IMG/VR virus record: IMGVR_UViG_3300043411_000733
Span: 1 to 43,126 of that record
Source of the DNA: a virus
Reading direction: 5' to 3' (one strand)
DNA: 43,126 nt
Below the pieces are notes generated by a model. That model saw only the letters and a list, made by a program, of their open reading frames with translations, had not been told where the DNA came from and searched no databases. Below are positions 1 to 43,126 of this stretch, piece after piece; positions within the stretch are counted from its first letter, which is position 1; each line of letters starts with the position of its first letter. The position numbers and the translations under genes are program-made.

Positions 1-600
1 AACTTTTGATATTGATATATAGTTTTTTAAATTATCAGAAACTACAATGTGGTCATCTTTCCTTACTCTACCTGACATAAGATAGGTTCCTATGTGTAGA
101 GATACTACAGTGTGTGCCTTTACAGTATCTTTATACTTTTCACATACTTTTTCAAACACCGTTTTTTCTTTTACGTTTAAATTATGAGCACCAGACATGT
201 TACTTCTGCAAACTATATAATAACGATTATATTCTTTATCAGGTCTTATAGAAAAGGATGTGAATATATTATATTTCTCTTTTAATTCCATTAAAAGAAG
301 TTCTTTATTACCTAATTCAACTGATAATTCCCTATTTTCCTCTTTTAATTCCAAATAACAATTTATATTAATCTCTGCGGTCTTTAAATTCTCTATAGAA
401 TAGTAAACCTCATTATTGTATATGACAGGTACTCCAGGTAGACTCAATCCATTTGCTAATGCATCTGCTTTAATTATATGTTCTTCTGAATACCGTTTCA
501 TTCCTAACCTATGTAATTCTCTCTCAATACTATTAAAAAGAGAAATATTTTCTGGCTCTAAGGCATACATATTTGCTAGTCTATTTAGAGTTTCTGCCAT
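1..600 (-). CDS. Partial hypothetical protein with the shared N-terminal module
   Basis: An open frame runs on the minus strand from an ATG at 600 to the left edge without a stop, giving 200 residues of an incomplete protein. The start follows an AGGAG site that overlaps the stop of the upstream gene (10 bp away), so the two are probably translationally coupled. The first 35 residues (RLANMYALEPENISLF then an ERELHRLG segment) match in spacing the N-termini of the next three minus-strand genes. Residues about 90-130 are charged and helical, possibly a short coiled coil. I recognise no family in the rest and propose no function. It is the fourth gene of a tandem paralog set. Confidence 0.85.
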   Translation of the reverse strand, partial: MAETLNRLANMYALEPENISLFNSIERELHRLGMKRYSEEHIIKADALANGLSLPGVPVIYNNEVYYSIENLKTAEININCYLELKEENRELSVELGNKELLLMELKEKYNIFTSFSIRPDKEYNRYYIVCRSNMSGAHNLNVKEKTVFEKVCEKYKDTVKAHTVVSLHIGTYLMSGRVRKDDHIVVSDNLKNYISISKV

Positions 601-609
601 GAAATTCTC

Positions 610-1200
610 CTACGGGTTTAGTCTTCTTAATTCTATAACCTTTTCTCGTATGATTCTCTTTTTATAGCTATGTAGATAAGATAAAGGTGTAGTATTTAAC
701 AGTCTGTTATTCATTTCCATAATATGTGCCGATATAATAGTGTCTTTTATACCTATAGTCTTAAAATAGACTGATATAGTCTCAATCGCATATTTTTCCC
801 AATCCTTTAACGCTATTGCTATAAAATTTTTTATATTTTTCCTAATCAAATTAAAAAATTCATTGTCTGCTTGCTTTATGATTTTTGCAAATTTATTTAA
901 GTCTACTATTGAACTTACATCTGCTTCTTTATTGTATCTCAGCAGTAGCACATGTTTAATTTTAATATTTTTACTATCGTGTACAAATTTTTCACTAGTA
1001 ATATGATGATTAAGAGCTTCACATAGTTCTCTATAATTTATAGATGTTACTATGAAATTTCTTAACATCTTATATTCAAAATCCAATAGATTTAATCGTT
1101 CATGTTCTCGTACTATGTCAAGTACAATGGCAGAATCTTTTGGATTCAAGACAAGTTTCTGAGCTAAATTTAATAGATGCTCTGTTGAATCTGTTACCAT
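610..1200 (-). CDS. Hypothetical protein, N-terminal-module family
   Basis: A 196-residue protein starting at 1200 after a GGAG site. Residues about 9-38 (LAQKLVLNPKDSAIVLDIV, then EHERLNLL) carry the module shared with its neighbours: a helix, an N/E-P-x-D/N turn, then a second helix ending in a basic or polar residue plus a Leu pair. The rest is predicted mostly helical and rich in Lys, Ile and Asn; no catalytic motif, signal peptide or membrane segment is visible. It is 10 bp from both flanking genes, so it is part of one transcript reading leftwards. The function is unknown; membership of a paralog set is the only supported statement. Confidence 0.85.
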   Translation of the reverse strand: MVTDSTEHLLNLAQKLVLNPKDSAIVLDIVREHERLNLLDFEYKMLRNFIVTSINYRELCEALNHHITSEKFVHDSKNIKIKHVLLLRYNKEADVSSIVDLNKFAKIIKQADNEFFNLIRKNIKNFIAIALKDWEKYAIETISVYFKTIGIKDTIISAHIMEMNNRLLNTTPLSYLHSYKKRIIREKVIELRRLNP

Positions 1201-1210
1201 AACTACTCCA

Positions 1211-1897
1211 TCACGGAAAAATTGTCATTATTCTTTCACCTTCACCAATAAATATTTCGTGTTTATTTTCTTCCCTTTTCTTCACTCTTGATAGAATAGA
1301 AAATAGTTCTGGATTATACGGATTTTTTATAATATCTGCCTTTAAAAATATTTTAAAACCGTTTTCTACTTGCACACGTGATCTATATGTGATATTTTCA
1401 AAATCAATAGGCTTACTTATAAAGTAATTAAAATCATGTAATAAATAAAATACCTTTGATTTAATATCCTTTACGGTATCTTTAATTATTGGAATATGCT
1501 GTGAATTAATCTGCTTAAATTTTAATAAAAATCCGTTATTGTATAACGTTTTACTACCGTTATGAGGTATCCCATTATTTTGTAATTGCCTATCTATACG
1601 TGATGACAGGCCGTCCATATTCTTTGGATCATATATGAATATACAAAAAACACATGAATTTTGATATTTAGGCTGTTCATCCTCTACTAAAAAATCGGTA
1701 TCCACAGAGTTATTATTATATATGAGTCTGCCAAATTTATATATTGTAATAGTCTCTAACAAATCTTCTATGAAAATAGGATAGCCATTGGAATCATCAA
1801 GTAATCCCCTTCTTATCATTTCCTTGTTTAATAATAACGCAGATGATGAGTCTTTATTAAGAATTAACTGATTTGCTAACCTGTCGATATCTGACAT
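1211..1897 (-). CDS. Hypothetical protein, N-terminal-module family
   Basis: A 228-residue protein with a strong AGGAGG site ahead of the ATG at 1897. Residues about 5-35 (DRLANQLILNKDSSSALLL then MIRRGLL) carry the shared module, here with Lys replacing the usual Pro in the turn. The remainder mixes strands and helices and has a CVFC pair near residue 82, but no family I recognise. It sits 16 bp downstream of the 1914-2588 gene and 10 bp upstream of the 610-1200 gene on the same strand. The C-terminal part does not resemble those of its neighbours, so the family looks like one N-terminal module joined to different bodies. Confidence 0.85.
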   Translation of the reverse strand: MSDIDRLANQLILNKDSSSALLLNKEMIRRGLLDDSNGYPIFIEDLLETITIYKFGRLIYNNNSVDTDFLVEDEQPKYQNSCVFCIFIYDPKNMDGLSSRIDRQLQNNGIPHNGSKTLYNNGFLLKFKQINSQHIPIIKDTVKDIKSKVFYLLHDFNYFISKPIDFENITYRSRVQVENGFKIFLKADIIKNPYNPELFSILSRVKKREENKHEIFIGEGERIMTIFP

Positions 1898-1913
1898 TAA
1901 TTTCCTCCTGGAA

Positions 1914-2588
1914 TTAAGAATAAATCGTTGCTAGAACGGAATCTGCTCCCACAGATATCCTCCTACTTACTTTCAGTATTAACTTATAGCCTTCCACATT
2001 TTTATCCAAATAAATTTTAATTAACCTAGAATAATTATCTAGCATTTTTACTGTATAGCTTTTATTAATATCTAAAAATCCTATAGGTTCTGATATCCAT
2101 GTTCCTTTTATAAAACTTATAAAAGGAAAGACATACATAACATCTTTATGGGATTCAAAAAATCCGTAGTCTTTTTTATTTTCTGATTCTATTCCAACAC
2201 TTCCTATAAATCCCACATATGATTCTTCTAGATCTTGAACAATATGATTATATAATACATTATAATAAGTCATGGCATCTTTATTCATTTTTTGGTATAC
2301 ATGTGTTTTATATCCATCCATAATATGAACATGTGTATTTTTTATGAATACTAGACTACTAGTTCTTAAATCATATTTTGATCTCTCTGAGACATTTATT
2401 AGTTGATTATTTATTATAAGATTCTCTACTACTGATGACATTGGAAACAAGTCAGTTACTAGCAGTTTATGTTGTTCATAACTGAGCAAATTTTTCCTAT
2501 CTAATTCCCTGTTCAAATCTTTTGCTAAAATACTATTATCTGGTTCTTCTGCCAAAGCTAGTGCCAACTTTTTTATTCTATCTGACAT
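1914..2588 (-). CDS. Hypothetical protein, N-terminal-module family, first gene of its unit
   Basis: A 224-residue protein with an AGGGA site before the ATG at 2588. Residues about 4-35 (RIKKLALALAEEPDNSILAK, then RELDRKNLL) give the clearest minus-strand example of the module: two helices around an E-P-D-N turn. The rest is mixed alpha/beta with many aromatic residues and no motif I can name. It is the first gene after a hairpin terminator at 2601-2638, so it either has its own promoter in the 80-bp gap or depends on read-through. The three genes downstream on the same strand are paralogous only in the module. Confidence 0.85.
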   Translation of the reverse strand: MSDRIKKLALALAEEPDNSILAKDLNRELDRKNLLSYEQHKLLVTDLFPMSSVVENLIINNQLINVSERSKYDLRTSSLVFIKNTHVHIMDGYKTHVYQKMNKDAMTYYNVLYNHIVQDLEESYVGFIGSVGIESENKKDYGFFESHKDVMYVFPFISFIKGTWISEPIGFLDINKSYTVKMLDNYSRLIKIYLDKNVEGYKLILKVSRRISVGADSVLATIYS

Positions 2589-2600
2589 GGAAATCCCTAA

Positions 2601-2638
2601 AGCAAAAAGGCTAGTAAGATCAAGTCCTACTAGCCTTT
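2601..2638 (-). terminator. Rho-independent terminator of the minus-strand cassette
   Basis: A perfect 11-bp stem (AAAGGCTAGTA at 2606-2616 against TACTAGCCTTT at 2628-2638) encloses an 11-nt loop. Read on the minus strand the 3' arm ends in a run of five T, so it should stop transcripts coming from the 2670-3494 gene. On the plus strand an A-rich stretch follows, so it is not bidirectional. It lies 18 bp before the start of the next minus-strand gene and separates two units. Confidence 0.75.
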
Positions 2639-2669
2639 AATAGTAAAAAAACACATTATCAGTTAATTA

Positions 2670-3494
2670 CTATTTTTCTATGTCTTTCTCTGTCGGTTCT
2701 CCAGTAAATTTATTAAATGCTGATAATGCGTTGGTAGCGGCAGCTAATGAAAAACCTGTTGATGAAGGCGGAACCTCTGTAACAGGAGGTTCTTGATTAG
2801 GTAATGTATCAGGAACATTTGAAGAAGAGGGAGGTGTAGGACGTTGACTAAATCCGACATCTTCAGGAAATTTAGGTGTTACTGTAGTTAATGGAGAGAA
2901 AAATTCGGAATCAGAATTGTTTGAATACGCTAACGATCTAAGTCCCATAATTTCTGAATGAACGGTGAATTCTGCATTTAATTGTAATTGAAATGCTTTT
3001 TCTGAACTATCAGTAGCTGAAAAGCTATTAAATGTACCTAGATAATAAAAACCATCAAAGTAAATCTGTATGATTCCTGATAGAATCACTTCTCCTTTAT
3101 CATCTACAATGGCTCCATTATTTTTGTAAAGTTCAAGCATGTCTAAGTAGCTGTCATAGGCCAGAGTCTGTCTTCTATATCCAGGTGTCCCACCACCTCC
3201 TGTGATTCCCGTTACCCCGTGATAGACTCGTACAAATCCACCTGTAGCCATATCAAACGATATTGTTTCAGCACCTTCCCCAAAATGAGCCTCAACAAAA
3301 CCTCCCAATGTTTGTTGTTTATCTATTATTTTAGAACAACTAATAGACATAGAGGTAGGATTAACATATAAAACAAGTTTATAATTTCTTAGTAAACTTG
3401 TTTTATAGTCTGGGCCTAAAATATCGAATATAACAGGTCTTCTACCTCTAGCTAAACTTTCTTCGTTTATACCAGAAAACGATCCTTTAATCAT
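2670..3494 (-). CDS. Small hub-like baseplate protein, paralog of the C-terminus of the M15-peptidase hub protein
   Basis: A 274-residue protein whose core (about residues 38-190) aligns with the C-terminal third of the 5801-7840 product. Shared landmarks in the same order are LYVNPTSMSIS / LLINPESLAIN, a G-rich stretch, ELYKNNGAI / LFYKNNGYI, YFDGFYYLGTFNSFS / EYDGWVYEGNMESFS and a closing strand-rich segment. This layout belongs to phage tail proteins of the hub or tube-adaptor type, so a structural role is likely. Residues about 205-245 are Pro/Ser-rich and probably flexible. The ATG overlaps the stop of the metallophosphoesterase gene (ATGA), and a terminator follows. A virion gene transcribed with a superoxide dismutase and a phosphoesterase is odd. 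Family assignment is by inspection; the exact baseplate position is unknown. Confidence 0.65.
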   Translation of the reverse strand: MIKGSFSGINEESLARGRRPVIFDILGPDYKTSLLRNYKLVLYVNPTSMSISCSKIIDKQQTLGGFVEAHFGEGAETISFDMATGGFVRVYHGVTGITGGGGTPGYRRQTLAYDSYLDMLELYKNNGAIVDDKGEVILSGIIQIYFDGFYYLGTFNSFSATDSSEKAFQLQLNAEFTVHSEIMGLRSLAYSNNSDSEFFSPLTTVTPKFPEDVGFSQRPTPPSSSNVPDTLPNQEPPVTEVPPSSTGFSLAAATNALSAFNKFTGEPTEKDIEK

Positions 3495-4279
3495 ACTAAT
3501 CTTACCTGATTCATATTTTTAACAATTTTTATAGGAGCCTCTGCATCCTTTTCATCAGGATATCCAAAAGGATTGCATAATATAAGAGTACCATTTAGTT
3601 TATAAATAAATTTGTTGTGGGTATGTCCATGAACCCATAAAGACGGAATTTTTCTCAGGATTATTTTTTCTTGGTCCGAACAAAAGAAATAATTTGATTG
3701 TGAGTTTCTAAATCTTTCTGGGATAGACTTAGGAGAACATGTATGATGGGTTATCACAATATCTCCCCTTTTACATTCACTTTCCAGTAAATTTATAAAA
3801 TCTTCATGGGATCTGTAAACCCATTTCTCAAGATCCTCAATATAATGAACGTCTGGCATACATACATGATTGTAAGTTCTAGCGTATTTAGAATCAGCAT
3901 ACCACATGGTTCCACCAATATAACGGTTCCCATCTAATTCTACAATTTCATTATCTAAAAATTTAAATGATGGACATCTTCTTTCAATATCTCTTAAAAT
4001 TCCTGTAATTGTAGCTTTATTACTGTGATAATAATCATGATTACCTGCAACATACAAAACATTTTTGTATCTAGGTATGATAAAATTTATAAGATAATTC
4101 ACATGGTCTGAATTAGAGATATTTCCTAAGTCACCTGCTATAATTAAAACTCCTTCAGGATCTCTCGTCGAATTTATATAGTGACTTAATTCCAACATTA
4201 GTTCATTGTCATCATATCTAAATTCAAGATGTGTATCTGATATACTATAAATGTTCGTTTCTTTATTGATAGCCGACAT
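3491..4279 (-). CDS. Calcineurin-like metallophosphoesterase
   Basis: A 262-residue protein with the full set of metallophosphoesterase motifs in order: SDTH (Asp15, His17), GDLGN (Asp50), GNHDYYH (Asn80, His81, Asp82), an ITHHTCSP segment near residue 178 and GHTHN near residue 218. These residues bind two divalent metals in the family and hydrolyse phosphomonoesters or diesters; the substrate cannot be told from sequence. The length is normal for a single-domain enzyme, and no signal peptide or membrane segment is seen, so it should be cytosolic. An AAGGA site precedes the ATG. It lies 10 bp after the superoxide dismutase gene and overlaps the next gene by ATGA, so all three are probably co-translated. 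Roles in nucleic acid, nucleotide or protein dephosphorylation are all possible. Confidence 0.9.
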   Translation of the reverse strand: MSAINKETNIYSISDTHLEFRYDDNELMLELSHYINSTRDPEGVLIIAGDLGNISNSDHVNYLINFIIPRYKNVLYVAGNHDYYHSNKATITGILRDIERRCPSFKFLDNEIVELDGNRYIGGTMWYADSKYARTYNHVCMPDVHYIEDLEKWVYRSHEDFINLLESECKRGDIVITHHTCSPKSIPERFRNSQSNYFFCSDQEKIILRKIPSLWVHGHTHNKFIYKLNGTLILCNPFGYPDEKDAEAPIKIVKNMNQVRLV

Positions 4280-4289
4280 ATAGATCCTT

Positions 4290-4895
4290 TTAAGTATATG
4301 AATTATATAAATTAGAACAGTAGTCCCAATTTACAATTTCTAAGCATTCTACGAGATATCTCTTTCTATCTGATTTATAGTCCAAATAATAACTATGCTC
4401 CCATAAATCTATTAATAAAATAGGCATAGTCCCATTAAGTTTTTTCCCATCTTGACCTTCAAAAGAATATAAAACAAGTTGCTTAATATGGATGTTGTAA
4501 CCAAGACCAATCCATCCAGATCCCCTAAGATTACTATTAAATTCAATAAATAATCTCTTAAAATCAGTGAATGATCCGAAGGTAGATTTTATTTCCTTAA
4601 ATAAGGAGCTATTAGGATCTGGTAAATATTTTTCCCAAGATCTAGGTGCTAACATATTCCAAAATAAACAATGATTCCTATGTCCAGCAACATTAAACAT
4701 CAGATCATTGTTTATTTTTTCTAGTTTGGCTCCTGTGTTTTCATAATAATATTGACATTTTAAATTATATAATGCTTTATTGGCTCCATCAACATAAGCC
4801 TGATGATGCTTTGTATGATGAAGCCACATAGTTTCTTGACTAATAAAAGGTTCTAATTCGTTGTAGTCATACGGCAATTCTGGAAGTTTGAACAT
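4290..4895 (-). CDS. sodA: Superoxide dismutase, Fe/Mn family (Mn-type signature)
   Basis: A 201-residue protein matching the Fe/Mn superoxide dismutase family from end to end, starting at the usual LPELPYDYNELEP. It should convert superoxide to hydrogen peroxide and oxygen in the cytosol, as a dimer or tetramer. The metal ligands are all present: His26 in LHHTKHHQAYV, His75 in GHRNHCLFW, and Asp163 and His167 in DLWEHSYYLDY. The outer-sphere residues His30 and Tyr34 are kept. The GHxNH segment and a Gln148-Asp pair resemble the Mn-type enzyme more than the Fe-type, so Mn or cambialistic use is likely. No leader peptide is visible. The gene lies between the Cys-rich gene and the metallophosphoesterase on one transcript, with a weak ribosome site. 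No frameshift or lost residue suggests decay. Confidence 0.93.
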   Translation of the reverse strand: MFKLPELPYDYNELEPFISQETMWLHHTKHHQAYVDGANKALYNLKCQYYYENTGAKLEKINNDLMFNVAGHRNHCLFWNMLAPRSWEKYLPDPNSSLFKEIKSTFGSFTDFKRLFIEFNSNLRGSGWIGLGYNIHIKQLVLYSFEGQDGKKLNGTMPILLIDLWEHSYYLDYKSDRKRYLVECLEIVNWDYCSNLYNSYT

Positions 4896-4913
4896 TTTTA
4901 TCCCATTAAAAAG

Positions 4914-5768
4914 TTAATTTACAGGGTTTTTAGGAGGTCCAGCGTTAGGATTAAAAATCCCCAATTTCTTTTCTAATTTTTCCCTAACTTTTTTATTCCG
5001 CCATTTTGTTGTTTTAAAGAATTGATCTAACATTTTTGAACAGAATCTTTCGGGACTATCAAATTTATCCTTTAATTTTGCAACACACGCAGAGAATGGA
5101 TGATCTGGATCATCTTTTGTGATAGTATTATAAAATTTCTTAAAAGATTTTGCTGTCCACCCTTTTGGTAATTTTTTAAATCCTACAGGTTTTTTGACAG
5201 ATTTTTCAGCATCAGGTCCAGTATCTGCTGCTATCTTTACTAGACCTTCTTTACTAATTAAATAAATCCCAATGTTATTTTCATGTCTCTGTACCCAGAC
5301 AAAAAGGGTCGGACATTTACCTAAACAAAAATGAAAGTTGCTTCTATCTCCTTTATAAAAAAGCTCAATAGAGCATAGTAAATCACATATCTGCTCTTTA
5401 TCTATATTTTGACCAGAAAATAAACATACGAGTTCGTTTATTAATCTGGCAACATCAAAACAAATATTAGATAGTAAATTCTTTCTTTGATCTACTTGTC
5501 TAGAAATAACATCATATTCTGAAAGAATCCATTCAAAGTATCTGCATTTCTCTTTAGCCATATTAAAAAATGATGTTTCACAACAACCACACATTTCACA
5601 ATTGCACATTTCTGAATTACATTTACAAGTTGAACAGCACCCACAGAAAGAACAAAACTCACACGGATTACAATGACAAGTAGTACATTTTATATGGCAG
5701 CTATTAAATGTACCCAAAGTAGGTGTTTCACAACGACAGAAATAAGAACGACAATTACTGCACCACAT
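4914..5768 (-). CDS. Metallothionein-like Cys-rich domain fused to a phage-type C-terminal module
   Basis: A 284-residue protein with 20 cysteines in its first 63 residues, arranged as CxC, CxxC and CxCC pairs (for example Cys11/13, 31/33, 42/44/45, 48/50, 55/57, 60/62/63). Such density and spacing are those of metallothioneins, so binding of a metal cluster (Zn, Cu or Cd type) is a reasonable inference; repeated small zinc knuckles are the alternative. Residues about 70-190 form a mixed domain of unknown family. Residues about 198-258 contain KLPKGWTAKSFKKFYNTI, an HPFSACVAKL segment, a PERFC segment and TTKWR, which from memory resembles a small module in other phage and bacterial proteins. 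It is the first gene of the minus-strand cassette, 18 bp before the superoxide dismutase gene and 32 bp from the divergent hub gene. Confidence 0.85.
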   Translation of the reverse strand: MWCSNCRSYFCRCETPTLGTFNSCHIKCTTCHCNPCEFCSFCGCCSTCKCNSEMCNCEMCGCCETSFFNMAKEKCRYFEWILSEYDVISRQVDQRKNLLSNICFDVARLINELVCLFSGQNIDKEQICDLLCSIELFYKGDRSNFHFCLGKCPTLFVWVQRHENNIGIYLISKEGLVKIAADTGPDAEKSVKKPVGFKKLPKGWTAKSFKKFYNTITKDDPDHPFSACVAKLKDKFDSPERFCSKMLDQFFKTTKWRNKKVREKLEKKLGIFNPNAGPPKNPVN

Positions 5769-5800
5769 ACTTATATACCTTACTGTGAAGAGACTTTATT

Positions 5801-7840
5801 ATGGCTATCAAATTAAAACCTGTTACAGATCCTACCAAAATATATCCAGCCAGAGTCTATGATAAGCTCGCTGTCGGATTTGATACCAAGGTAAATTGGG
5901 AGACTCAATCAACAATCCCTGTTGAAAATTCTGATAAGACATTGAGAAGTCTATCTCCATTTATTATTAGAGCATTAATACCAGAATTTTATCAAGAATA
6001 CTTTGATAAACAATCAGCCATAAAAAAATCGGTTAGCTCTAATAACGGAACTATCACAGAAGAAACATTATTTGATATAAATGACCTGAATAATGCAACT
6101 ACAAGCTTTCAAGAAATGTTGAAAGCTCAGTTCCTATATGCCATTCAATATGCTACTTTTAATTTTCAAGATATTTCAGCAGTACCTTTAGATCCACAAC
6201 AAGTCGAATATGTACCTACCTCATTTAAAGATCCCGGTGTTGATAATCCGCAGTTAACTAAAAGATTTAAATTAAGCGACTTCAAATCTAAACTTCCACC
6301 AACACAAATTCCTCCAGAAATATATGATCCTATAAATCCTAATGGTAAGCCTACAGGATTTCCCGTTCGTGCAAACCTAAAAATAGCTGCCTCACAAGTT
6401 GAAATCATTCTAGATACTATCGAAAAAGCATTAGGGAAGCCTGTTAATGTAACAATAATAAGTGGATGGAGATCTATAGAACATAACGCACGTACAGGTG
6501 CTAATGATCCATTCGGAAACCATGCTCAAGGAAAAGCAATTGATTTCTCTGTAAAACAGTTATCAATTCCAGAACTTGCTGCTGTAGTAGACATACTAAG
6601 ATCCAACGGTGGAATTATCAAAGGGGGTTTAGGAATATATAAGAGTTTTATACATTATGACATCAGAGGGCAGAATGATAACTGGATTGGAGAAAGTCCA
6701 GATGATCAAGAACACGAAGGAAAATTATCGCAATATGTTCAGCAAGTGCAATATAAAAAAGGGTTTACAGAAGAAGAATTGCTAAGAACAGCAAAAGAAG
6801 CAGGAAAAGGTGTTGATTTTCCAACTTATAGATCAACAGGTACTTCAGAAAATAATGTAAATATGGATGATGCAGCTAGAAGCTCTGATTCTTATAGTAA
6901 TGCAGCACAAGCAAGAAAGGCAAATGCCAGTATAGCAACAAGTAATTTTCTTAATGCCTTCAAAGCTCTCATAGGTGTAGAGCAGAGTGTTACAGATCAG
7001 GGTTTTGATTTTTCTAAGATGACACCTCAAGAGACTTTTCAAGGAGATAGACTTACTGCCCTTGATATACTTTATCAACTAAGAGCAATACAAGAAATAC
7101 CTCCATTGGTTCTCTTAATAAATCCAGAGAGTTTAGCTATAAACTATACTAAGGTATCCCAATTTACAGAAAGAGGAAGATATGGATATATTTATCATAC
7201 TTGGGGTGATGAACTGCCTAAAATGTCAGTATCTGGAAAAATAGGTGCATTTGTTACGGGTAATAGTAATGGTGAACCTGGACCTAATGGAGTACAGTTT
7301 GCTTCAAAAAGAAATTCGGCAGCATTTCAAAATCTAATGAATTTACTTTTGTTTTATAAGAACAATGGGTATATTTATAATAGAACAGAGGCAAGAACTC
7401 CATCGACATTACATTCAGTGGGTTTGTTAGCTATTGAATATGATGGATGGGTATATGAAGGTAATATGGAAAGTTTTTCGTATTCATATTCTGAGGAGAC
7501 ACAGAACGGGGGAATGGAATTTAGCTTTGAATTTTCAATAGAGAAAATAATTCCTCCAGTTGCCGATTTCAACATAACCCCACCTACAGGTTTTAATGTA
7601 CCAGCCGTACCGACTGACACATCTGAGAATGTAGATGGAGGATTTTTTGATACACTTGGACAGGGAGCTTTGGATGCTCTGCTAGGTGTCGGTGAAGGTG
7701 TTTTACAAGAAAATTCGATACGTGAAACTATAAATACAAGTCAACAAATGTGGAATGCATTGAATGGTGAAATAACACCATCCAATACAGGCTCTGAGAC
7801 TATATTAGCTAGAAATAGTGCAGGCTTCATAAGAACTTAA
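5801..7840 (+). CDS. Baseplate hub-associated protein with M15-type peptidoglycan peptidase domain
   Basis: A 679-residue protein in three parts. Residues about 1-185 have no family I can name. Residues about 190-300 form a peptidase M15 (VanY/DD-carboxypeptidase-like) domain: SGWRSIEHNARTG is followed by NHAQGKAIDF with zinc ligands His241 and Asp248, then FIHYDIRG with the third ligand His285. The family cleaves peptide cross-links of peptidoglycan, so this is probably a virion-borne lysin acting during injection. Residues about 430-600 are the hub-like domain shared with the 2670-3494 gene, containing LLINPESLAIN and LFYKNNGYI. The C-terminal tail is low in motifs. It begins the plus-strand structural block, 24 bp before the large hub gene, with a GAAGAG-type ribosome site. 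A fused wall-degrading domain is common in tail-tip proteins. Confidence 0.85.
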   Translation: MAIKLKPVTDPTKIYPARVYDKLAVGFDTKVNWETQSTIPVENSDKTLRSLSPFIIRALIPEFYQEYFDKQSAIKKSVSSNNGTITEETLFDINDLNNATTSFQEMLKAQFLYAIQYATFNFQDISAVPLDPQQVEYVPTSFKDPGVDNPQLTKRFKLSDFKSKLPPTQIPPEIYDPINPNGKPTGFPVRANLKIAASQVEIILDTIEKALGKPVNVTIISGWRSIEHNARTGANDPFGNHAQGKAIDFSVKQLSIPELAAVVDILRSNGGIIKGGLGIYKSFIHYDIRGQNDNWIGESPDDQEHEGKLSQYVQQVQYKKGFTEEELLRTAKEAGKGVDFPTYRSTGTSENNVNMDDAARSSDSYSNAAQARKANASIATSNFLNAFKALIGVEQSVTDQGFDFSKMTPQETFQGDRLTALDILYQLRAIQEIPPLVLLINPESLAINYTKVSQFTERGRYGYIYHTWGDELPKMSVSGKIGAFVTGNSNGEPGPNGVQFASKRNSAAFQNLMNLLLFYKNNGYIYNRTEARTPSTLHSVGLLAIEYDGWVYEGNMESFSYSYSEETQNGGMEFSFEFSIEKIIPPVADFNITPPTGFNVPAVPTDTSENVDGGFFDTLGQGALDALLGVGEGVLQENSIRETINTSQQMWNALNGEITPSNTGSETILARNSAGFIRT

Positions 7841-7864
7841 ATTACCTTTATAGAGTTAAATATA

Positions 7865-10800
7865 ATGAGCGACTTAAATAAATTAAGGCCGACAGCAGGA
7901 ACGTGGACAGTAGATAAGAAGAAGACCATACAATATGCACCTGACTGTCTTGTATATATAAATGGTGATACAAGTTTACCTGGATGTTCTAAGTGTGGTG
8001 GACGTATAGATATACAAGAATTCGTGACCCAAGTCTCTGTAGATTTAGGATTAGATCCTTCTTCTACATCTTGTAGTCTCACTTTATCTGTACCAACACA
8101 CCACATACACACATTAGTATATAGTGGAGAATGTATTATAATTCCAGGATTGGAATTACATATCTATATGAAAGGATTTTTCCCTGTTAAGGGATTATTT
8201 GATGGGTCACAAAATTATGGTGATGGTGAGGATTTAACAGGATTTCCACATACTCCTATGTACCATGTTTTTCATGGAGTGGTTATATCTTCCGATATTT
8301 CGATTTCTGGAGGTATGCAAAGTATCAGTGTAAGTGGTGCAGGTATGTTGCACTTTTGGCAATATCACCAGATATCTACAAGTGCATCACAATTTGGTGC
8401 AAGACCTCAAGGATCAAATCTTAAAACAAACCTAGTAGGTCATAATTTTAATGGCCGAACACCCTATGCCATTGCTTATACGTTATTTCATGATACGGCA
8501 GGTGCTGCTGGTGGTGTTGGTTTTGCTTTATCAGCACAGACAAATCAAACAGCTAAATCAACAGTAACTAATAAATCCCTATTTTCGATGAACTTAGATT
8601 ATTGGAGAGAACGCTTTTCTACTAGAATGTTTAATTTAAGAATGCATGGTGCTAGTGGAGAACTATTCAACTCTGCACAAACAGCCTTTTTAGCTAGACT
8701 CTCTAGTGGTAATTTAGAAAGAATAGTTAAAGAAGCTATACTTTTAGGTAAACAACAAAATAGAAATGCAAAGAAGTCAGATATCTTTTCCACAGCTTTA
8801 CAATTAGGAATTGTGTCTGAAACATATGACCCTCAAACAGGGGAACTTAGATATACAACTGGATTGACATTTACAGATACACAGTCGGTTTCTAATAATG
8901 GAATAACAGAGCAGTTTAACCTCGGATCTATTCAAGCATACGTTCAAAGTATTTCCCAATATGGTGAAGTAAATTTTTGGGAATCTACATATGAAACTAA
9001 AATGGATATGATCCAGCAGTTATGCGAAAAAACTGGATTTGAATTTTATCAAGACGCTGATGGTGATATGGTTTTTAAACCACCATTATATAATATGGAT
9101 ACATCGGGATCAAGAATATACAGATTAGAGGATGAAGATTTAATAGATATAAGTTTTTCTATTAAAGAACCAGAAGCAACTTATGTTACGATGAAAGGTT
9201 CACAATTCAAGAATCTTAAGGACACTGGAACAGAAGGGGAATTTGGTACAAGAGGTCAATATATAGATTATAAATTAGTAGCACAATTTGGTTGGAGAGA
9301 AGGATCGTTAGAAACAGAATTCTTTTCGAACCCAAGATCGATGTTTTATGCCTGCGTAAATCGTCTCGATATTTTAAATGCTCAAACATATTCAGCATCA
9401 GCAACGATACCTCTTCGTGTAGAAATGCGTCCTGGTTATCCCGTATATATTCCTTATTTAGATTCATTTTATTATGTAACAAATCTAAGCCATAGTTTTT
9501 CATTTGGTAGTGGATGTACGACTTCGTTAGAATTAGTGGCCAGAAGAAAGCCGTTTTTCCCTCCATGTAACCCTGATAAAGAAGGTGTGGAGGCTATTGC
9601 CCTTGAAAATACATATTATCCAAAGAAAGGAATGCAGGTTATAGATAACGCAGGAAGACCTAGAGTTGTTGGTTTACCTAATACAGTTTTAGCATTAGAT
9701 CCAGAAGCTATTAATCCGTTATTTTTTAGCGTTGGATCAGATCTAACGGATGTAACAAATCCTATTGTAGTAAGAAACCTTGTAGAAATGGCAAAACAGT
9801 ATGGGATACTAAGAGTCGAAGAAGGAGGTACAAATCAAGATGGTCCATTTATTTTAACAATATCTGAAAAAGAAGATGCTCAGATTGACCCTAATGGAGT
9901 AGGGATAAAGAATAGTGATGTTGTTAATGAAACGACAACTAATGAATTATCTACAAAAACATTAAAATTTAGTTTCGCTAGCCTCACAACATCTGCCCAA
10001 CAATATTCTAAATTACAAACCACAGAACTTATTACATCAAATTCTACGACTACGAAAGAAAATTACCTTAATGATATTAAGGAATTAACAGAGGTAATTA
10101 TCCCAAATCTTGAATTAGATGTAGTGAGTCTTCAAGATGACTTAAAGTTAATACCTCAAACAGATACAGAGGCAAGACAGATTATAACAGATAGAATAAA
10201 TCAAGCTCTTAATGATATTAAAGAATCTCAAGAAAGAATAAAACAGATTAACAAGAATATCACAGATCTTGCGGAGCAAGTTAATAGTGAATTAGGGAGT
10301 GAAGGGGCTGTAGATGTTGCGAGTGCTGAATTAATCAGGAGCTTAATAGATCAAGTCAGTAATCAGTTTAAAGAAAGAATGGGGGGAAGCCCGTCTATCT
10401 CAAAGACTGCTTCATATTTAGATCTCTTGTCGGATAAAAAAGCATCATTTGCTTCAAATTCCACCCCTGGACATTTTAGATATTTTTCATGCAGTCATCC
10501 AAATCCAAAATATCAAGGGATGCAGACAATAAAAGCAAGTGCTGCTACAGGTCCAGCAGGGGGCGGTGATATCCAAAGATTACCAAACGTTAAAGAGGTT
10601 AGTGGTTTTCTAAGATATCCTACTAAATTAGATCCATCAGGAAATTTACCAGAAGCGGAAATAGGACCAGTGCAAGTCGTACACGGTTTAAGAGTATTAA
10701 CAGGATCTAAAACGGATACTGTCTTATCTACTAATGATATACAGACCCTATCATTCTCAAAACATACAGTAGAAAATTCATCTGGTGAAACGTATTACAG

Positions 10801-11986
10801 ATATGGGCAGATATTTTCTGGAGTAAATAATGAATATGATGCTTTCGTATTGGAGTTCTTTGAAAAAGAAAATGCTGGTATAACATCTAGTATAGAATAT
10901 TATTACAAGCCTATATGGAATAAATTAGTGAATAGGCCAACTATTAAATCAGAAGCAACTTCACGAGATATAGTTATAGACGCTTCATTTTTTGCTTTTC
11001 CTACTCAGATTACATTAGGAGATTTAACTGTACCGACTACCTCCTTAATACCAGATTTACAAGAACAGATTTATGATTTGCAAACATCTATTAATGCATT
11101 TAAATCTACATTAAGACTGATAGCTAGAATTTTAAGTTCCGAATTGATAAATAGGGTCAACAAATATTTAAATAATAAATGGCTTGAATTGGAATCCGCT
11201 AATCCCACATCAATCGAAAAGTCAAATTCTCAGAGAGTAGTTGAAGAACAGGTATTTTCCGAATTAGTAAAATATCTAACTTATGGAAAAGTCACTTTTG
11301 GTGTTGGTTCTAATGTAAAAATAGAAGTTCCAAAAGAACAGACCTTCTATACTCCTATTTTTCCTGTATCAGATGACAAGGGATATGAAGTTTACGGAAC
11401 ATATAAATATGGAAGAGGTTTATCTATCATAGGTGAGTCATCTATTAATGATGTAAACTTTGCAGATCCATTTCAATTTGCAGATCCAAAGACAGTAGAA
11501 GCTTTTACTAAAACTTTAAAGGGAGAAACTTCTAAAAACATAGTAGCTACCGATGGTGAGGTTAATCAGGTAGATTTAGTAAAAAGACCACTTACTAAAG
11601 AAGAAACAAATCTTATAGAGTCTATAAAGATGAATCCTGAAACTCCAGCTTCTTTATTATCATACATTGAAAGTACAACTCAAACAGGAGTTGGATTATC
11701 AAATTGGGTAAAAAGCGCTAGAGAATTTACAGGAAAGATAATAGCTACAAATGTACCTGTTAATTTATCTCAATTAAGACCTTTAACTAACCTAAGTGTT
11801 TGTGAATGTAAGATCGAACAGGCTAATGTTGTCTTAGAATCTCTAGCTACTGAAGGATTTGTTGAAATTCTACCTCCAGATGTTGATAGCCTTACTCAAA
11901 ATGTTGCTACGGATATTTCTATCAAGGGTGAAATCTGGGAGAAGAATAGAGATATACTTTCTGGTAAAAATATACTTCCATCTTAG
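7865..11986 (+). CDS. Large baseplate hub protein (gp27/gpD-like)
   Basis: A 1373-residue protein. Residues about 1-600 resemble late-control-D/gp27-like hub proteins: an early beta-rich domain, then TKMDMIQQLCEKTGFEFY near residue 378, a strand segment VFKPPLYNMD and a YRLEDEDLIDISFS stretch, an order typical of tail hubs that sit on the tube and hold the spike. Residues about 730-810 are strongly helical with heptad-like Leu/Ile spacing, probably a coiled coil. The last 500 residues have no family I recognise and make the protein far longer than T4 gp27. Odd cysteine pairs are seen at 41/44 (CSKC) and 1313/1315 (CEC). Its neighbours, the peptidase-hub gene upstream and the spike gene downstream, support the assignment. 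The ribosome site is weak. Confidence 0.8.
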   Translation: MSDLNKLRPTAGTWTVDKKKTIQYAPDCLVYINGDTSLPGCSKCGGRIDIQEFVTQVSVDLGLDPSSTSCSLTLSVPTHHIHTLVYSGECIIIPGLELHIYMKGFFPVKGLFDGSQNYGDGEDLTGFPHTPMYHVFHGVVISSDISISGGMQSISVSGAGMLHFWQYHQISTSASQFGARPQGSNLKTNLVGHNFNGRTPYAIAYTLFHDTAGAAGGVGFALSAQTNQTAKSTVTNKSLFSMNLDYWRERFSTRMFNLRMHGASGELFNSAQTAFLARLSSGNLERIVKEAILLGKQQNRNAKKSDIFSTALQLGIVSETYDPQTGELRYTTGLTFTDTQSVSNNGITEQFNLGSIQAYVQSISQYGEVNFWESTYETKMDMIQQLCEKTGFEFYQDADGDMVFKPPLYNMDTSGSRIYRLEDEDLIDISFSIKEPEATYVTMKGSQFKNLKDTGTEGEFGTRGQYIDYKLVAQFGWREGSLETEFFSNPRSMFYACVNRLDILNAQTYSASATIPLRVEMRPGYPVYIPYLDSFYYVTNLSHSFSFGSGCTTSLELVARRKPFFPPCNPDKEGVEAIALENTYYPKKGMQVIDNAGRPRVVGLPNTVLALDPEAINPLFFSVGSDLTDVTNPIVVRNLVEMAKQYGILRVEEGGTNQDGPFILTISEKEDAQIDPNGVGIKNSDVVNETTTNELSTKTLKFSFASLTTSAQQYSKLQTTELITSNSTTTKENYLNDIKELTEVIIPNLELDVVSLQDDLKLIPQTDTEARQIITDRINQALNDIKESQERIKQINKNITDLAEQVNSELGSEGAVDVASAELIRSLIDQVSNQFKERMGGSPSISKTASYLDLLSDKKASFASNSTPGHFRYFSCSHPNPKYQGMQTIKASAATGPAGGGDIQRLPNVKEVSGFLRYPTKLDPSGNLPEAEIGPVQVVHGLRVLTGSKTDTVLSTNDIQTLSFSKHTVENSSGETYYRYGQIFSGVNNEYDAFVLEFFEKENAGITSSIEYYYKPIWNKLVNRPTIKSEATSRDIVIDASFFAFPTQITLGDLTVPTTSLIPDLQEQIYDLQTSINAFKSTLRLIARILSSELINRVNKYLNNKWLELESANPTSIEKSNSQRVVEEQVFSELVKYLTYGKVTFGVGSNVKIEVPKEQTFYTPIFPVSDDKGYEVYGTYKYGRGLSIIGESSINDVNFADPFQFADPKTVEAFTKTLKGETSKNIVATDGEVNQVDLVKRPLTKEETNLIESIKMNPETPASLLSYIESTTQTGVGLSNWVKSAREFTGKIIATNVPVNLSQLRPLTNLSVCECKIEQANVVLESLATEGFVEILPPDVDSLTQNVATDISIKGEIWEKNRDILSGKNILPS

Positions 11987-12220
11987 TCTCTTCTTCTATA
12001 GAGAAGCTTCAAATATTACTTTTATAGATGCAGAGCATAGAAAAGGATAAAAGCGTATATATGAATAATATAGTATATACTCTTTAGAGTATTGTGTACA
12101 CGAAGTGTACTATAGAAGAAGAGTAAGAATAAGTATCGTCAGTATACTCTCTCCCTATTCTTTATCCCCTTCCTCTCCTTCTTCTTGTGGGGCCATCCAC
12201 GGCCCTTCCTTGGAAATACT
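11987..12220 (+). promoter_or_regulatory. Structured leader between hub and spike genes
   Basis: This is the longest gene-free stretch in the window (234 bp). Two bases after the hub stop, CTCTTCTTCTATAG (11988-12001) is an exact inverted copy of CTATAGAAGAAGAG (12110-12123), able to close a ~136-nt RNA domain. Inside it lie two adjacent perfect hairpins: ATACTC-TTTA-GAGTAT (12077-12092) and GTACAC-GAA-GTGTAC (12096-12110). A third, GTATATA at 12055-12061 with TATATAC at 12074-12080, overlaps and competes with the first. A pyrimidine-rich tract (about 12143-12186) and a GC hairpin follow. No tRNA fold and no convincing small gene is seen. A structured 5' leader, RNA processing site or attenuator is possible; the structures are seen, the role is inferred. 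Confidence 0.5.
12190..12205 (+). promoter_or_regulatory. GC hairpin just upstream of the spike start
   Basis: GGGCC (12190-12194) and GGCCC (12201-12205) form a perfect all-GC stem around a six-base loop in otherwise A+T-rich DNA. It ends 15 bases before the ATG at 12221, next to the weak GGAA ribosome site, where it could influence translation initiation. An upstream in-frame TTG at 12185 would place the hairpin inside the coding region, but it has no better ribosome site, so the ATG is preferred. Confidence 0.45.
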
Positions 12221-14590
12221 ATGAAAAAATTAACAGCAGGTAAGATCAGAAAAGACAGTCTAAATAGAATTAAAAATAAAAATCAACAGGTTAGTTCAGG
12301 AGCAAGGGGATATACTATAGGTGTAGCTAGAGTTTATTCAGTAAACTATGAAGAATTTACAATAGGTTTGAAGGTTATTAAGGGTGGAAATCAAGAATAT
12401 CAAAGAATACCTATAGCTTTAACATTTCCTGGAGCAGGAAATAGACATTTTTTTGGAGCTATGCCTGAAGTAGGGGATTATTGTGTAATAGGTCAAATGA
12501 CTCAAGAGTCTTCTGGAGGTACAACTATTCCAGTCATTTTAAATTGGGTTCCTGCTGGAACGTGGGTAGGACATGACTGGATGGTTACACAACCTTTTAG
12601 TCCAGAAGAATACTCTATGGACCCAAGAGATTCTACCTTTGTAGAGGGTGTATATCATAGAGTTCGTCATAAGTTAAGACACATGACACCAGGAAATATT
12701 GTAGCCTCTTCATCTCAGGGGTCTGATCTTGTTTTAGATGAGGGTGTTTTACTTACAAATAGAAGAAATACAAGCATTGAATTAAGGGATTCAGATCAAG
12801 CTATTATTTCAAGAGGGCTACAAAGTTTTCAGTCTTATGCAGGTGTACGTTCATATTCTGGTATGGTCCAAAGAGATGCTATAAGACTTCCTACCAGTAT
12901 GTTTTCTGACGGTAAGAATTGGGAACCTTCATCGTTGATTAATAGAGATGAAAACAGACCTTTTACAGACGATGAATTATTAGGATTTTCTACTCCATAT
13001 CCGACAGGATATTTAACTCCTAATGATTTATTTAATAGATTGGGTGAAGACGGTGAATTAAAGGATTCACCACAGTCAGGTGTGTTTTTAGGAACTAATG
13101 TCGATCCTTTCTATATTTTGCAGAGAGGATTATTTATAAATGCAGAAGGTTATGCATTAGATAATAAGTACAAAAATGACGCTGTTTATGGTGGAAAATC
13201 TATTTATCGGGTATCTACTAATCCAGGATCTAATGCTGCTTTAGGGGATAAATCATTTACAGAATATAGGATAGAAGTATCTCATACATCAGACGGTATT
13301 TTACCTGTATCTGAACAAACAGATGGTTTTGATGCAGATAGACTACCAAGAACAGCACAGACATCAAGTGATCCTAATAACAGCCAAGGTCCGTTTTTGG
13401 AATGGTCCTTAGGAACGATTGTTGGTAATGATCCTTATTCAATTAAAGGTAGAGAATTATATGGGATACCATTACAGACAAGAGTATTTGATTTATCTGG
13501 AAAATTAAATCCAGAGATTATTTCTGCTTTAGGGGTTCCTGTAGAAAAACAAGCCGCTTCATTATTCAGAATGAATCCACCTATAAAAAATGGAGAACCA
13601 AGTTTCTGGTCTATTTCCAAAGAAGGAAAATTTACAGCTTTTATAGGTGGAAAGGAAAATGAAAATACAGTAGATGTTGGCATACGTGGAAATATGAGAG
13701 TCTATGCTTCTGGAGAAATAAATATTAAGTCAGGAAAAGGAGTAAATTTAGATCTAAAATCGGATAATCCTTCTAATATGGCATTAAATTTGGAATCTTC
13801 TGATTCTGCTATTAGAATATATGCTGGAGGAAAATCAACAACAGGGGATTTGGCAAAATTAACTGCACCTGTTGGTGACGGTCTTCCTGACTCACCAAAT
13901 CTAACATTAGAAGCAAAAGATAATATCTTATTAAAGTCTTCTAGAAAAGCACAAGTTAATACAGGTACTTTAGAGGTAAGTTCTTCAGCCGTAAATGTAA
14001 ATACTTTATCGAATACTTCTATTAATAGTGGAGATAGAATCGGACTTTCTTCTAAAACTTTTGATTTAATATGTAATGGTAAGGCAAATTTCTCGTTTCA
14101 TGGTCCAAAAGATTTACTTCCTACTAATGGTTCTTTTAGATCCACAACTTTTGCAGGTATTGCTGTTGGTGTTGTTGATGAATCTCTCTATGTTTCTGGA
14201 GATAGAGAAGAAACATTTTTATTAGGGAATCATAAAACGAGTGTCTTGTTAGGAAACATGACTTATGAAACAGAAGCGGGTATATGGACAGCAAGAGCTA
14301 CAGGAAACTCACTTACAGTGGATAGTATTTCTGGTATCACAGCTTCTGCTGCTGTTGGTAATATTTCTTTAAATGCTACTGTAGGTGGACTACAGATGAG
14401 CGGCCAAACAAACGTCTTAATTCGTAGCAGTGGCCCTGCTGTATTTAGCGGTGTTAGCGGTGTTACTCTGGGAGGACCAGGAAAATTTGGCGGAATTGTT
14501 AGTAGCTCGGATTTAGATCCCTTAACTGGACTTCCATTATTAACTTTTGGAATGGGAAGTCCAGGACACTTACTCGGACCCGCAGTTTAA
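12221..14590 (+). CDS. Baseplate central spike protein (gp5/gpV/VgrG-like)
   Basis: From the ATG at 12221 the protein has 789 residues; the longer reading from a TTG at 12185 adds 12 unlikely residues. Residues about 25-130 have the OB-fold pattern of spike proteins, with TIGVARVYSVNYEEFTIG, ALTFPGAGNRHFFG and the PEVGDYCVIGQ strand. The middle is a large insert without a name. From about residue 480 to the end the sequence becomes short alternating strands rich in Ser, Gly, Asn and Val (for example INIKSGKGVNLDLKS and ISLNATVGGLQMSG), as in the trimeric beta-helix that pierces the outer surface of the cell. The gene lies directly after the hub gene, as in other contractile phages, and its stop overlaps the next start (TAATG). 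No lysozyme domain is seen; the peptidase sits in the 5801-7840 product instead. Confidence 0.82.
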   Translation: MKKLTAGKIRKDSLNRIKNKNQQVSSGARGYTIGVARVYSVNYEEFTIGLKVIKGGNQEYQRIPIALTFPGAGNRHFFGAMPEVGDYCVIGQMTQESSGGTTIPVILNWVPAGTWVGHDWMVTQPFSPEEYSMDPRDSTFVEGVYHRVRHKLRHMTPGNIVASSSQGSDLVLDEGVLLTNRRNTSIELRDSDQAIISRGLQSFQSYAGVRSYSGMVQRDAIRLPTSMFSDGKNWEPSSLINRDENRPFTDDELLGFSTPYPTGYLTPNDLFNRLGEDGELKDSPQSGVFLGTNVDPFYILQRGLFINAEGYALDNKYKNDAVYGGKSIYRVSTNPGSNAALGDKSFTEYRIEVSHTSDGILPVSEQTDGFDADRLPRTAQTSSDPNNSQGPFLEWSLGTIVGNDPYSIKGRELYGIPLQTRVFDLSGKLNPEIISALGVPVEKQAASLFRMNPPIKNGEPSFWSISKEGKFTAFIGGKENENTVDVGIRGNMRVYASGEINIKSGKGVNLDLKSDNPSNMALNLESSDSAIRIYAGGKSTTGDLAKLTAPVGDGLPDSPNLTLEAKDNILLKSSRKAQVNTGTLEVSSSAVNVNTLSNTSINSGDRIGLSSKTFDLICNGKANFSFHGPKDLLPTNGSFRSTTFAGIAVGVVDESLYVSGDREETFLLGNHKTSVLLGNMTYETEAGIWTARATGNSLTVDSISGITASAAVGNISLNATVGGLQMSGQTNVLIRSSGPAVFSGVSGVTLGGPGKFGGIVSSSDLDPLTGLPLLTFGMGSPGHLLGPAV

Positions 14591-15165
14591 TGGCTATTAC
14601 ACAACCTCTAGTATTACAGTGTTTATTAGCTTCTGGCCCTGGATCAGGAGTAAATGGTTTATCTTATCCATTAGTAGCTAATGCTATAGCTACAGGATTT
14701 TATAGCTGGATAATAAACCCTGCAAATTTTCAATTTATAGGTGTTTCTACAGGAACAGGTCCAGGTACAGGGATAGTGGACGGTATTATAACAGTTGTGC
14801 CTAATTCCTCTATTATTCTTGCAAATATGGTAAATACAGGTCCAACAGCTTCTTTTATAGCAAGTGCTATAGCCAATGGTATCTCTCTAGTTTTTAGCTC
14901 AGGTGCTGCTTATAAAGGAATTGTAACAGGTGTCTATACAGGATCTGATATAGTACAAACTATAACTATTAATAATCCTCTAACACTTATTACAGCTATT
15001 TATTCTGCTCTTGGATCAGTTCCAACATCATTTAATTTCTGTGCTTCTATTGGAAATGGTATATCACAAATGCTTGCTTTTATTACTGGTACAGGTATAA
15101 TAACACCTACTACTACAGTAGGTACTGTGCCATCTGTAGGGGCTAGTATCTCATCAATAGTGTAG
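14590..15165 (+). CDS. Small repetitive Gly/Ile/Ala-rich protein coupled to the spike gene
   Basis: A 191-residue protein with very few charged residues. Its ATG shares a base with the spike stop (TAATG), so it is translationally coupled to the spike. Three similar segments are visible, each starting with a short helix-like stretch and continuing into Gly/Thr-rich strands: ANAIATGFYSWI, ASAIANGISLVF and CASIGNGISQML, at about residues 30, 99 and 151. I recognise no family. No signal peptide is evident and the hydrophobic runs are too Gly-rich for typical membrane helices. Its position suggests a virion component attached to the spike or baseplate. A pseudo-threefold chain that meets a trimeric spike is an attractive but unproven reading. 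Confidence 0.8.
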   Translation: MAITQPLVLQCLLASGPGSGVNGLSYPLVANAIATGFYSWIINPANFQFIGVSTGTGPGTGIVDGIITVVPNSSIILANMVNTGPTASFIASAIANGISLVFSSGAAYKGIVTGVYTGSDIVQTITINNPLTLITAIYSALGSVPTSFNFCASIGNGISQMLAFITGTGIITPTTTVGTVPSVGASISSIV

Positions 15166-15172
15166 AATAAAA

Positions 15173-18100
15173 ATGGCAAATGTATATTTTGATTCCGCTA
15201 GAAAAGCATTTAACCAATCATCTACTCGGTGTAATTCTTTAGTACCAGAAGATTGGAAACTATTACCTACATCATATAATTACTACTCACCTACTGCTGT
15301 TTTTTCAGTATGTGAGGAAATATACAGATCATCCGTAATAAATACAGAATATACGCCTGAATATACATGTTGGTCCTTATGTAATTCTGATTTATTATCG
15401 TCTTCCTTATACACATATGATTCAGCTACCTGTTCTATTCCTACAGGAACCTACGAAGTTCAAGATGGTCTGTCTACGAAATCAGATGGATCTAATTTTA
15501 TTTTTATCTCTGACATAAATAAAAGAACTGTAGAAGAGATTTTATCGATAAATATCAGAAGAGGTGACAATAATTTATTAGTTATACTAGGAACCTCAGA
15601 TGTTTCGGTAGATACTTATAACAATCGTATTTTTATATTGGATACGGTTAATAGTCAACAGCTTGGAGTTGTCTTAGGAAATCCCCCATGTATATCCTCT
15701 CTTAGAGGAGACACTGTAGAAGAAGTATCATATAGAATTAAAGATATAAATTTTTCTTGGTCTAAAAATGATAGTAATAGAAAAAGAATAGAATGGAATA
15801 ATCAGACCCAAAAATGGGATACCTTAAAAGGTTCTATAATTAATAATCTTGGGGAATTAAAAGTAGGTACTACCTTTAATTTAAAAATGATTCCCCAAGC
15901 GACTATCCATTCCTTTCTAGAAGGTGATACCTCATATTCACAATTTAAGGTAGGAGTTGATTTTGGGGATTCTAGTATATTATTAAATGAGCCAAATGGG
16001 ATATACGTCATATCTGACGATGAAGTAGATACATTTGATTTTAGTCTACATCCAACAGCCGTGGCTGCTTTATCTGTTCCTTCGGGTTTATTATTTTTTG
16101 AGGATTCTTTTTCTGAAACAAACACAGGATTAAGTGTATTTCAAGACCGTCCTAGATTCGGTGAATCTACAGGTATTATAGGAAGAATGGTAAAGGCAAT
16201 AGCCAATGACTATTTCATTTCCCCTATTCCTTTTCCTGGTGAATATCCAGTGATTCGATTTGGATCTAGAAAACAATTAATACCACGTCCTTATTTTTCA
16301 GATGCTGATTTAACAAGTGCTATAATAAATCCAGGGGAAGTAGGATTTTCTCTTTCTTCTGGAAAAATAAAATTTAATCTTTCTGATTTACAGAAATCAG
16401 ATCCATCACATCCTGATTTTGAAAAATCTTTCTTATTAGAGGATATTTTCTATGATGGGGTCCAGTTAAATAATAATCCATGTAATCTAAGATCTCCTAC
16501 AAGATTACTGGATTCATCTGGAACACCCTCTAGTTTATCATCTAGTGATTTATTTATTCCTGATGCAAGTCTGTATTTTGATTCAGGTACGTCAGGAGTT
16601 TATCATGTCCTAGATAAGACGGGATCGATTCCTAATTCTGGTGTTCCAACTGCAATGGCTGGAGGAGATAATTTAGGAGATATCTCTACTGGATTAATTC
16701 GTAGTCTTGGTAATGAATATCTTTTATTTATTAAATCAAAAGCTTTTTTAGTGACTGTTGTAAATCACGATACAGACATTCCTACATCTTCTAATATTCC
16801 ATCAGGAACAGTCTATGTTTCTTTACAGAAATCGACCTACGGATCTAGGGTAAGATTTTCAAGTGTAGACCTACAAAAATATAATGGAGAGATACCATTA
16901 TTTTCACAACCTGTGTTTTCTTTTTATTCATCAAAAAGAATTTTAGATTTCTGTGTTTCAAATAAAAACCAACACACCATTAATTTTTTAGATCTATCTG
17001 CTATAGATTTTAATCTAGATGGTATTTCCTATTCTTGGACTCCAACTCAGCTACAGATGACATTACAAGATGTAGTGACATCCCTAAATACTCTGATTGG
17101 ACTCCCCATAGTGTCTTTATTTAGAAATCATATTTTGATATCTACACTTAATAATTTAGAGTTTTCACCAGAATCTTATAATTCTTCTTTCATAGGATTT
17201 AACCCCCTTTACTTTTATGATTTAATACTAGGTAAGGAATGTGGGTGTGATACAGGATTGTCTATTGAATTTCTTAAAGACTTTCAAAATAATTTGGACT
17301 TCTACAGGACAAAAGAATACAACACCCTATTAACGCAGAAAATAATTGATACAAATATCACAATGTTAAACTCTACCCCTCTTAGAGATAGGGAAGGATT
17401 GGACTATGATATCTTTTATTCTGTATCTGATGGCGTTGAATCACGAGAATTAACTAATTTTCTAGATATTCATTATGATTTTTCAAATCTTAGACTAAGG
17501 TGGTTAAATACAAAAACGGAATTGGGAATTATAACCGAATTAATAAGTTATTTAAAATTACAGTCAACTCAGCTAACAGAATTTTCGTTTCTTAATATAT
17601 TGGGTAATTATTTAGAGATATCAAATGGGTCTAACTTTACTAATCTTATTCAAGGTATTGATTTTGAATACCTGTCGGGAGGAATTACAGGTACTATTCT
17701 ATTTATAGAAAATATTTCCCCTATTGTATCACAAGGGCAACGTGGATACATAAATTCAAATACAAATATATTCACTGATTTATCAGGTATTGATTTTGTA
17801 TTAGAAGGAATACAAGATGACAATTTTTTAATTTTGGATGAAGATGCCTACTTAATAACCAATGTGAGTAGCTCTCAATTAATATTGGAAGGTACAGCGT
17901 CTGATATATATCGAGGAGCGTGGAAAGTATTAAACTATAGTCAAGCTAGTTATGACCCTGCATTATTGGTAGATGTTGTATGGCAGGATTTTCAACATTT
18001 ACCAGAGGAGCCGTTTAATATAAACGTTTTATCTCCTTGTGGTATAATGCCATTAAGTGTAATAGATCAATTAAATAATAGATTATCTTGCTATATTTCT

Positions 18101-21100
18101 GAAGCGATAGTAAATAATAGGACATTTTGGCTTAGATACAGTTTGAGTGGGACAGTAGTAACATTATACTTATTGCAATCTTTTAATATCGGATCGTTGA
18201 AAAACGGATTATTTTTAGAAGATGTTGGTACAGACAGATATACAACACAATCATTCTCTATTCTTTTAGGTACAGATTTATATACTCATACATCTGGTTT
18301 AATACCAGTATTGTCATTTTCTCCTACTCCTGCACCAAATACTATTGAGTATTTGGCAGCTACAGGAGAATTAAAATTTGCTTCAGACATTATAGATAAT
18401 TTTTCTGATGTGGATGTAATCCAGAAGGAAGAATTTTTACCTGCCACTTATATAGCAGTGGGAAATGCTGAAGTATCAGTAGATGGACAGTTAAACATAT
18501 CTTCTGGTGATTTATTAGCCAATCAAGGAATTGAAGTATATTTTTCAGAACGATATATTGTACAGAATAGATTAGATGTAACCGTATCCCCTATCAGTGG
18601 ATCGGTTGGATTTAGAAAACCTTTGAGACAAGGTCAAATAGTACAAGCAGCCTATTTTCCAGCCACGACTTCTGGTGATGTGAAATTAGATGATAACGGA
18701 AATGTAATTACTATAGTAGAATATCTGCCTATATTTGTTTCATTAGAAGTAGCTTCTAGACAAAGTGCTAGAATTTATAATTTTAATCCGACAAGTAAAA
18801 CGATAGATTCTGCTTCTTCTGTTGTTGTTTATGTTGGCGCAAAAAGGCAGAATTTTGCTAATAATGAAGATTATATTATATCTGAAAATAGTATAATTTT
18901 TAATTATGATATTCCTTTAAGCTCAACAGTGAAGATTAGCTATGCGGTATTGAATTGTTTTGGTGGTGAAACTACATTTGAAGTTTCTACAAAACCTGTA
19001 TACAGGAAACCATTTTACTTAGAGAAAAATCAGAATCTGTTTGATCTACATACAGATAGAACATCTGAATTTACTATCGGAAAGTTATTAAATATTGGAA
19101 CCGATATATTCTATATTAAATCAGTTTCTTATAATGCCAGCACAGATATTACACAGGTTGGTATATATCCAACACCTATACAAGAGTCTGGATCAAAAAC
19201 TCCAGGTAAACCAGTAAATAATAGAATTTCGTCGAAAACCTTGGCTACTATTGTAGATACTATTCCTGTGGTTGGTAACGATAGTTTTTGGTTTAATATC
19301 TCAGATACTTTTGATCCTATTAGAAAAAATCAAACAACGATCAGGATTCATAACCCTAATTTATTTTTCGCAAAAGAAAATCATTTATTAGAAATAAATG
19401 GAGTCCCTTATCTAGTAAAATCTGCTACGGTAGTTGATAGTAAATTTACAGATATTGATATTACATCACTTACTATCCAAGAAACATTAACAGGTACTAT
19501 TAGACTTTCTGTAAGACCCATTTTTGATGATAACTCGACAGTTATCAAAAACTATTTTCCTATATTTAATGAAGATCCCTATAATTTGATTTATTATAAT
19601 CATTCCGATTTTATAGGAAAAGTTTTAAAACCTGGGATAGATTATAGAATTGACATTAATAGCGGTACTTTAGAAATAATTAATAATGATTATGTAATAA
19701 CGTCTGGTATGTCATTTAGATCTTCTTATACCAAAATAGAAGTACAGGGTCCAATAGATTTTGGTGGGTCTATTTTATATCCGAGATACCGAGCTAAGTA
19801 TAGCCAATACAGTATCCCATCAGAAATGTCGCCCGCAGTATTAGGACTTTCTTTAAATTTTAAAGGTTCTATTTACTATCCAGATTCTTATTTTGTAGCA
19901 GTTAAGCAAATCGATTCTTTATCCGCTTCTATTGAAGCAGAAGTACTTTCACAAAATGCAGAACAAGAAAATAATTTTATTGCTCCTATTACAAATAGTC
20001 AGTCTGGAGTATTAGGTAATGACACTCTTCCTGTAGTATTGATAAAAGATAGAGTGGCAAGAAATAATTTATTTTTATTAAATGACTTGATAAATTCATT
20101 TGATCAAGTCATAGAAATGATGAATTGTACATTCATAGGAAATAGTAGCGGGTACTTTAATTTCTTTTTAGGTTCAGGAAATAAATATACTCCTCCAGGA
20201 TATCAAAATGATATCACAGGGGAATTAAATAATAGAAATTTATGGACTGAATCTTATGATAGTCAGATTTCAAAAACTCTAGGAATTAATATACATACAA
20301 ATACTGATGATTTTCTATATCAGTCTGATGGATCATTAAATCTGATATCAGGAAAATTAGTAGGTAATGCGATAACTACTTCAGGGTATGAACTAATTAA
20401 GAATAATCAGAAAATTAGAAATGATATGGATGATATTATTGTAGATGGTAGGACAAGACCTATAGTGAGTTATCAGTTAGGTGTTAGAGTATATCTTACA
20501 CAAGCTATTTTTACATATATTGCTCTGTCTAATCTCTCAAGATTTTTTACAAAAAAAGGAACGTTTTATACAACTACTGCTCCTGGTATTGGAGAACCTT
20601 ATCCTGGTTTTTACACCTACGGTAGAAACATAGACGGAACTTTGCAAAGTACTAACCAAATGGTTATTGGGTCTGTTTCTAATAATGCAGTAGGAAATGT
20701 TAATTTCTTACAAAATTTAAGTATCTCAAAGAGGTATCCAAGATATAGAATTTATAGTTATAGTACTTTGGGATATCCTGTAATGTCTTTATATACAGAT
20801 GGTAAACCGTCTGTTATAGTATCGGCAGTAATTTTAGAGCAATTTCCTGTAGATTTTAATGGAACTATAAATACTTCTCAGTTTTTATCTTTAGGTGGAA
20901 CGATACCTGATATAGTTACAGGTCTTACAGATATATCTCTGCCAGGATTTAAAGTTGGAGATCCCATATTCATTGGAAACAAAAATATTGTAAGCCAAAT
21001 ATTTGACACAAATTTTCCTTATATCTTAAATGGAGAAGTAAAATATGCTCCTGTCTTTATAGATTCTATAATACTAGGATGTATTATTACATTTAAGGAT

Positions 21101-24100
21101 GTGGACGGAAATATGATAGGTGATGCAAGCAGATTAGTAGTTCAAGATACTACGTCTTATATAAATATCTCCTTGGCTCAAGGAGATACTATTTTAAGTG
21201 GTTCTTCTACTAATTCTGTAATAGCCCTATCAGATCCACCGACTTCTGATGAAATTGAAAATGTTTTATCGTTATCTCCTTCTTATAATATAGGATCTGA
21301 TGTAGGCATAAATATGGAAACAGGTGATATTATAGATATCACTAAATCCTCTTATGAAGATGGATCATTATTTCCACTTAAAGAACTTACAGGTCAGAAT
21401 CCCCCAACACCATTACAAGATTTGGAAGGAACCTATTTTTGTGCAGATACTCGTTCAATTCCTATTGTATTTCCTTCTTTATTAGGAGAAGATAAAAATG
21501 ATTCTGGAGACTATACTTATCCTTATATTGATAGCGGCTATTATGAGAAAAAGTCTTTAAGAGATTTACATAATTATCTCATAAATCTTGGAGGAGATAG
21601 TTTTCTACCTGATGCTTTATATCCATTTGAAATTAATGGATCAGGAACCATTGATAGTTTAAAAAGGTTTCAGACCTCTGAAAATTTATTACCTGTTCCT
21701 GGACCCTATGTAGCAGGATCTTCTCTAGCCAATGCAAGACCTTTTGATATTGTTTTATTCAGAATAGGGGGAACCTCAACTGTACCTTCTGGTATGCAGG
21801 GAATAAATACTGTAGGAGATGTTTTTGAGGATTCTGGATCTTATTATTTAAGACAACCAAAATTTGTTACACCTACATTAGAAGGAACAAGAATAAGATA
21901 TATTGCCGAAAACGTTATGAGTTGGTTTGGCTTAACTATAGAGGATGATGGTGTAAACACGACTCTTACAATAAATAACACATCACTACTTTATTTTAAT
22001 GATGGGACAGTAGGAAATCAGGGTGGATTAAATAATATACTAGACCATGCTTTAAATCCGTTTGGTGCAAATGAAAATACTGTAAAATTTAGAATTGTGC
22101 ATCCTATTTCTGGATTAATAACACAGGAAATAGAAATCACAGGTGATGCCACACTTGGACAGGGAAGAGTTACAAGTGGATTAGGGACAGTAAATTTTCT
22201 CACAGCCCCTGTGATCTCACAATTCTCTGTAGTAATTCCCGCTACAGGTTTTGTAGATCCTAGTATTTATAGCGGATCTTTTCCAGGAACAATAGGGCCA
22301 TTTAATTTTACAGTAAATATTGACACGTATACATTAGGTATTTCTGGATTAGCAGCAAATAAAGGATCTTTCACTGGCTCTATAGATAATAATAGACTAT
22401 CTTTTAGAGAGAAATATGATCTTAGACAAAGTACAATAGAAGGCACGGCAACATTTGGTGGTTCATTGATTGAATCAACTTTAGATATAAAAACAGTTAC
22501 GGGAAAATACAGTGAAGACATTACAGTAAATGATTCCACTGTCGTTAACGGGGCTGCTCCTTTTACGTTCCTTGAAAAAGGAAGCTTTACTGTAGCTTCG
22601 TCGTCAGGTGCTGGGGATGAGAGTAGTTATTTAGATGTTCCTTCATTTGAAGGTTTTGCAAATATCGCTGTAAATGGATCATGTGATTTTTCTGTATTAA
22701 CGTCGAGTAACAATAATAAAACATCTATTATATTAGATGGTGAAGGAACATGTGAGGGGACTACATTACAAGATCATCAATTAGTAGTATTAAACGTTAA
22801 CAACGGCCAGACGGCGTTTGTAGAAACAGGAGATATTCTTGTAATAACAGAGTCTTCAGATGCTACTATAGATGGGGGTGCCGCGCCTACCTTTACGGGT
22901 ACAGCCAGTGTAAAATGCGGTACTTATCTGGTACGAAGTAATATAGTAAGTGATGATTTTGGGTCAAATCCAAAATTTAGAAAATTAATAGTAGATTCTA
23001 AATTTGGTTTGAGTACAGGATGGGTAAATAGTATATTCCCTCAAATCGTATCCTTTTCTGAAGGATTAGGGGAAATAACTATTAATACTCTTAATCCATT
23101 TGGATCACCCTCTATTATAGATTCTCCTACAGGTCATGCTTTTCCTACAGCAGTGGGAAGTAGAATTTATATCCTTCTAAACTTACAAAATATGGTGGCA
23201 CCCACCACCAATATTCTATTCTCTCAGTCTATTTATAGTGCTGAATATACTGGAATCTCAGGTAATACCTTTCAAGGGTTATTTGATTGGAGAGATGGAG
23301 AAGGAACAGTAATTTCAGCGGCTAGCTTCTATGCTTCTTTATCAGCAGGATTACAAGTTTCAGGAATGGTTTATCTACCTATTCAAATGGAAAATAAGTT
23401 GGGATTACCTGATAGAGAAGTTGTGGGTATTAATGACGCCAACGCTGTTTACGGATTTCATGCTTTGACTTATACAGGTATTAATGGAACAGTTATATTT
23501 CAAGCTTCTTTATCTGAAATAACTGTATTTCCTCCAGGAGTATCTGAAATAGGAGTAAAAGCAAAAACGAAAGTGTCATCTACGACACATATACCTTATG
23601 AATCTCCTGTTTATGATAATGTACCTGGACTACTGGATTTGAGTCAGTTAGATTCATCTCAATGGGATACGTTACATAATCCATCATTAGTTTTGCCTAG
23701 CACATTAAGTATTCAGTGTATTCTTCCTATTGATTCTATTGCTACAAGAAATGGCTCTACTGAAGGATTTAGAGCTAAAGCCGCCATTTATTTAGAGCCT
23801 TCTCTTCCTATCTTTCCTTATAATATCTCCATAGGTTATCCTCACGTTGTAGATAATAGTCATTTATTGATTTTGTCTGATATTAATATGAAGGATTCTT
23901 CGTCTTACAATGTATCTTCTCCAGGATCTACAGACTATGTAAAGTTTGAAATTCGTAGAGCGAGAAGATTTTATAATGACTTGTCAGATTTATCACCACA
24001 ATCAGTGTTGAGATCTTGTTTTGAAATAAGAAGAGGGACTATTACAGGTTATTCACAAGATAATTTGCAACGAGGCGTTCTTTTAACATCTGGTACACAG

Positions 24101-25423
24101 TTTGGTGATTTTGACCATCCTTTATCATTGGTTAATGATGGTGATTTATTGCGTTTATTAGATTCTAATGGGAATTTAATAGAATCTGTTGAAATTTTAT
24201 CTGTAAAAGATGCCACAACTTTAATACTTGCATCTCCTGGTATTATTGGTGTTCCAAATCCTATAGGATTTAGTTTTCAGATTTATAAAAAAGGACACTT
24301 AATACCACATGAGCAATCTTTTGATGTAATGTTGGAAAATACTACAGAGGAAGTTTTTCAGTCGCTTGCTGATTTTGAAAATGAAGAAGGAGCATATGTA
24401 GAGTTCGTCACAGATTATGAAAACAGTATAAATATTCTTAAAGATACTACTGTTACAGGAATAGGTATTAATTCCTTTGTGTCAAAAGGGATACAAGTTG
24501 GAGATTATTTAGTAGTAGATCCTCAAAGTAATATTTTATTTACTGGAAATCCTGTTCCTCCAGAAAAAGGAAGTGTACCAGAGGGAGATACAGGAGTCAT
24601 AAACAGAACTGGATTTGTTGCAGGATCTGCTTCCAATCTTGATGATAATAGAGGAATTTATAAAGTACTACAGGTAAACAATGATAATTTAGTAGTATCC
24701 CCAGAAACAATATTTACAGGTACTAATCTGTTAGATGTCATTTTTGAGGAATCTACAGTTGATGCCTATGTAGTCTATCCTACCATTAATGATTCTGGGT
24801 TATCTGTTTCTGGAAAAGAAGGGCAAAATGATTTAAGACCTACAGAATATAGAGATATGTCGGGGTCATATTCTTCTAATAATTATTCGATAGCACCATT
24901 TACATATAAAATTGTTAGACCTACAGGTATAGTATCTGATGAAACATTACAGTTAATACTTACCCAAAGAGAAAGAATAAAATCATTTATTCAAGTAATT
25001 AGTACAGATCTAAAGTTAGGGTATCGATATTGGGATTTACAAGAAGAAGAATATTTGACTAATTTTGAAGAAGGTCTGCCTATACAGATAGGTACACAAG
25101 AAGAAATTCTAGGATTAATTAATATAACACCTTATTTAAATAGTTCTACTTGTTTATCTTTATTAGATAGACGCTACTGGATTAAAGATATGACCTTGGA
25201 AGGTTTTTATTCAGATTTCGCGGCTGGTGTAGGTTTACCTGTTTTATATGATAGAATCTTGTCAGCGATAAATAATGAGGAACCTTTGAGGACTAATCGA
25301 CAGGCTTGGATTAACTATCGTATCTCAAAACCGTCTGGTACTATCCGACAGTTAAATAGTTTAATGGATAACAGGGAAACTATTCAAATACAAAGAAGAA
25401 ATCAGATTAAAGTAAGACGTTGA
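15173..25423 (+). CDS. Giant virion structural protein (3416 aa)
   Basis: A single uninterrupted frame of 10.25 kb, the largest gene here. The protein is predominantly beta-structured: rich in Ser, Asn, Gly, Ile and Thr, with many short domains ending in phrases such as TGELKFASD, SGSVGFRKPL and SGTLEIINNDY, which in phage tail proteins mark strand-rich modules. Residues about 2240-2560 (FNFTVNIDTYTLG and following) look like consecutive beta-sandwich units. The C-terminal 200 residues are more helical and end in a very basic QIQRRNQIKVRR. No enzyme motif, signal peptide or long coiled coil was found. It follows the spike-linked small gene by 7 bp with a poor ribosome site. Its place among baseplate genes suggests a baseplate, tail-fibre or tail-decoration protein; which one cannot be decided from sequence. 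Confidence 0.85.
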   Translation: MANVYFDSARKAFNQSSTRCNSLVPEDWKLLPTSYNYYSPTAVFSVCEEIYRSSVINTEYTPEYTCWSLCNSDLLSSSLYTYDSATCSIPTGTYEVQDGLSTKSDGSNFIFISDINKRTVEEILSINIRRGDNNLLVILGTSDVSVDTYNNRIFILDTVNSQQLGVVLGNPPCISSLRGDTVEEVSYRIKDINFSWSKNDSNRKRIEWNNQTQKWDTLKGSIINNLGELKVGTTFNLKMIPQATIHSFLEGDTSYSQFKVGVDFGDSSILLNEPNGIYVISDDEVDTFDFSLHPTAVAALSVPSGLLFFEDSFSETNTGLSVFQDRPRFGESTGIIGRMVKAIANDYFISPIPFPGEYPVIRFGSRKQLIPRPYFSDADLTSAIINPGEVGFSLSSGKIKFNLSDLQKSDPSHPDFEKSFLLEDIFYDGVQLNNNPCNLRSPTRLLDSSGTPSSLSSSDLFIPDASLYFDSGTSGVYHVLDKTGSIPNSGVPTAMAGGDNLGDISTGLIRSLGNEYLLFIKSKAFLVTVVNHDTDIPTSSNIPSGTVYVSLQKSTYGSRVRFSSVDLQKYNGEIPLFSQPVFSFYSSKRILDFCVSNKNQHTINFLDLSAIDFNLDGISYSWTPTQLQMTLQDVVTSLNTLIGLPIVSLFRNHILISTLNNLEFSPESYNSSFIGFNPLYFYDLILGKECGCDTGLSIEFLKDFQNNLDFYRTKEYNTLLTQKIIDTNITMLNSTPLRDREGLDYDIFYSVSDGVESRELTNFLDIHYDFSNLRLRWLNTKTELGIITELISYLKLQSTQLTEFSFLNILGNYLEISNGSNFTNLIQGIDFEYLSGGITGTILFIENISPIVSQGQRGYINSNTNIFTDLSGIDFVLEGIQDDNFLILDEDAYLITNVSSSQLILEGTASDIYRGAWKVLNYSQASYDPALLVDVVWQDFQHLPEEPFNINVLSPCGIMPLSVIDQLNNRLSCYISEAIVNNRTFWLRYSLSGTVVTLYLLQSFNIGSLKNGLFLEDVGTDRYTTQSFSILLGTDLYTHTSGLIPVLSFSPTPAPNTIEYLAATGELKFASDIIDNFSDVDVIQKEEFLPATYIAVGNAEVSVDGQLNISSGDLLANQGIEVYFSERYIVQNRLDVTVSPISGSVGFRKPLRQGQIVQAAYFPATTSGDVKLDDNGNVITIVEYLPIFVSLEVASRQSARIYNFNPTSKTIDSASSVVVYVGAKRQNFANNEDYIISENSIIFNYDIPLSSTVKISYAVLNCFGGETTFEVSTKPVYRKPFYLEKNQNLFDLHTDRTSEFTIGKLLNIGTDIFYIKSVSYNASTDITQVGIYPTPIQESGSKTPGKPVNNRISSKTLATIVDTIPVVGNDSFWFNISDTFDPIRKNQTTIRIHNPNLFFAKENHLLEINGVPYLVKSATVVDSKFTDIDITSLTIQETLTGTIRLSVRPIFDDNSTVIKNYFPIFNEDPYNLIYYNHSDFIGKVLKPGIDYRIDINSGTLEIINNDYVITSGMSFRSSYTKIEVQGPIDFGGSILYPRYRAKYSQYSIPSEMSPAVLGLSLNFKGSIYYPDSYFVAVKQIDSLSASIEAEVLSQNAEQENNFIAPITNSQSGVLGNDTLPVVLIKDRVARNNLFLLNDLINSFDQVIEMMNCTFIGNSSGYFNFFLGSGNKYTPPGYQNDITGELNNRNLWTESYDSQISKTLGINIHTNTDDFLYQSDGSLNLISGKLVGNAITTSGYELIKNNQKIRNDMDDIIVDGRTRPIVSYQLGVRVYLTQAIFTYIALSNLSRFFTKKGTFYTTTAPGIGEPYPGFYTYGRNIDGTLQSTNQMVIGSVSNNAVGNVNFLQNLSISKRYPRYRIYSYSTLGYPVMSLYTDGKPSVIVSAVILEQFPVDFNGTINTSQFLSLGGTIPDIVTGLTDISLPGFKVGDPIFIGNKNIVSQIFDTNFPYILNGEVKYAPVFIDSIILGCIITFKDVDGNMIGDASRLVVQDTTSYINISLAQGDTILSGSSTNSVIALSDPPTSDEIENVLSLSPSYNIGSDVGINMETGDIIDITKSSYEDGSLFPLKELTGQNPPTPLQDLEGTYFCADTRSIPIVFPSLLGEDKNDSGDYTYPYIDSGYYEKKSLRDLHNYLINLGGDSFLPDALYPFEINGSGTIDSLKRFQTSENLLPVPGPYVAGSSLANARPFDIVLFRIGGTSTVPSGMQGINTVGDVFEDSGSYYLRQPKFVTPTLEGTRIRYIAENVMSWFGLTIEDDGVNTTLTINNTSLLYFNDGTVGNQGGLNNILDHALNPFGANENTVKFRIVHPISGLITQEIEITGDATLGQGRVTSGLGTVNFLTAPVISQFSVVIPATGFVDPSIYSGSFPGTIGPFNFTVNIDTYTLGISGLAANKGSFTGSIDNNRLSFREKYDLRQSTIEGTATFGGSLIESTLDIKTVTGKYSEDITVNDSTVVNGAAPFTFLEKGSFTVASSSGAGDESSYLDVPSFEGFANIAVNGSCDFSVLTSSNNNKTSIILDGEGTCEGTTLQDHQLVVLNVNNGQTAFVETGDILVITESSDATIDGGAAPTFTGTASVKCGTYLVRSNIVSDDFGSNPKFRKLIVDSKFGLSTGWVNSIFPQIVSFSEGLGEITINTLNPFGSPSIIDSPTGHAFPTAVGSRIYILLNLQNMVAPTTNILFSQSIYSAEYTGISGNTFQGLFDWRDGEGTVISAASFYASLSAGLQVSGMVYLPIQMENKLGLPDREVVGINDANAVYGFHALTYTGINGTVIFQASLSEITVFPPGVSEIGVKAKTKVSSTTHIPYESPVYDNVPGLLDLSQLDSSQWDTLHNPSLVLPSTLSIQCILPIDSIATRNGSTEGFRAKAAIYLEPSLPIFPYNISIGYPHVVDNSHLLILSDINMKDSSSYNVSSPGSTDYVKFEIRRARRFYNDLSDLSPQSVLRSCFEIRRGTITGYSQDNLQRGVLLTSGTQFGDFDHPLSLVNDGDLLRLLDSNGNLIESVEILSVKDATTLILASPGIIGVPNPIGFSFQIYKKGHLIPHEQSFDVMLENTTEEVFQSLADFENEEGAYVEFVTDYENSINILKDTTVTGIGINSFVSKGIQVGDYLVVDPQSNILFTGNPVPPEKGSVPEGDTGVINRTGFVAGSASNLDDNRGIYKVLQVNNDNLVVSPETIFTGTNLLDVIFEESTVDAYVVYPTINDSGLSVSGKEGQNDLRPTEYRDMSGSYSSNNYSIAPFTYKIVRPTGIVSDETLQLILTQRERIKSFIQVISTDLKLGYRYWDLQEEEYLTNFEEGLPIQIGTQEEILGLINITPYLNSSTCLSLLDRRYWIKDMTLEGFYSDFAAGVGLPVLYDRILSAINNEEPLRTNRQAWINYRISKPSGTIRQLNSLMDNRETIQIQRRNQIKVRR

Positions 25424-25534
25424 TAGTCTTAATTATCTTATAATTTCGTTGTAATGAGGCAATGTTTTTGTGGGCAGGCGGCACAAAATGTAAATGTTAA
25501 ATTAAATTTAATTCTTTGATTACTTGAGGTCTTT

Positions 25535-25924
25535 ATGTCAGAAGCCAATTTAGCAGTTGATATTAATAAACTACCTGTAGTGAACGATGTAGACGACGTT
25601 AATTATGCTGAAGTAAAGGAAACTAGCGGCGTGACTCATAAAAAAGCTTTCGCATCTGTATTAAATCGTCTAAGTCAAGGTCAAGCATCTAATACAGATG
25701 CATTAGACAAGAGTTTAAAGGAGAATTTAGATTGTGTTTCTGACTGTCTAAATAAATGGAAAGAGGGAGAGGAAACATTAGTGGATCTTATGGATCTTCT
25801 TCCAAAAAAAGAAATAAACCAGTTGAGATCTGCTATAATGGGAATGATGGATGAGGATATTAGAAATATTGAATTGTTAAGAATTCAAAAAGAGAGATTA
25901 AAGAGAGGCGGTAAAGTAGCATAA
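25535..25924 (+). CDS. Small helical protein of unknown function
   Basis: A 129-residue, highly charged and mostly helical protein with a good GAGG site before its ATG. About 28 N-terminal residues are acidic and probably disordered (KLPVVNDVDDVNYAEVKE); the rest forms helices with two cysteines in DCVSDCLNKW near residue 68 and a basic end, RIQKERLKRGGKV. No family is recognised. It is isolated by a 110-bp spacer upstream and a strong terminator that overlaps its last codons, so it may be expressed at a level different from its large neighbours. In size and position it could be an assembly chaperone or minor virion protein, but nothing in the sequence proves this. The spacer at 25424-25534 holds an A+T-rich stretch with a 14-bp palindrome (25500-25513) and no gene. 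Confidence 0.8.
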   Translation: MSEANLAVDINKLPVVNDVDDVNYAEVKETSGVTHKKAFASVLNRLSQGQASNTDALDKSLKENLDCVSDCLNKWKEGEETLVDLMDLLPKKEINQLRSAIMGMMDEDIRNIELLRIQKERLKRGGKVA

Positions 25925-25950
25925 TACTTTTCTGCCTCTTACTATTTTTT
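25904..25950 (+). terminator. Strong Rho-independent terminator overlapping a stop codon
   Basis: A 15-position stem (25904-25918 against 25925-25939), broken by one T-T mismatch and one G-T pair, closes the six-base loop GCATAA. Six T follow at 25945-25950. The loop contains the last Ala codon and the TAA stop of the 129-residue gene. This is the clearest terminator in the window and splits the plus-strand structural block. The next gene starts 28 bp after the T run, so a promoter or read-through must serve it; the TATACTATACT that follows is suggestive of a -10 element, but no matching -35 is convincing. Confidence 0.85.
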
Positions 25951-25978
25951 ATACTATACTAAGTTTTAAGGATACTAA

Positions 25979-28615
25979 ATGGCTGAATGGTCAAATAGTT
26001 CCGCTTCTTTTGACTTTGAAATAAAGCCACCAGAAGCGTTAACTTCATTTATTGAGCAATTTAATTCATTTGTAGAAACTCTTGTATCTATCTTAGATAT
26101 AGCGTTACAAGCTTTACAATTTGCTAAAGCATGGTTGTTAGCTGAATTAGATCCCATTTCGGCCATTGTAGAACTTATTATTAGTGAAATCGAAGATTTT
26201 ATCAATGAATTATTAAATGCTGGTTTTTATATAACAGGTGACTGGTCTATATATACGCCTACCTTTGAAAATTTTGCAGGAGGATTCCAATCTTTTGAAG
26301 GAAGAATGATCACAAGATTAACGGATACGACAGATCCCACTAGACCTGATATTCCAGAAACTCAAAATGCTTATGCCTTTATAGCTTATTCAGCTTTAGA
26401 TTTTGCAGAAGTACATAGGTTGCTTGCGTTTTTCTATCAATTTGTAAGACTATTTAAAATAAATCTACCAGAAAAACCATCAGCATTACGTGTTCCGACA
26501 AATATAACATCTGAGTTTGTAAATCCTGATGACCCATCTGTAAATTTTTCAGAAGCGTTTATTCAACAGTCAATTTCTGGCGGTGTTAATTTAGATGCAC
26601 AGCAATTAAGTCAAGGGGTAAGAATTTCTTGGAATCTTCCTGATCCCGACTATAAATATTTGGGTTTTTACGCACCACCTCCAGGTGGATTTTTAATATC
26701 TGTATCTACAAAACGTGAGCCTATGAAGCTCATCTATGATAAACCCAGATTAAATTCTCAAACTGAACAATCTTCATCAGGAAAGAAACAAGTTAGAGAT
26801 TCTGGACAAGTATTAGATTTAAACGATAATCCAATTCTAATTTATGGTGGAAAAGATGAGTTAACAGTAGATAGATCTGTTAACTATAATGATAGTATGG
26901 AAGAATCTGGAGTAGTAAAAGATGGGTCATCTAGGGTTTTTGGGTCTTTTAATGCAACAGATCAAGTACCTATTGCTTTAGATCAATTAGAATTTGATGG
27001 AAAACCTATCTATCAAAAATTCTTCTATTTTTCTACAGCAAGTATTGTAACGGGTGCAGATGATATTGAGAATGGTTTTGATTCCGTTGCAGAGGGATTC
27101 GTAACTGTTACAAAGGGAATGGTAAATTTATTTGAGTTATTAGGACCGAGATTCCCTATTTTCTTTACAGAAAATAATTATGCTGTAACTCTGAGAAAAG
27201 AGGATCTTCCTTACGATATAGATTTTGAAATAGGTGATAATGGTAAAGTAAGTCCTATAGCTGATACAATAAATCAACCAGATACATTCTATGTAAGGGT
27301 CTTTTCTGTATCTAGTAATATAGGAGCAGAGAATGGTTATTCTTATTTATTAAATGATACATTTAGTGGATCTCCTGGACAGCCTTTTAGATTAGATATT
27401 GAAAAGAAGATTTTTGACGGAAATGAAATATTAGTAGCAAAAGAAGATCGAAGTGATCCCTCTACACCTGCTACAATAACTTTTCCAGCAGCATTTGGAT
27501 TTGAATCTTTAGGTTATTTAACGACTGCTCTCATTGTTGTTATCCTAAGCAGATCAGACCTTCCTGTATCTTCTTCTGGAACTTTTGAAGTGGGAAAAGC
27601 TGGTCAGGCAACAGGATTAGAAAAATTTGGATTTTTTGTTGCCAATGCTTTGGGAGTAAAAACTTCAGAGAATTATTTTGAAGAAACGGTCGATGAAAAG
27701 ATCGACATTATTACCTTTAGAAATTTCATATTTAATTCTGCGTTCAAGTTAGCCAAAGAGATACATAGTTTGTTTCAAAACCTAACTCCTTTAACCGATG
27801 AGATAAGGTTTAATTGCTCTATCTTATTAGAATGGTTATGGTCGGATAGTCCATTTCTTGAGCAGGCTATTAGTTCTAGTACGTATGAATTTCCAGCTAC
27901 GACAATTATCGGATCTATGCAGAGTGGATATACACTGACGGGAGTATGTAAAAATCCATTTGAATCGGACATAGAAATAACAGGTGCTAAAGCACCACTT
28001 TACGGTATTTCACCTGGATATTTGAAACGGTCAGATGGTTTAGCCTCAGTAAATGGAATACCTGTTCTTAAAATTAGATCCTATTCTGATAGAAACGATC
28101 AGAAACTACTATGTATTAGAAATTTGTTTCCACCAGAAATATATAAGGCAGCATATTACATACTTACGCTTATGTCTGGTCCAGTAGATAGACCTACACA
28201 AGATGGTTACTGGTATTCATTACGCTTTTCGCAGTTGATACCTCAAGTTGGACAGTTTTTCGATATTATTTTACAGTGGGCTAGGACATTTAATAAAGGA
28301 ATAGCATCGGTAATAGATGCTATAGAACAGTATATAGATTTTCTAGAAGCCAGACTTTTGGAGCTACAATCTTTATTAAAGACGCTAGATATTCTGTTGG
28401 GATCTACATTTAAATTTACAATCCCAAGATTTGCTTATTTATGGTTAAAGGTAAAAGGGACAACTGGAATTGTGAATGAATTTCTATCTTCTGAGAGTAA
28501 GCCAAGTGAAAATGAGCCAGATCCAGCATCTGTTTATGCTGGTGGAATAGCAGTTGTTCTAAGAGGGGCACCGCAAAAGTTAATAGATTTAATTGAGGCA
28601 TGGAGGTCTGAATAA
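25979..28615 (+). CDS. Virion structural protein with helical hydrophobic N-terminus
   Basis: An 878-residue protein with an AAGGA site before its ATG. Residues about 18-85 form consecutive long hydrophobic or amphipathic helices (FVETLVSILDIALQALQFAK, then LDPISAIVELIISEIEDFI) and end in an NAGFYITGDW segment. From memory, helices followed by a G-x-Y-x-x-GDW phrase recur in large structural proteins of jumbo myophages; the exact location in the particle is not known to me. The centre (about 200-600) is beta-rich. Residues about 760-820 return to amphipathic helix (IASVIDAIEQYIDFLEARLL). Residues 26-50 could be mistaken for membrane helices, but their spacing of acidic residues suits a helical bundle. 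It is the last gene before a convergent minus-strand unit. Confidence 0.8.
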   Translation: MAEWSNSSASFDFEIKPPEALTSFIEQFNSFVETLVSILDIALQALQFAKAWLLAELDPISAIVELIISEIEDFINELLNAGFYITGDWSIYTPTFENFAGGFQSFEGRMITRLTDTTDPTRPDIPETQNAYAFIAYSALDFAEVHRLLAFFYQFVRLFKINLPEKPSALRVPTNITSEFVNPDDPSVNFSEAFIQQSISGGVNLDAQQLSQGVRISWNLPDPDYKYLGFYAPPPGGFLISVSTKREPMKLIYDKPRLNSQTEQSSSGKKQVRDSGQVLDLNDNPILIYGGKDELTVDRSVNYNDSMEESGVVKDGSSRVFGSFNATDQVPIALDQLEFDGKPIYQKFFYFSTASIVTGADDIENGFDSVAEGFVTVTKGMVNLFELLGPRFPIFFTENNYAVTLRKEDLPYDIDFEIGDNGKVSPIADTINQPDTFYVRVFSVSSNIGAENGYSYLLNDTFSGSPGQPFRLDIEKKIFDGNEILVAKEDRSDPSTPATITFPAAFGFESLGYLTTALIVVILSRSDLPVSSSGTFEVGKAGQATGLEKFGFFVANALGVKTSENYFEETVDEKIDIITFRNFIFNSAFKLAKEIHSLFQNLTPLTDEIRFNCSILLEWLWSDSPFLEQAISSSTYEFPATTIIGSMQSGYTLTGVCKNPFESDIEITGAKAPLYGISPGYLKRSDGLASVNGIPVLKIRSYSDRNDQKLLCIRNLFPPEIYKAAYYILTLMSGPVDRPTQDGYWYSLRFSQLIPQVGQFFDIILQWARTFNKGIASVIDAIEQYIDFLEARLLELQSLLKTLDILLGSTFKFTIPRFAYLWLKVKGTTGIVNEFLSSESKPSENEPDPASVYAGGIAVVLRGAPQKLIDLIEAWRSE

Positions 28616-28625
28616 GTTATTCAGA
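28607..28625. terminator. Possible bidirectional terminator at a convergent gene junction
   Basis: TCTGAATAA (28607-28615) and TTATTCAGA (28617-28625) form a perfect inverted repeat around one base, exactly at the end of the 878-residue gene and 5 bp from the end of the convergent gene at 28630. The position fits a shared terminator. There is no clean T run on either strand (TGGTTTATG follows on plus), so the call is tentative. Confidence 0.4.
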
Positions 28626-28629
28626 TGGT

Positions 28630-29445
28630 TTATGTGTTTTCATCATAACGTCGAAATTCTCTACGAATCTTCTGCAACTCCTTTTTAACTTCTTTCTTTG
28701 ATCGTAAGGCACCTTTATTTACTAAAAGGGTTTTAACTGGATCTTTCATTTTTGAATAACGTATCAAACTAGCAATATTTTTCTGAAAAAGATTTTCTAT
28801 TTTACTGAGTTGTTCAACTAATCTTGAATTTCCTACAGTATTTTCGTAGATACCTTCAAATATCTCATTTATATTATTTACTTTTGGAAAAGCGAAGATA
28901 GAAGCAGAAGATGATGAAGGAGCATCAAGTTGTTTCGGACCTATCCTATGATAAATTTTAAATTGATGATACGATCTTTTTGTATCAATTCTAAAATCAG
29001 TTACTAATATATTGGTATCTTCTGACTCATTATCTATGAATGTTAATTGATCATTACGATAGGTTATAATTCTTCCATTTGGATTAAAAACGCTAAAGTA
29101 TTTAACTATTAGACCTGATATTTTACCGAAAATATAGTTACGAAAACATTTGTTTAAATTAATGATCTGCTCATCGATTAATCCTGTTTTATATATTAAT
29201 TTCATAGTTTCCAATACTTCTTTTACATTTTTATACTTCTTTGTGTCATAACATTCTACTATTTCTATTCCAGAAGGTAATTTGGTGTAATCAAAATAAT
29301 TAATAAGCTCATTAATTTTGTTTTTTCTAACGAGTATTTTTATTATTTCGTGCAGTACTTCGTTATCTCCTAAGTTTAGGATTTGCACTAGTCTTTCTAA
29401 TTCTTCGTCTGTATTTACAGGACGTGATATTACTTCTGAATTCAT
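28630..29445 (-). CDS. Hypothetical protein
   Basis: A 271-residue, mainly helical and basic protein, third in a minus-strand trio embedded in the structural region. Its ATG overlaps the stop of the upstream gene (TAATG), showing translational coupling. Residues about 14-48 (ELERLVQILNLGDNEVLHEI and on) faintly recall the two-helix module of the left and right paralog sets, but the turn differs and I do not count it as a member. The C-terminus (LRSKKEVKKELQKIRREFRR) is a strongly basic helix that could bind nucleic acid or an acidic partner. No catalytic motif is visible. The function is unknown. Confidence 0.8.
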   Translation of the reverse strand: MNSEVISRPVNTDEELERLVQILNLGDNEVLHEIIKILVRKNKINELINYFDYTKLPSGIEIVECYDTKKYKNVKEVLETMKLIYKTGLIDEQIINLNKCFRNYIFGKISGLIVKYFSVFNPNGRIITYRNDQLTFIDNESEDTNILVTDFRIDTKRSYHQFKIYHRIGPKQLDAPSSSSASIFAFPKVNNINEIFEGIYENTVGNSRLVEQLSKIENLFQKNIASLIRYSKMKDPVKTLLVNKGALRSKKEVKKELQKIRREFRRYDENT

Positions 29446-30281
29446 TATATAGCCGTGTTTTTCTCATCAGGTAAGATGTCATCGAACATATTATCAAATA
29501 ATGATAAATTTGGACCTGTACTATCAAAATCGTATGTATTTGTATCTGAATCAAAAGCGAAAAATGTTTCGTCTATCGTATCAATAATTCTTGGAACACG
29601 TAATTCTTCTGTATAGCGTGTAGGATCATAAGTTGTAATAGAAGAAGATAATCCACCAAAAGCCTGTGTGATAAGTATATCCCGTTCTTGTATTAGTTGC
29701 TCTCTTAAATCACATTCTTTTATAATTTTTGCTTCTATGTCATTGCGCTTATATTTTATTTCTTTTTGAAAAGCGCGTCTTGCATAGTGTATTAGATTAA
29801 CAAAATAATCGGCGTCTGAGTCAATATCTTTTTTACCACCTATTCTTGTAGGTATATATTTTCTTAATGGAAAAAATCCACCAGGAAATGTTCCGAATAG
29901 TGTATCAGGATCATTGTATTCAGCAGATATAGGATAAGTTACACCTCCATAAGGATAAGTTGCCCCTCCTGTTGCTGTTGTCTGATCGGGTATAAAAAAG
30001 TGAGAAATATCTAACGGATTTCCCCCCATTACAACATAGACCTGCATTAATTTTTCTAATCTTGAGTTAGGGGTAATTCTAAATCCTACTCGCTCCTCAG
30101 ATACTTTTACAACGCCACCTTCGTCTGTTTTTCGATATTCAACAATTACTTTACCAATTCTTTTTAATTCAGCCTCTATTACAGCTAGACGGCTTCCTAT
30201 GTCTCTGCGTTCTTGTAAGAGAAATTTCCTAAGAGCAAGCCAAGATCCTTTTCTAAATTTTCCTAGCCATCCAAAAGACAT
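29445..30281 (-). CDS. Putative virion-associated protein
   Basis: A 278-residue protein with an AAGGA site overlapping the stop of the upstream gene. Residues 1-55 form a basic helix (WLGKFRKGSWLALRKFLLQE and a following heptad-like stretch), then a strand pair with RVGFRITPNSRLEKLMQVYV and a GGNPLDISHFF phrase. A Gly/Tyr/Pro-rich middle (PYGGVTYPIS) precedes a helical segment and an acidic, Asp-rich tail. The Gly/Pro-rich style and the position among baseplate genes suggest a structural or assembly protein; I recall similar openings in large-phage virion proteins but cannot name a family. The second gene of the minus-strand trio. Confidence 0.78.
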   Translation of the reverse strand: MSFGWLGKFRKGSWLALRKFLLQERRDIGSRLAVIEAELKRIGKVIVEYRKTDEGGVVKVSEERVGFRITPNSRLEKLMQVYVVMGGNPLDISHFFIPDQTTATGGATYPYGGVTYPISAEYNDPDTLFGTFPGGFFPLRKYIPTRIGGKKDIDSDADYFVNLIHYARRAFQKEIKYKRNDIEAKIIKECDLREQLIQERDILITQAFGGLSSSITTYDPTRYTEELRVPRIIDTIDETFFAFDSDTNTYDFDSTGPNLSLFDNMFDDILPDEKNTAI

Positions 30282-30282
30282 G

Positions 30283-30738
30283 TTATTTTTTATCCTTATT
30301 TAGAATTTCAGAAATATGTTCAAAAGTGGTTGTAACTAGAGATTTGGTGAAATTTATATTTGCAGGTACTTTTTTAGGATACTCATTTTTAATAACGTTA
30401 GTTTCCCTTATTTTTACGATATAGTCGGACATAGCCATCTTTAATTTATCGTCTACTACAAAGGTTAGTAGTATAATAGTACCAGTATCTAATTTTACAA
30501 TAATCGTAAAAGATAGGTAATCATTTCTTATCTGGTCATAGTTGACTTGTTGCCTTTCTATAGATTTTGCTCCATCCAATCGTATCCATTCAGATGTAAA
30601 CTTGTATAGATCTATCTTGATTTGTTGTGAAATAATTTTCCTTACAGTAGTAAGGTCTTCTTTTGAGATTGGTTTTAACTTATTTAAGGCAGTAGCCAGT
30701 CGGGTAATTAAATGTCTGTCGATGTACTTCTCGCTCAT
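30283..30738 (-). CDS. Hypothetical protein, first gene of the minus-strand trio
   Basis: From the ATG at 30738 the protein has 151 residues. An ATG at 30750 would add four residues, but the inner one is preferred because AGGA lies six bases before it. The N-terminus is helical (LITRLATALNKLKPISKEDL), then strands (DYLSFTIIVKLDTGTIILL) and a final helix. No family is recognised. Its first nine codons overlap the first nine codons of the divergent gp25-like gene (30712-30738), so the promoters of each must lie within the other's coding region or further out. Confidence 0.75.
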   Translation of the reverse strand: MSEKYIDRHLITRLATALNKLKPISKEDLTTVRKIISQQIKIDLYKFTSEWIRLDGAKSIERQQVNYDQIRNDYLSFTIIVKLDTGTIILLTFVVDDKLKMAMSDYIVKIRETNVIKNEYPKKVPANINFTKSLVTTTFEHISEILNKDKK

Positions 30739-31818
30739 AGATGTCCTCATGAAATTGTAGAAGAAAGGGCGTACCTTGCTCCAGATAGATTGACTTTAGT
30801 GTCATCTCAAACATTAACAACTGTTAGTACTACAAGTGTTATTGTGAATGATGAAATCCTGATTCCATCATCGGGTTTATATGCCCAAGCGTATCTAAAG
30901 TCATCATTATCAGGCCCATTTAAGTTAAATAAAAGAGAAACCACATTTACTATAAAAACAGCAACAGAAATAGTCTCTATTAATCTACCTTATAACATAC
31001 TTATATCTACAGATGATATAGTGTACGAGATAAGAAAGGTAGCTAAAAATATTATTGCCTCTAATATCGGTGGATTTCTATCTGTATTAGATATCGGGAG
31101 TATAAATGCAACATCTTATCTAAAGGTTATGGGAACAGCAGTAGAAAAGTTAGGTTTTATACGGATTGGGTCAAAAGGAAAACAAATTTATCCTTCTTGG
31201 AATTTAGTAGATACTCCTGGATTAACATCTAGTCGTGCTAATAGATTTGTAAGATTTTCAGATATAATAAAAACCAATCCTGTATTTAAACTTACCTATA
31301 TCACTGTACCTGAAGAATGTACTCGATGTAGAGGTACGGGAATAGAAAATGACATGATCTATGATAGTTCAGGAGACGTTGTATTAATATCTGATGAAAA
31401 TCTATTAACACAAGCTGTTCTCAAGATAATACTTACACAAAAGGGAAGCAACGCATTTTTCTTATGGTATGGAAGTAACATGCAGAGTCTTCTTGGTAGC
31501 AAGGCTCTAAAATCTGTAGAAAACGCATTAAATCAAGACATAAGTAACGCAATTAACAATTTTAAACAGATACAAACAGAGCAAGCTCGTTATCAGTATA
31601 TTTCGGCCAGACAAAGACTGTATCAAGTTATCTCTGTTAATGTCACGCAGAGTAAGGAAAATCCAAGTCTATATAGATTGGATATTGTAGTATCAAATGC
31701 TTCTAGAGAAGCCATTCCTATTTCTATAGTTTATACGGTGGGGGATGTTATTACTCTACCTGGATCTAACGGTTTAACTCTGAATTTTGAAAGATCTGGA
31801 CTGGCATTACCCTCATAA
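30712..31818 (+). CDS. Baseplate wedge protein, GPW/gp25-like
   Basis: A 368-residue protein. The last ~150 residues have the layout of the GPW/gp25 fold: DENLLTQAVLKIILTQKGSN, then FFLWYGSNMQSLLGSK, a helix (NALNQDISNAINNFKQIQTE), and closing strands up to RLDIVVSNASREAIPISIVY. This domain starts sheath and wedge assembly in contractile tails. The first ~200 residues are an extra beta-rich domain not present in T4 gp25. A CTRC pair (Cys203, Cys206) followed by RGTG lies at the join and may bind metal. The start at 30712 is the only in-frame ATG near the 5' end and has a GGG site; it overlaps the divergent gene. The J-like and I-like genes follow, the usual order in contractile phages. Confidence 0.75.
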   Translation: MSVDVLLAHRCPHEIVEERAYLAPDRLTLVSSQTLTTVSTTSVIVNDEILIPSSGLYAQAYLKSSLSGPFKLNKRETTFTIKTATEIVSINLPYNILISTDDIVYEIRKVAKNIIASNIGGFLSVLDIGSINATSYLKVMGTAVEKLGFIRIGSKGKQIYPSWNLVDTPGLTSSRANRFVRFSDIIKTNPVFKLTYITVPEECTRCRGTGIENDMIYDSSGDVVLISDENLLTQAVLKIILTQKGSNAFFLWYGSNMQSLLGSKALKSVENALNQDISNAINNFKQIQTEQARYQYISARQRLYQVISVNVTQSKENPSLYRLDIVVSNASREAIPISIVYTVGDVITLPGSNGLTLNFERSGLALPS

Positions 31819-31836
31819 AAATGTAAAGGTATTATA

Positions 31837-34800
31837 ATGGCTATCACACCAAAATTTTTGAATTTATCAGGATCTTACTCTGAAACGACCTATATAACTA
31901 CAAATCAGTCGGCCATATTTTTAACAGGTATTATAGATGAAAGCACTATAGACTTGCAGATTTCCGTAAGGAACGGCCCATTTTCATCTGATAGTGATTT
32001 AGTTTATTTTGAGGGGACCACTTTCTATATTCCTAATCCCTCTGTATATCCTGATGGTCTAGATTTAACTTTAGGCAATAATTTAATAAAATTAAGAGCC
32101 ATTGATACTTTTGGGTCCATAAGTGCTAATGCAATTGTATCTGTTCGATATTTACAGACATCTGATGTAAATGAGTTTTATGGGCCTCCTACTAGAATTA
32201 TATTAGAGAGATTGGATGGAAATGTAAAAATATCAGTAAGAGGTACGGACGATCCAAACATACTAGGCTATAATTTTTATTGTTCTACTAATCCTGGTGG
32301 TGGACCACAGGGATATTCCCGTATAAATCTAACTCCTGTTAACGCCTATGTAACTTCAACAGAGGAGACTTCTCTAGGAAGCTTTGTCTCTGATGTTAAT
32401 TTAAAGTTAAGTCCTTCTGGTCAAGAATTAGCAGCCGATCCATTGTTTTATCAATTTACAGGAAGTCAACAAGATTCAGAAGGTACTGTATTACAAGCTG
32501 ATTTTAATGAGATTTTGGAAATACCAGAAAATGTAAGAACTTTACGTTCTACTATACAGGTGAATCAGGTAGAGACAGTAAGAGACTTCTCTTTTATCCA
32601 CGATAGAAATTCTAATCCAAAATCAACAAATCCTGCCATTCCTAATGGTGATTTTGCTTCAACTCCTGATACAGAGCCTCTTTATTATGTAGTTACAACC
32701 GTATTTATTGATGTTTCTTCTGGGGCTGTTGTTGAATCATCTAACTCGGAAGAAGTCTCTGGTAATCCTATCCGTGTTACTGCGGCTATCGGTTCTTTTC
32801 CTATTGTAACTTCACAACAAATCGATCAGGATCTCACTTTATCGATACATAGACGAAGAACAGACATTGATGTCCAACCTGGATCTTATCAAAGAGACAC
32901 CTTTATTTCTCCAGCTTCTGCTGCCTTAACGAGAACTAATTTTCTTATTGACTTTGCTCACTTGGCTTCGTCTTTTGCTACTTTATTGTCTATAGATGAT
33001 CCACAGAGACAGGGTGTATCAGTTCCTGTTGCACAGTCTAAATATAAGCTAGGTTTGAAGCAAGCCTTATTTTTAACTGAAGATCCGTCTGTTCAAGAGG
33101 TTATTGACCAAGCATTTGAAAAGTTAGCATCAAATTATGGTGTATTTAGAAAAGCTGGGGAGAAATCTAGGGGTGAAGTAACTTTCTTTACTACACGTAT
33201 ACCTACAAGTAGTATCACAATACCTATTGGTACAGTTGTTAGTGGTGCAGGTATTAGATTTAGAACGACTTCAAATGCCCAAATAACTTTATCCAATATT
33301 GCTTCTTTTTATAATCCATTTACGGGAAGATACTCTGTAAAGGCGTCTATTCAGTCCGAAAGTCCAGGATTAGGAACTGTACTAAGTAAAGACCAGATAA
33401 AAACAGTAGTCACTGGACCCCCCGGTATTTCTGTAGTAAATGAAAATGCTACATTTGGAGGAAAGGATTTACAGAGCAACTTAGATTTAGCTTTGGAAGC
33501 ACAAAATAAAATATCATCTGTAGATTCTGGTACTTACCAAGGCATTAGAAAAAACACTGTTGCTATTCCAGGAGTTATTCAAACGATTATTGTCGGTCCA
33601 GGTGATGACTTAATGTATAGGGATATTGATCCTGATACAGGAAGACATCTTGGAGGAAAAGTAGATGTATGGGTAAGAGGATCTAGATCAGGTAATGTCT
33701 CAGATATTTTTGCGTTCTCCTTTAAAATAGCAAGAAATATTGTATTTGAAGTCTATGGTGATCCTACAAATTTAGAGTTTATAGCTATAGACCCCTTATT
33801 ATCAGAAGAAAATCCTATTATAGAACTTCTAAATTATCCTGATTTGGGATTTTCATTGAGAAATGATACGAGGGGTGTTTTATTTGATTTGACTTCTGTT
33901 ACTGTCATTGATTTTGATAAAATAAAATTATCTCCTACAGTAGTGCAGCCTCCATATGCTATTACTGATATCATACGTGGAGATTATAGATACAGAACCA
34001 GTAATAGATATGTATTCCCAAGACAACCTGTTAACTATCTTGTGTCACTTATCGGTACTGTAACAGGGACCGTTACTCCTTCCGTTTATAATATTAAAAG
34101 ATCAGATTCTCCTCTTAGACTCGGAAGATCTACATCTGCTGGTGATTATTTAGAATTAATAGACCCTCTAAGTGCTGGTGTCGTCATACCTTCTTCTAAT
34201 CTAATATCTGTAACAAATGAGGTTGTGGTTATTGTTGGTGAGTATCCAGAGTATTTAAACAATTTAGGGATAAATCCAGTATCTATAAAAGTATGGGACT
34301 CTACAAGAACCGTATTATATAATGGACCCTATGTAAATAACTCCGACTATCTAATCGTAGATGATAATGGTTCTGTTGGTATTCAGAGGGTCGCAACTGG
34401 TCAAATAACAAGTGGGCAAACTCTTTCTGTTGACTACATGCACGATGAAAATTTCAGTGTAACATATAATATAGATTTTCTAGTAAGTGCCGTACAAGAG
34501 AATTTAAATAATAATAGACATTTATCGGCTGATATAGTTACTAAACAGACAGTTAGAAATTCGGTTGATATTTCTGGTTCTGTTGTGTTGAAAAAAGGAA
34601 TCAGTCCATCTTCTGTAGATTCCCAAATTCGTGCAACTCTTATAAACCATGTAGAAAATCTAGGATTAAATAGATCTCTTAGATTGTCTGACGTTATTAG
34701 AATTATTGATCAGACGGTAGGCGTGTCATACGTCATCATACCTTCATTTAAAATGGTTAGAGCGTCTGGATCTTTAATCGTTGGTGAGTTCGTTGAAAAT

Positions 34801-35277
34801 GACGGTATAAAAATGGATTCTTTGAGTTCGTCTATTAACAATGTTTTCCTTTTACAGGATTCGTTGGATAACTATACGACAGATGGTGGTGGTCCTATTA
34901 ATACTTACAGGTATGTGCTCTTAAATGATGAAGAGACAGAATTACTGTCAACAAGACCTGATACATTATCAAATGCTGCTAAGAGATCTTTTATTATCGG
35001 AGTACAGGGATTGGCTATTTTGGGATATTCTGACGACCAGACTTTAATATCTCAGGGATTTTTAACACCTGCTGAAATAGGTGAAGAACGAAAAAGACTA
35101 ACTGCTAATCATATCTTAGTTTCGTTAGCGAATAATGATTCTTTGGATAACTATAGTGTTCAAACATCCTATATAACCACAACGAAAAATGTGGGTGCAG
35201 ATGATTTATTAGCTACTATAGTCGAAAATTTTTCCTTAAGGTCTATAGTATTAACTTATGATGAGGACAGGGTATAA
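31837..35277 (+). CDS. Baseplate wedge protein, J-like (gp6/gp47 family)
   Basis: An 1146-residue protein with an AAAGGT site. Residues about 1-110 form an Ig-like strand domain and about 120-200 an FN3-like one (PPTRIILERLDGNVKISVRG); both are extensions beyond the usual J protein. From about residue 400 the J-like core appears: YKLGLKQALFLTEDPSVQEV, EVTFFTTRIPTSSITIPIGT, GAGIRFRTTSNAQIT, SPGLGTVLSKDQI and GPPGISVVNENATFGGKD, the conserved order in which phage baseplate J proteins present strands and a Gly/Pro turn. These proteins dimerise and join wedges around the hub. Later parts have an added beta domain and a helical segment (LINHVENLGLNRSLRLSDVI) typical of the family end. It is 2 bp before the I-like gene, and the upstream gp25-like gene fits the operon. 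Confidence 0.85.
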   Translation: MAITPKFLNLSGSYSETTYITTNQSAIFLTGIIDESTIDLQISVRNGPFSSDSDLVYFEGTTFYIPNPSVYPDGLDLTLGNNLIKLRAIDTFGSISANAIVSVRYLQTSDVNEFYGPPTRIILERLDGNVKISVRGTDDPNILGYNFYCSTNPGGGPQGYSRINLTPVNAYVTSTEETSLGSFVSDVNLKLSPSGQELAADPLFYQFTGSQQDSEGTVLQADFNEILEIPENVRTLRSTIQVNQVETVRDFSFIHDRNSNPKSTNPAIPNGDFASTPDTEPLYYVVTTVFIDVSSGAVVESSNSEEVSGNPIRVTAAIGSFPIVTSQQIDQDLTLSIHRRRTDIDVQPGSYQRDTFISPASAALTRTNFLIDFAHLASSFATLLSIDDPQRQGVSVPVAQSKYKLGLKQALFLTEDPSVQEVIDQAFEKLASNYGVFRKAGEKSRGEVTFFTTRIPTSSITIPIGTVVSGAGIRFRTTSNAQITLSNIASFYNPFTGRYSVKASIQSESPGLGTVLSKDQIKTVVTGPPGISVVNENATFGGKDLQSNLDLALEAQNKISSVDSGTYQGIRKNTVAIPGVIQTIIVGPGDDLMYRDIDPDTGRHLGGKVDVWVRGSRSGNVSDIFAFSFKIARNIVFEVYGDPTNLEFIAIDPLLSEENPIIELLNYPDLGFSLRNDTRGVLFDLTSVTVIDFDKIKLSPTVVQPPYAITDIIRGDYRYRTSNRYVFPRQPVNYLVSLIGTVTGTVTPSVYNIKRSDSPLRLGRSTSAGDYLELIDPLSAGVVIPSSNLISVTNEVVVIVGEYPEYLNNLGINPVSIKVWDSTRTVLYNGPYVNNSDYLIVDDNGSVGIQRVATGQITSGQTLSVDYMHDENFSVTYNIDFLVSAVQENLNNNRHLSADIVTKQTVRNSVDISGSVVLKKGISPSSVDSQIRATLINHVENLGLNRSLRLSDVIRIIDQTVGVSYVIIPSFKMVRASGSLIVGEFVENDGIKMDSLSSSINNVFLLQDSLDNYTTDGGGPINTYRYVLLNDEETELLSTRPDTLSNAAKRSFIIGVQGLAILGYSDDQTLISQGFLTPAEIGEERKRLTANHILVSLANNDSLDNYSVQTSYITTTKNVGADDLLATIVENFSLRSIVLTYDEDRV

Positions 35278-35279
35278 AA

Positions 35280-36569
35280 ATGGCCGATAAAAGAAAATTA
35301 TATCCTATAAGCCTTCCTCAAAATCCTACTCCTGTAAATTCTAAAAGCCAGGAGTATGAAAGGGCTTTAGAAGAATTAATCGAGAATATCCTCATAGTTT
35401 TTAAAGATGAGTTGCCTTCTAATTATGTTTCGGAAACTATGGGTCCGAATTACATGAAAACCTTCTATGCTTTTTCCGAACAGTTAGCTAAAATTCAATT
35501 ATCTGTTCAGGAAATAGGCGAAGATTATGATTATGACTTTACACGCCCTGAATACTTATGGCAGTTTCTAACGTCTATTGTTTTTCCATTAGGTGAAACG
35601 AGAGGGATTCCTAGTATAGATGGAGATTTACGTTATAGAGATTTTCTTAAAAAGATGGTCGGTTTTTTATTAGAAGGTGCTAAACCTGGACCTATCAAAA
35701 GTGCCTTGTCTCTTCTGACTTCTGCTAATATAGAAGTAATTGAAAAGGTTTTATTTTCTGGCAAAGAATGGTCATATTGGGATATTAAGGATCAGTTTAC
35801 ATTTGAAATAAACGTATCGACAGATGAAGGCGATTCATTTCCTACAGATGTAGATCCTTTTGTGTTGCAGAATAATATAAAGTTGGTTCTAGAAGCTCTA
35901 AAACCCGCACACAGCTTATATGAATTAAGATTTTTATTTAAAGACTTCATTGGTATGCAATTTGAAGATGTTGTGACCATAGATAGTCAACTTTATTACT
36001 ATGAAGATTTTAGAAAAAACTGTAATGGGGTTCTTAATCTAGTTGGTACAGAAGGAAAAACTTATAATTATTTCTTCTTCACAGATCCTAATAGAAGTTT
36101 TTCATCTATTTCTAGTAGATCCTTACTACATATAGAGTCTGGAATTAATACAGGTATAAACGAAATAGAAGATGTTCTATTCTTTATAGAACCTACAGAT
36201 ACTCAGTCGAGAAAATATATCACAAGTCCTACGGGATTGACTGGTTATGTTACAATACAGGATGGAAATGTACTCGTTGATTCCAGTGCTAATTTTGGTC
36301 TTTGTGTTGAAAATGAAATAATTGAGATACTTGAGGGACCGAATATTGGAAGATACAGAATGGATTTATTACTGGATGGTGATTCTGGACTTGTTGGATT
36401 ACATATCGGGCCATCAACTAGGGTTCGTATCTCTCCTTCAATTTTAAAACTCTCAAAAAGAGTTTTAAATCAATCTAATATTCCATACCGAATTACGGTT
36501 GATAGGTTAGGAATTAAAACTCCAATATCTGTTATAAGAGAGAATGTATCACCTTTTTTCTTTTTATAA
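35280..36569 (+). CDS. Tail protein I-like baseplate protein
   Basis: A 429-residue protein with a GAGG site inside the end of the J-like gene. Residues about 20-240 follow the tail-protein-I pattern: an N-terminal helix (ALEELIENILIVFKDELPSN), the segment PEYLWQFLTSIVFPLGETRG, a helix FLKKMVGFLLEGAKPGPIKS and a second lobe ending in LKPAHSLYELRFLF, where the phrase K-P-A-H-x-x-Y is common in this family. Residues about 250-429 are a beta-rich extension with IGRYRMDLLLDG-type strands. In contractile phages this protein links the J-like wedge to the fibres, which agrees with the fibre gene that follows after 24 bp. No odd features. Confidence 0.82.
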   Translation: MADKRKLYPISLPQNPTPVNSKSQEYERALEELIENILIVFKDELPSNYVSETMGPNYMKTFYAFSEQLAKIQLSVQEIGEDYDYDFTRPEYLWQFLTSIVFPLGETRGIPSIDGDLRYRDFLKKMVGFLLEGAKPGPIKSALSLLTSANIEVIEKVLFSGKEWSYWDIKDQFTFEINVSTDEGDSFPTDVDPFVLQNNIKLVLEALKPAHSLYELRFLFKDFIGMQFEDVVTIDSQLYYYEDFRKNCNGVLNLVGTEGKTYNYFFFTDPNRSFSSISSRSLLHIESGINTGINEIEDVLFFIEPTDTQSRKYITSPTGLTGYVTIQDGNVLVDSSANFGLCVENEIIEILEGPNIGRYRMDLLLDGDSGLVGLHIGPSTRVRISPSILKLSKRVLNQSNIPYRITVDRLGIKTPISVIRENVSPFFFL

Positions 36570-36593
36570 AATAAAATATGTCGAGGATTTGAT

Positions 36594-39467
36594 ATGACCG
36601 CAGTTATAACTAGTAATGTTAATTCAGTAATTGTTGTTGGGGCATCAAGAGATGATTTAAGAGCAGGGGATGTTGTAAGCTTATCTACGTCAGTTAATAC
36701 TACATATTCATGGTCCATTCTATTTGCTCCGAAAAGTATTACGGGATCTCCTTCTGCCGCTGTATTGACGACTCCAAATGCGATTACTTGCTCTTTTACT
36801 GTTGATAATGAAGGTCCATATCTAATCAGACTTGTAACAGACCTCGGACTTCCATCTGAATCAAGACAAGAGGTTAGACTCCGATATATTACTAAATTTG
36901 GAAAATTGAAGTTGGTAGCGGGAGGTGAAAAGAGAGATCTTACAGGAATTATACCTGTAGACCAAGAGGTTGAAGGATGGTCTAATGCCCAGAATTTTAA
37001 TATTCAAAAATTACAGTCCTTTATAAAAAGAGTTTCGACAAGTGGACGTACTATTTTTGTAGATGCTAATAGAGGATTGAATAATGCTACGGCTCAGAGT
37101 GTTCCATTTGGTGTAGAAGACTATGCTGATTACGCAACAATACAAGCTGGTATTAACGCCGCTTTAGCTTCCTCTCCTGCACCTTCTTTAACTTCTCCGT
37201 ATATAGTCTTTGTGAATCCTGGTTATTATTTTGAAAATGTTGTTTTTTATCCTAACGTCCATGTCGTTTCAAAATCTGCATCCGATAAATTTAAGCAGAG
37301 ATCAGTTGTATTAAGAACAACAGGTGCAGGGTCTTTTTCCCATAGTACAAGCAATACCTTTGGTGCTGGTGATTTATGTGTAATTGAAGGTATTACATTG
37401 GAAAATGTCACAGCGCTTACAAACTCTGTATTTCTTAAAGAAGATGTGGGGAATTTATATTTTAAAGACTGTCATGTTGTGCAAAATGGTAATAGTTTAA
37501 CGCAAGGACCAGCTTTATTTCTGAAAGCAGGAAACACAACTATTGATAACTGTATTGTTCAAAGTGCAAGTGTTGGAATCAACAATAGAGCAGTAGTCAT
37601 CGATAATTTAGATGGTATAACCCCTGTCCATGTAAATATCACAGATAGTTATATCGAAGGGGAAAATGGATTAGACATATCAAATTCTTTATTTCCTGAT
37701 TGTACATGTGATATTATCAGATCTACTGTTGTATCGACTATAAATTCTACTTCTGCATATGGTATTAAAACCGATGCTGAACTTCTTAATATTATTCAAT
37801 CTAGAGTAATATTAGAAGGAGCTACAGCAATAAATGCTTTAACAATCCATCCAGGAGCAGGAATTAAAGGATCTGATTTAATTGTAAATGTTAAACATAG
37901 TGTTTTGGAAGGAAATATCAGATTTGATGCTACTAATCTATCTTCAGCAAAAGAATTAAATACAGGTGCTGTTGAATATGCTGATAAGGTTATTGTAGGA
38001 TCTATTACAGAAACAGCTACTGTAAAAGGGGATACTATATATTATGATAACAATGTGTCTACTGCTGCATGGGAGAATGTACAACAGGCATTAGATTCTA
38101 TTGCGACTATTTTTGGAATCCAAGGAATTGGACCTTCTGCTTTTTCACTAGATACAGCTTATGACGGTGTAGTAGATGCTTTATCTGATCCTCCAGTAAT
38201 AGGTTCTGGTCAAGGTAGAACAATTTTAGCCGATCAAGGATCGGTTAGAATTATAGGTGCTGATCCTCCTGTTTTGATTACAGGAGTAGATGAAGCTAAT
38301 GGTGGATTCCAAGTAGAAGGTAATTTAGAAGTAGGTGCTATTGATGCTGCTGAAATTAGGATACGACCAAATCCATTTTCTATTGGTCCTTCTATTGAGA
38401 TGGGAAATTTAGTATGGCCTAGTGTTCCTGGATCTCCCGATCCTCATAGACCTATTCCAGCAGCGACTATTCAAGCCCAGAGCACAGGATCTCCTCAATA
38501 TCATAATTATAATCTCTGTCTTGAAACACAGGCAACAGGAAATTCCTCAAATGGTCAAGTAGGTAATGTTATTGTTAGAGGTGGGGACGGTTATAATTTA
38601 GGTTCAGCAGCACCTATTGGTGGATCGGTTTTAGTTCAAGCTGGTCATTCTAATGATGATGACGGCGGTGAAATTTTCTTAATGCCTGGACATAATATAA
38701 ATTCAGGTGTTCCAGGAAAAATCATAATTGCTGACCCGGCCTCTCAAACATTTGCAAGTCTATTAGCAGATACTAACTTTGTTGGTGGTGTAGCAGGTAA
38801 TATTTCATTTTATGTAAATGGATATGGTCTTGTAACTGCTAATATATTAGTAGGAGATAATCTAGCTGCTGTACAAGCAAAACTTACTGCCTTACCTGGA
38901 TTAAATTGTAGCGGTAATCCATTACTTATTACGACTAATAATCGTGGCCCTGCTTCGGATGTTATTTTTGCGTTTGATGATGTAGGCGGTACTCTTAATA
39001 CAGCATTAGGTAATTTTGAATTACCCGCAGCTACTTACACTGCTGGTGCAAATGGTAATATTATAGAAATTGAATGTAATGCTTTAAATACTTTACAAAT
39101 AAATGGAAATCTAGTTGTTACAGGATCTATATCTGGAGCTACCGTACTAAATCGTGTAACAACTTCTATTGACTATACAGTTCTCACAACAGAATCTTAT
39201 ATTGGTGTTAATACGCTAGCAGCAGTAGCAAACGTAGCTATCTATTTACCAAATACGCCAGGAGCAGGTGGTGTAGATGGTAGGGAGATTATTATTAAAG
39301 ATGAAGGATTTAACGCCTCAGTATTTAATGTAAATATTCAAGTAGGAAATCCACAGAGCGGCTTAGTAGATACATTAACGATTTTAACATTTAATTCAAA
39401 TGGGCAATCTGTGAGACTTGTATGTAATGGGGCATCAGGTGCATCTTGCAGATGGTTTGTGGCTTAA
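36594..39467 (+). CDS. Tail fibre or spike with right-handed beta-helix
   Basis: A 957-residue protein with a GAGG site. Residues 1-105 resemble an Ig/PKD-like attachment domain (GDVVSLSTSVNTTYSWSILF). From about 155 the phrase RTIFVDANRG and DYATIQAGINAAL open a pectin-lyase-type beta-helix, continued by turns such as DLCVIEGITLENVTAL, GNLYFKDCHVVQNG and NTTIDNCIVQSASVGINNR to about residue 450. Residues about 640-720 are Gly-rich (GGSVLVQAGHSNDDDGGEIF), typical of fibre shafts. The C-terminal ~110 residues (TTSIDYTVLTTESYIGVN to GASCRWFVA) match the closing domain of many phage fibres. It probably binds, and may degrade, a surface polysaccharide; no catalytic residues can be assigned. The gene is last in the baseplate run. 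Confidence 0.82.
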   Translation: MTAVITSNVNSVIVVGASRDDLRAGDVVSLSTSVNTTYSWSILFAPKSITGSPSAAVLTTPNAITCSFTVDNEGPYLIRLVTDLGLPSESRQEVRLRYITKFGKLKLVAGGEKRDLTGIIPVDQEVEGWSNAQNFNIQKLQSFIKRVSTSGRTIFVDANRGLNNATAQSVPFGVEDYADYATIQAGINAALASSPAPSLTSPYIVFVNPGYYFENVVFYPNVHVVSKSASDKFKQRSVVLRTTGAGSFSHSTSNTFGAGDLCVIEGITLENVTALTNSVFLKEDVGNLYFKDCHVVQNGNSLTQGPALFLKAGNTTIDNCIVQSASVGINNRAVVIDNLDGITPVHVNITDSYIEGENGLDISNSLFPDCTCDIIRSTVVSTINSTSAYGIKTDAELLNIIQSRVILEGATAINALTIHPGAGIKGSDLIVNVKHSVLEGNIRFDATNLSSAKELNTGAVEYADKVIVGSITETATVKGDTIYYDNNVSTAAWENVQQALDSIATIFGIQGIGPSAFSLDTAYDGVVDALSDPPVIGSGQGRTILADQGSVRIIGADPPVLITGVDEANGGFQVEGNLEVGAIDAAEIRIRPNPFSIGPSIEMGNLVWPSVPGSPDPHRPIPAATIQAQSTGSPQYHNYNLCLETQATGNSSNGQVGNVIVRGGDGYNLGSAAPIGGSVLVQAGHSNDDDGGEIFLMPGHNINSGVPGKIIIADPASQTFASLLADTNFVGGVAGNISFYVNGYGLVTANILVGDNLAAVQAKLTALPGLNCSGNPLLITTNNRGPASDVIFAFDDVGGTLNTALGNFELPAATYTAGANGNIIEIECNALNTLQINGNLVVTGSISGATVLNRVTTSIDYTVLTTESYIGVNTLAAVANVAIYLPNTPGAGGVDGREIIIKDEGFNASVFNVNIQVGNPQSGLVDTLTILTFNSNGQSVRLVCNGASGASCRWFVA

Positions 39468-39498
39468 TGAATAATTTTCATAATTAAAATAAAGAGAG

Positions 39499-39509
39499 AG
39501 AGGCGTAAG
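39499..39509 (+). promoter_or_regulatory. Conserved ribosome-site leader, paralog 1
   Basis: AGAGGCGTAAG immediately before the ATG at 39510. Near-identical sequence precedes paralogs 2 and 3, so the duplication unit included the ribosome site. Confidence 0.7.
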
Positions 39510-40400
39510 ATGAATCTAAAGAGGTCAATAAAGAGGGTAGCAAGTTTTATTCGTATTTCTTCTATGGATTTTGAACGTCTTGCAAAAGAGTACGAGAGAG
39601 ATCCTGAAAATCCCAACATGAGATTGGAATATATAAGAGAGTGTTTAAGAAGAGGGGAAGAACCTATTGTTTACTCACGTTGGCTTAAAGCTACACATGG
39701 ATTAACCATTAATCTTGCAGGGAAACAAATAGATATTAGAGGTAACTTGGAGGATTTAGGTTGGCTAAATGGGGTATATTCACAAGCAGAGGGTATAGTG
39801 TTTTCAGCAAATAAACTGAAGTCACTTAAGGGGGTAGATGTATCTTCTTTCCCAAATCTATCTAATCTTATATTTATGTTTCAGGATCTGAATGATCTAA
39901 CAGGTCTATCAGGAATAAATTCCCCAAATCTTCAAGTATTTACAGCGAATGGATGCAAATTAAAGAGTATAGACGGAATAGAAGGATTAAATACAATGAA
40001 TTTGCGAGATATAACACTTAATAGTAATGATATTAAAGATTTAAAGCCTCTGAATGGCTTAAATATCAAAACTTTATCGATAGCTTCAAATGAAAATGTA
40101 AATCTAGATAGTATAAAAAATCTAAGACTGCCAAGTCTACGCGCATTAGATTTGGGTAATACAGGAATCACAAATATAAGACATCTGGAGGGTATGGACT
40201 TTCCACAGTTAGGGTGGTTAGGTTTGCAAAAAAATAACATTAGTTCTCTTGACGAACTCCCCCTCATTCAACGTTTATTCCCTAGACTACATACTCTTTG
40301 GTTAAATGATAACCCTGTAAAGGTAACAAAAAGAACGCAGACTAAATTCCCATTTGTCCAGTTGGGACAATGGACATGGGTGGGAATGGACAAGGCTTGA
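39510..40400 (+). CDS. Leucine-rich repeat protein with amphipathic leader and N-terminal module (paralog 1)
   Basis: A 296-residue protein in three parts. Residues 1-17 contain the leader KRSIKRVASFIRIS, a basic amphipathic helix shared almost unchanged by the next three genes. Residues about 19-60 hold the module (FERLAKEYERDPENPNMRLE, then YIRECLRRGEEP), similar in layout to the repeat-companion domain (TIGR02996) found beside repeats in some bacteria. Residues about 70-285 are degenerate leucine-rich repeats of 22-25 residues with N-x-L and L-x-x-L phrases (LRDITLNSNDIKDLKPL). Such repeats bind proteins. It follows the fibre gene by 42 bp. An internal ATG after the leader has no ribosome site, so the leader is translated. 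The role in the phage is unknown; a partner-binding virion, injected or host-takeover protein is possible. Confidence 0.88.
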   Translation: MNLKRSIKRVASFIRISSMDFERLAKEYERDPENPNMRLEYIRECLRRGEEPIVYSRWLKATHGLTINLAGKQIDIRGNLEDLGWLNGVYSQAEGIVFSANKLKSLKGVDVSSFPNLSNLIFMFQDLNDLTGLSGINSPNLQVFTANGCKLKSIDGIEGLNTMNLRDITLNSNDIKDLKPLNGLNIKTLSIASNENVNLDSIKNLRLPSLRALDLGNTGITNIRHLEGMDFPQLGWLGLQKNNISSLDELPLIQRLFPRLHTLWLNDNPVKVTKRTQTKFPFVQLGQWTWVGMDKA

Positions 40401-40450
40401 GAGATAGAGCCTGTCATTTTATAGGTTCATCCTATTTAACTGGTTTCGTG

Positions 40451-40470
40451 ATTAAAGATAGAGGTGTAAG
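40451..40470 (+). promoter_or_regulatory. Conserved ribosome-site leader, paralog 2
   Basis: ATTAAAGATAGAGGTGTAAG directly before the ATG at 40471. It matches the leader of paralog 1 in the GAGGYGTAAG core and that of paralog 3 in the TTAAA-AGATA upstream part. Confidence 0.7.
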
Positions 40471-41127
40471 ATGAATCTGAAAATATCAATAAAAAGAGTG
40501 GCTAGCTTTCTAAGGGTAGGAGTAGATTTTGAAAGAATAAAGAGTAGGTATCAGGAGAATCCAGAGGATGTTTTATTGAGAAGTGATTACATTAGACAAT
40601 GTTTAAGGAGAAATGAAAATCCAGAGATTTATATTAAGTGGGTTAAAGACAGATATAATCTAGATATAGATCTAGATGCTAATAAATGGGATTTCTCGTC
40701 TAAATTGAAAATGGATCTTAATTTTCTTTCTGGTGTGTATGCTCCTAATCTAGAAGATTTAGATTTAGGTGGTAATTGGATTAGTTCATTGGAAGGATTA
40801 GATGGATTCAACGCTCCTAACCTAAACTTTTTAAATTTATCTGATAATAGAATCGGGTCATTGGAAGGTTTATCAGGATTGACTGCTCCTGCTCTACTAA
40901 CATTATATTTATCTGATAATAAGATCAGTTCCTTGAGAGGATTATCAGGATTAAATGCTCCTGATCTCCGTTTATTAGAGTTAGATAAAAATAATATCAA
41001 GTCATTGGAAGGATTACAAGGATGGAATACTCATAATCTCGACGAATTAGTGCTATATTCTAATCCAATAGCTATAGATATGCCTTATGAAGATAGGAAA
41101 AGATTCCCATTTATAGTTAGTAACTAG
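40471..41127 (+). CDS. Leucine-rich repeat protein with leader and N-terminal module (paralog 2)
   Basis: A 218-residue protein. Residues 1-16 are the leader (KISIKRVASFLRVG), residues about 18-58 the module (FERIKSRYQENPEDVLLRSD, then YIRQCLRRNENP). Residues about 90-195 hold four near-identical 24-residue leucine-rich repeats of the form APxLxxLxLxxNxIxSLxGLSG and a partial fifth (NTHNLDELVLYSNPI). The DNA repeats are in exact 72-nt register, so they arose by recent tandem duplication. It is the shortest intact LRR member. It lies 70 bp after paralog 1 and 67 bp before paralog 3. No signal peptide: the leader is basic and amphipathic rather than uniformly hydrophobic. The binding partner is unknown. 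Confidence 0.88.
   Translation: MNLKISIKRVASFLRVGVDFERIKSRYQENPEDVLLRSDYIRQCLRRNENPEIYIKWVKDRYNLDIDLDANKWDFSSKLKMDLNFLSGVYAPNLEDLDLGGNWISSLEGLDGFNAPNLNFLNLSDNRIGSLEGLSGLTAPALLTLYLSDNKISSLRGLSGLNAPDLRLLELDKNNIKSLEGLQGWNTHNLDELVLYSNPIAIDMPYEDRKRFPFIVSN
40741..41028 (+). repeat. Four tandem 72-bp LRR-coding repeats
   Basis: The phrase GCTCCT that begins each repeat recurs at 40741, 40813, 40885 and 40957, exactly 72 bases apart, and the sequence between is strongly similar (for example GGATTATCAGGATT and TTATCTGATAATA). Each unit encodes 24 residues of one leucine-rich repeat. Confidence 0.9.
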
Positions 41128-41179
41128 AAATATACGTATTATATAGATCGCTTGTCTTGCATAAATTAAACGTTAAAAG

Positions 41180-41194
41180 ATATAGAGTTATAAG
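41180..41194 (+). promoter_or_regulatory. Conserved ribosome-site leader, paralog 3
   Basis: ATATAGAGTTATAAG before the ATG at 41195. It keeps the GAG and TAAG of the leaders of paralogs 1 and 2 but has TTA where they have GYG, making a weaker ribosome site. Confidence 0.6.
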
Positions 41195-42091
41195 ATGACA
41201 CTAAAAAGATCAATAAATAGATCAATAAAAAGAGTGGCTAGTTTTATTAGAATATCAATGGATTTCGAACGTATTGAAATGATGTACAGGGAAAATCCAG
41301 AAGACCTTGATTTAAGAAAGGCATACTTTAGAGAATGTTTAAGGAGAAATGAAGAACCTACTATCTACTTGGATTGGGTTAAAAAAGCATACGGTATTGA
41401 TTTAGATCTTAAAAGTCAATATTTGAATCTAGAGGGGAAAGGACTATCAGATTTAAAATTTTTACAGGATCTTTATCTTCCTAATTTAGAAATGTTAGTA
41501 TTACATTCTAATCAGATAAGATCCTTGGATGGATTATCTGGACTGAATGCCCCAAATCTGTTATCTCTAAATTTGGACAGTAATCAAATAACTTCACTAG
41601 AAGGACTATCGAAATTTATTGCTCCTAAGTTAGCGATGTTATCGTTTGTAAAAAATAGTCTGACTTCATTAGAAGGATTATCTGAATTTAAGGCTCCTAG
41701 CCTATTAGAACTATACTTTGGAAATAATAAGATAAAGTCACTTAAAGGATTATCAGGATTTAAAGCGCCTAAATTAGCGAGATTAGAATTAAACGATAAT
41801 TATATAGATAGTCTTTATGACTTAAAGAACTTAAAATCTTCAATAATTAATTTAAATTTAGACACTAATAAGATAGAATCCTTAGATGATATGCCAAGGA
41901 TGCCAAAACTATTTAGACTGTTCTTATCTAATAATAGCTTAGAATCATTAGATGGATTGGAACAAGTCAAATCTACTGTCTTACTAGAAGTGAGGGTGGA
42001 AGGGAATGCCTTAGATCCAACAAAACTGGTAAAATTTTATAGAAAATATCCACAATTTCGTAGCATTGTTGAGGGGTCAACTTTAATATGA
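41195..42091 (+). CDS. Leucine-rich repeat protein with leader and N-terminal module (paralog 3)
   Basis: A 298-residue protein. The leader is extended to KRSINRSIKRVASFIRIS because a 12-base unit (AGATCAATAAAT/A) is duplicated at 41207-41230. Residues about 22-62 are the module (FERIEMMYRENPEDLDLRKA, then YFRECLRRNEEP). Residues about 90-285 contain about eight leucine-rich repeats, the first five in exact 72-nt register and the later ones more diverged (LARLELNDNYIDSLYDL, LFRLFLSNNSLESLDGL). It is the longest member and its stop overlaps the start of paralog 4 (ATGA). The leader, the module and the LRR units evolve at different rates, the leader being the most constant. Function unknown; a protein-binding role is inferred from the repeats. 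Confidence 0.88.
   Translation: MTLKRSINRSIKRVASFIRISMDFERIEMMYRENPEDLDLRKAYFRECLRRNEEPTIYLDWVKKAYGIDLDLKSQYLNLEGKGLSDLKFLQDLYLPNLEMLVLHSNQIRSLDGLSGLNAPNLLSLNLDSNQITSLEGLSKFIAPKLAMLSFVKNSLTSLEGLSEFKAPSLLELYFGNNKIKSLKGLSGFKAPKLARLELNDNYIDSLYDLKNLKSSIINLNLDTNKIESLDDMPRMPKLFRLFLSNNSLESLDGLEQVKSTVLLEVRVEGNALDPTKLVKFYRKYPQFRSIVEGSTLI
41477..41836 (+). repeat. Five tandem 72-bp LRR-coding repeats
   Basis: Equivalent hexamers (CTTCCT, GCCCCA, GCTCCT, GCTCCT, GCGCCT) start at 41477, 41549, 41621, 41693 and 41765, each 72 bases apart. The units resemble those of paralog 2 in sequence and register, but the copy number differs. Confidence 0.85.
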
Positions 42092-42438
42092 CTATCAAAA
42101 GATCAATAAAAAGAGTAGCAAGTTTTCTCCGTATTTCAATGGATACGGATGCACGCCTCGACAGGCTTGAAATTCTATCTAAAACCGATGAGGATGCTAG
42201 AATTGAGTATTTTAGAGAATTAGAACGAAGAGGAAAATTAACTGATTACTTAAATGATCTGAGAAAAGAAAGAGATGACAAAATATTGAAATCTTTTAAT
42301 TCTCTAAATGTAAAAGATCCAGAAGGACTTTTTGAGAATCTATTAGCTCCTTTTAGTTTCCTATTTGTAATTAACGGAAAAGCATTTTCTGATATAAATA
42401 AATTTGAGAAAGACACTAGACTTAATAGTCACTGCTAA
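42088..42438 (+). CDS. Paralog 4: leader and N-terminal module without LRR
   Basis: A 116-residue protein. It begins with the same leader (KRSIKRVASFLRIS), followed by a diverged module (RLDRLEILSKTDEDARIEYF, then RELERRGKL). After residue about 55 there is a short body with a Lys-rich helix and a hydrophobic segment (LFENLLAPFSFLFVINGK), but no leucine-rich repeat. It may be a truncated remnant or a deliberate short form. Its ATG overlaps the stop of paralog 3 (ATGA), with GAGGGG ahead as ribosome site, so it is translated in step with it. A hairpin 46 bp downstream closes the set. It shows that the leader and module can exist without the repeats. Confidence 0.82.
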   Translation: MTIKRSIKRVASFLRISMDTDARLDRLEILSKTDEDARIEYFRELERRGKLTDYLNDLRKERDDKILKSFNSLNVKDPEGLFENLLAPFSFLFVINGKAFSDINKFEKDTRLNSHC

Positions 42439-42483
42439 ATCAAGGTAAGTTTTTGATAAAAGGTTAATAAAAACAGTATAGGT

Positions 42484-42507
42484 ATAGGACTCCATGTGGA
42501 GTCCTAT
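42484..42507 (+). terminator. Hairpin after the LRR cluster
   Basis: ATAGGACTCC (42484-42493) and GGAGTCCTAT (42498-42507) form a perfect 10-bp stem with the loop ATGT. It follows the last LRR-family gene and is probably its terminator, although only CATCACATTT, not a proper T run, follows. It could alternatively be a structure at the left end of the TnpB-like element that begins 28 bp later. Confidence 0.55.
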
Positions 42508-42534
42508 CATCACATTTAATACTAGATTTTAACT

Positions 42535-43126
42535 ATGAAATATAAAAAACGATTAAAACCAGGAGATTCTTACACGTATACAAGATCCTCTAAACATTCT
42601 CTCAAATTCTCTAATTCTACTAAATTATCCTCATTAAAATTATTAACCTCTGAATATCGTAGACAAGTCTCTCTTATTATAGACTATCTCTATATTAATG
42701 GTTTCGATGAAACCGACTATTATTTTAAATCTAAAATTCCTAAACTATTCAATATCTCTAAAGAATCTTATTCTCTTCCTTCTTTTTTCCCTACTAAGTT
42801 TCTTCATCTTTTCTCTATCAACTCATTTTTAAGTTTATCTACTTTTCAAAATATAGGCAAACATGTAATTTCTTTAATTAATTCCTCTATTGAGAAATTT
42901 CTTTCTGATAAAGAAACTCTCAGTAAAACAATTAATTACCTTGAATCTAAAAACTCTAGATCTAAGAAATTATCTAAATATAAGATAAGGCTACACAATC
43001 TTAAAGTCCTGAAACCTTCATGTAAATCTATTCCTTTATTATTAAACGAAAATCATTTAGATTTTTTGATTAATGATCAGAGTTTATTTAATATCTTAGA
43101 TATAGATAAAACTACAGGTGAGTTAC
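42535..43126 (+). CDS. Partial TnpB/IS605 OrfB-like protein
   Basis: An open frame from the ATG at 42535 to the right edge (197 residues, no stop). Landmarks fit the N-terminal half of phage-borne IS605 OrfB/TnpB proteins as I recall them: SEYRRQVSLIIDYL (39-52), PSFFPTKF (82-89), a STFQNIGKHVISLINSS helix (102-118), a basic linker, then KPSCKSIPLLLNENHLDFL (from about 160) leading into the strand-rich RuvC part. The catalytic residues would be downstream, outside the window. Members are RNA-guided nucleases linked to transposons, or captured regulators. The coding strand is pyrimidine-rich, with many TCT, CTT and TTC codons, unlike the purine-rich plus-strand genes before it, which suggests separate origin. 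No good ribosome site is seen and no TnpA is present. A protein of unrelated function remains possible. Confidence 0.55.
   Translation, partial: MKYKKRLKPGDSYTYTRSSKHSLKFSNSTKLSSLKLLTSEYRRQVSLIIDYLYINGFDETDYYFKSKIPKLFNISKESYSLPSFFPTKFLHLFSINSFLSLSTFQNIGKHVISLINSSIEKFLSDKETLSKTINYLESKNSRSKKLSKYKIRLHNLKVLKPSCKSIPLLLNENHLDFLINDQSLFNILDIDKTTGEL

Follow-up and report, generated by a model that had tools for sequence, protein, structure and literature searches.

An inverted baseplate-type gene shares a minus-strand gene row with superoxide dismutase, metallophosphoesterase and Cys-rich protein genes in a phage tail cluster

Results

A row of four genes on the minus strand

We analyzed 43,126 nucleotides of viral DNA (IMG/VR record IMGVR_UViG_3300043411_000733, positions 1 to 43,126). 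This whole stretch is called the window below. At 5768-2670 it carries a row of four minus-strand genes that diverges from a tail hub gene on the plus strand:

5768-4914, minus strand: Cys-rich protein, 284 aa (ORF list)
4895-4290, minus strand: superoxide dismutase (SOD) of the Fe/Mn type, 201 aa (Pfam, ligand alignment)
4279-3491, minus strand: calcineurin-like metallophosphoesterase (MPE), 262 aa (Pfam, phrog_1649, motifs)
3494-2670, minus strand: baseplate protein of the tube-initiator type, 274 aa, Afp7/Pvc7-like fold (predicted fold)
3494-3491, minus strand: ATGA stop-start overlap of the MPE and baseplate genes (sequence)
2638-2606, minus strand: terminator-like hairpin, 14 pairs, T-rich tail (hairpin scan, folding)
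5769-5800, no strand: divergent gap of 32 bp that separates the row from the tail hub gene, holding a Shine-Dalgarno-like sequence for the Cys-rich gene
5801-7840, plus strand: tail hub protein, 679 aa, with M15 peptidase domain and C-terminal domain (Pfam, paralogy)

The genes of the row are separated by 18 bp, by 10 bp and finally by the ATGA overlap. The open reading frames and the hairpin thus agree with a preliminary description of the locus, which had reported these gaps, the overlap and a terminator. The ATGA overlap likely couples the translation of the MPE and baseplate genes, and together with the short gaps it argues for co-translation. With the hairpin, these features make it likely that the four genes form a single message that ends at 2606.

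The 14-pair stem lies inside an 81-bp intergenic gap, and the stretch folds at -19.1 kcal/mol. Stem length and position in this gap are the basis for calling it a terminator; terminator-like sites are no more frequent in the region than chance predicts (one found, shuffle mean 2.4). Promoter-like sites in the region are likewise at chance level (29 found, 30.8 expected). The first gene of the row and the divergent gene (5801) are only 32 bp apart, hence no ordinary promoter pair fits there.

Late, coordinated expression had also been proposed. A shared transcript is plausible, and since the last gene of the row encodes a virion part we infer late timing, provided that no other mRNA supplies the baseplate gene. 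At third codon positions, the G+C content of the four genes (0.19-0.23) falls inside the range of the rest of the window (0.12-0.28). The composition is not atypical, and the genes are therefore either long resident or well adapted.

Elsewhere in the window there are two further groups of similar genes and one palindromic gap. A tandem row of four related genes on the plus strand (39510-42438) has a common N-terminal stretch (KRSIKRVASF...), and the first three of them carry leucine-rich repeats. Four short genes on the minus strand (1-2588) also have a similar N-terminal stretch. They are possibly paralogues, have no convincing family match and may be related to the beginning of the genes with leucine-rich repeats. 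A 228-bp intergenic stretch 5' of the spike gene (11987-12214) contains several short palindromes, for example, ATACTCTTTAGAGTAT and GTGTACACGAAGTGTAC.

The last gene encodes a predicted tube initiator

The product of 2670-3494 has no match in Pfam, and no significant hit came from profile searching against the PDB. We modeled it with AlphaFold2 from 41 sequences (mean pLDDT 70, most of the core 75-95). The best matches of the model are the baseplate proteins Afp7 and Pvc7 (Foldseek E 3e-7), and the top VIA rows are 6rao_G (Z 10.5) and 6j0n_b (Z 10.4). The VIA match covers residues 13-182, with 140 residues at an rmsd of 3.6 A. The product is thus predicted to be a tube initiator of the Afp7/Pvc7 type with a tube-like beta fold. 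Other tail proteins with a tube fold score Z 7-9, so the fold alone does not settle the exact type.

The predicted fold of residues 13-182 resembles Afp7 and Pvc7 of contractile injection systems, yet sequence identity to them is only about 11%, and the C-terminal 80 residues are modeled without confidence. Within the window, the protein is paralogous to the C-terminal domain of the hub protein (5801-7840), whose gene is the next one after the baseplate gene in relatives. The gene identities given in the preliminary description hold, including the baseplate-type gene: Pfam and PHROGs identify SOD and MPE, and the Afp7/Pvc7 match identifies the tail protein.

The SOD, MPE and Cys-rich proteins

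The SOD matches PF00081 (1.2e-26) and PF02777 (3.9e-26), which together span residues 2-194 of 201. An alignment with 1ar4 shows that all metal ligands, three His and one Asp, are kept (HHxKHH, NHxxFW, DxWEH). At the second-sphere position the same alignment has Gln, which is usual in Mn enzymes.

SODs of the same Fe/Mn family occur in PA5oct-like Pseudomonas phages, in Vibrio phage 2.275.O and in two relatives of the window (G001 and G003), but they are merely 26-37% identical to the window SOD. The window SOD shares 42% identity (150 bits) with one cellular SOD but only 33% (108-112 bits) with its counterparts in the two relatives, which suggests a separate acquisition.

SOD activity can matter for infection, since a Campylobacter phage plates at an efficiency of 0.30 on a host sodB mutant (PMC6024767). 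A later paper on the same phage system reports a weaker sodB effect, with an efficiency of 61% (PMC8540345). We found no study of a phage-encoded SOD in the literature that bears directly on a row of SOD and baseplate genes.

The MPE matches PF00149 (3e-10) and phrog_1649 (3.5e-44), and its motifs are intact in the translation (DTH, GD, GNHD, H, GHTH). The phrog_1649 MPE of Myxococcus phage Mx1 belongs to the same superfamily, with 34% identity. In Mx1, however, the gene lies in a tRNA-rich accessory region, whereas the MPE gene of the window lies in the tail cluster.

The Cys-rich protein has 20 Cys within its first 63 residues and a middle part without assignment. It ends in a helical domain of about 75 amino acids (window 4935-5216) with the pattern K-L-P-K-G-W-T...C...FC...WR and two invariant Cys. 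Neither the protein nor this domain gave a convincing match in Pfam, PHROGs, NCBIfam or the PDB. Relatives match through the C-terminal domain alone, which is present on 34 viral contigs (loci L078-L111 are the set carrying it) and is fused to a wide variety of partners in proteins of large phages. The SOD, MPE and Cys-rich protein had all been called metal-linked; for the Cys-rich protein this is an inference.

Relatives keep the baseplate gene on the strand of the hub gene

A DNA-level search of phage records gave no matches. Scans of viral contigs with single proteins found no relatives of the tail and Cys-rich proteins, so that alignment-based scans were needed. Alignments of the tail protein and of the large hub served as scan queries and, with LR745208.1 added, yielded 139 related loci. 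Some contigs were fetched twice, and the set corresponds to 72 non-redundant lineages.

The baseplate and hub genes share a strand in all 139 loci (72 non-redundant), whereas in the window the baseplate gene is inverted. A tape-measure match lies upstream of the baseplate gene in 134 of the 139. No match to the SOD, MPE or Cys-rich protein was found inside any of these tail loci (0/139). The preliminary description had stated that lack of this gene order in every related phage would refute its reading, and the order recurs in none of the related loci. A search of bacterial genomes for baseplate relatives returned two loci alone, both in standard orientation. In the large phage LR745208.1 and other related loci, the baseplate, hub, large hub and spike genes are ordered as in the window, but the tail cluster is all on one strand and has no SOD, MPE or Cys-rich gene at the site.

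The closest relative by match to gene m278 (58% identity) is G011. On one strand, it has the order tape measure, baseplate gene, hub, large hub, spike, ..., g878, m278, g368 and wedge-type genes. Its tape-measure and baseplate genes are 3 bp apart, and the baseplate gene slightly overlaps the hub gene. The tape-measure gene is absent from the window, a 43-kb fragment. Otherwise the window keeps the order of G011, except that two genes are flipped at their sites, namely the baseplate gene (2670-3494) and m278 (29445-30281). Each of the two lies within a minus-strand island with added genes.

The second of these islands spans 28630-30750. There m278, flanked by two extra minus-strand genes, points the opposite way to its neighbours g878 and g368. 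Nearly all relatives with both g878 and m278 have them side by side in one orientation, the exceptions being G001 and G002. In L079, L082, L097, L098 and similar loci, a gene with the C-terminal domain of the Cys-rich protein lies directly 3' of the m278 relative.

The partner genes do occur elsewhere in the phage group. Of the 45 related records searched first, two have an SOD 22 and 24 kb away from the baseplate gene (G001 and G003), and none has an MPE. Many related records are fragments, so such absences are weak evidence; the strong argument is the baseplate gene's orientation. Six records of a second set of related large phages have an MPE (G048, G049, G050, G051, G065 and G066), 68-450 kb from the baseplate gene. 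Hence the parts of the row exist in the group, and together they were not found among the records searched.

MPE and SOD lie close together in two other loci. In L008 (2180-8513) they are about 5 kb apart on one strand, followed by a long repetitive gene that resembles a tail fibre; in L009 they are about 3 kb apart. We rejected this pair as the same unit: there is no homologous tail gene, and other genes lie between the two (seen in L008).

The co-orientation in 139 of 139 loci and the absence of the partner genes there make the unit specific to the window contig among the loci compared. Close relatives of the window may be missing from the record collections, and the relatives found are all distant (about 40-52% identity for the baseplate protein); a nearer lineage that has this four-gene row may therefore exist unsampled. 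A second copy of the baseplate gene outside the 43-kb window would also escape our view.

Discussion

What could have brought a baseplate gene and three accessory genes into one row? The preliminary description suggested that the products may be packaged into the particle. In a functional module of this kind, the enzymes would travel with the baseplate, remove superoxide and act on phosphoesters during injection or right after it. The linkage to the baseplate gene and the probable coupling of translation would fit such a module. So would the genes in several relatives that carry the C-terminal domain of the Cys-rich protein directly 3' of structural-cluster genes, and the fact that giant eukaryotic viruses package a superoxide dismutase (PMC9405923). 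However, no relative has the linkage, and where relatives do have SOD or MPE, the genes lie far from the tail genes. The SOD domains fill the open reading frame, leaving no added stretch for targeting. We found nothing in support of packaging into the particle and consider the module improbable. We give similarly little credence to a related proposal, in which the redox genes are coupled translationally to the essential baseplate gene and SOD or the Cys-rich protein enters the particle. If it were true, the enzyme dose would follow virion assembly.

The row could also be a moron-like transcription unit with its own promoter and terminator, which was inserted into the tail cluster and captured the baseplate gene as a passenger. 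Its strand is opposite to that of the tail cluster, it has its own terminator-like hairpin, and three of its genes are missing from the equivalent site in relatives. Yet no promoter stands out above chance and the divergent gene is 32 bp away, the base composition is not foreign, and the last gene is a conserved tail gene that is not normally part of a moron. We regard this origin as rather unlikely, though worth some weight. An assembly error or a reversible DNA switch is very improbable. The contig is metagenomic, and the block sits at its ancestral site, turned round. But plain mis-orientation explains neither the three new genes between conserved neighbours nor the ATGA overlap with MPE, and a second, separate inversion is present at 28630-30750. 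A switch through flanking repeats was rejected: a search for inverted repeats bounding the block found none.

We favour the reading that the row is specific to the lineage of one large contractile-tailed phage, in whose tail cluster the baseplate gene was flipped at its site and linked to three accessory genes. We give this a probability of roughly 0.6. The baseplate tube-initiator gene, normally between the tape-measure and hub genes on one strand, would have been turned round at its site, and the Cys-rich, SOD and MPE genes would now precede it on its new strand. All four would be read late as one mRNA that runs to the hairpin at 2606. The SOD may act in the infected cell during assembly and lower superoxide, the MPE would cleave a phosphoester, and the Cys-rich protein may bind metal or form disulfides. 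The three proteins would then provide accessory functions of the infected cell and would not be parts of the particle.

The row looks like a private rearrangement with accessory genes, rather than a conserved phage machine. On this lineage-specific reading, a tail-gene order that is otherwise invariant can break by inversion in place, and genes for accessory enzymes can come to share a row with a virion gene. Closely packed genes can mimic a functional cassette, and comparison with relatives reveals the arrangement as private.

Follow-up and report, generated by a model that had tools for sequence, protein, structure and literature searches.

A metallothionein-like cysteine-dense domain joined to a conserved phage module in a jumbo-phage fragment

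Can a phage protein carry a metallothionein, and what would such a protein do beside a superoxide dismutase (SOD)? The question is raised by P0001, a Cys-rich protein of 284 aa encoded on the minus strand at 4914..5768 of a 43,126-base viral record (the window, meaning the whole stretch of DNA analysed), which is a fragment. The first-pass annotation had described a fused metallothionein in a phage and considered it new. The density, the fusion and the phage origin hold; membership of the metallothionein family is not supported, since no profile matches and the likeness to human MT2A is compositional. The newness was overstated, given that SOD is annotated in cultured jumbo phages and that Cys-rich appendages recur in other jumbo-phage proteins.

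The P0001 gene and its cysteine-dense head

P0001 is the first gene of its operon and was delimited by ORF calling, translation, Cys count, codon positions and a start check. Its reading frame begins with an ATG at 5768, ends with a stop at 4914 and runs unbroken from the Cys-rich part into the conserved C-terminal domain. A Shine-Dalgarno-like AAGG lies 9 nt upstream of this ATG, no such sequence precedes the alternative start (M70), and the third-position GC (0.20) matches that of the neighbouring genes. Whole-protein relatives were identified neither in viral contigs nor in phage records, and against 23 related records the C-terminal module was matched and nothing else.

The head comprises residues 1-63 (5580..5768, minus strand) and contains 2 His and 20 Cys, the Cys number of the first-pass annotation being exact when counted in the translation. 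The Cys positions are 3, 6, 11, 13, 24, 28, 31, 33, 36, 39, 42, 44, 45, 48, 50, 55, 57, 60, 62 and 63: four Cys (3, 6, 11 and 13), a 10-residue gap and 16 Cys across residues 24-63. Metallothioneins have a very high Cys content (about 15-33%) in CxC, CxxC and CC motifs; the head resembles them in content and motifs, with 32% Cys, six CxC, seven CxxC and two CC, so that the metallothionein-like density claimed earlier was borne out. Metallothioneins are small stand-alone proteins, whereas the head is a domain of a 284-aa one. It also contains six aromatic residues, unusual in classical metallothioneins. The remaining 24 called genes of the window encode 82 Cys in 13,372 residues (0.61%), none near the density of the head; at this background the binomial probability of at least 20 Cys in 63 residues is ~6e-29. 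Residues 64-284 of P0001 present nine further Cys (4%).

The spacing of the head is unlike that of a random Cys-rich string, because, compared with shuffled versions of itself, the head contains more CxxC pairs (7 vs 2.9, P=0.016) and fewer adjacent CC (2 vs 6.1, P=0.014). From C24 to C63 successive Cys are never separated by a gap of more than 4 residues, and therefore there is no loop space for separate zinc ribbons or treble clefs; a shared cluster would be the natural geometry. AlphaFold2 gives the head no secondary structure (pLDDT about 30). Such an unfolded model would be compatible with an apo-metallothionein, a low pLDDT saying nothing positive on metal binding.

The structure prediction and profile search proposed in the first-pass annotation thus returned no fold for the head and matched it to neither a metallothionein nor a zinc-finger family. 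No metallothionein match was identified in Pfam, NCBIfam, PHROG or PDB; Pfam and NCBIfam gave none for the whole of P0001 and Pfam none for the head alone at E up to 10, results to which the HMMER bias filters may contribute. The profile searches with P0001 likewise gave no match to ordinary zinc-finger families; a confident match of this kind had been named beforehand as counting against a metallothionein-like domain. A PDB sequence search with the head retrieved chance matches only, and its alignment to human MT2A scored 76 against a mean of 74 for composition-matched shuffles (P=0.41). DNA patterns of the exact Cys spacing, run on viral and genome collections, retrieved only low-complexity Cys runs and the window itself among the matches listed. 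Relatives of the head were found neither by sequence search nor, among the matches listed, by Cys-spacing pattern. Judged by its sequence, the head should be described as a metallothionein-like domain of obscure ancestry and should not be filed as a metallothionein.

The C-terminal module and Cys-rich appendages in other phages

The head is followed by a middle region (residues 64-194; 5187..5579, minus strand) with seven Cys, for which AlphaFold2 predicts, with low to moderate confidence, three helices followed by four beta strands. No relatives of this region were found, and it has no significant Pfam match. Residues 195-272 (4953..5186, minus strand) form a conserved phage module of four helices, identified by profile scans, alignment and AlphaFold2. 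The module had been noticed earlier as a C-terminal KGWT..ACVAKL..ERFC..TTKWR segment, and the profile scans and the alignment established it as a true conserved domain.

The module family, GWT-GAFC-WR, is defined in the present analysis and has the consensus LPKGWTxxSxKKF..C..(P/G)..FC..D..WR. Over ~65 aa P0001 presents, in register, P-x-GW(T)-x2-S, C, (F)C, D and WR, and it matches the module profile, in which it is included, at E 1e-31. Two profile-guided scans identified 22 and 76 viral loci, and about 47 distinct proteins bearing the module were gathered by pattern. Six residues are invariant across 51 aligned sequences: P201, G203, W204, S208, C228 and C243. The proteins with the module measure between about 90 and over 800 aa and carry it at either end. 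In the libraries searched the module is unnamed, with no Pfam, PHROG or PDB match. AlphaFold2 predicts a confident four-helix fold (pLDDT about 94 for the core in the full protein, mean 86.5 for the module alone), and Foldseek found no match at E<=0.001 with either the full P0001 model or the module alone. The occurrence of the module on many proteins, a portal among them, suggests a role in placing or docking.

A second conserved element, also unnamed and bearing one CxxC pair, repeatedly precedes the module in jumbo-phage proteins (L039, L046, L073, L081, L087, L094, L095, L098 and L126); it consists of the segment CPxCA(E/D/N/T)(K/R)M followed by an I..(V/I)..S..F-like stretch.

Cys-rich appendages were identified on other phage proteins, either module proteins or their neighbours. 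L095, a module protein from an 82 kb viral contig, has its own Cys-rich head (starting MACENQNCQCGSECKCGGECSCGRP) with 7 Cys in 22 residues, and its matches to Pfam metallothioneins are weak and sub-threshold (E 0.016-0.085). The relative of L095, encoded on a contig of 437 kb and sharing 51% identity across residues 26-143, lacks the Cys-rich head. Cys-rich tails are found in L088 (CNCGCGKC), in L044 (CQQGYHPCQHGLPCECGGGCGK, cluster CECGGGCGK) and in a module-less protein of L086 (CQNGGPCQCGGQCGCGK, cluster CQCGGQCGCGK); L030 contains a short cluster, CACGKPTCTCC. The same lead-in, GSPLMLQPDYGHGDAAVP, stands before the tails of L044 and L086, which makes the tail look like a mobile cassette on otherwise different jumbo-phage proteins. 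Such appendages are regarded as recurrent add-ons because the L095 head is missing in its relative and the tails occur in related jumbo phages. At least 5 Cys in 25 residues are present in 4 of about 48 module proteins (L095 counted) and in 9 of 315 control ORFs, an enrichment that is suggestive, not strong. A Pfam metallothionein search of the related phage records gave no match, and neither did the controls.

The operon and its jumbo-phage context

The order of genes on the minus strand is P0001, a Mn/Fe superoxide dismutase, a calcineurin-like phosphoesterase, a tail-tube-like protein and a terminator-like hairpin. The SOD (201 aa; 4290..4895, minus strand) starts 18 nt after P0001 and contains both Pfam domains (PF00081, 1e-26; PF02777, 4e-26), which makes the SOD neighbour of the first-pass annotation real. 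Alignments to solved SODs in the PDB show the His/His/Asp/His metal ligands kept and the Gln typical of Mn enzymes. The metallophosphoesterase (262 aa; 3491..4279, minus strand; PF00149, 3e-10; phrog_1649, 3.5e-44) follows after 10 nt and is overlapped by 4 nt by the tail-tube/baseplate-like gene (2670..3494, minus strand). The protein of the latter is kept in all 20 related jumbo-phage loci and has no Pfam or PHROG match; its tail-tube label is drawn from genomic position. The hairpin (2606..2638, minus strand) has a 14-pair stem and a T run and resembles an intrinsic terminator; it is supported by its position after the last gene and not by its count (1 found vs 1.3 expected by chance in the region). 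A divergent gap of 32 nt (5769..5800) separates this operon from the plus-strand baseplate/M15 gene at 5801, and any operon promoter must lie in this gap or inside the divergent gene. From their packing, P0001, SOD, phosphoesterase and tail gene are apparently on one transcript.

The tail-tube-like gene and the next baseplate genes are on one strand and in direct succession in every related locus (20 of 20), and no SOD was identified in the 21 related records searched, several of them fragments. On these grounds the tail gene is taken to be inverted in the window, with three cargo genes beside it. The tail-tube-like protein looks paralogous to the C-terminal half of the M15 baseplate protein (5801-7840, plus strand), the two cross-matching in most relatives; their genes are on opposite strands in the window and co-directional in relatives. 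The M15-type peptidase domain of the latter protein (residues 202-287; PF08291, E 1e-9) is unaligned in relatives.

The genes of the window form a contractile-tail baseplate region akin to that of jumbo phages. The window is identified as a 43 kb jumbo-phage fragment by its baseplate proteins, whose matches include contigs as long as 485 kb. A 1,373-aa protein (7865-11986) has relatives at 20 viral loci in contigs of up to 435 kb, and a baseplate protein (31837-35277) is 39% identical over its full length to one of a 485 kb uncultured phage genome. Terminase and sheath profiles matched none of the module-bearing contigs, and for this reason their kinship was judged by baseplate proteins of the window itself. 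Of the two tested, one or both have homologues on the contigs of L044, L086, L088 and the relative of L095. Neither matched the contigs of L095 and L030, whose kinship is therefore less certain.

Four consecutive plus-strand proteins (39510-42438) present a common N-terminal tag, K-R-S-I-K-R-V-A-S-F-(I/L)-R, followed in three of them by leucine-rich repeats. RVA..(Y/F)L-type motifs are also found in jumbo-phage module proteins, and these and the tag are perhaps a common processing or packaging tag. The N-termini of three consecutive minus-strand genes (610-2588) are alike (MSDRIKKLALALAEEPDN..., MSDIDRLANQLILNKDS... and MVTDSTEHLLNLAQKLVLNPKDS...) and possibly related to it.

Possible roles and known counterparts

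The reading to which we give about an even chance (roughly 0.5) is that the head would bind several metals as a polynuclear thiolate domain, that the module would place the protein and that P0001 would serve with the SOD as a metal and thiol buffer. In its reduced state the head would bind several ions of thiophilic metals (Zn, Cd or Cu(I)) as a polynuclear cluster, the first four Cys possibly making one separate site. The four-helix module would be a jumbo-phage adaptor used on many proteins, and probably puts P0001 in a phage structure, either the virion or an infection compartment. The likeliest use of the protein would be to buffer metal and thiols alongside the SOD, against metal and oxidant stress in the infected cell or in the particle. 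Metal binding by bacterial metallothioneins occurs in clusters, and the scavenging of reactive oxygen that is also ascribed to metallothioneins (PMC7387436) suits an operon with SOD. The one observation that points to a joint action of P0001 and the SOD is the adjacency of their genes. The main reading has against it the absence of a metallothionein profile match, the purely compositional likeness to human MT2A, the six aromatic residues of the head, the failure to find an orthologue and the modest enrichment of Cys clusters on module proteins.

Other readings were weighed against this one. The CxxC pairs might instead form a zinc-ribbon-like array, holding mononuclear zinc for the recognition of nucleic acids or proteins and not for storage. 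The seven pairs (against 3 in human MT2A), the aromatic residues and the first four Cys (CxxC-x4-CxC), which could make one mononuclear site, speak for it; with no zinc-finger profile matched and no loops between pairs past residue 24, we regard it as unlikely. The main structural rival is a disulfide-rich domain, where the head would oxidise after lysis or in the particle, cross-link to itself or to tail or head parts and stabilise the virion, with the module as anchor. This is consistent with the tail gene in the same cluster, with the two invariant Cys of the module and with its use as the C-terminal tail of a portal in Haloarcula tailed virus 3. However, the bacterial cytoplasm is reducing, adjacent CC and CxC pairs this dense fit poorly with a defined disulfide fold and AlphaFold2 predicts no fold for the head, which leaves cross-linking rather unlikely.

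A thiol redox buffer or radical sink acting with the SOD, metal binding being incidental, would account for the identity of the next gene. Adjacency is its one argument, however, and the annotated regions examined in cultured SOD-encoding jumbo phages contain no obvious Cys-rich partner; we consider it improbable. That P0001 is a non-functional low-complexity expansion or a misannotated reading frame is very improbable indeed: no orthologue was found, the Cys-rich part is of low complexity and there is another frame that is nearly open, but the unbroken frame into the module, the Shine-Dalgarno-like start, the third-position GC and the non-random spacing all argue against it. Taken by sequence, the head would be best read as a polynuclear metal-thiolate cluster or a thiol redox sink.

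A wider proposal, which we hold tentatively and think doubtful, is that jumbo phages repeatedly graft metallothionein-like domains onto the adaptor module, yielding metal and oxidant buffers for virions or compartments, here in one stress operon with SOD. The literature searched contained no paper on a phage-encoded metallothionein. Should the head of P0001 prove to bind metal, then on that literature it would be the first metallothionein-like domain reported from a phage, and giant phages would possess an operon dedicated to managing metals and oxidants. Dozens of jumbo-phage proteins contain the adaptor module, which has neither a name nor a solved structure and offers a useful handle on protein sorting in these phages.

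Animal metallothioneins such as human MT2A share with the head 20 Cys in about 61-63 residues and the CxC, CxxC and CC motifs. MT2A differs in being stand-alone, in lacking aromatics and in having more CxC and CxxxC and fewer CxxC, whereas the head belongs to a phage protein of 284 aa. Bacterial metallothioneins (SmtA/BmtA type; Pseudomonas PflQ2MT, PMC7387436) resemble the head in combining Cys with His, the metal and reactive-oxygen roles being theirs; they differ in being small folded proteins with about nine Cys and a Cys9His cluster, while the head has no profile match. Among phage proteins, L095 has the same arrangement of a metallothionein-like N-terminal head and the same C-terminal module, with fewer Cys and with a CPPCAERM segment in place of the middle region of P0001. 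The portal of Haloarcula tailed virus 3 carries the same module at its C-terminus (identity to module members reaching 50% over 44 aa), where it forms the portal tail and is accompanied by no Cys-rich head. Phage-encoded superoxide dismutase is already known: Mn/Fe SOD is annotated, as in the window, in the Pseudomonas jumbo phages MIJ3, PA5oct and Callisto and in Vibrio phage 2.275. The neighbourhoods of these SODs present no obvious Cys-rich partner in the regions examined and contain chaperone, folate or topoisomerase genes, whereas the SOD of the window is accompanied by Cys-rich and tail genes.
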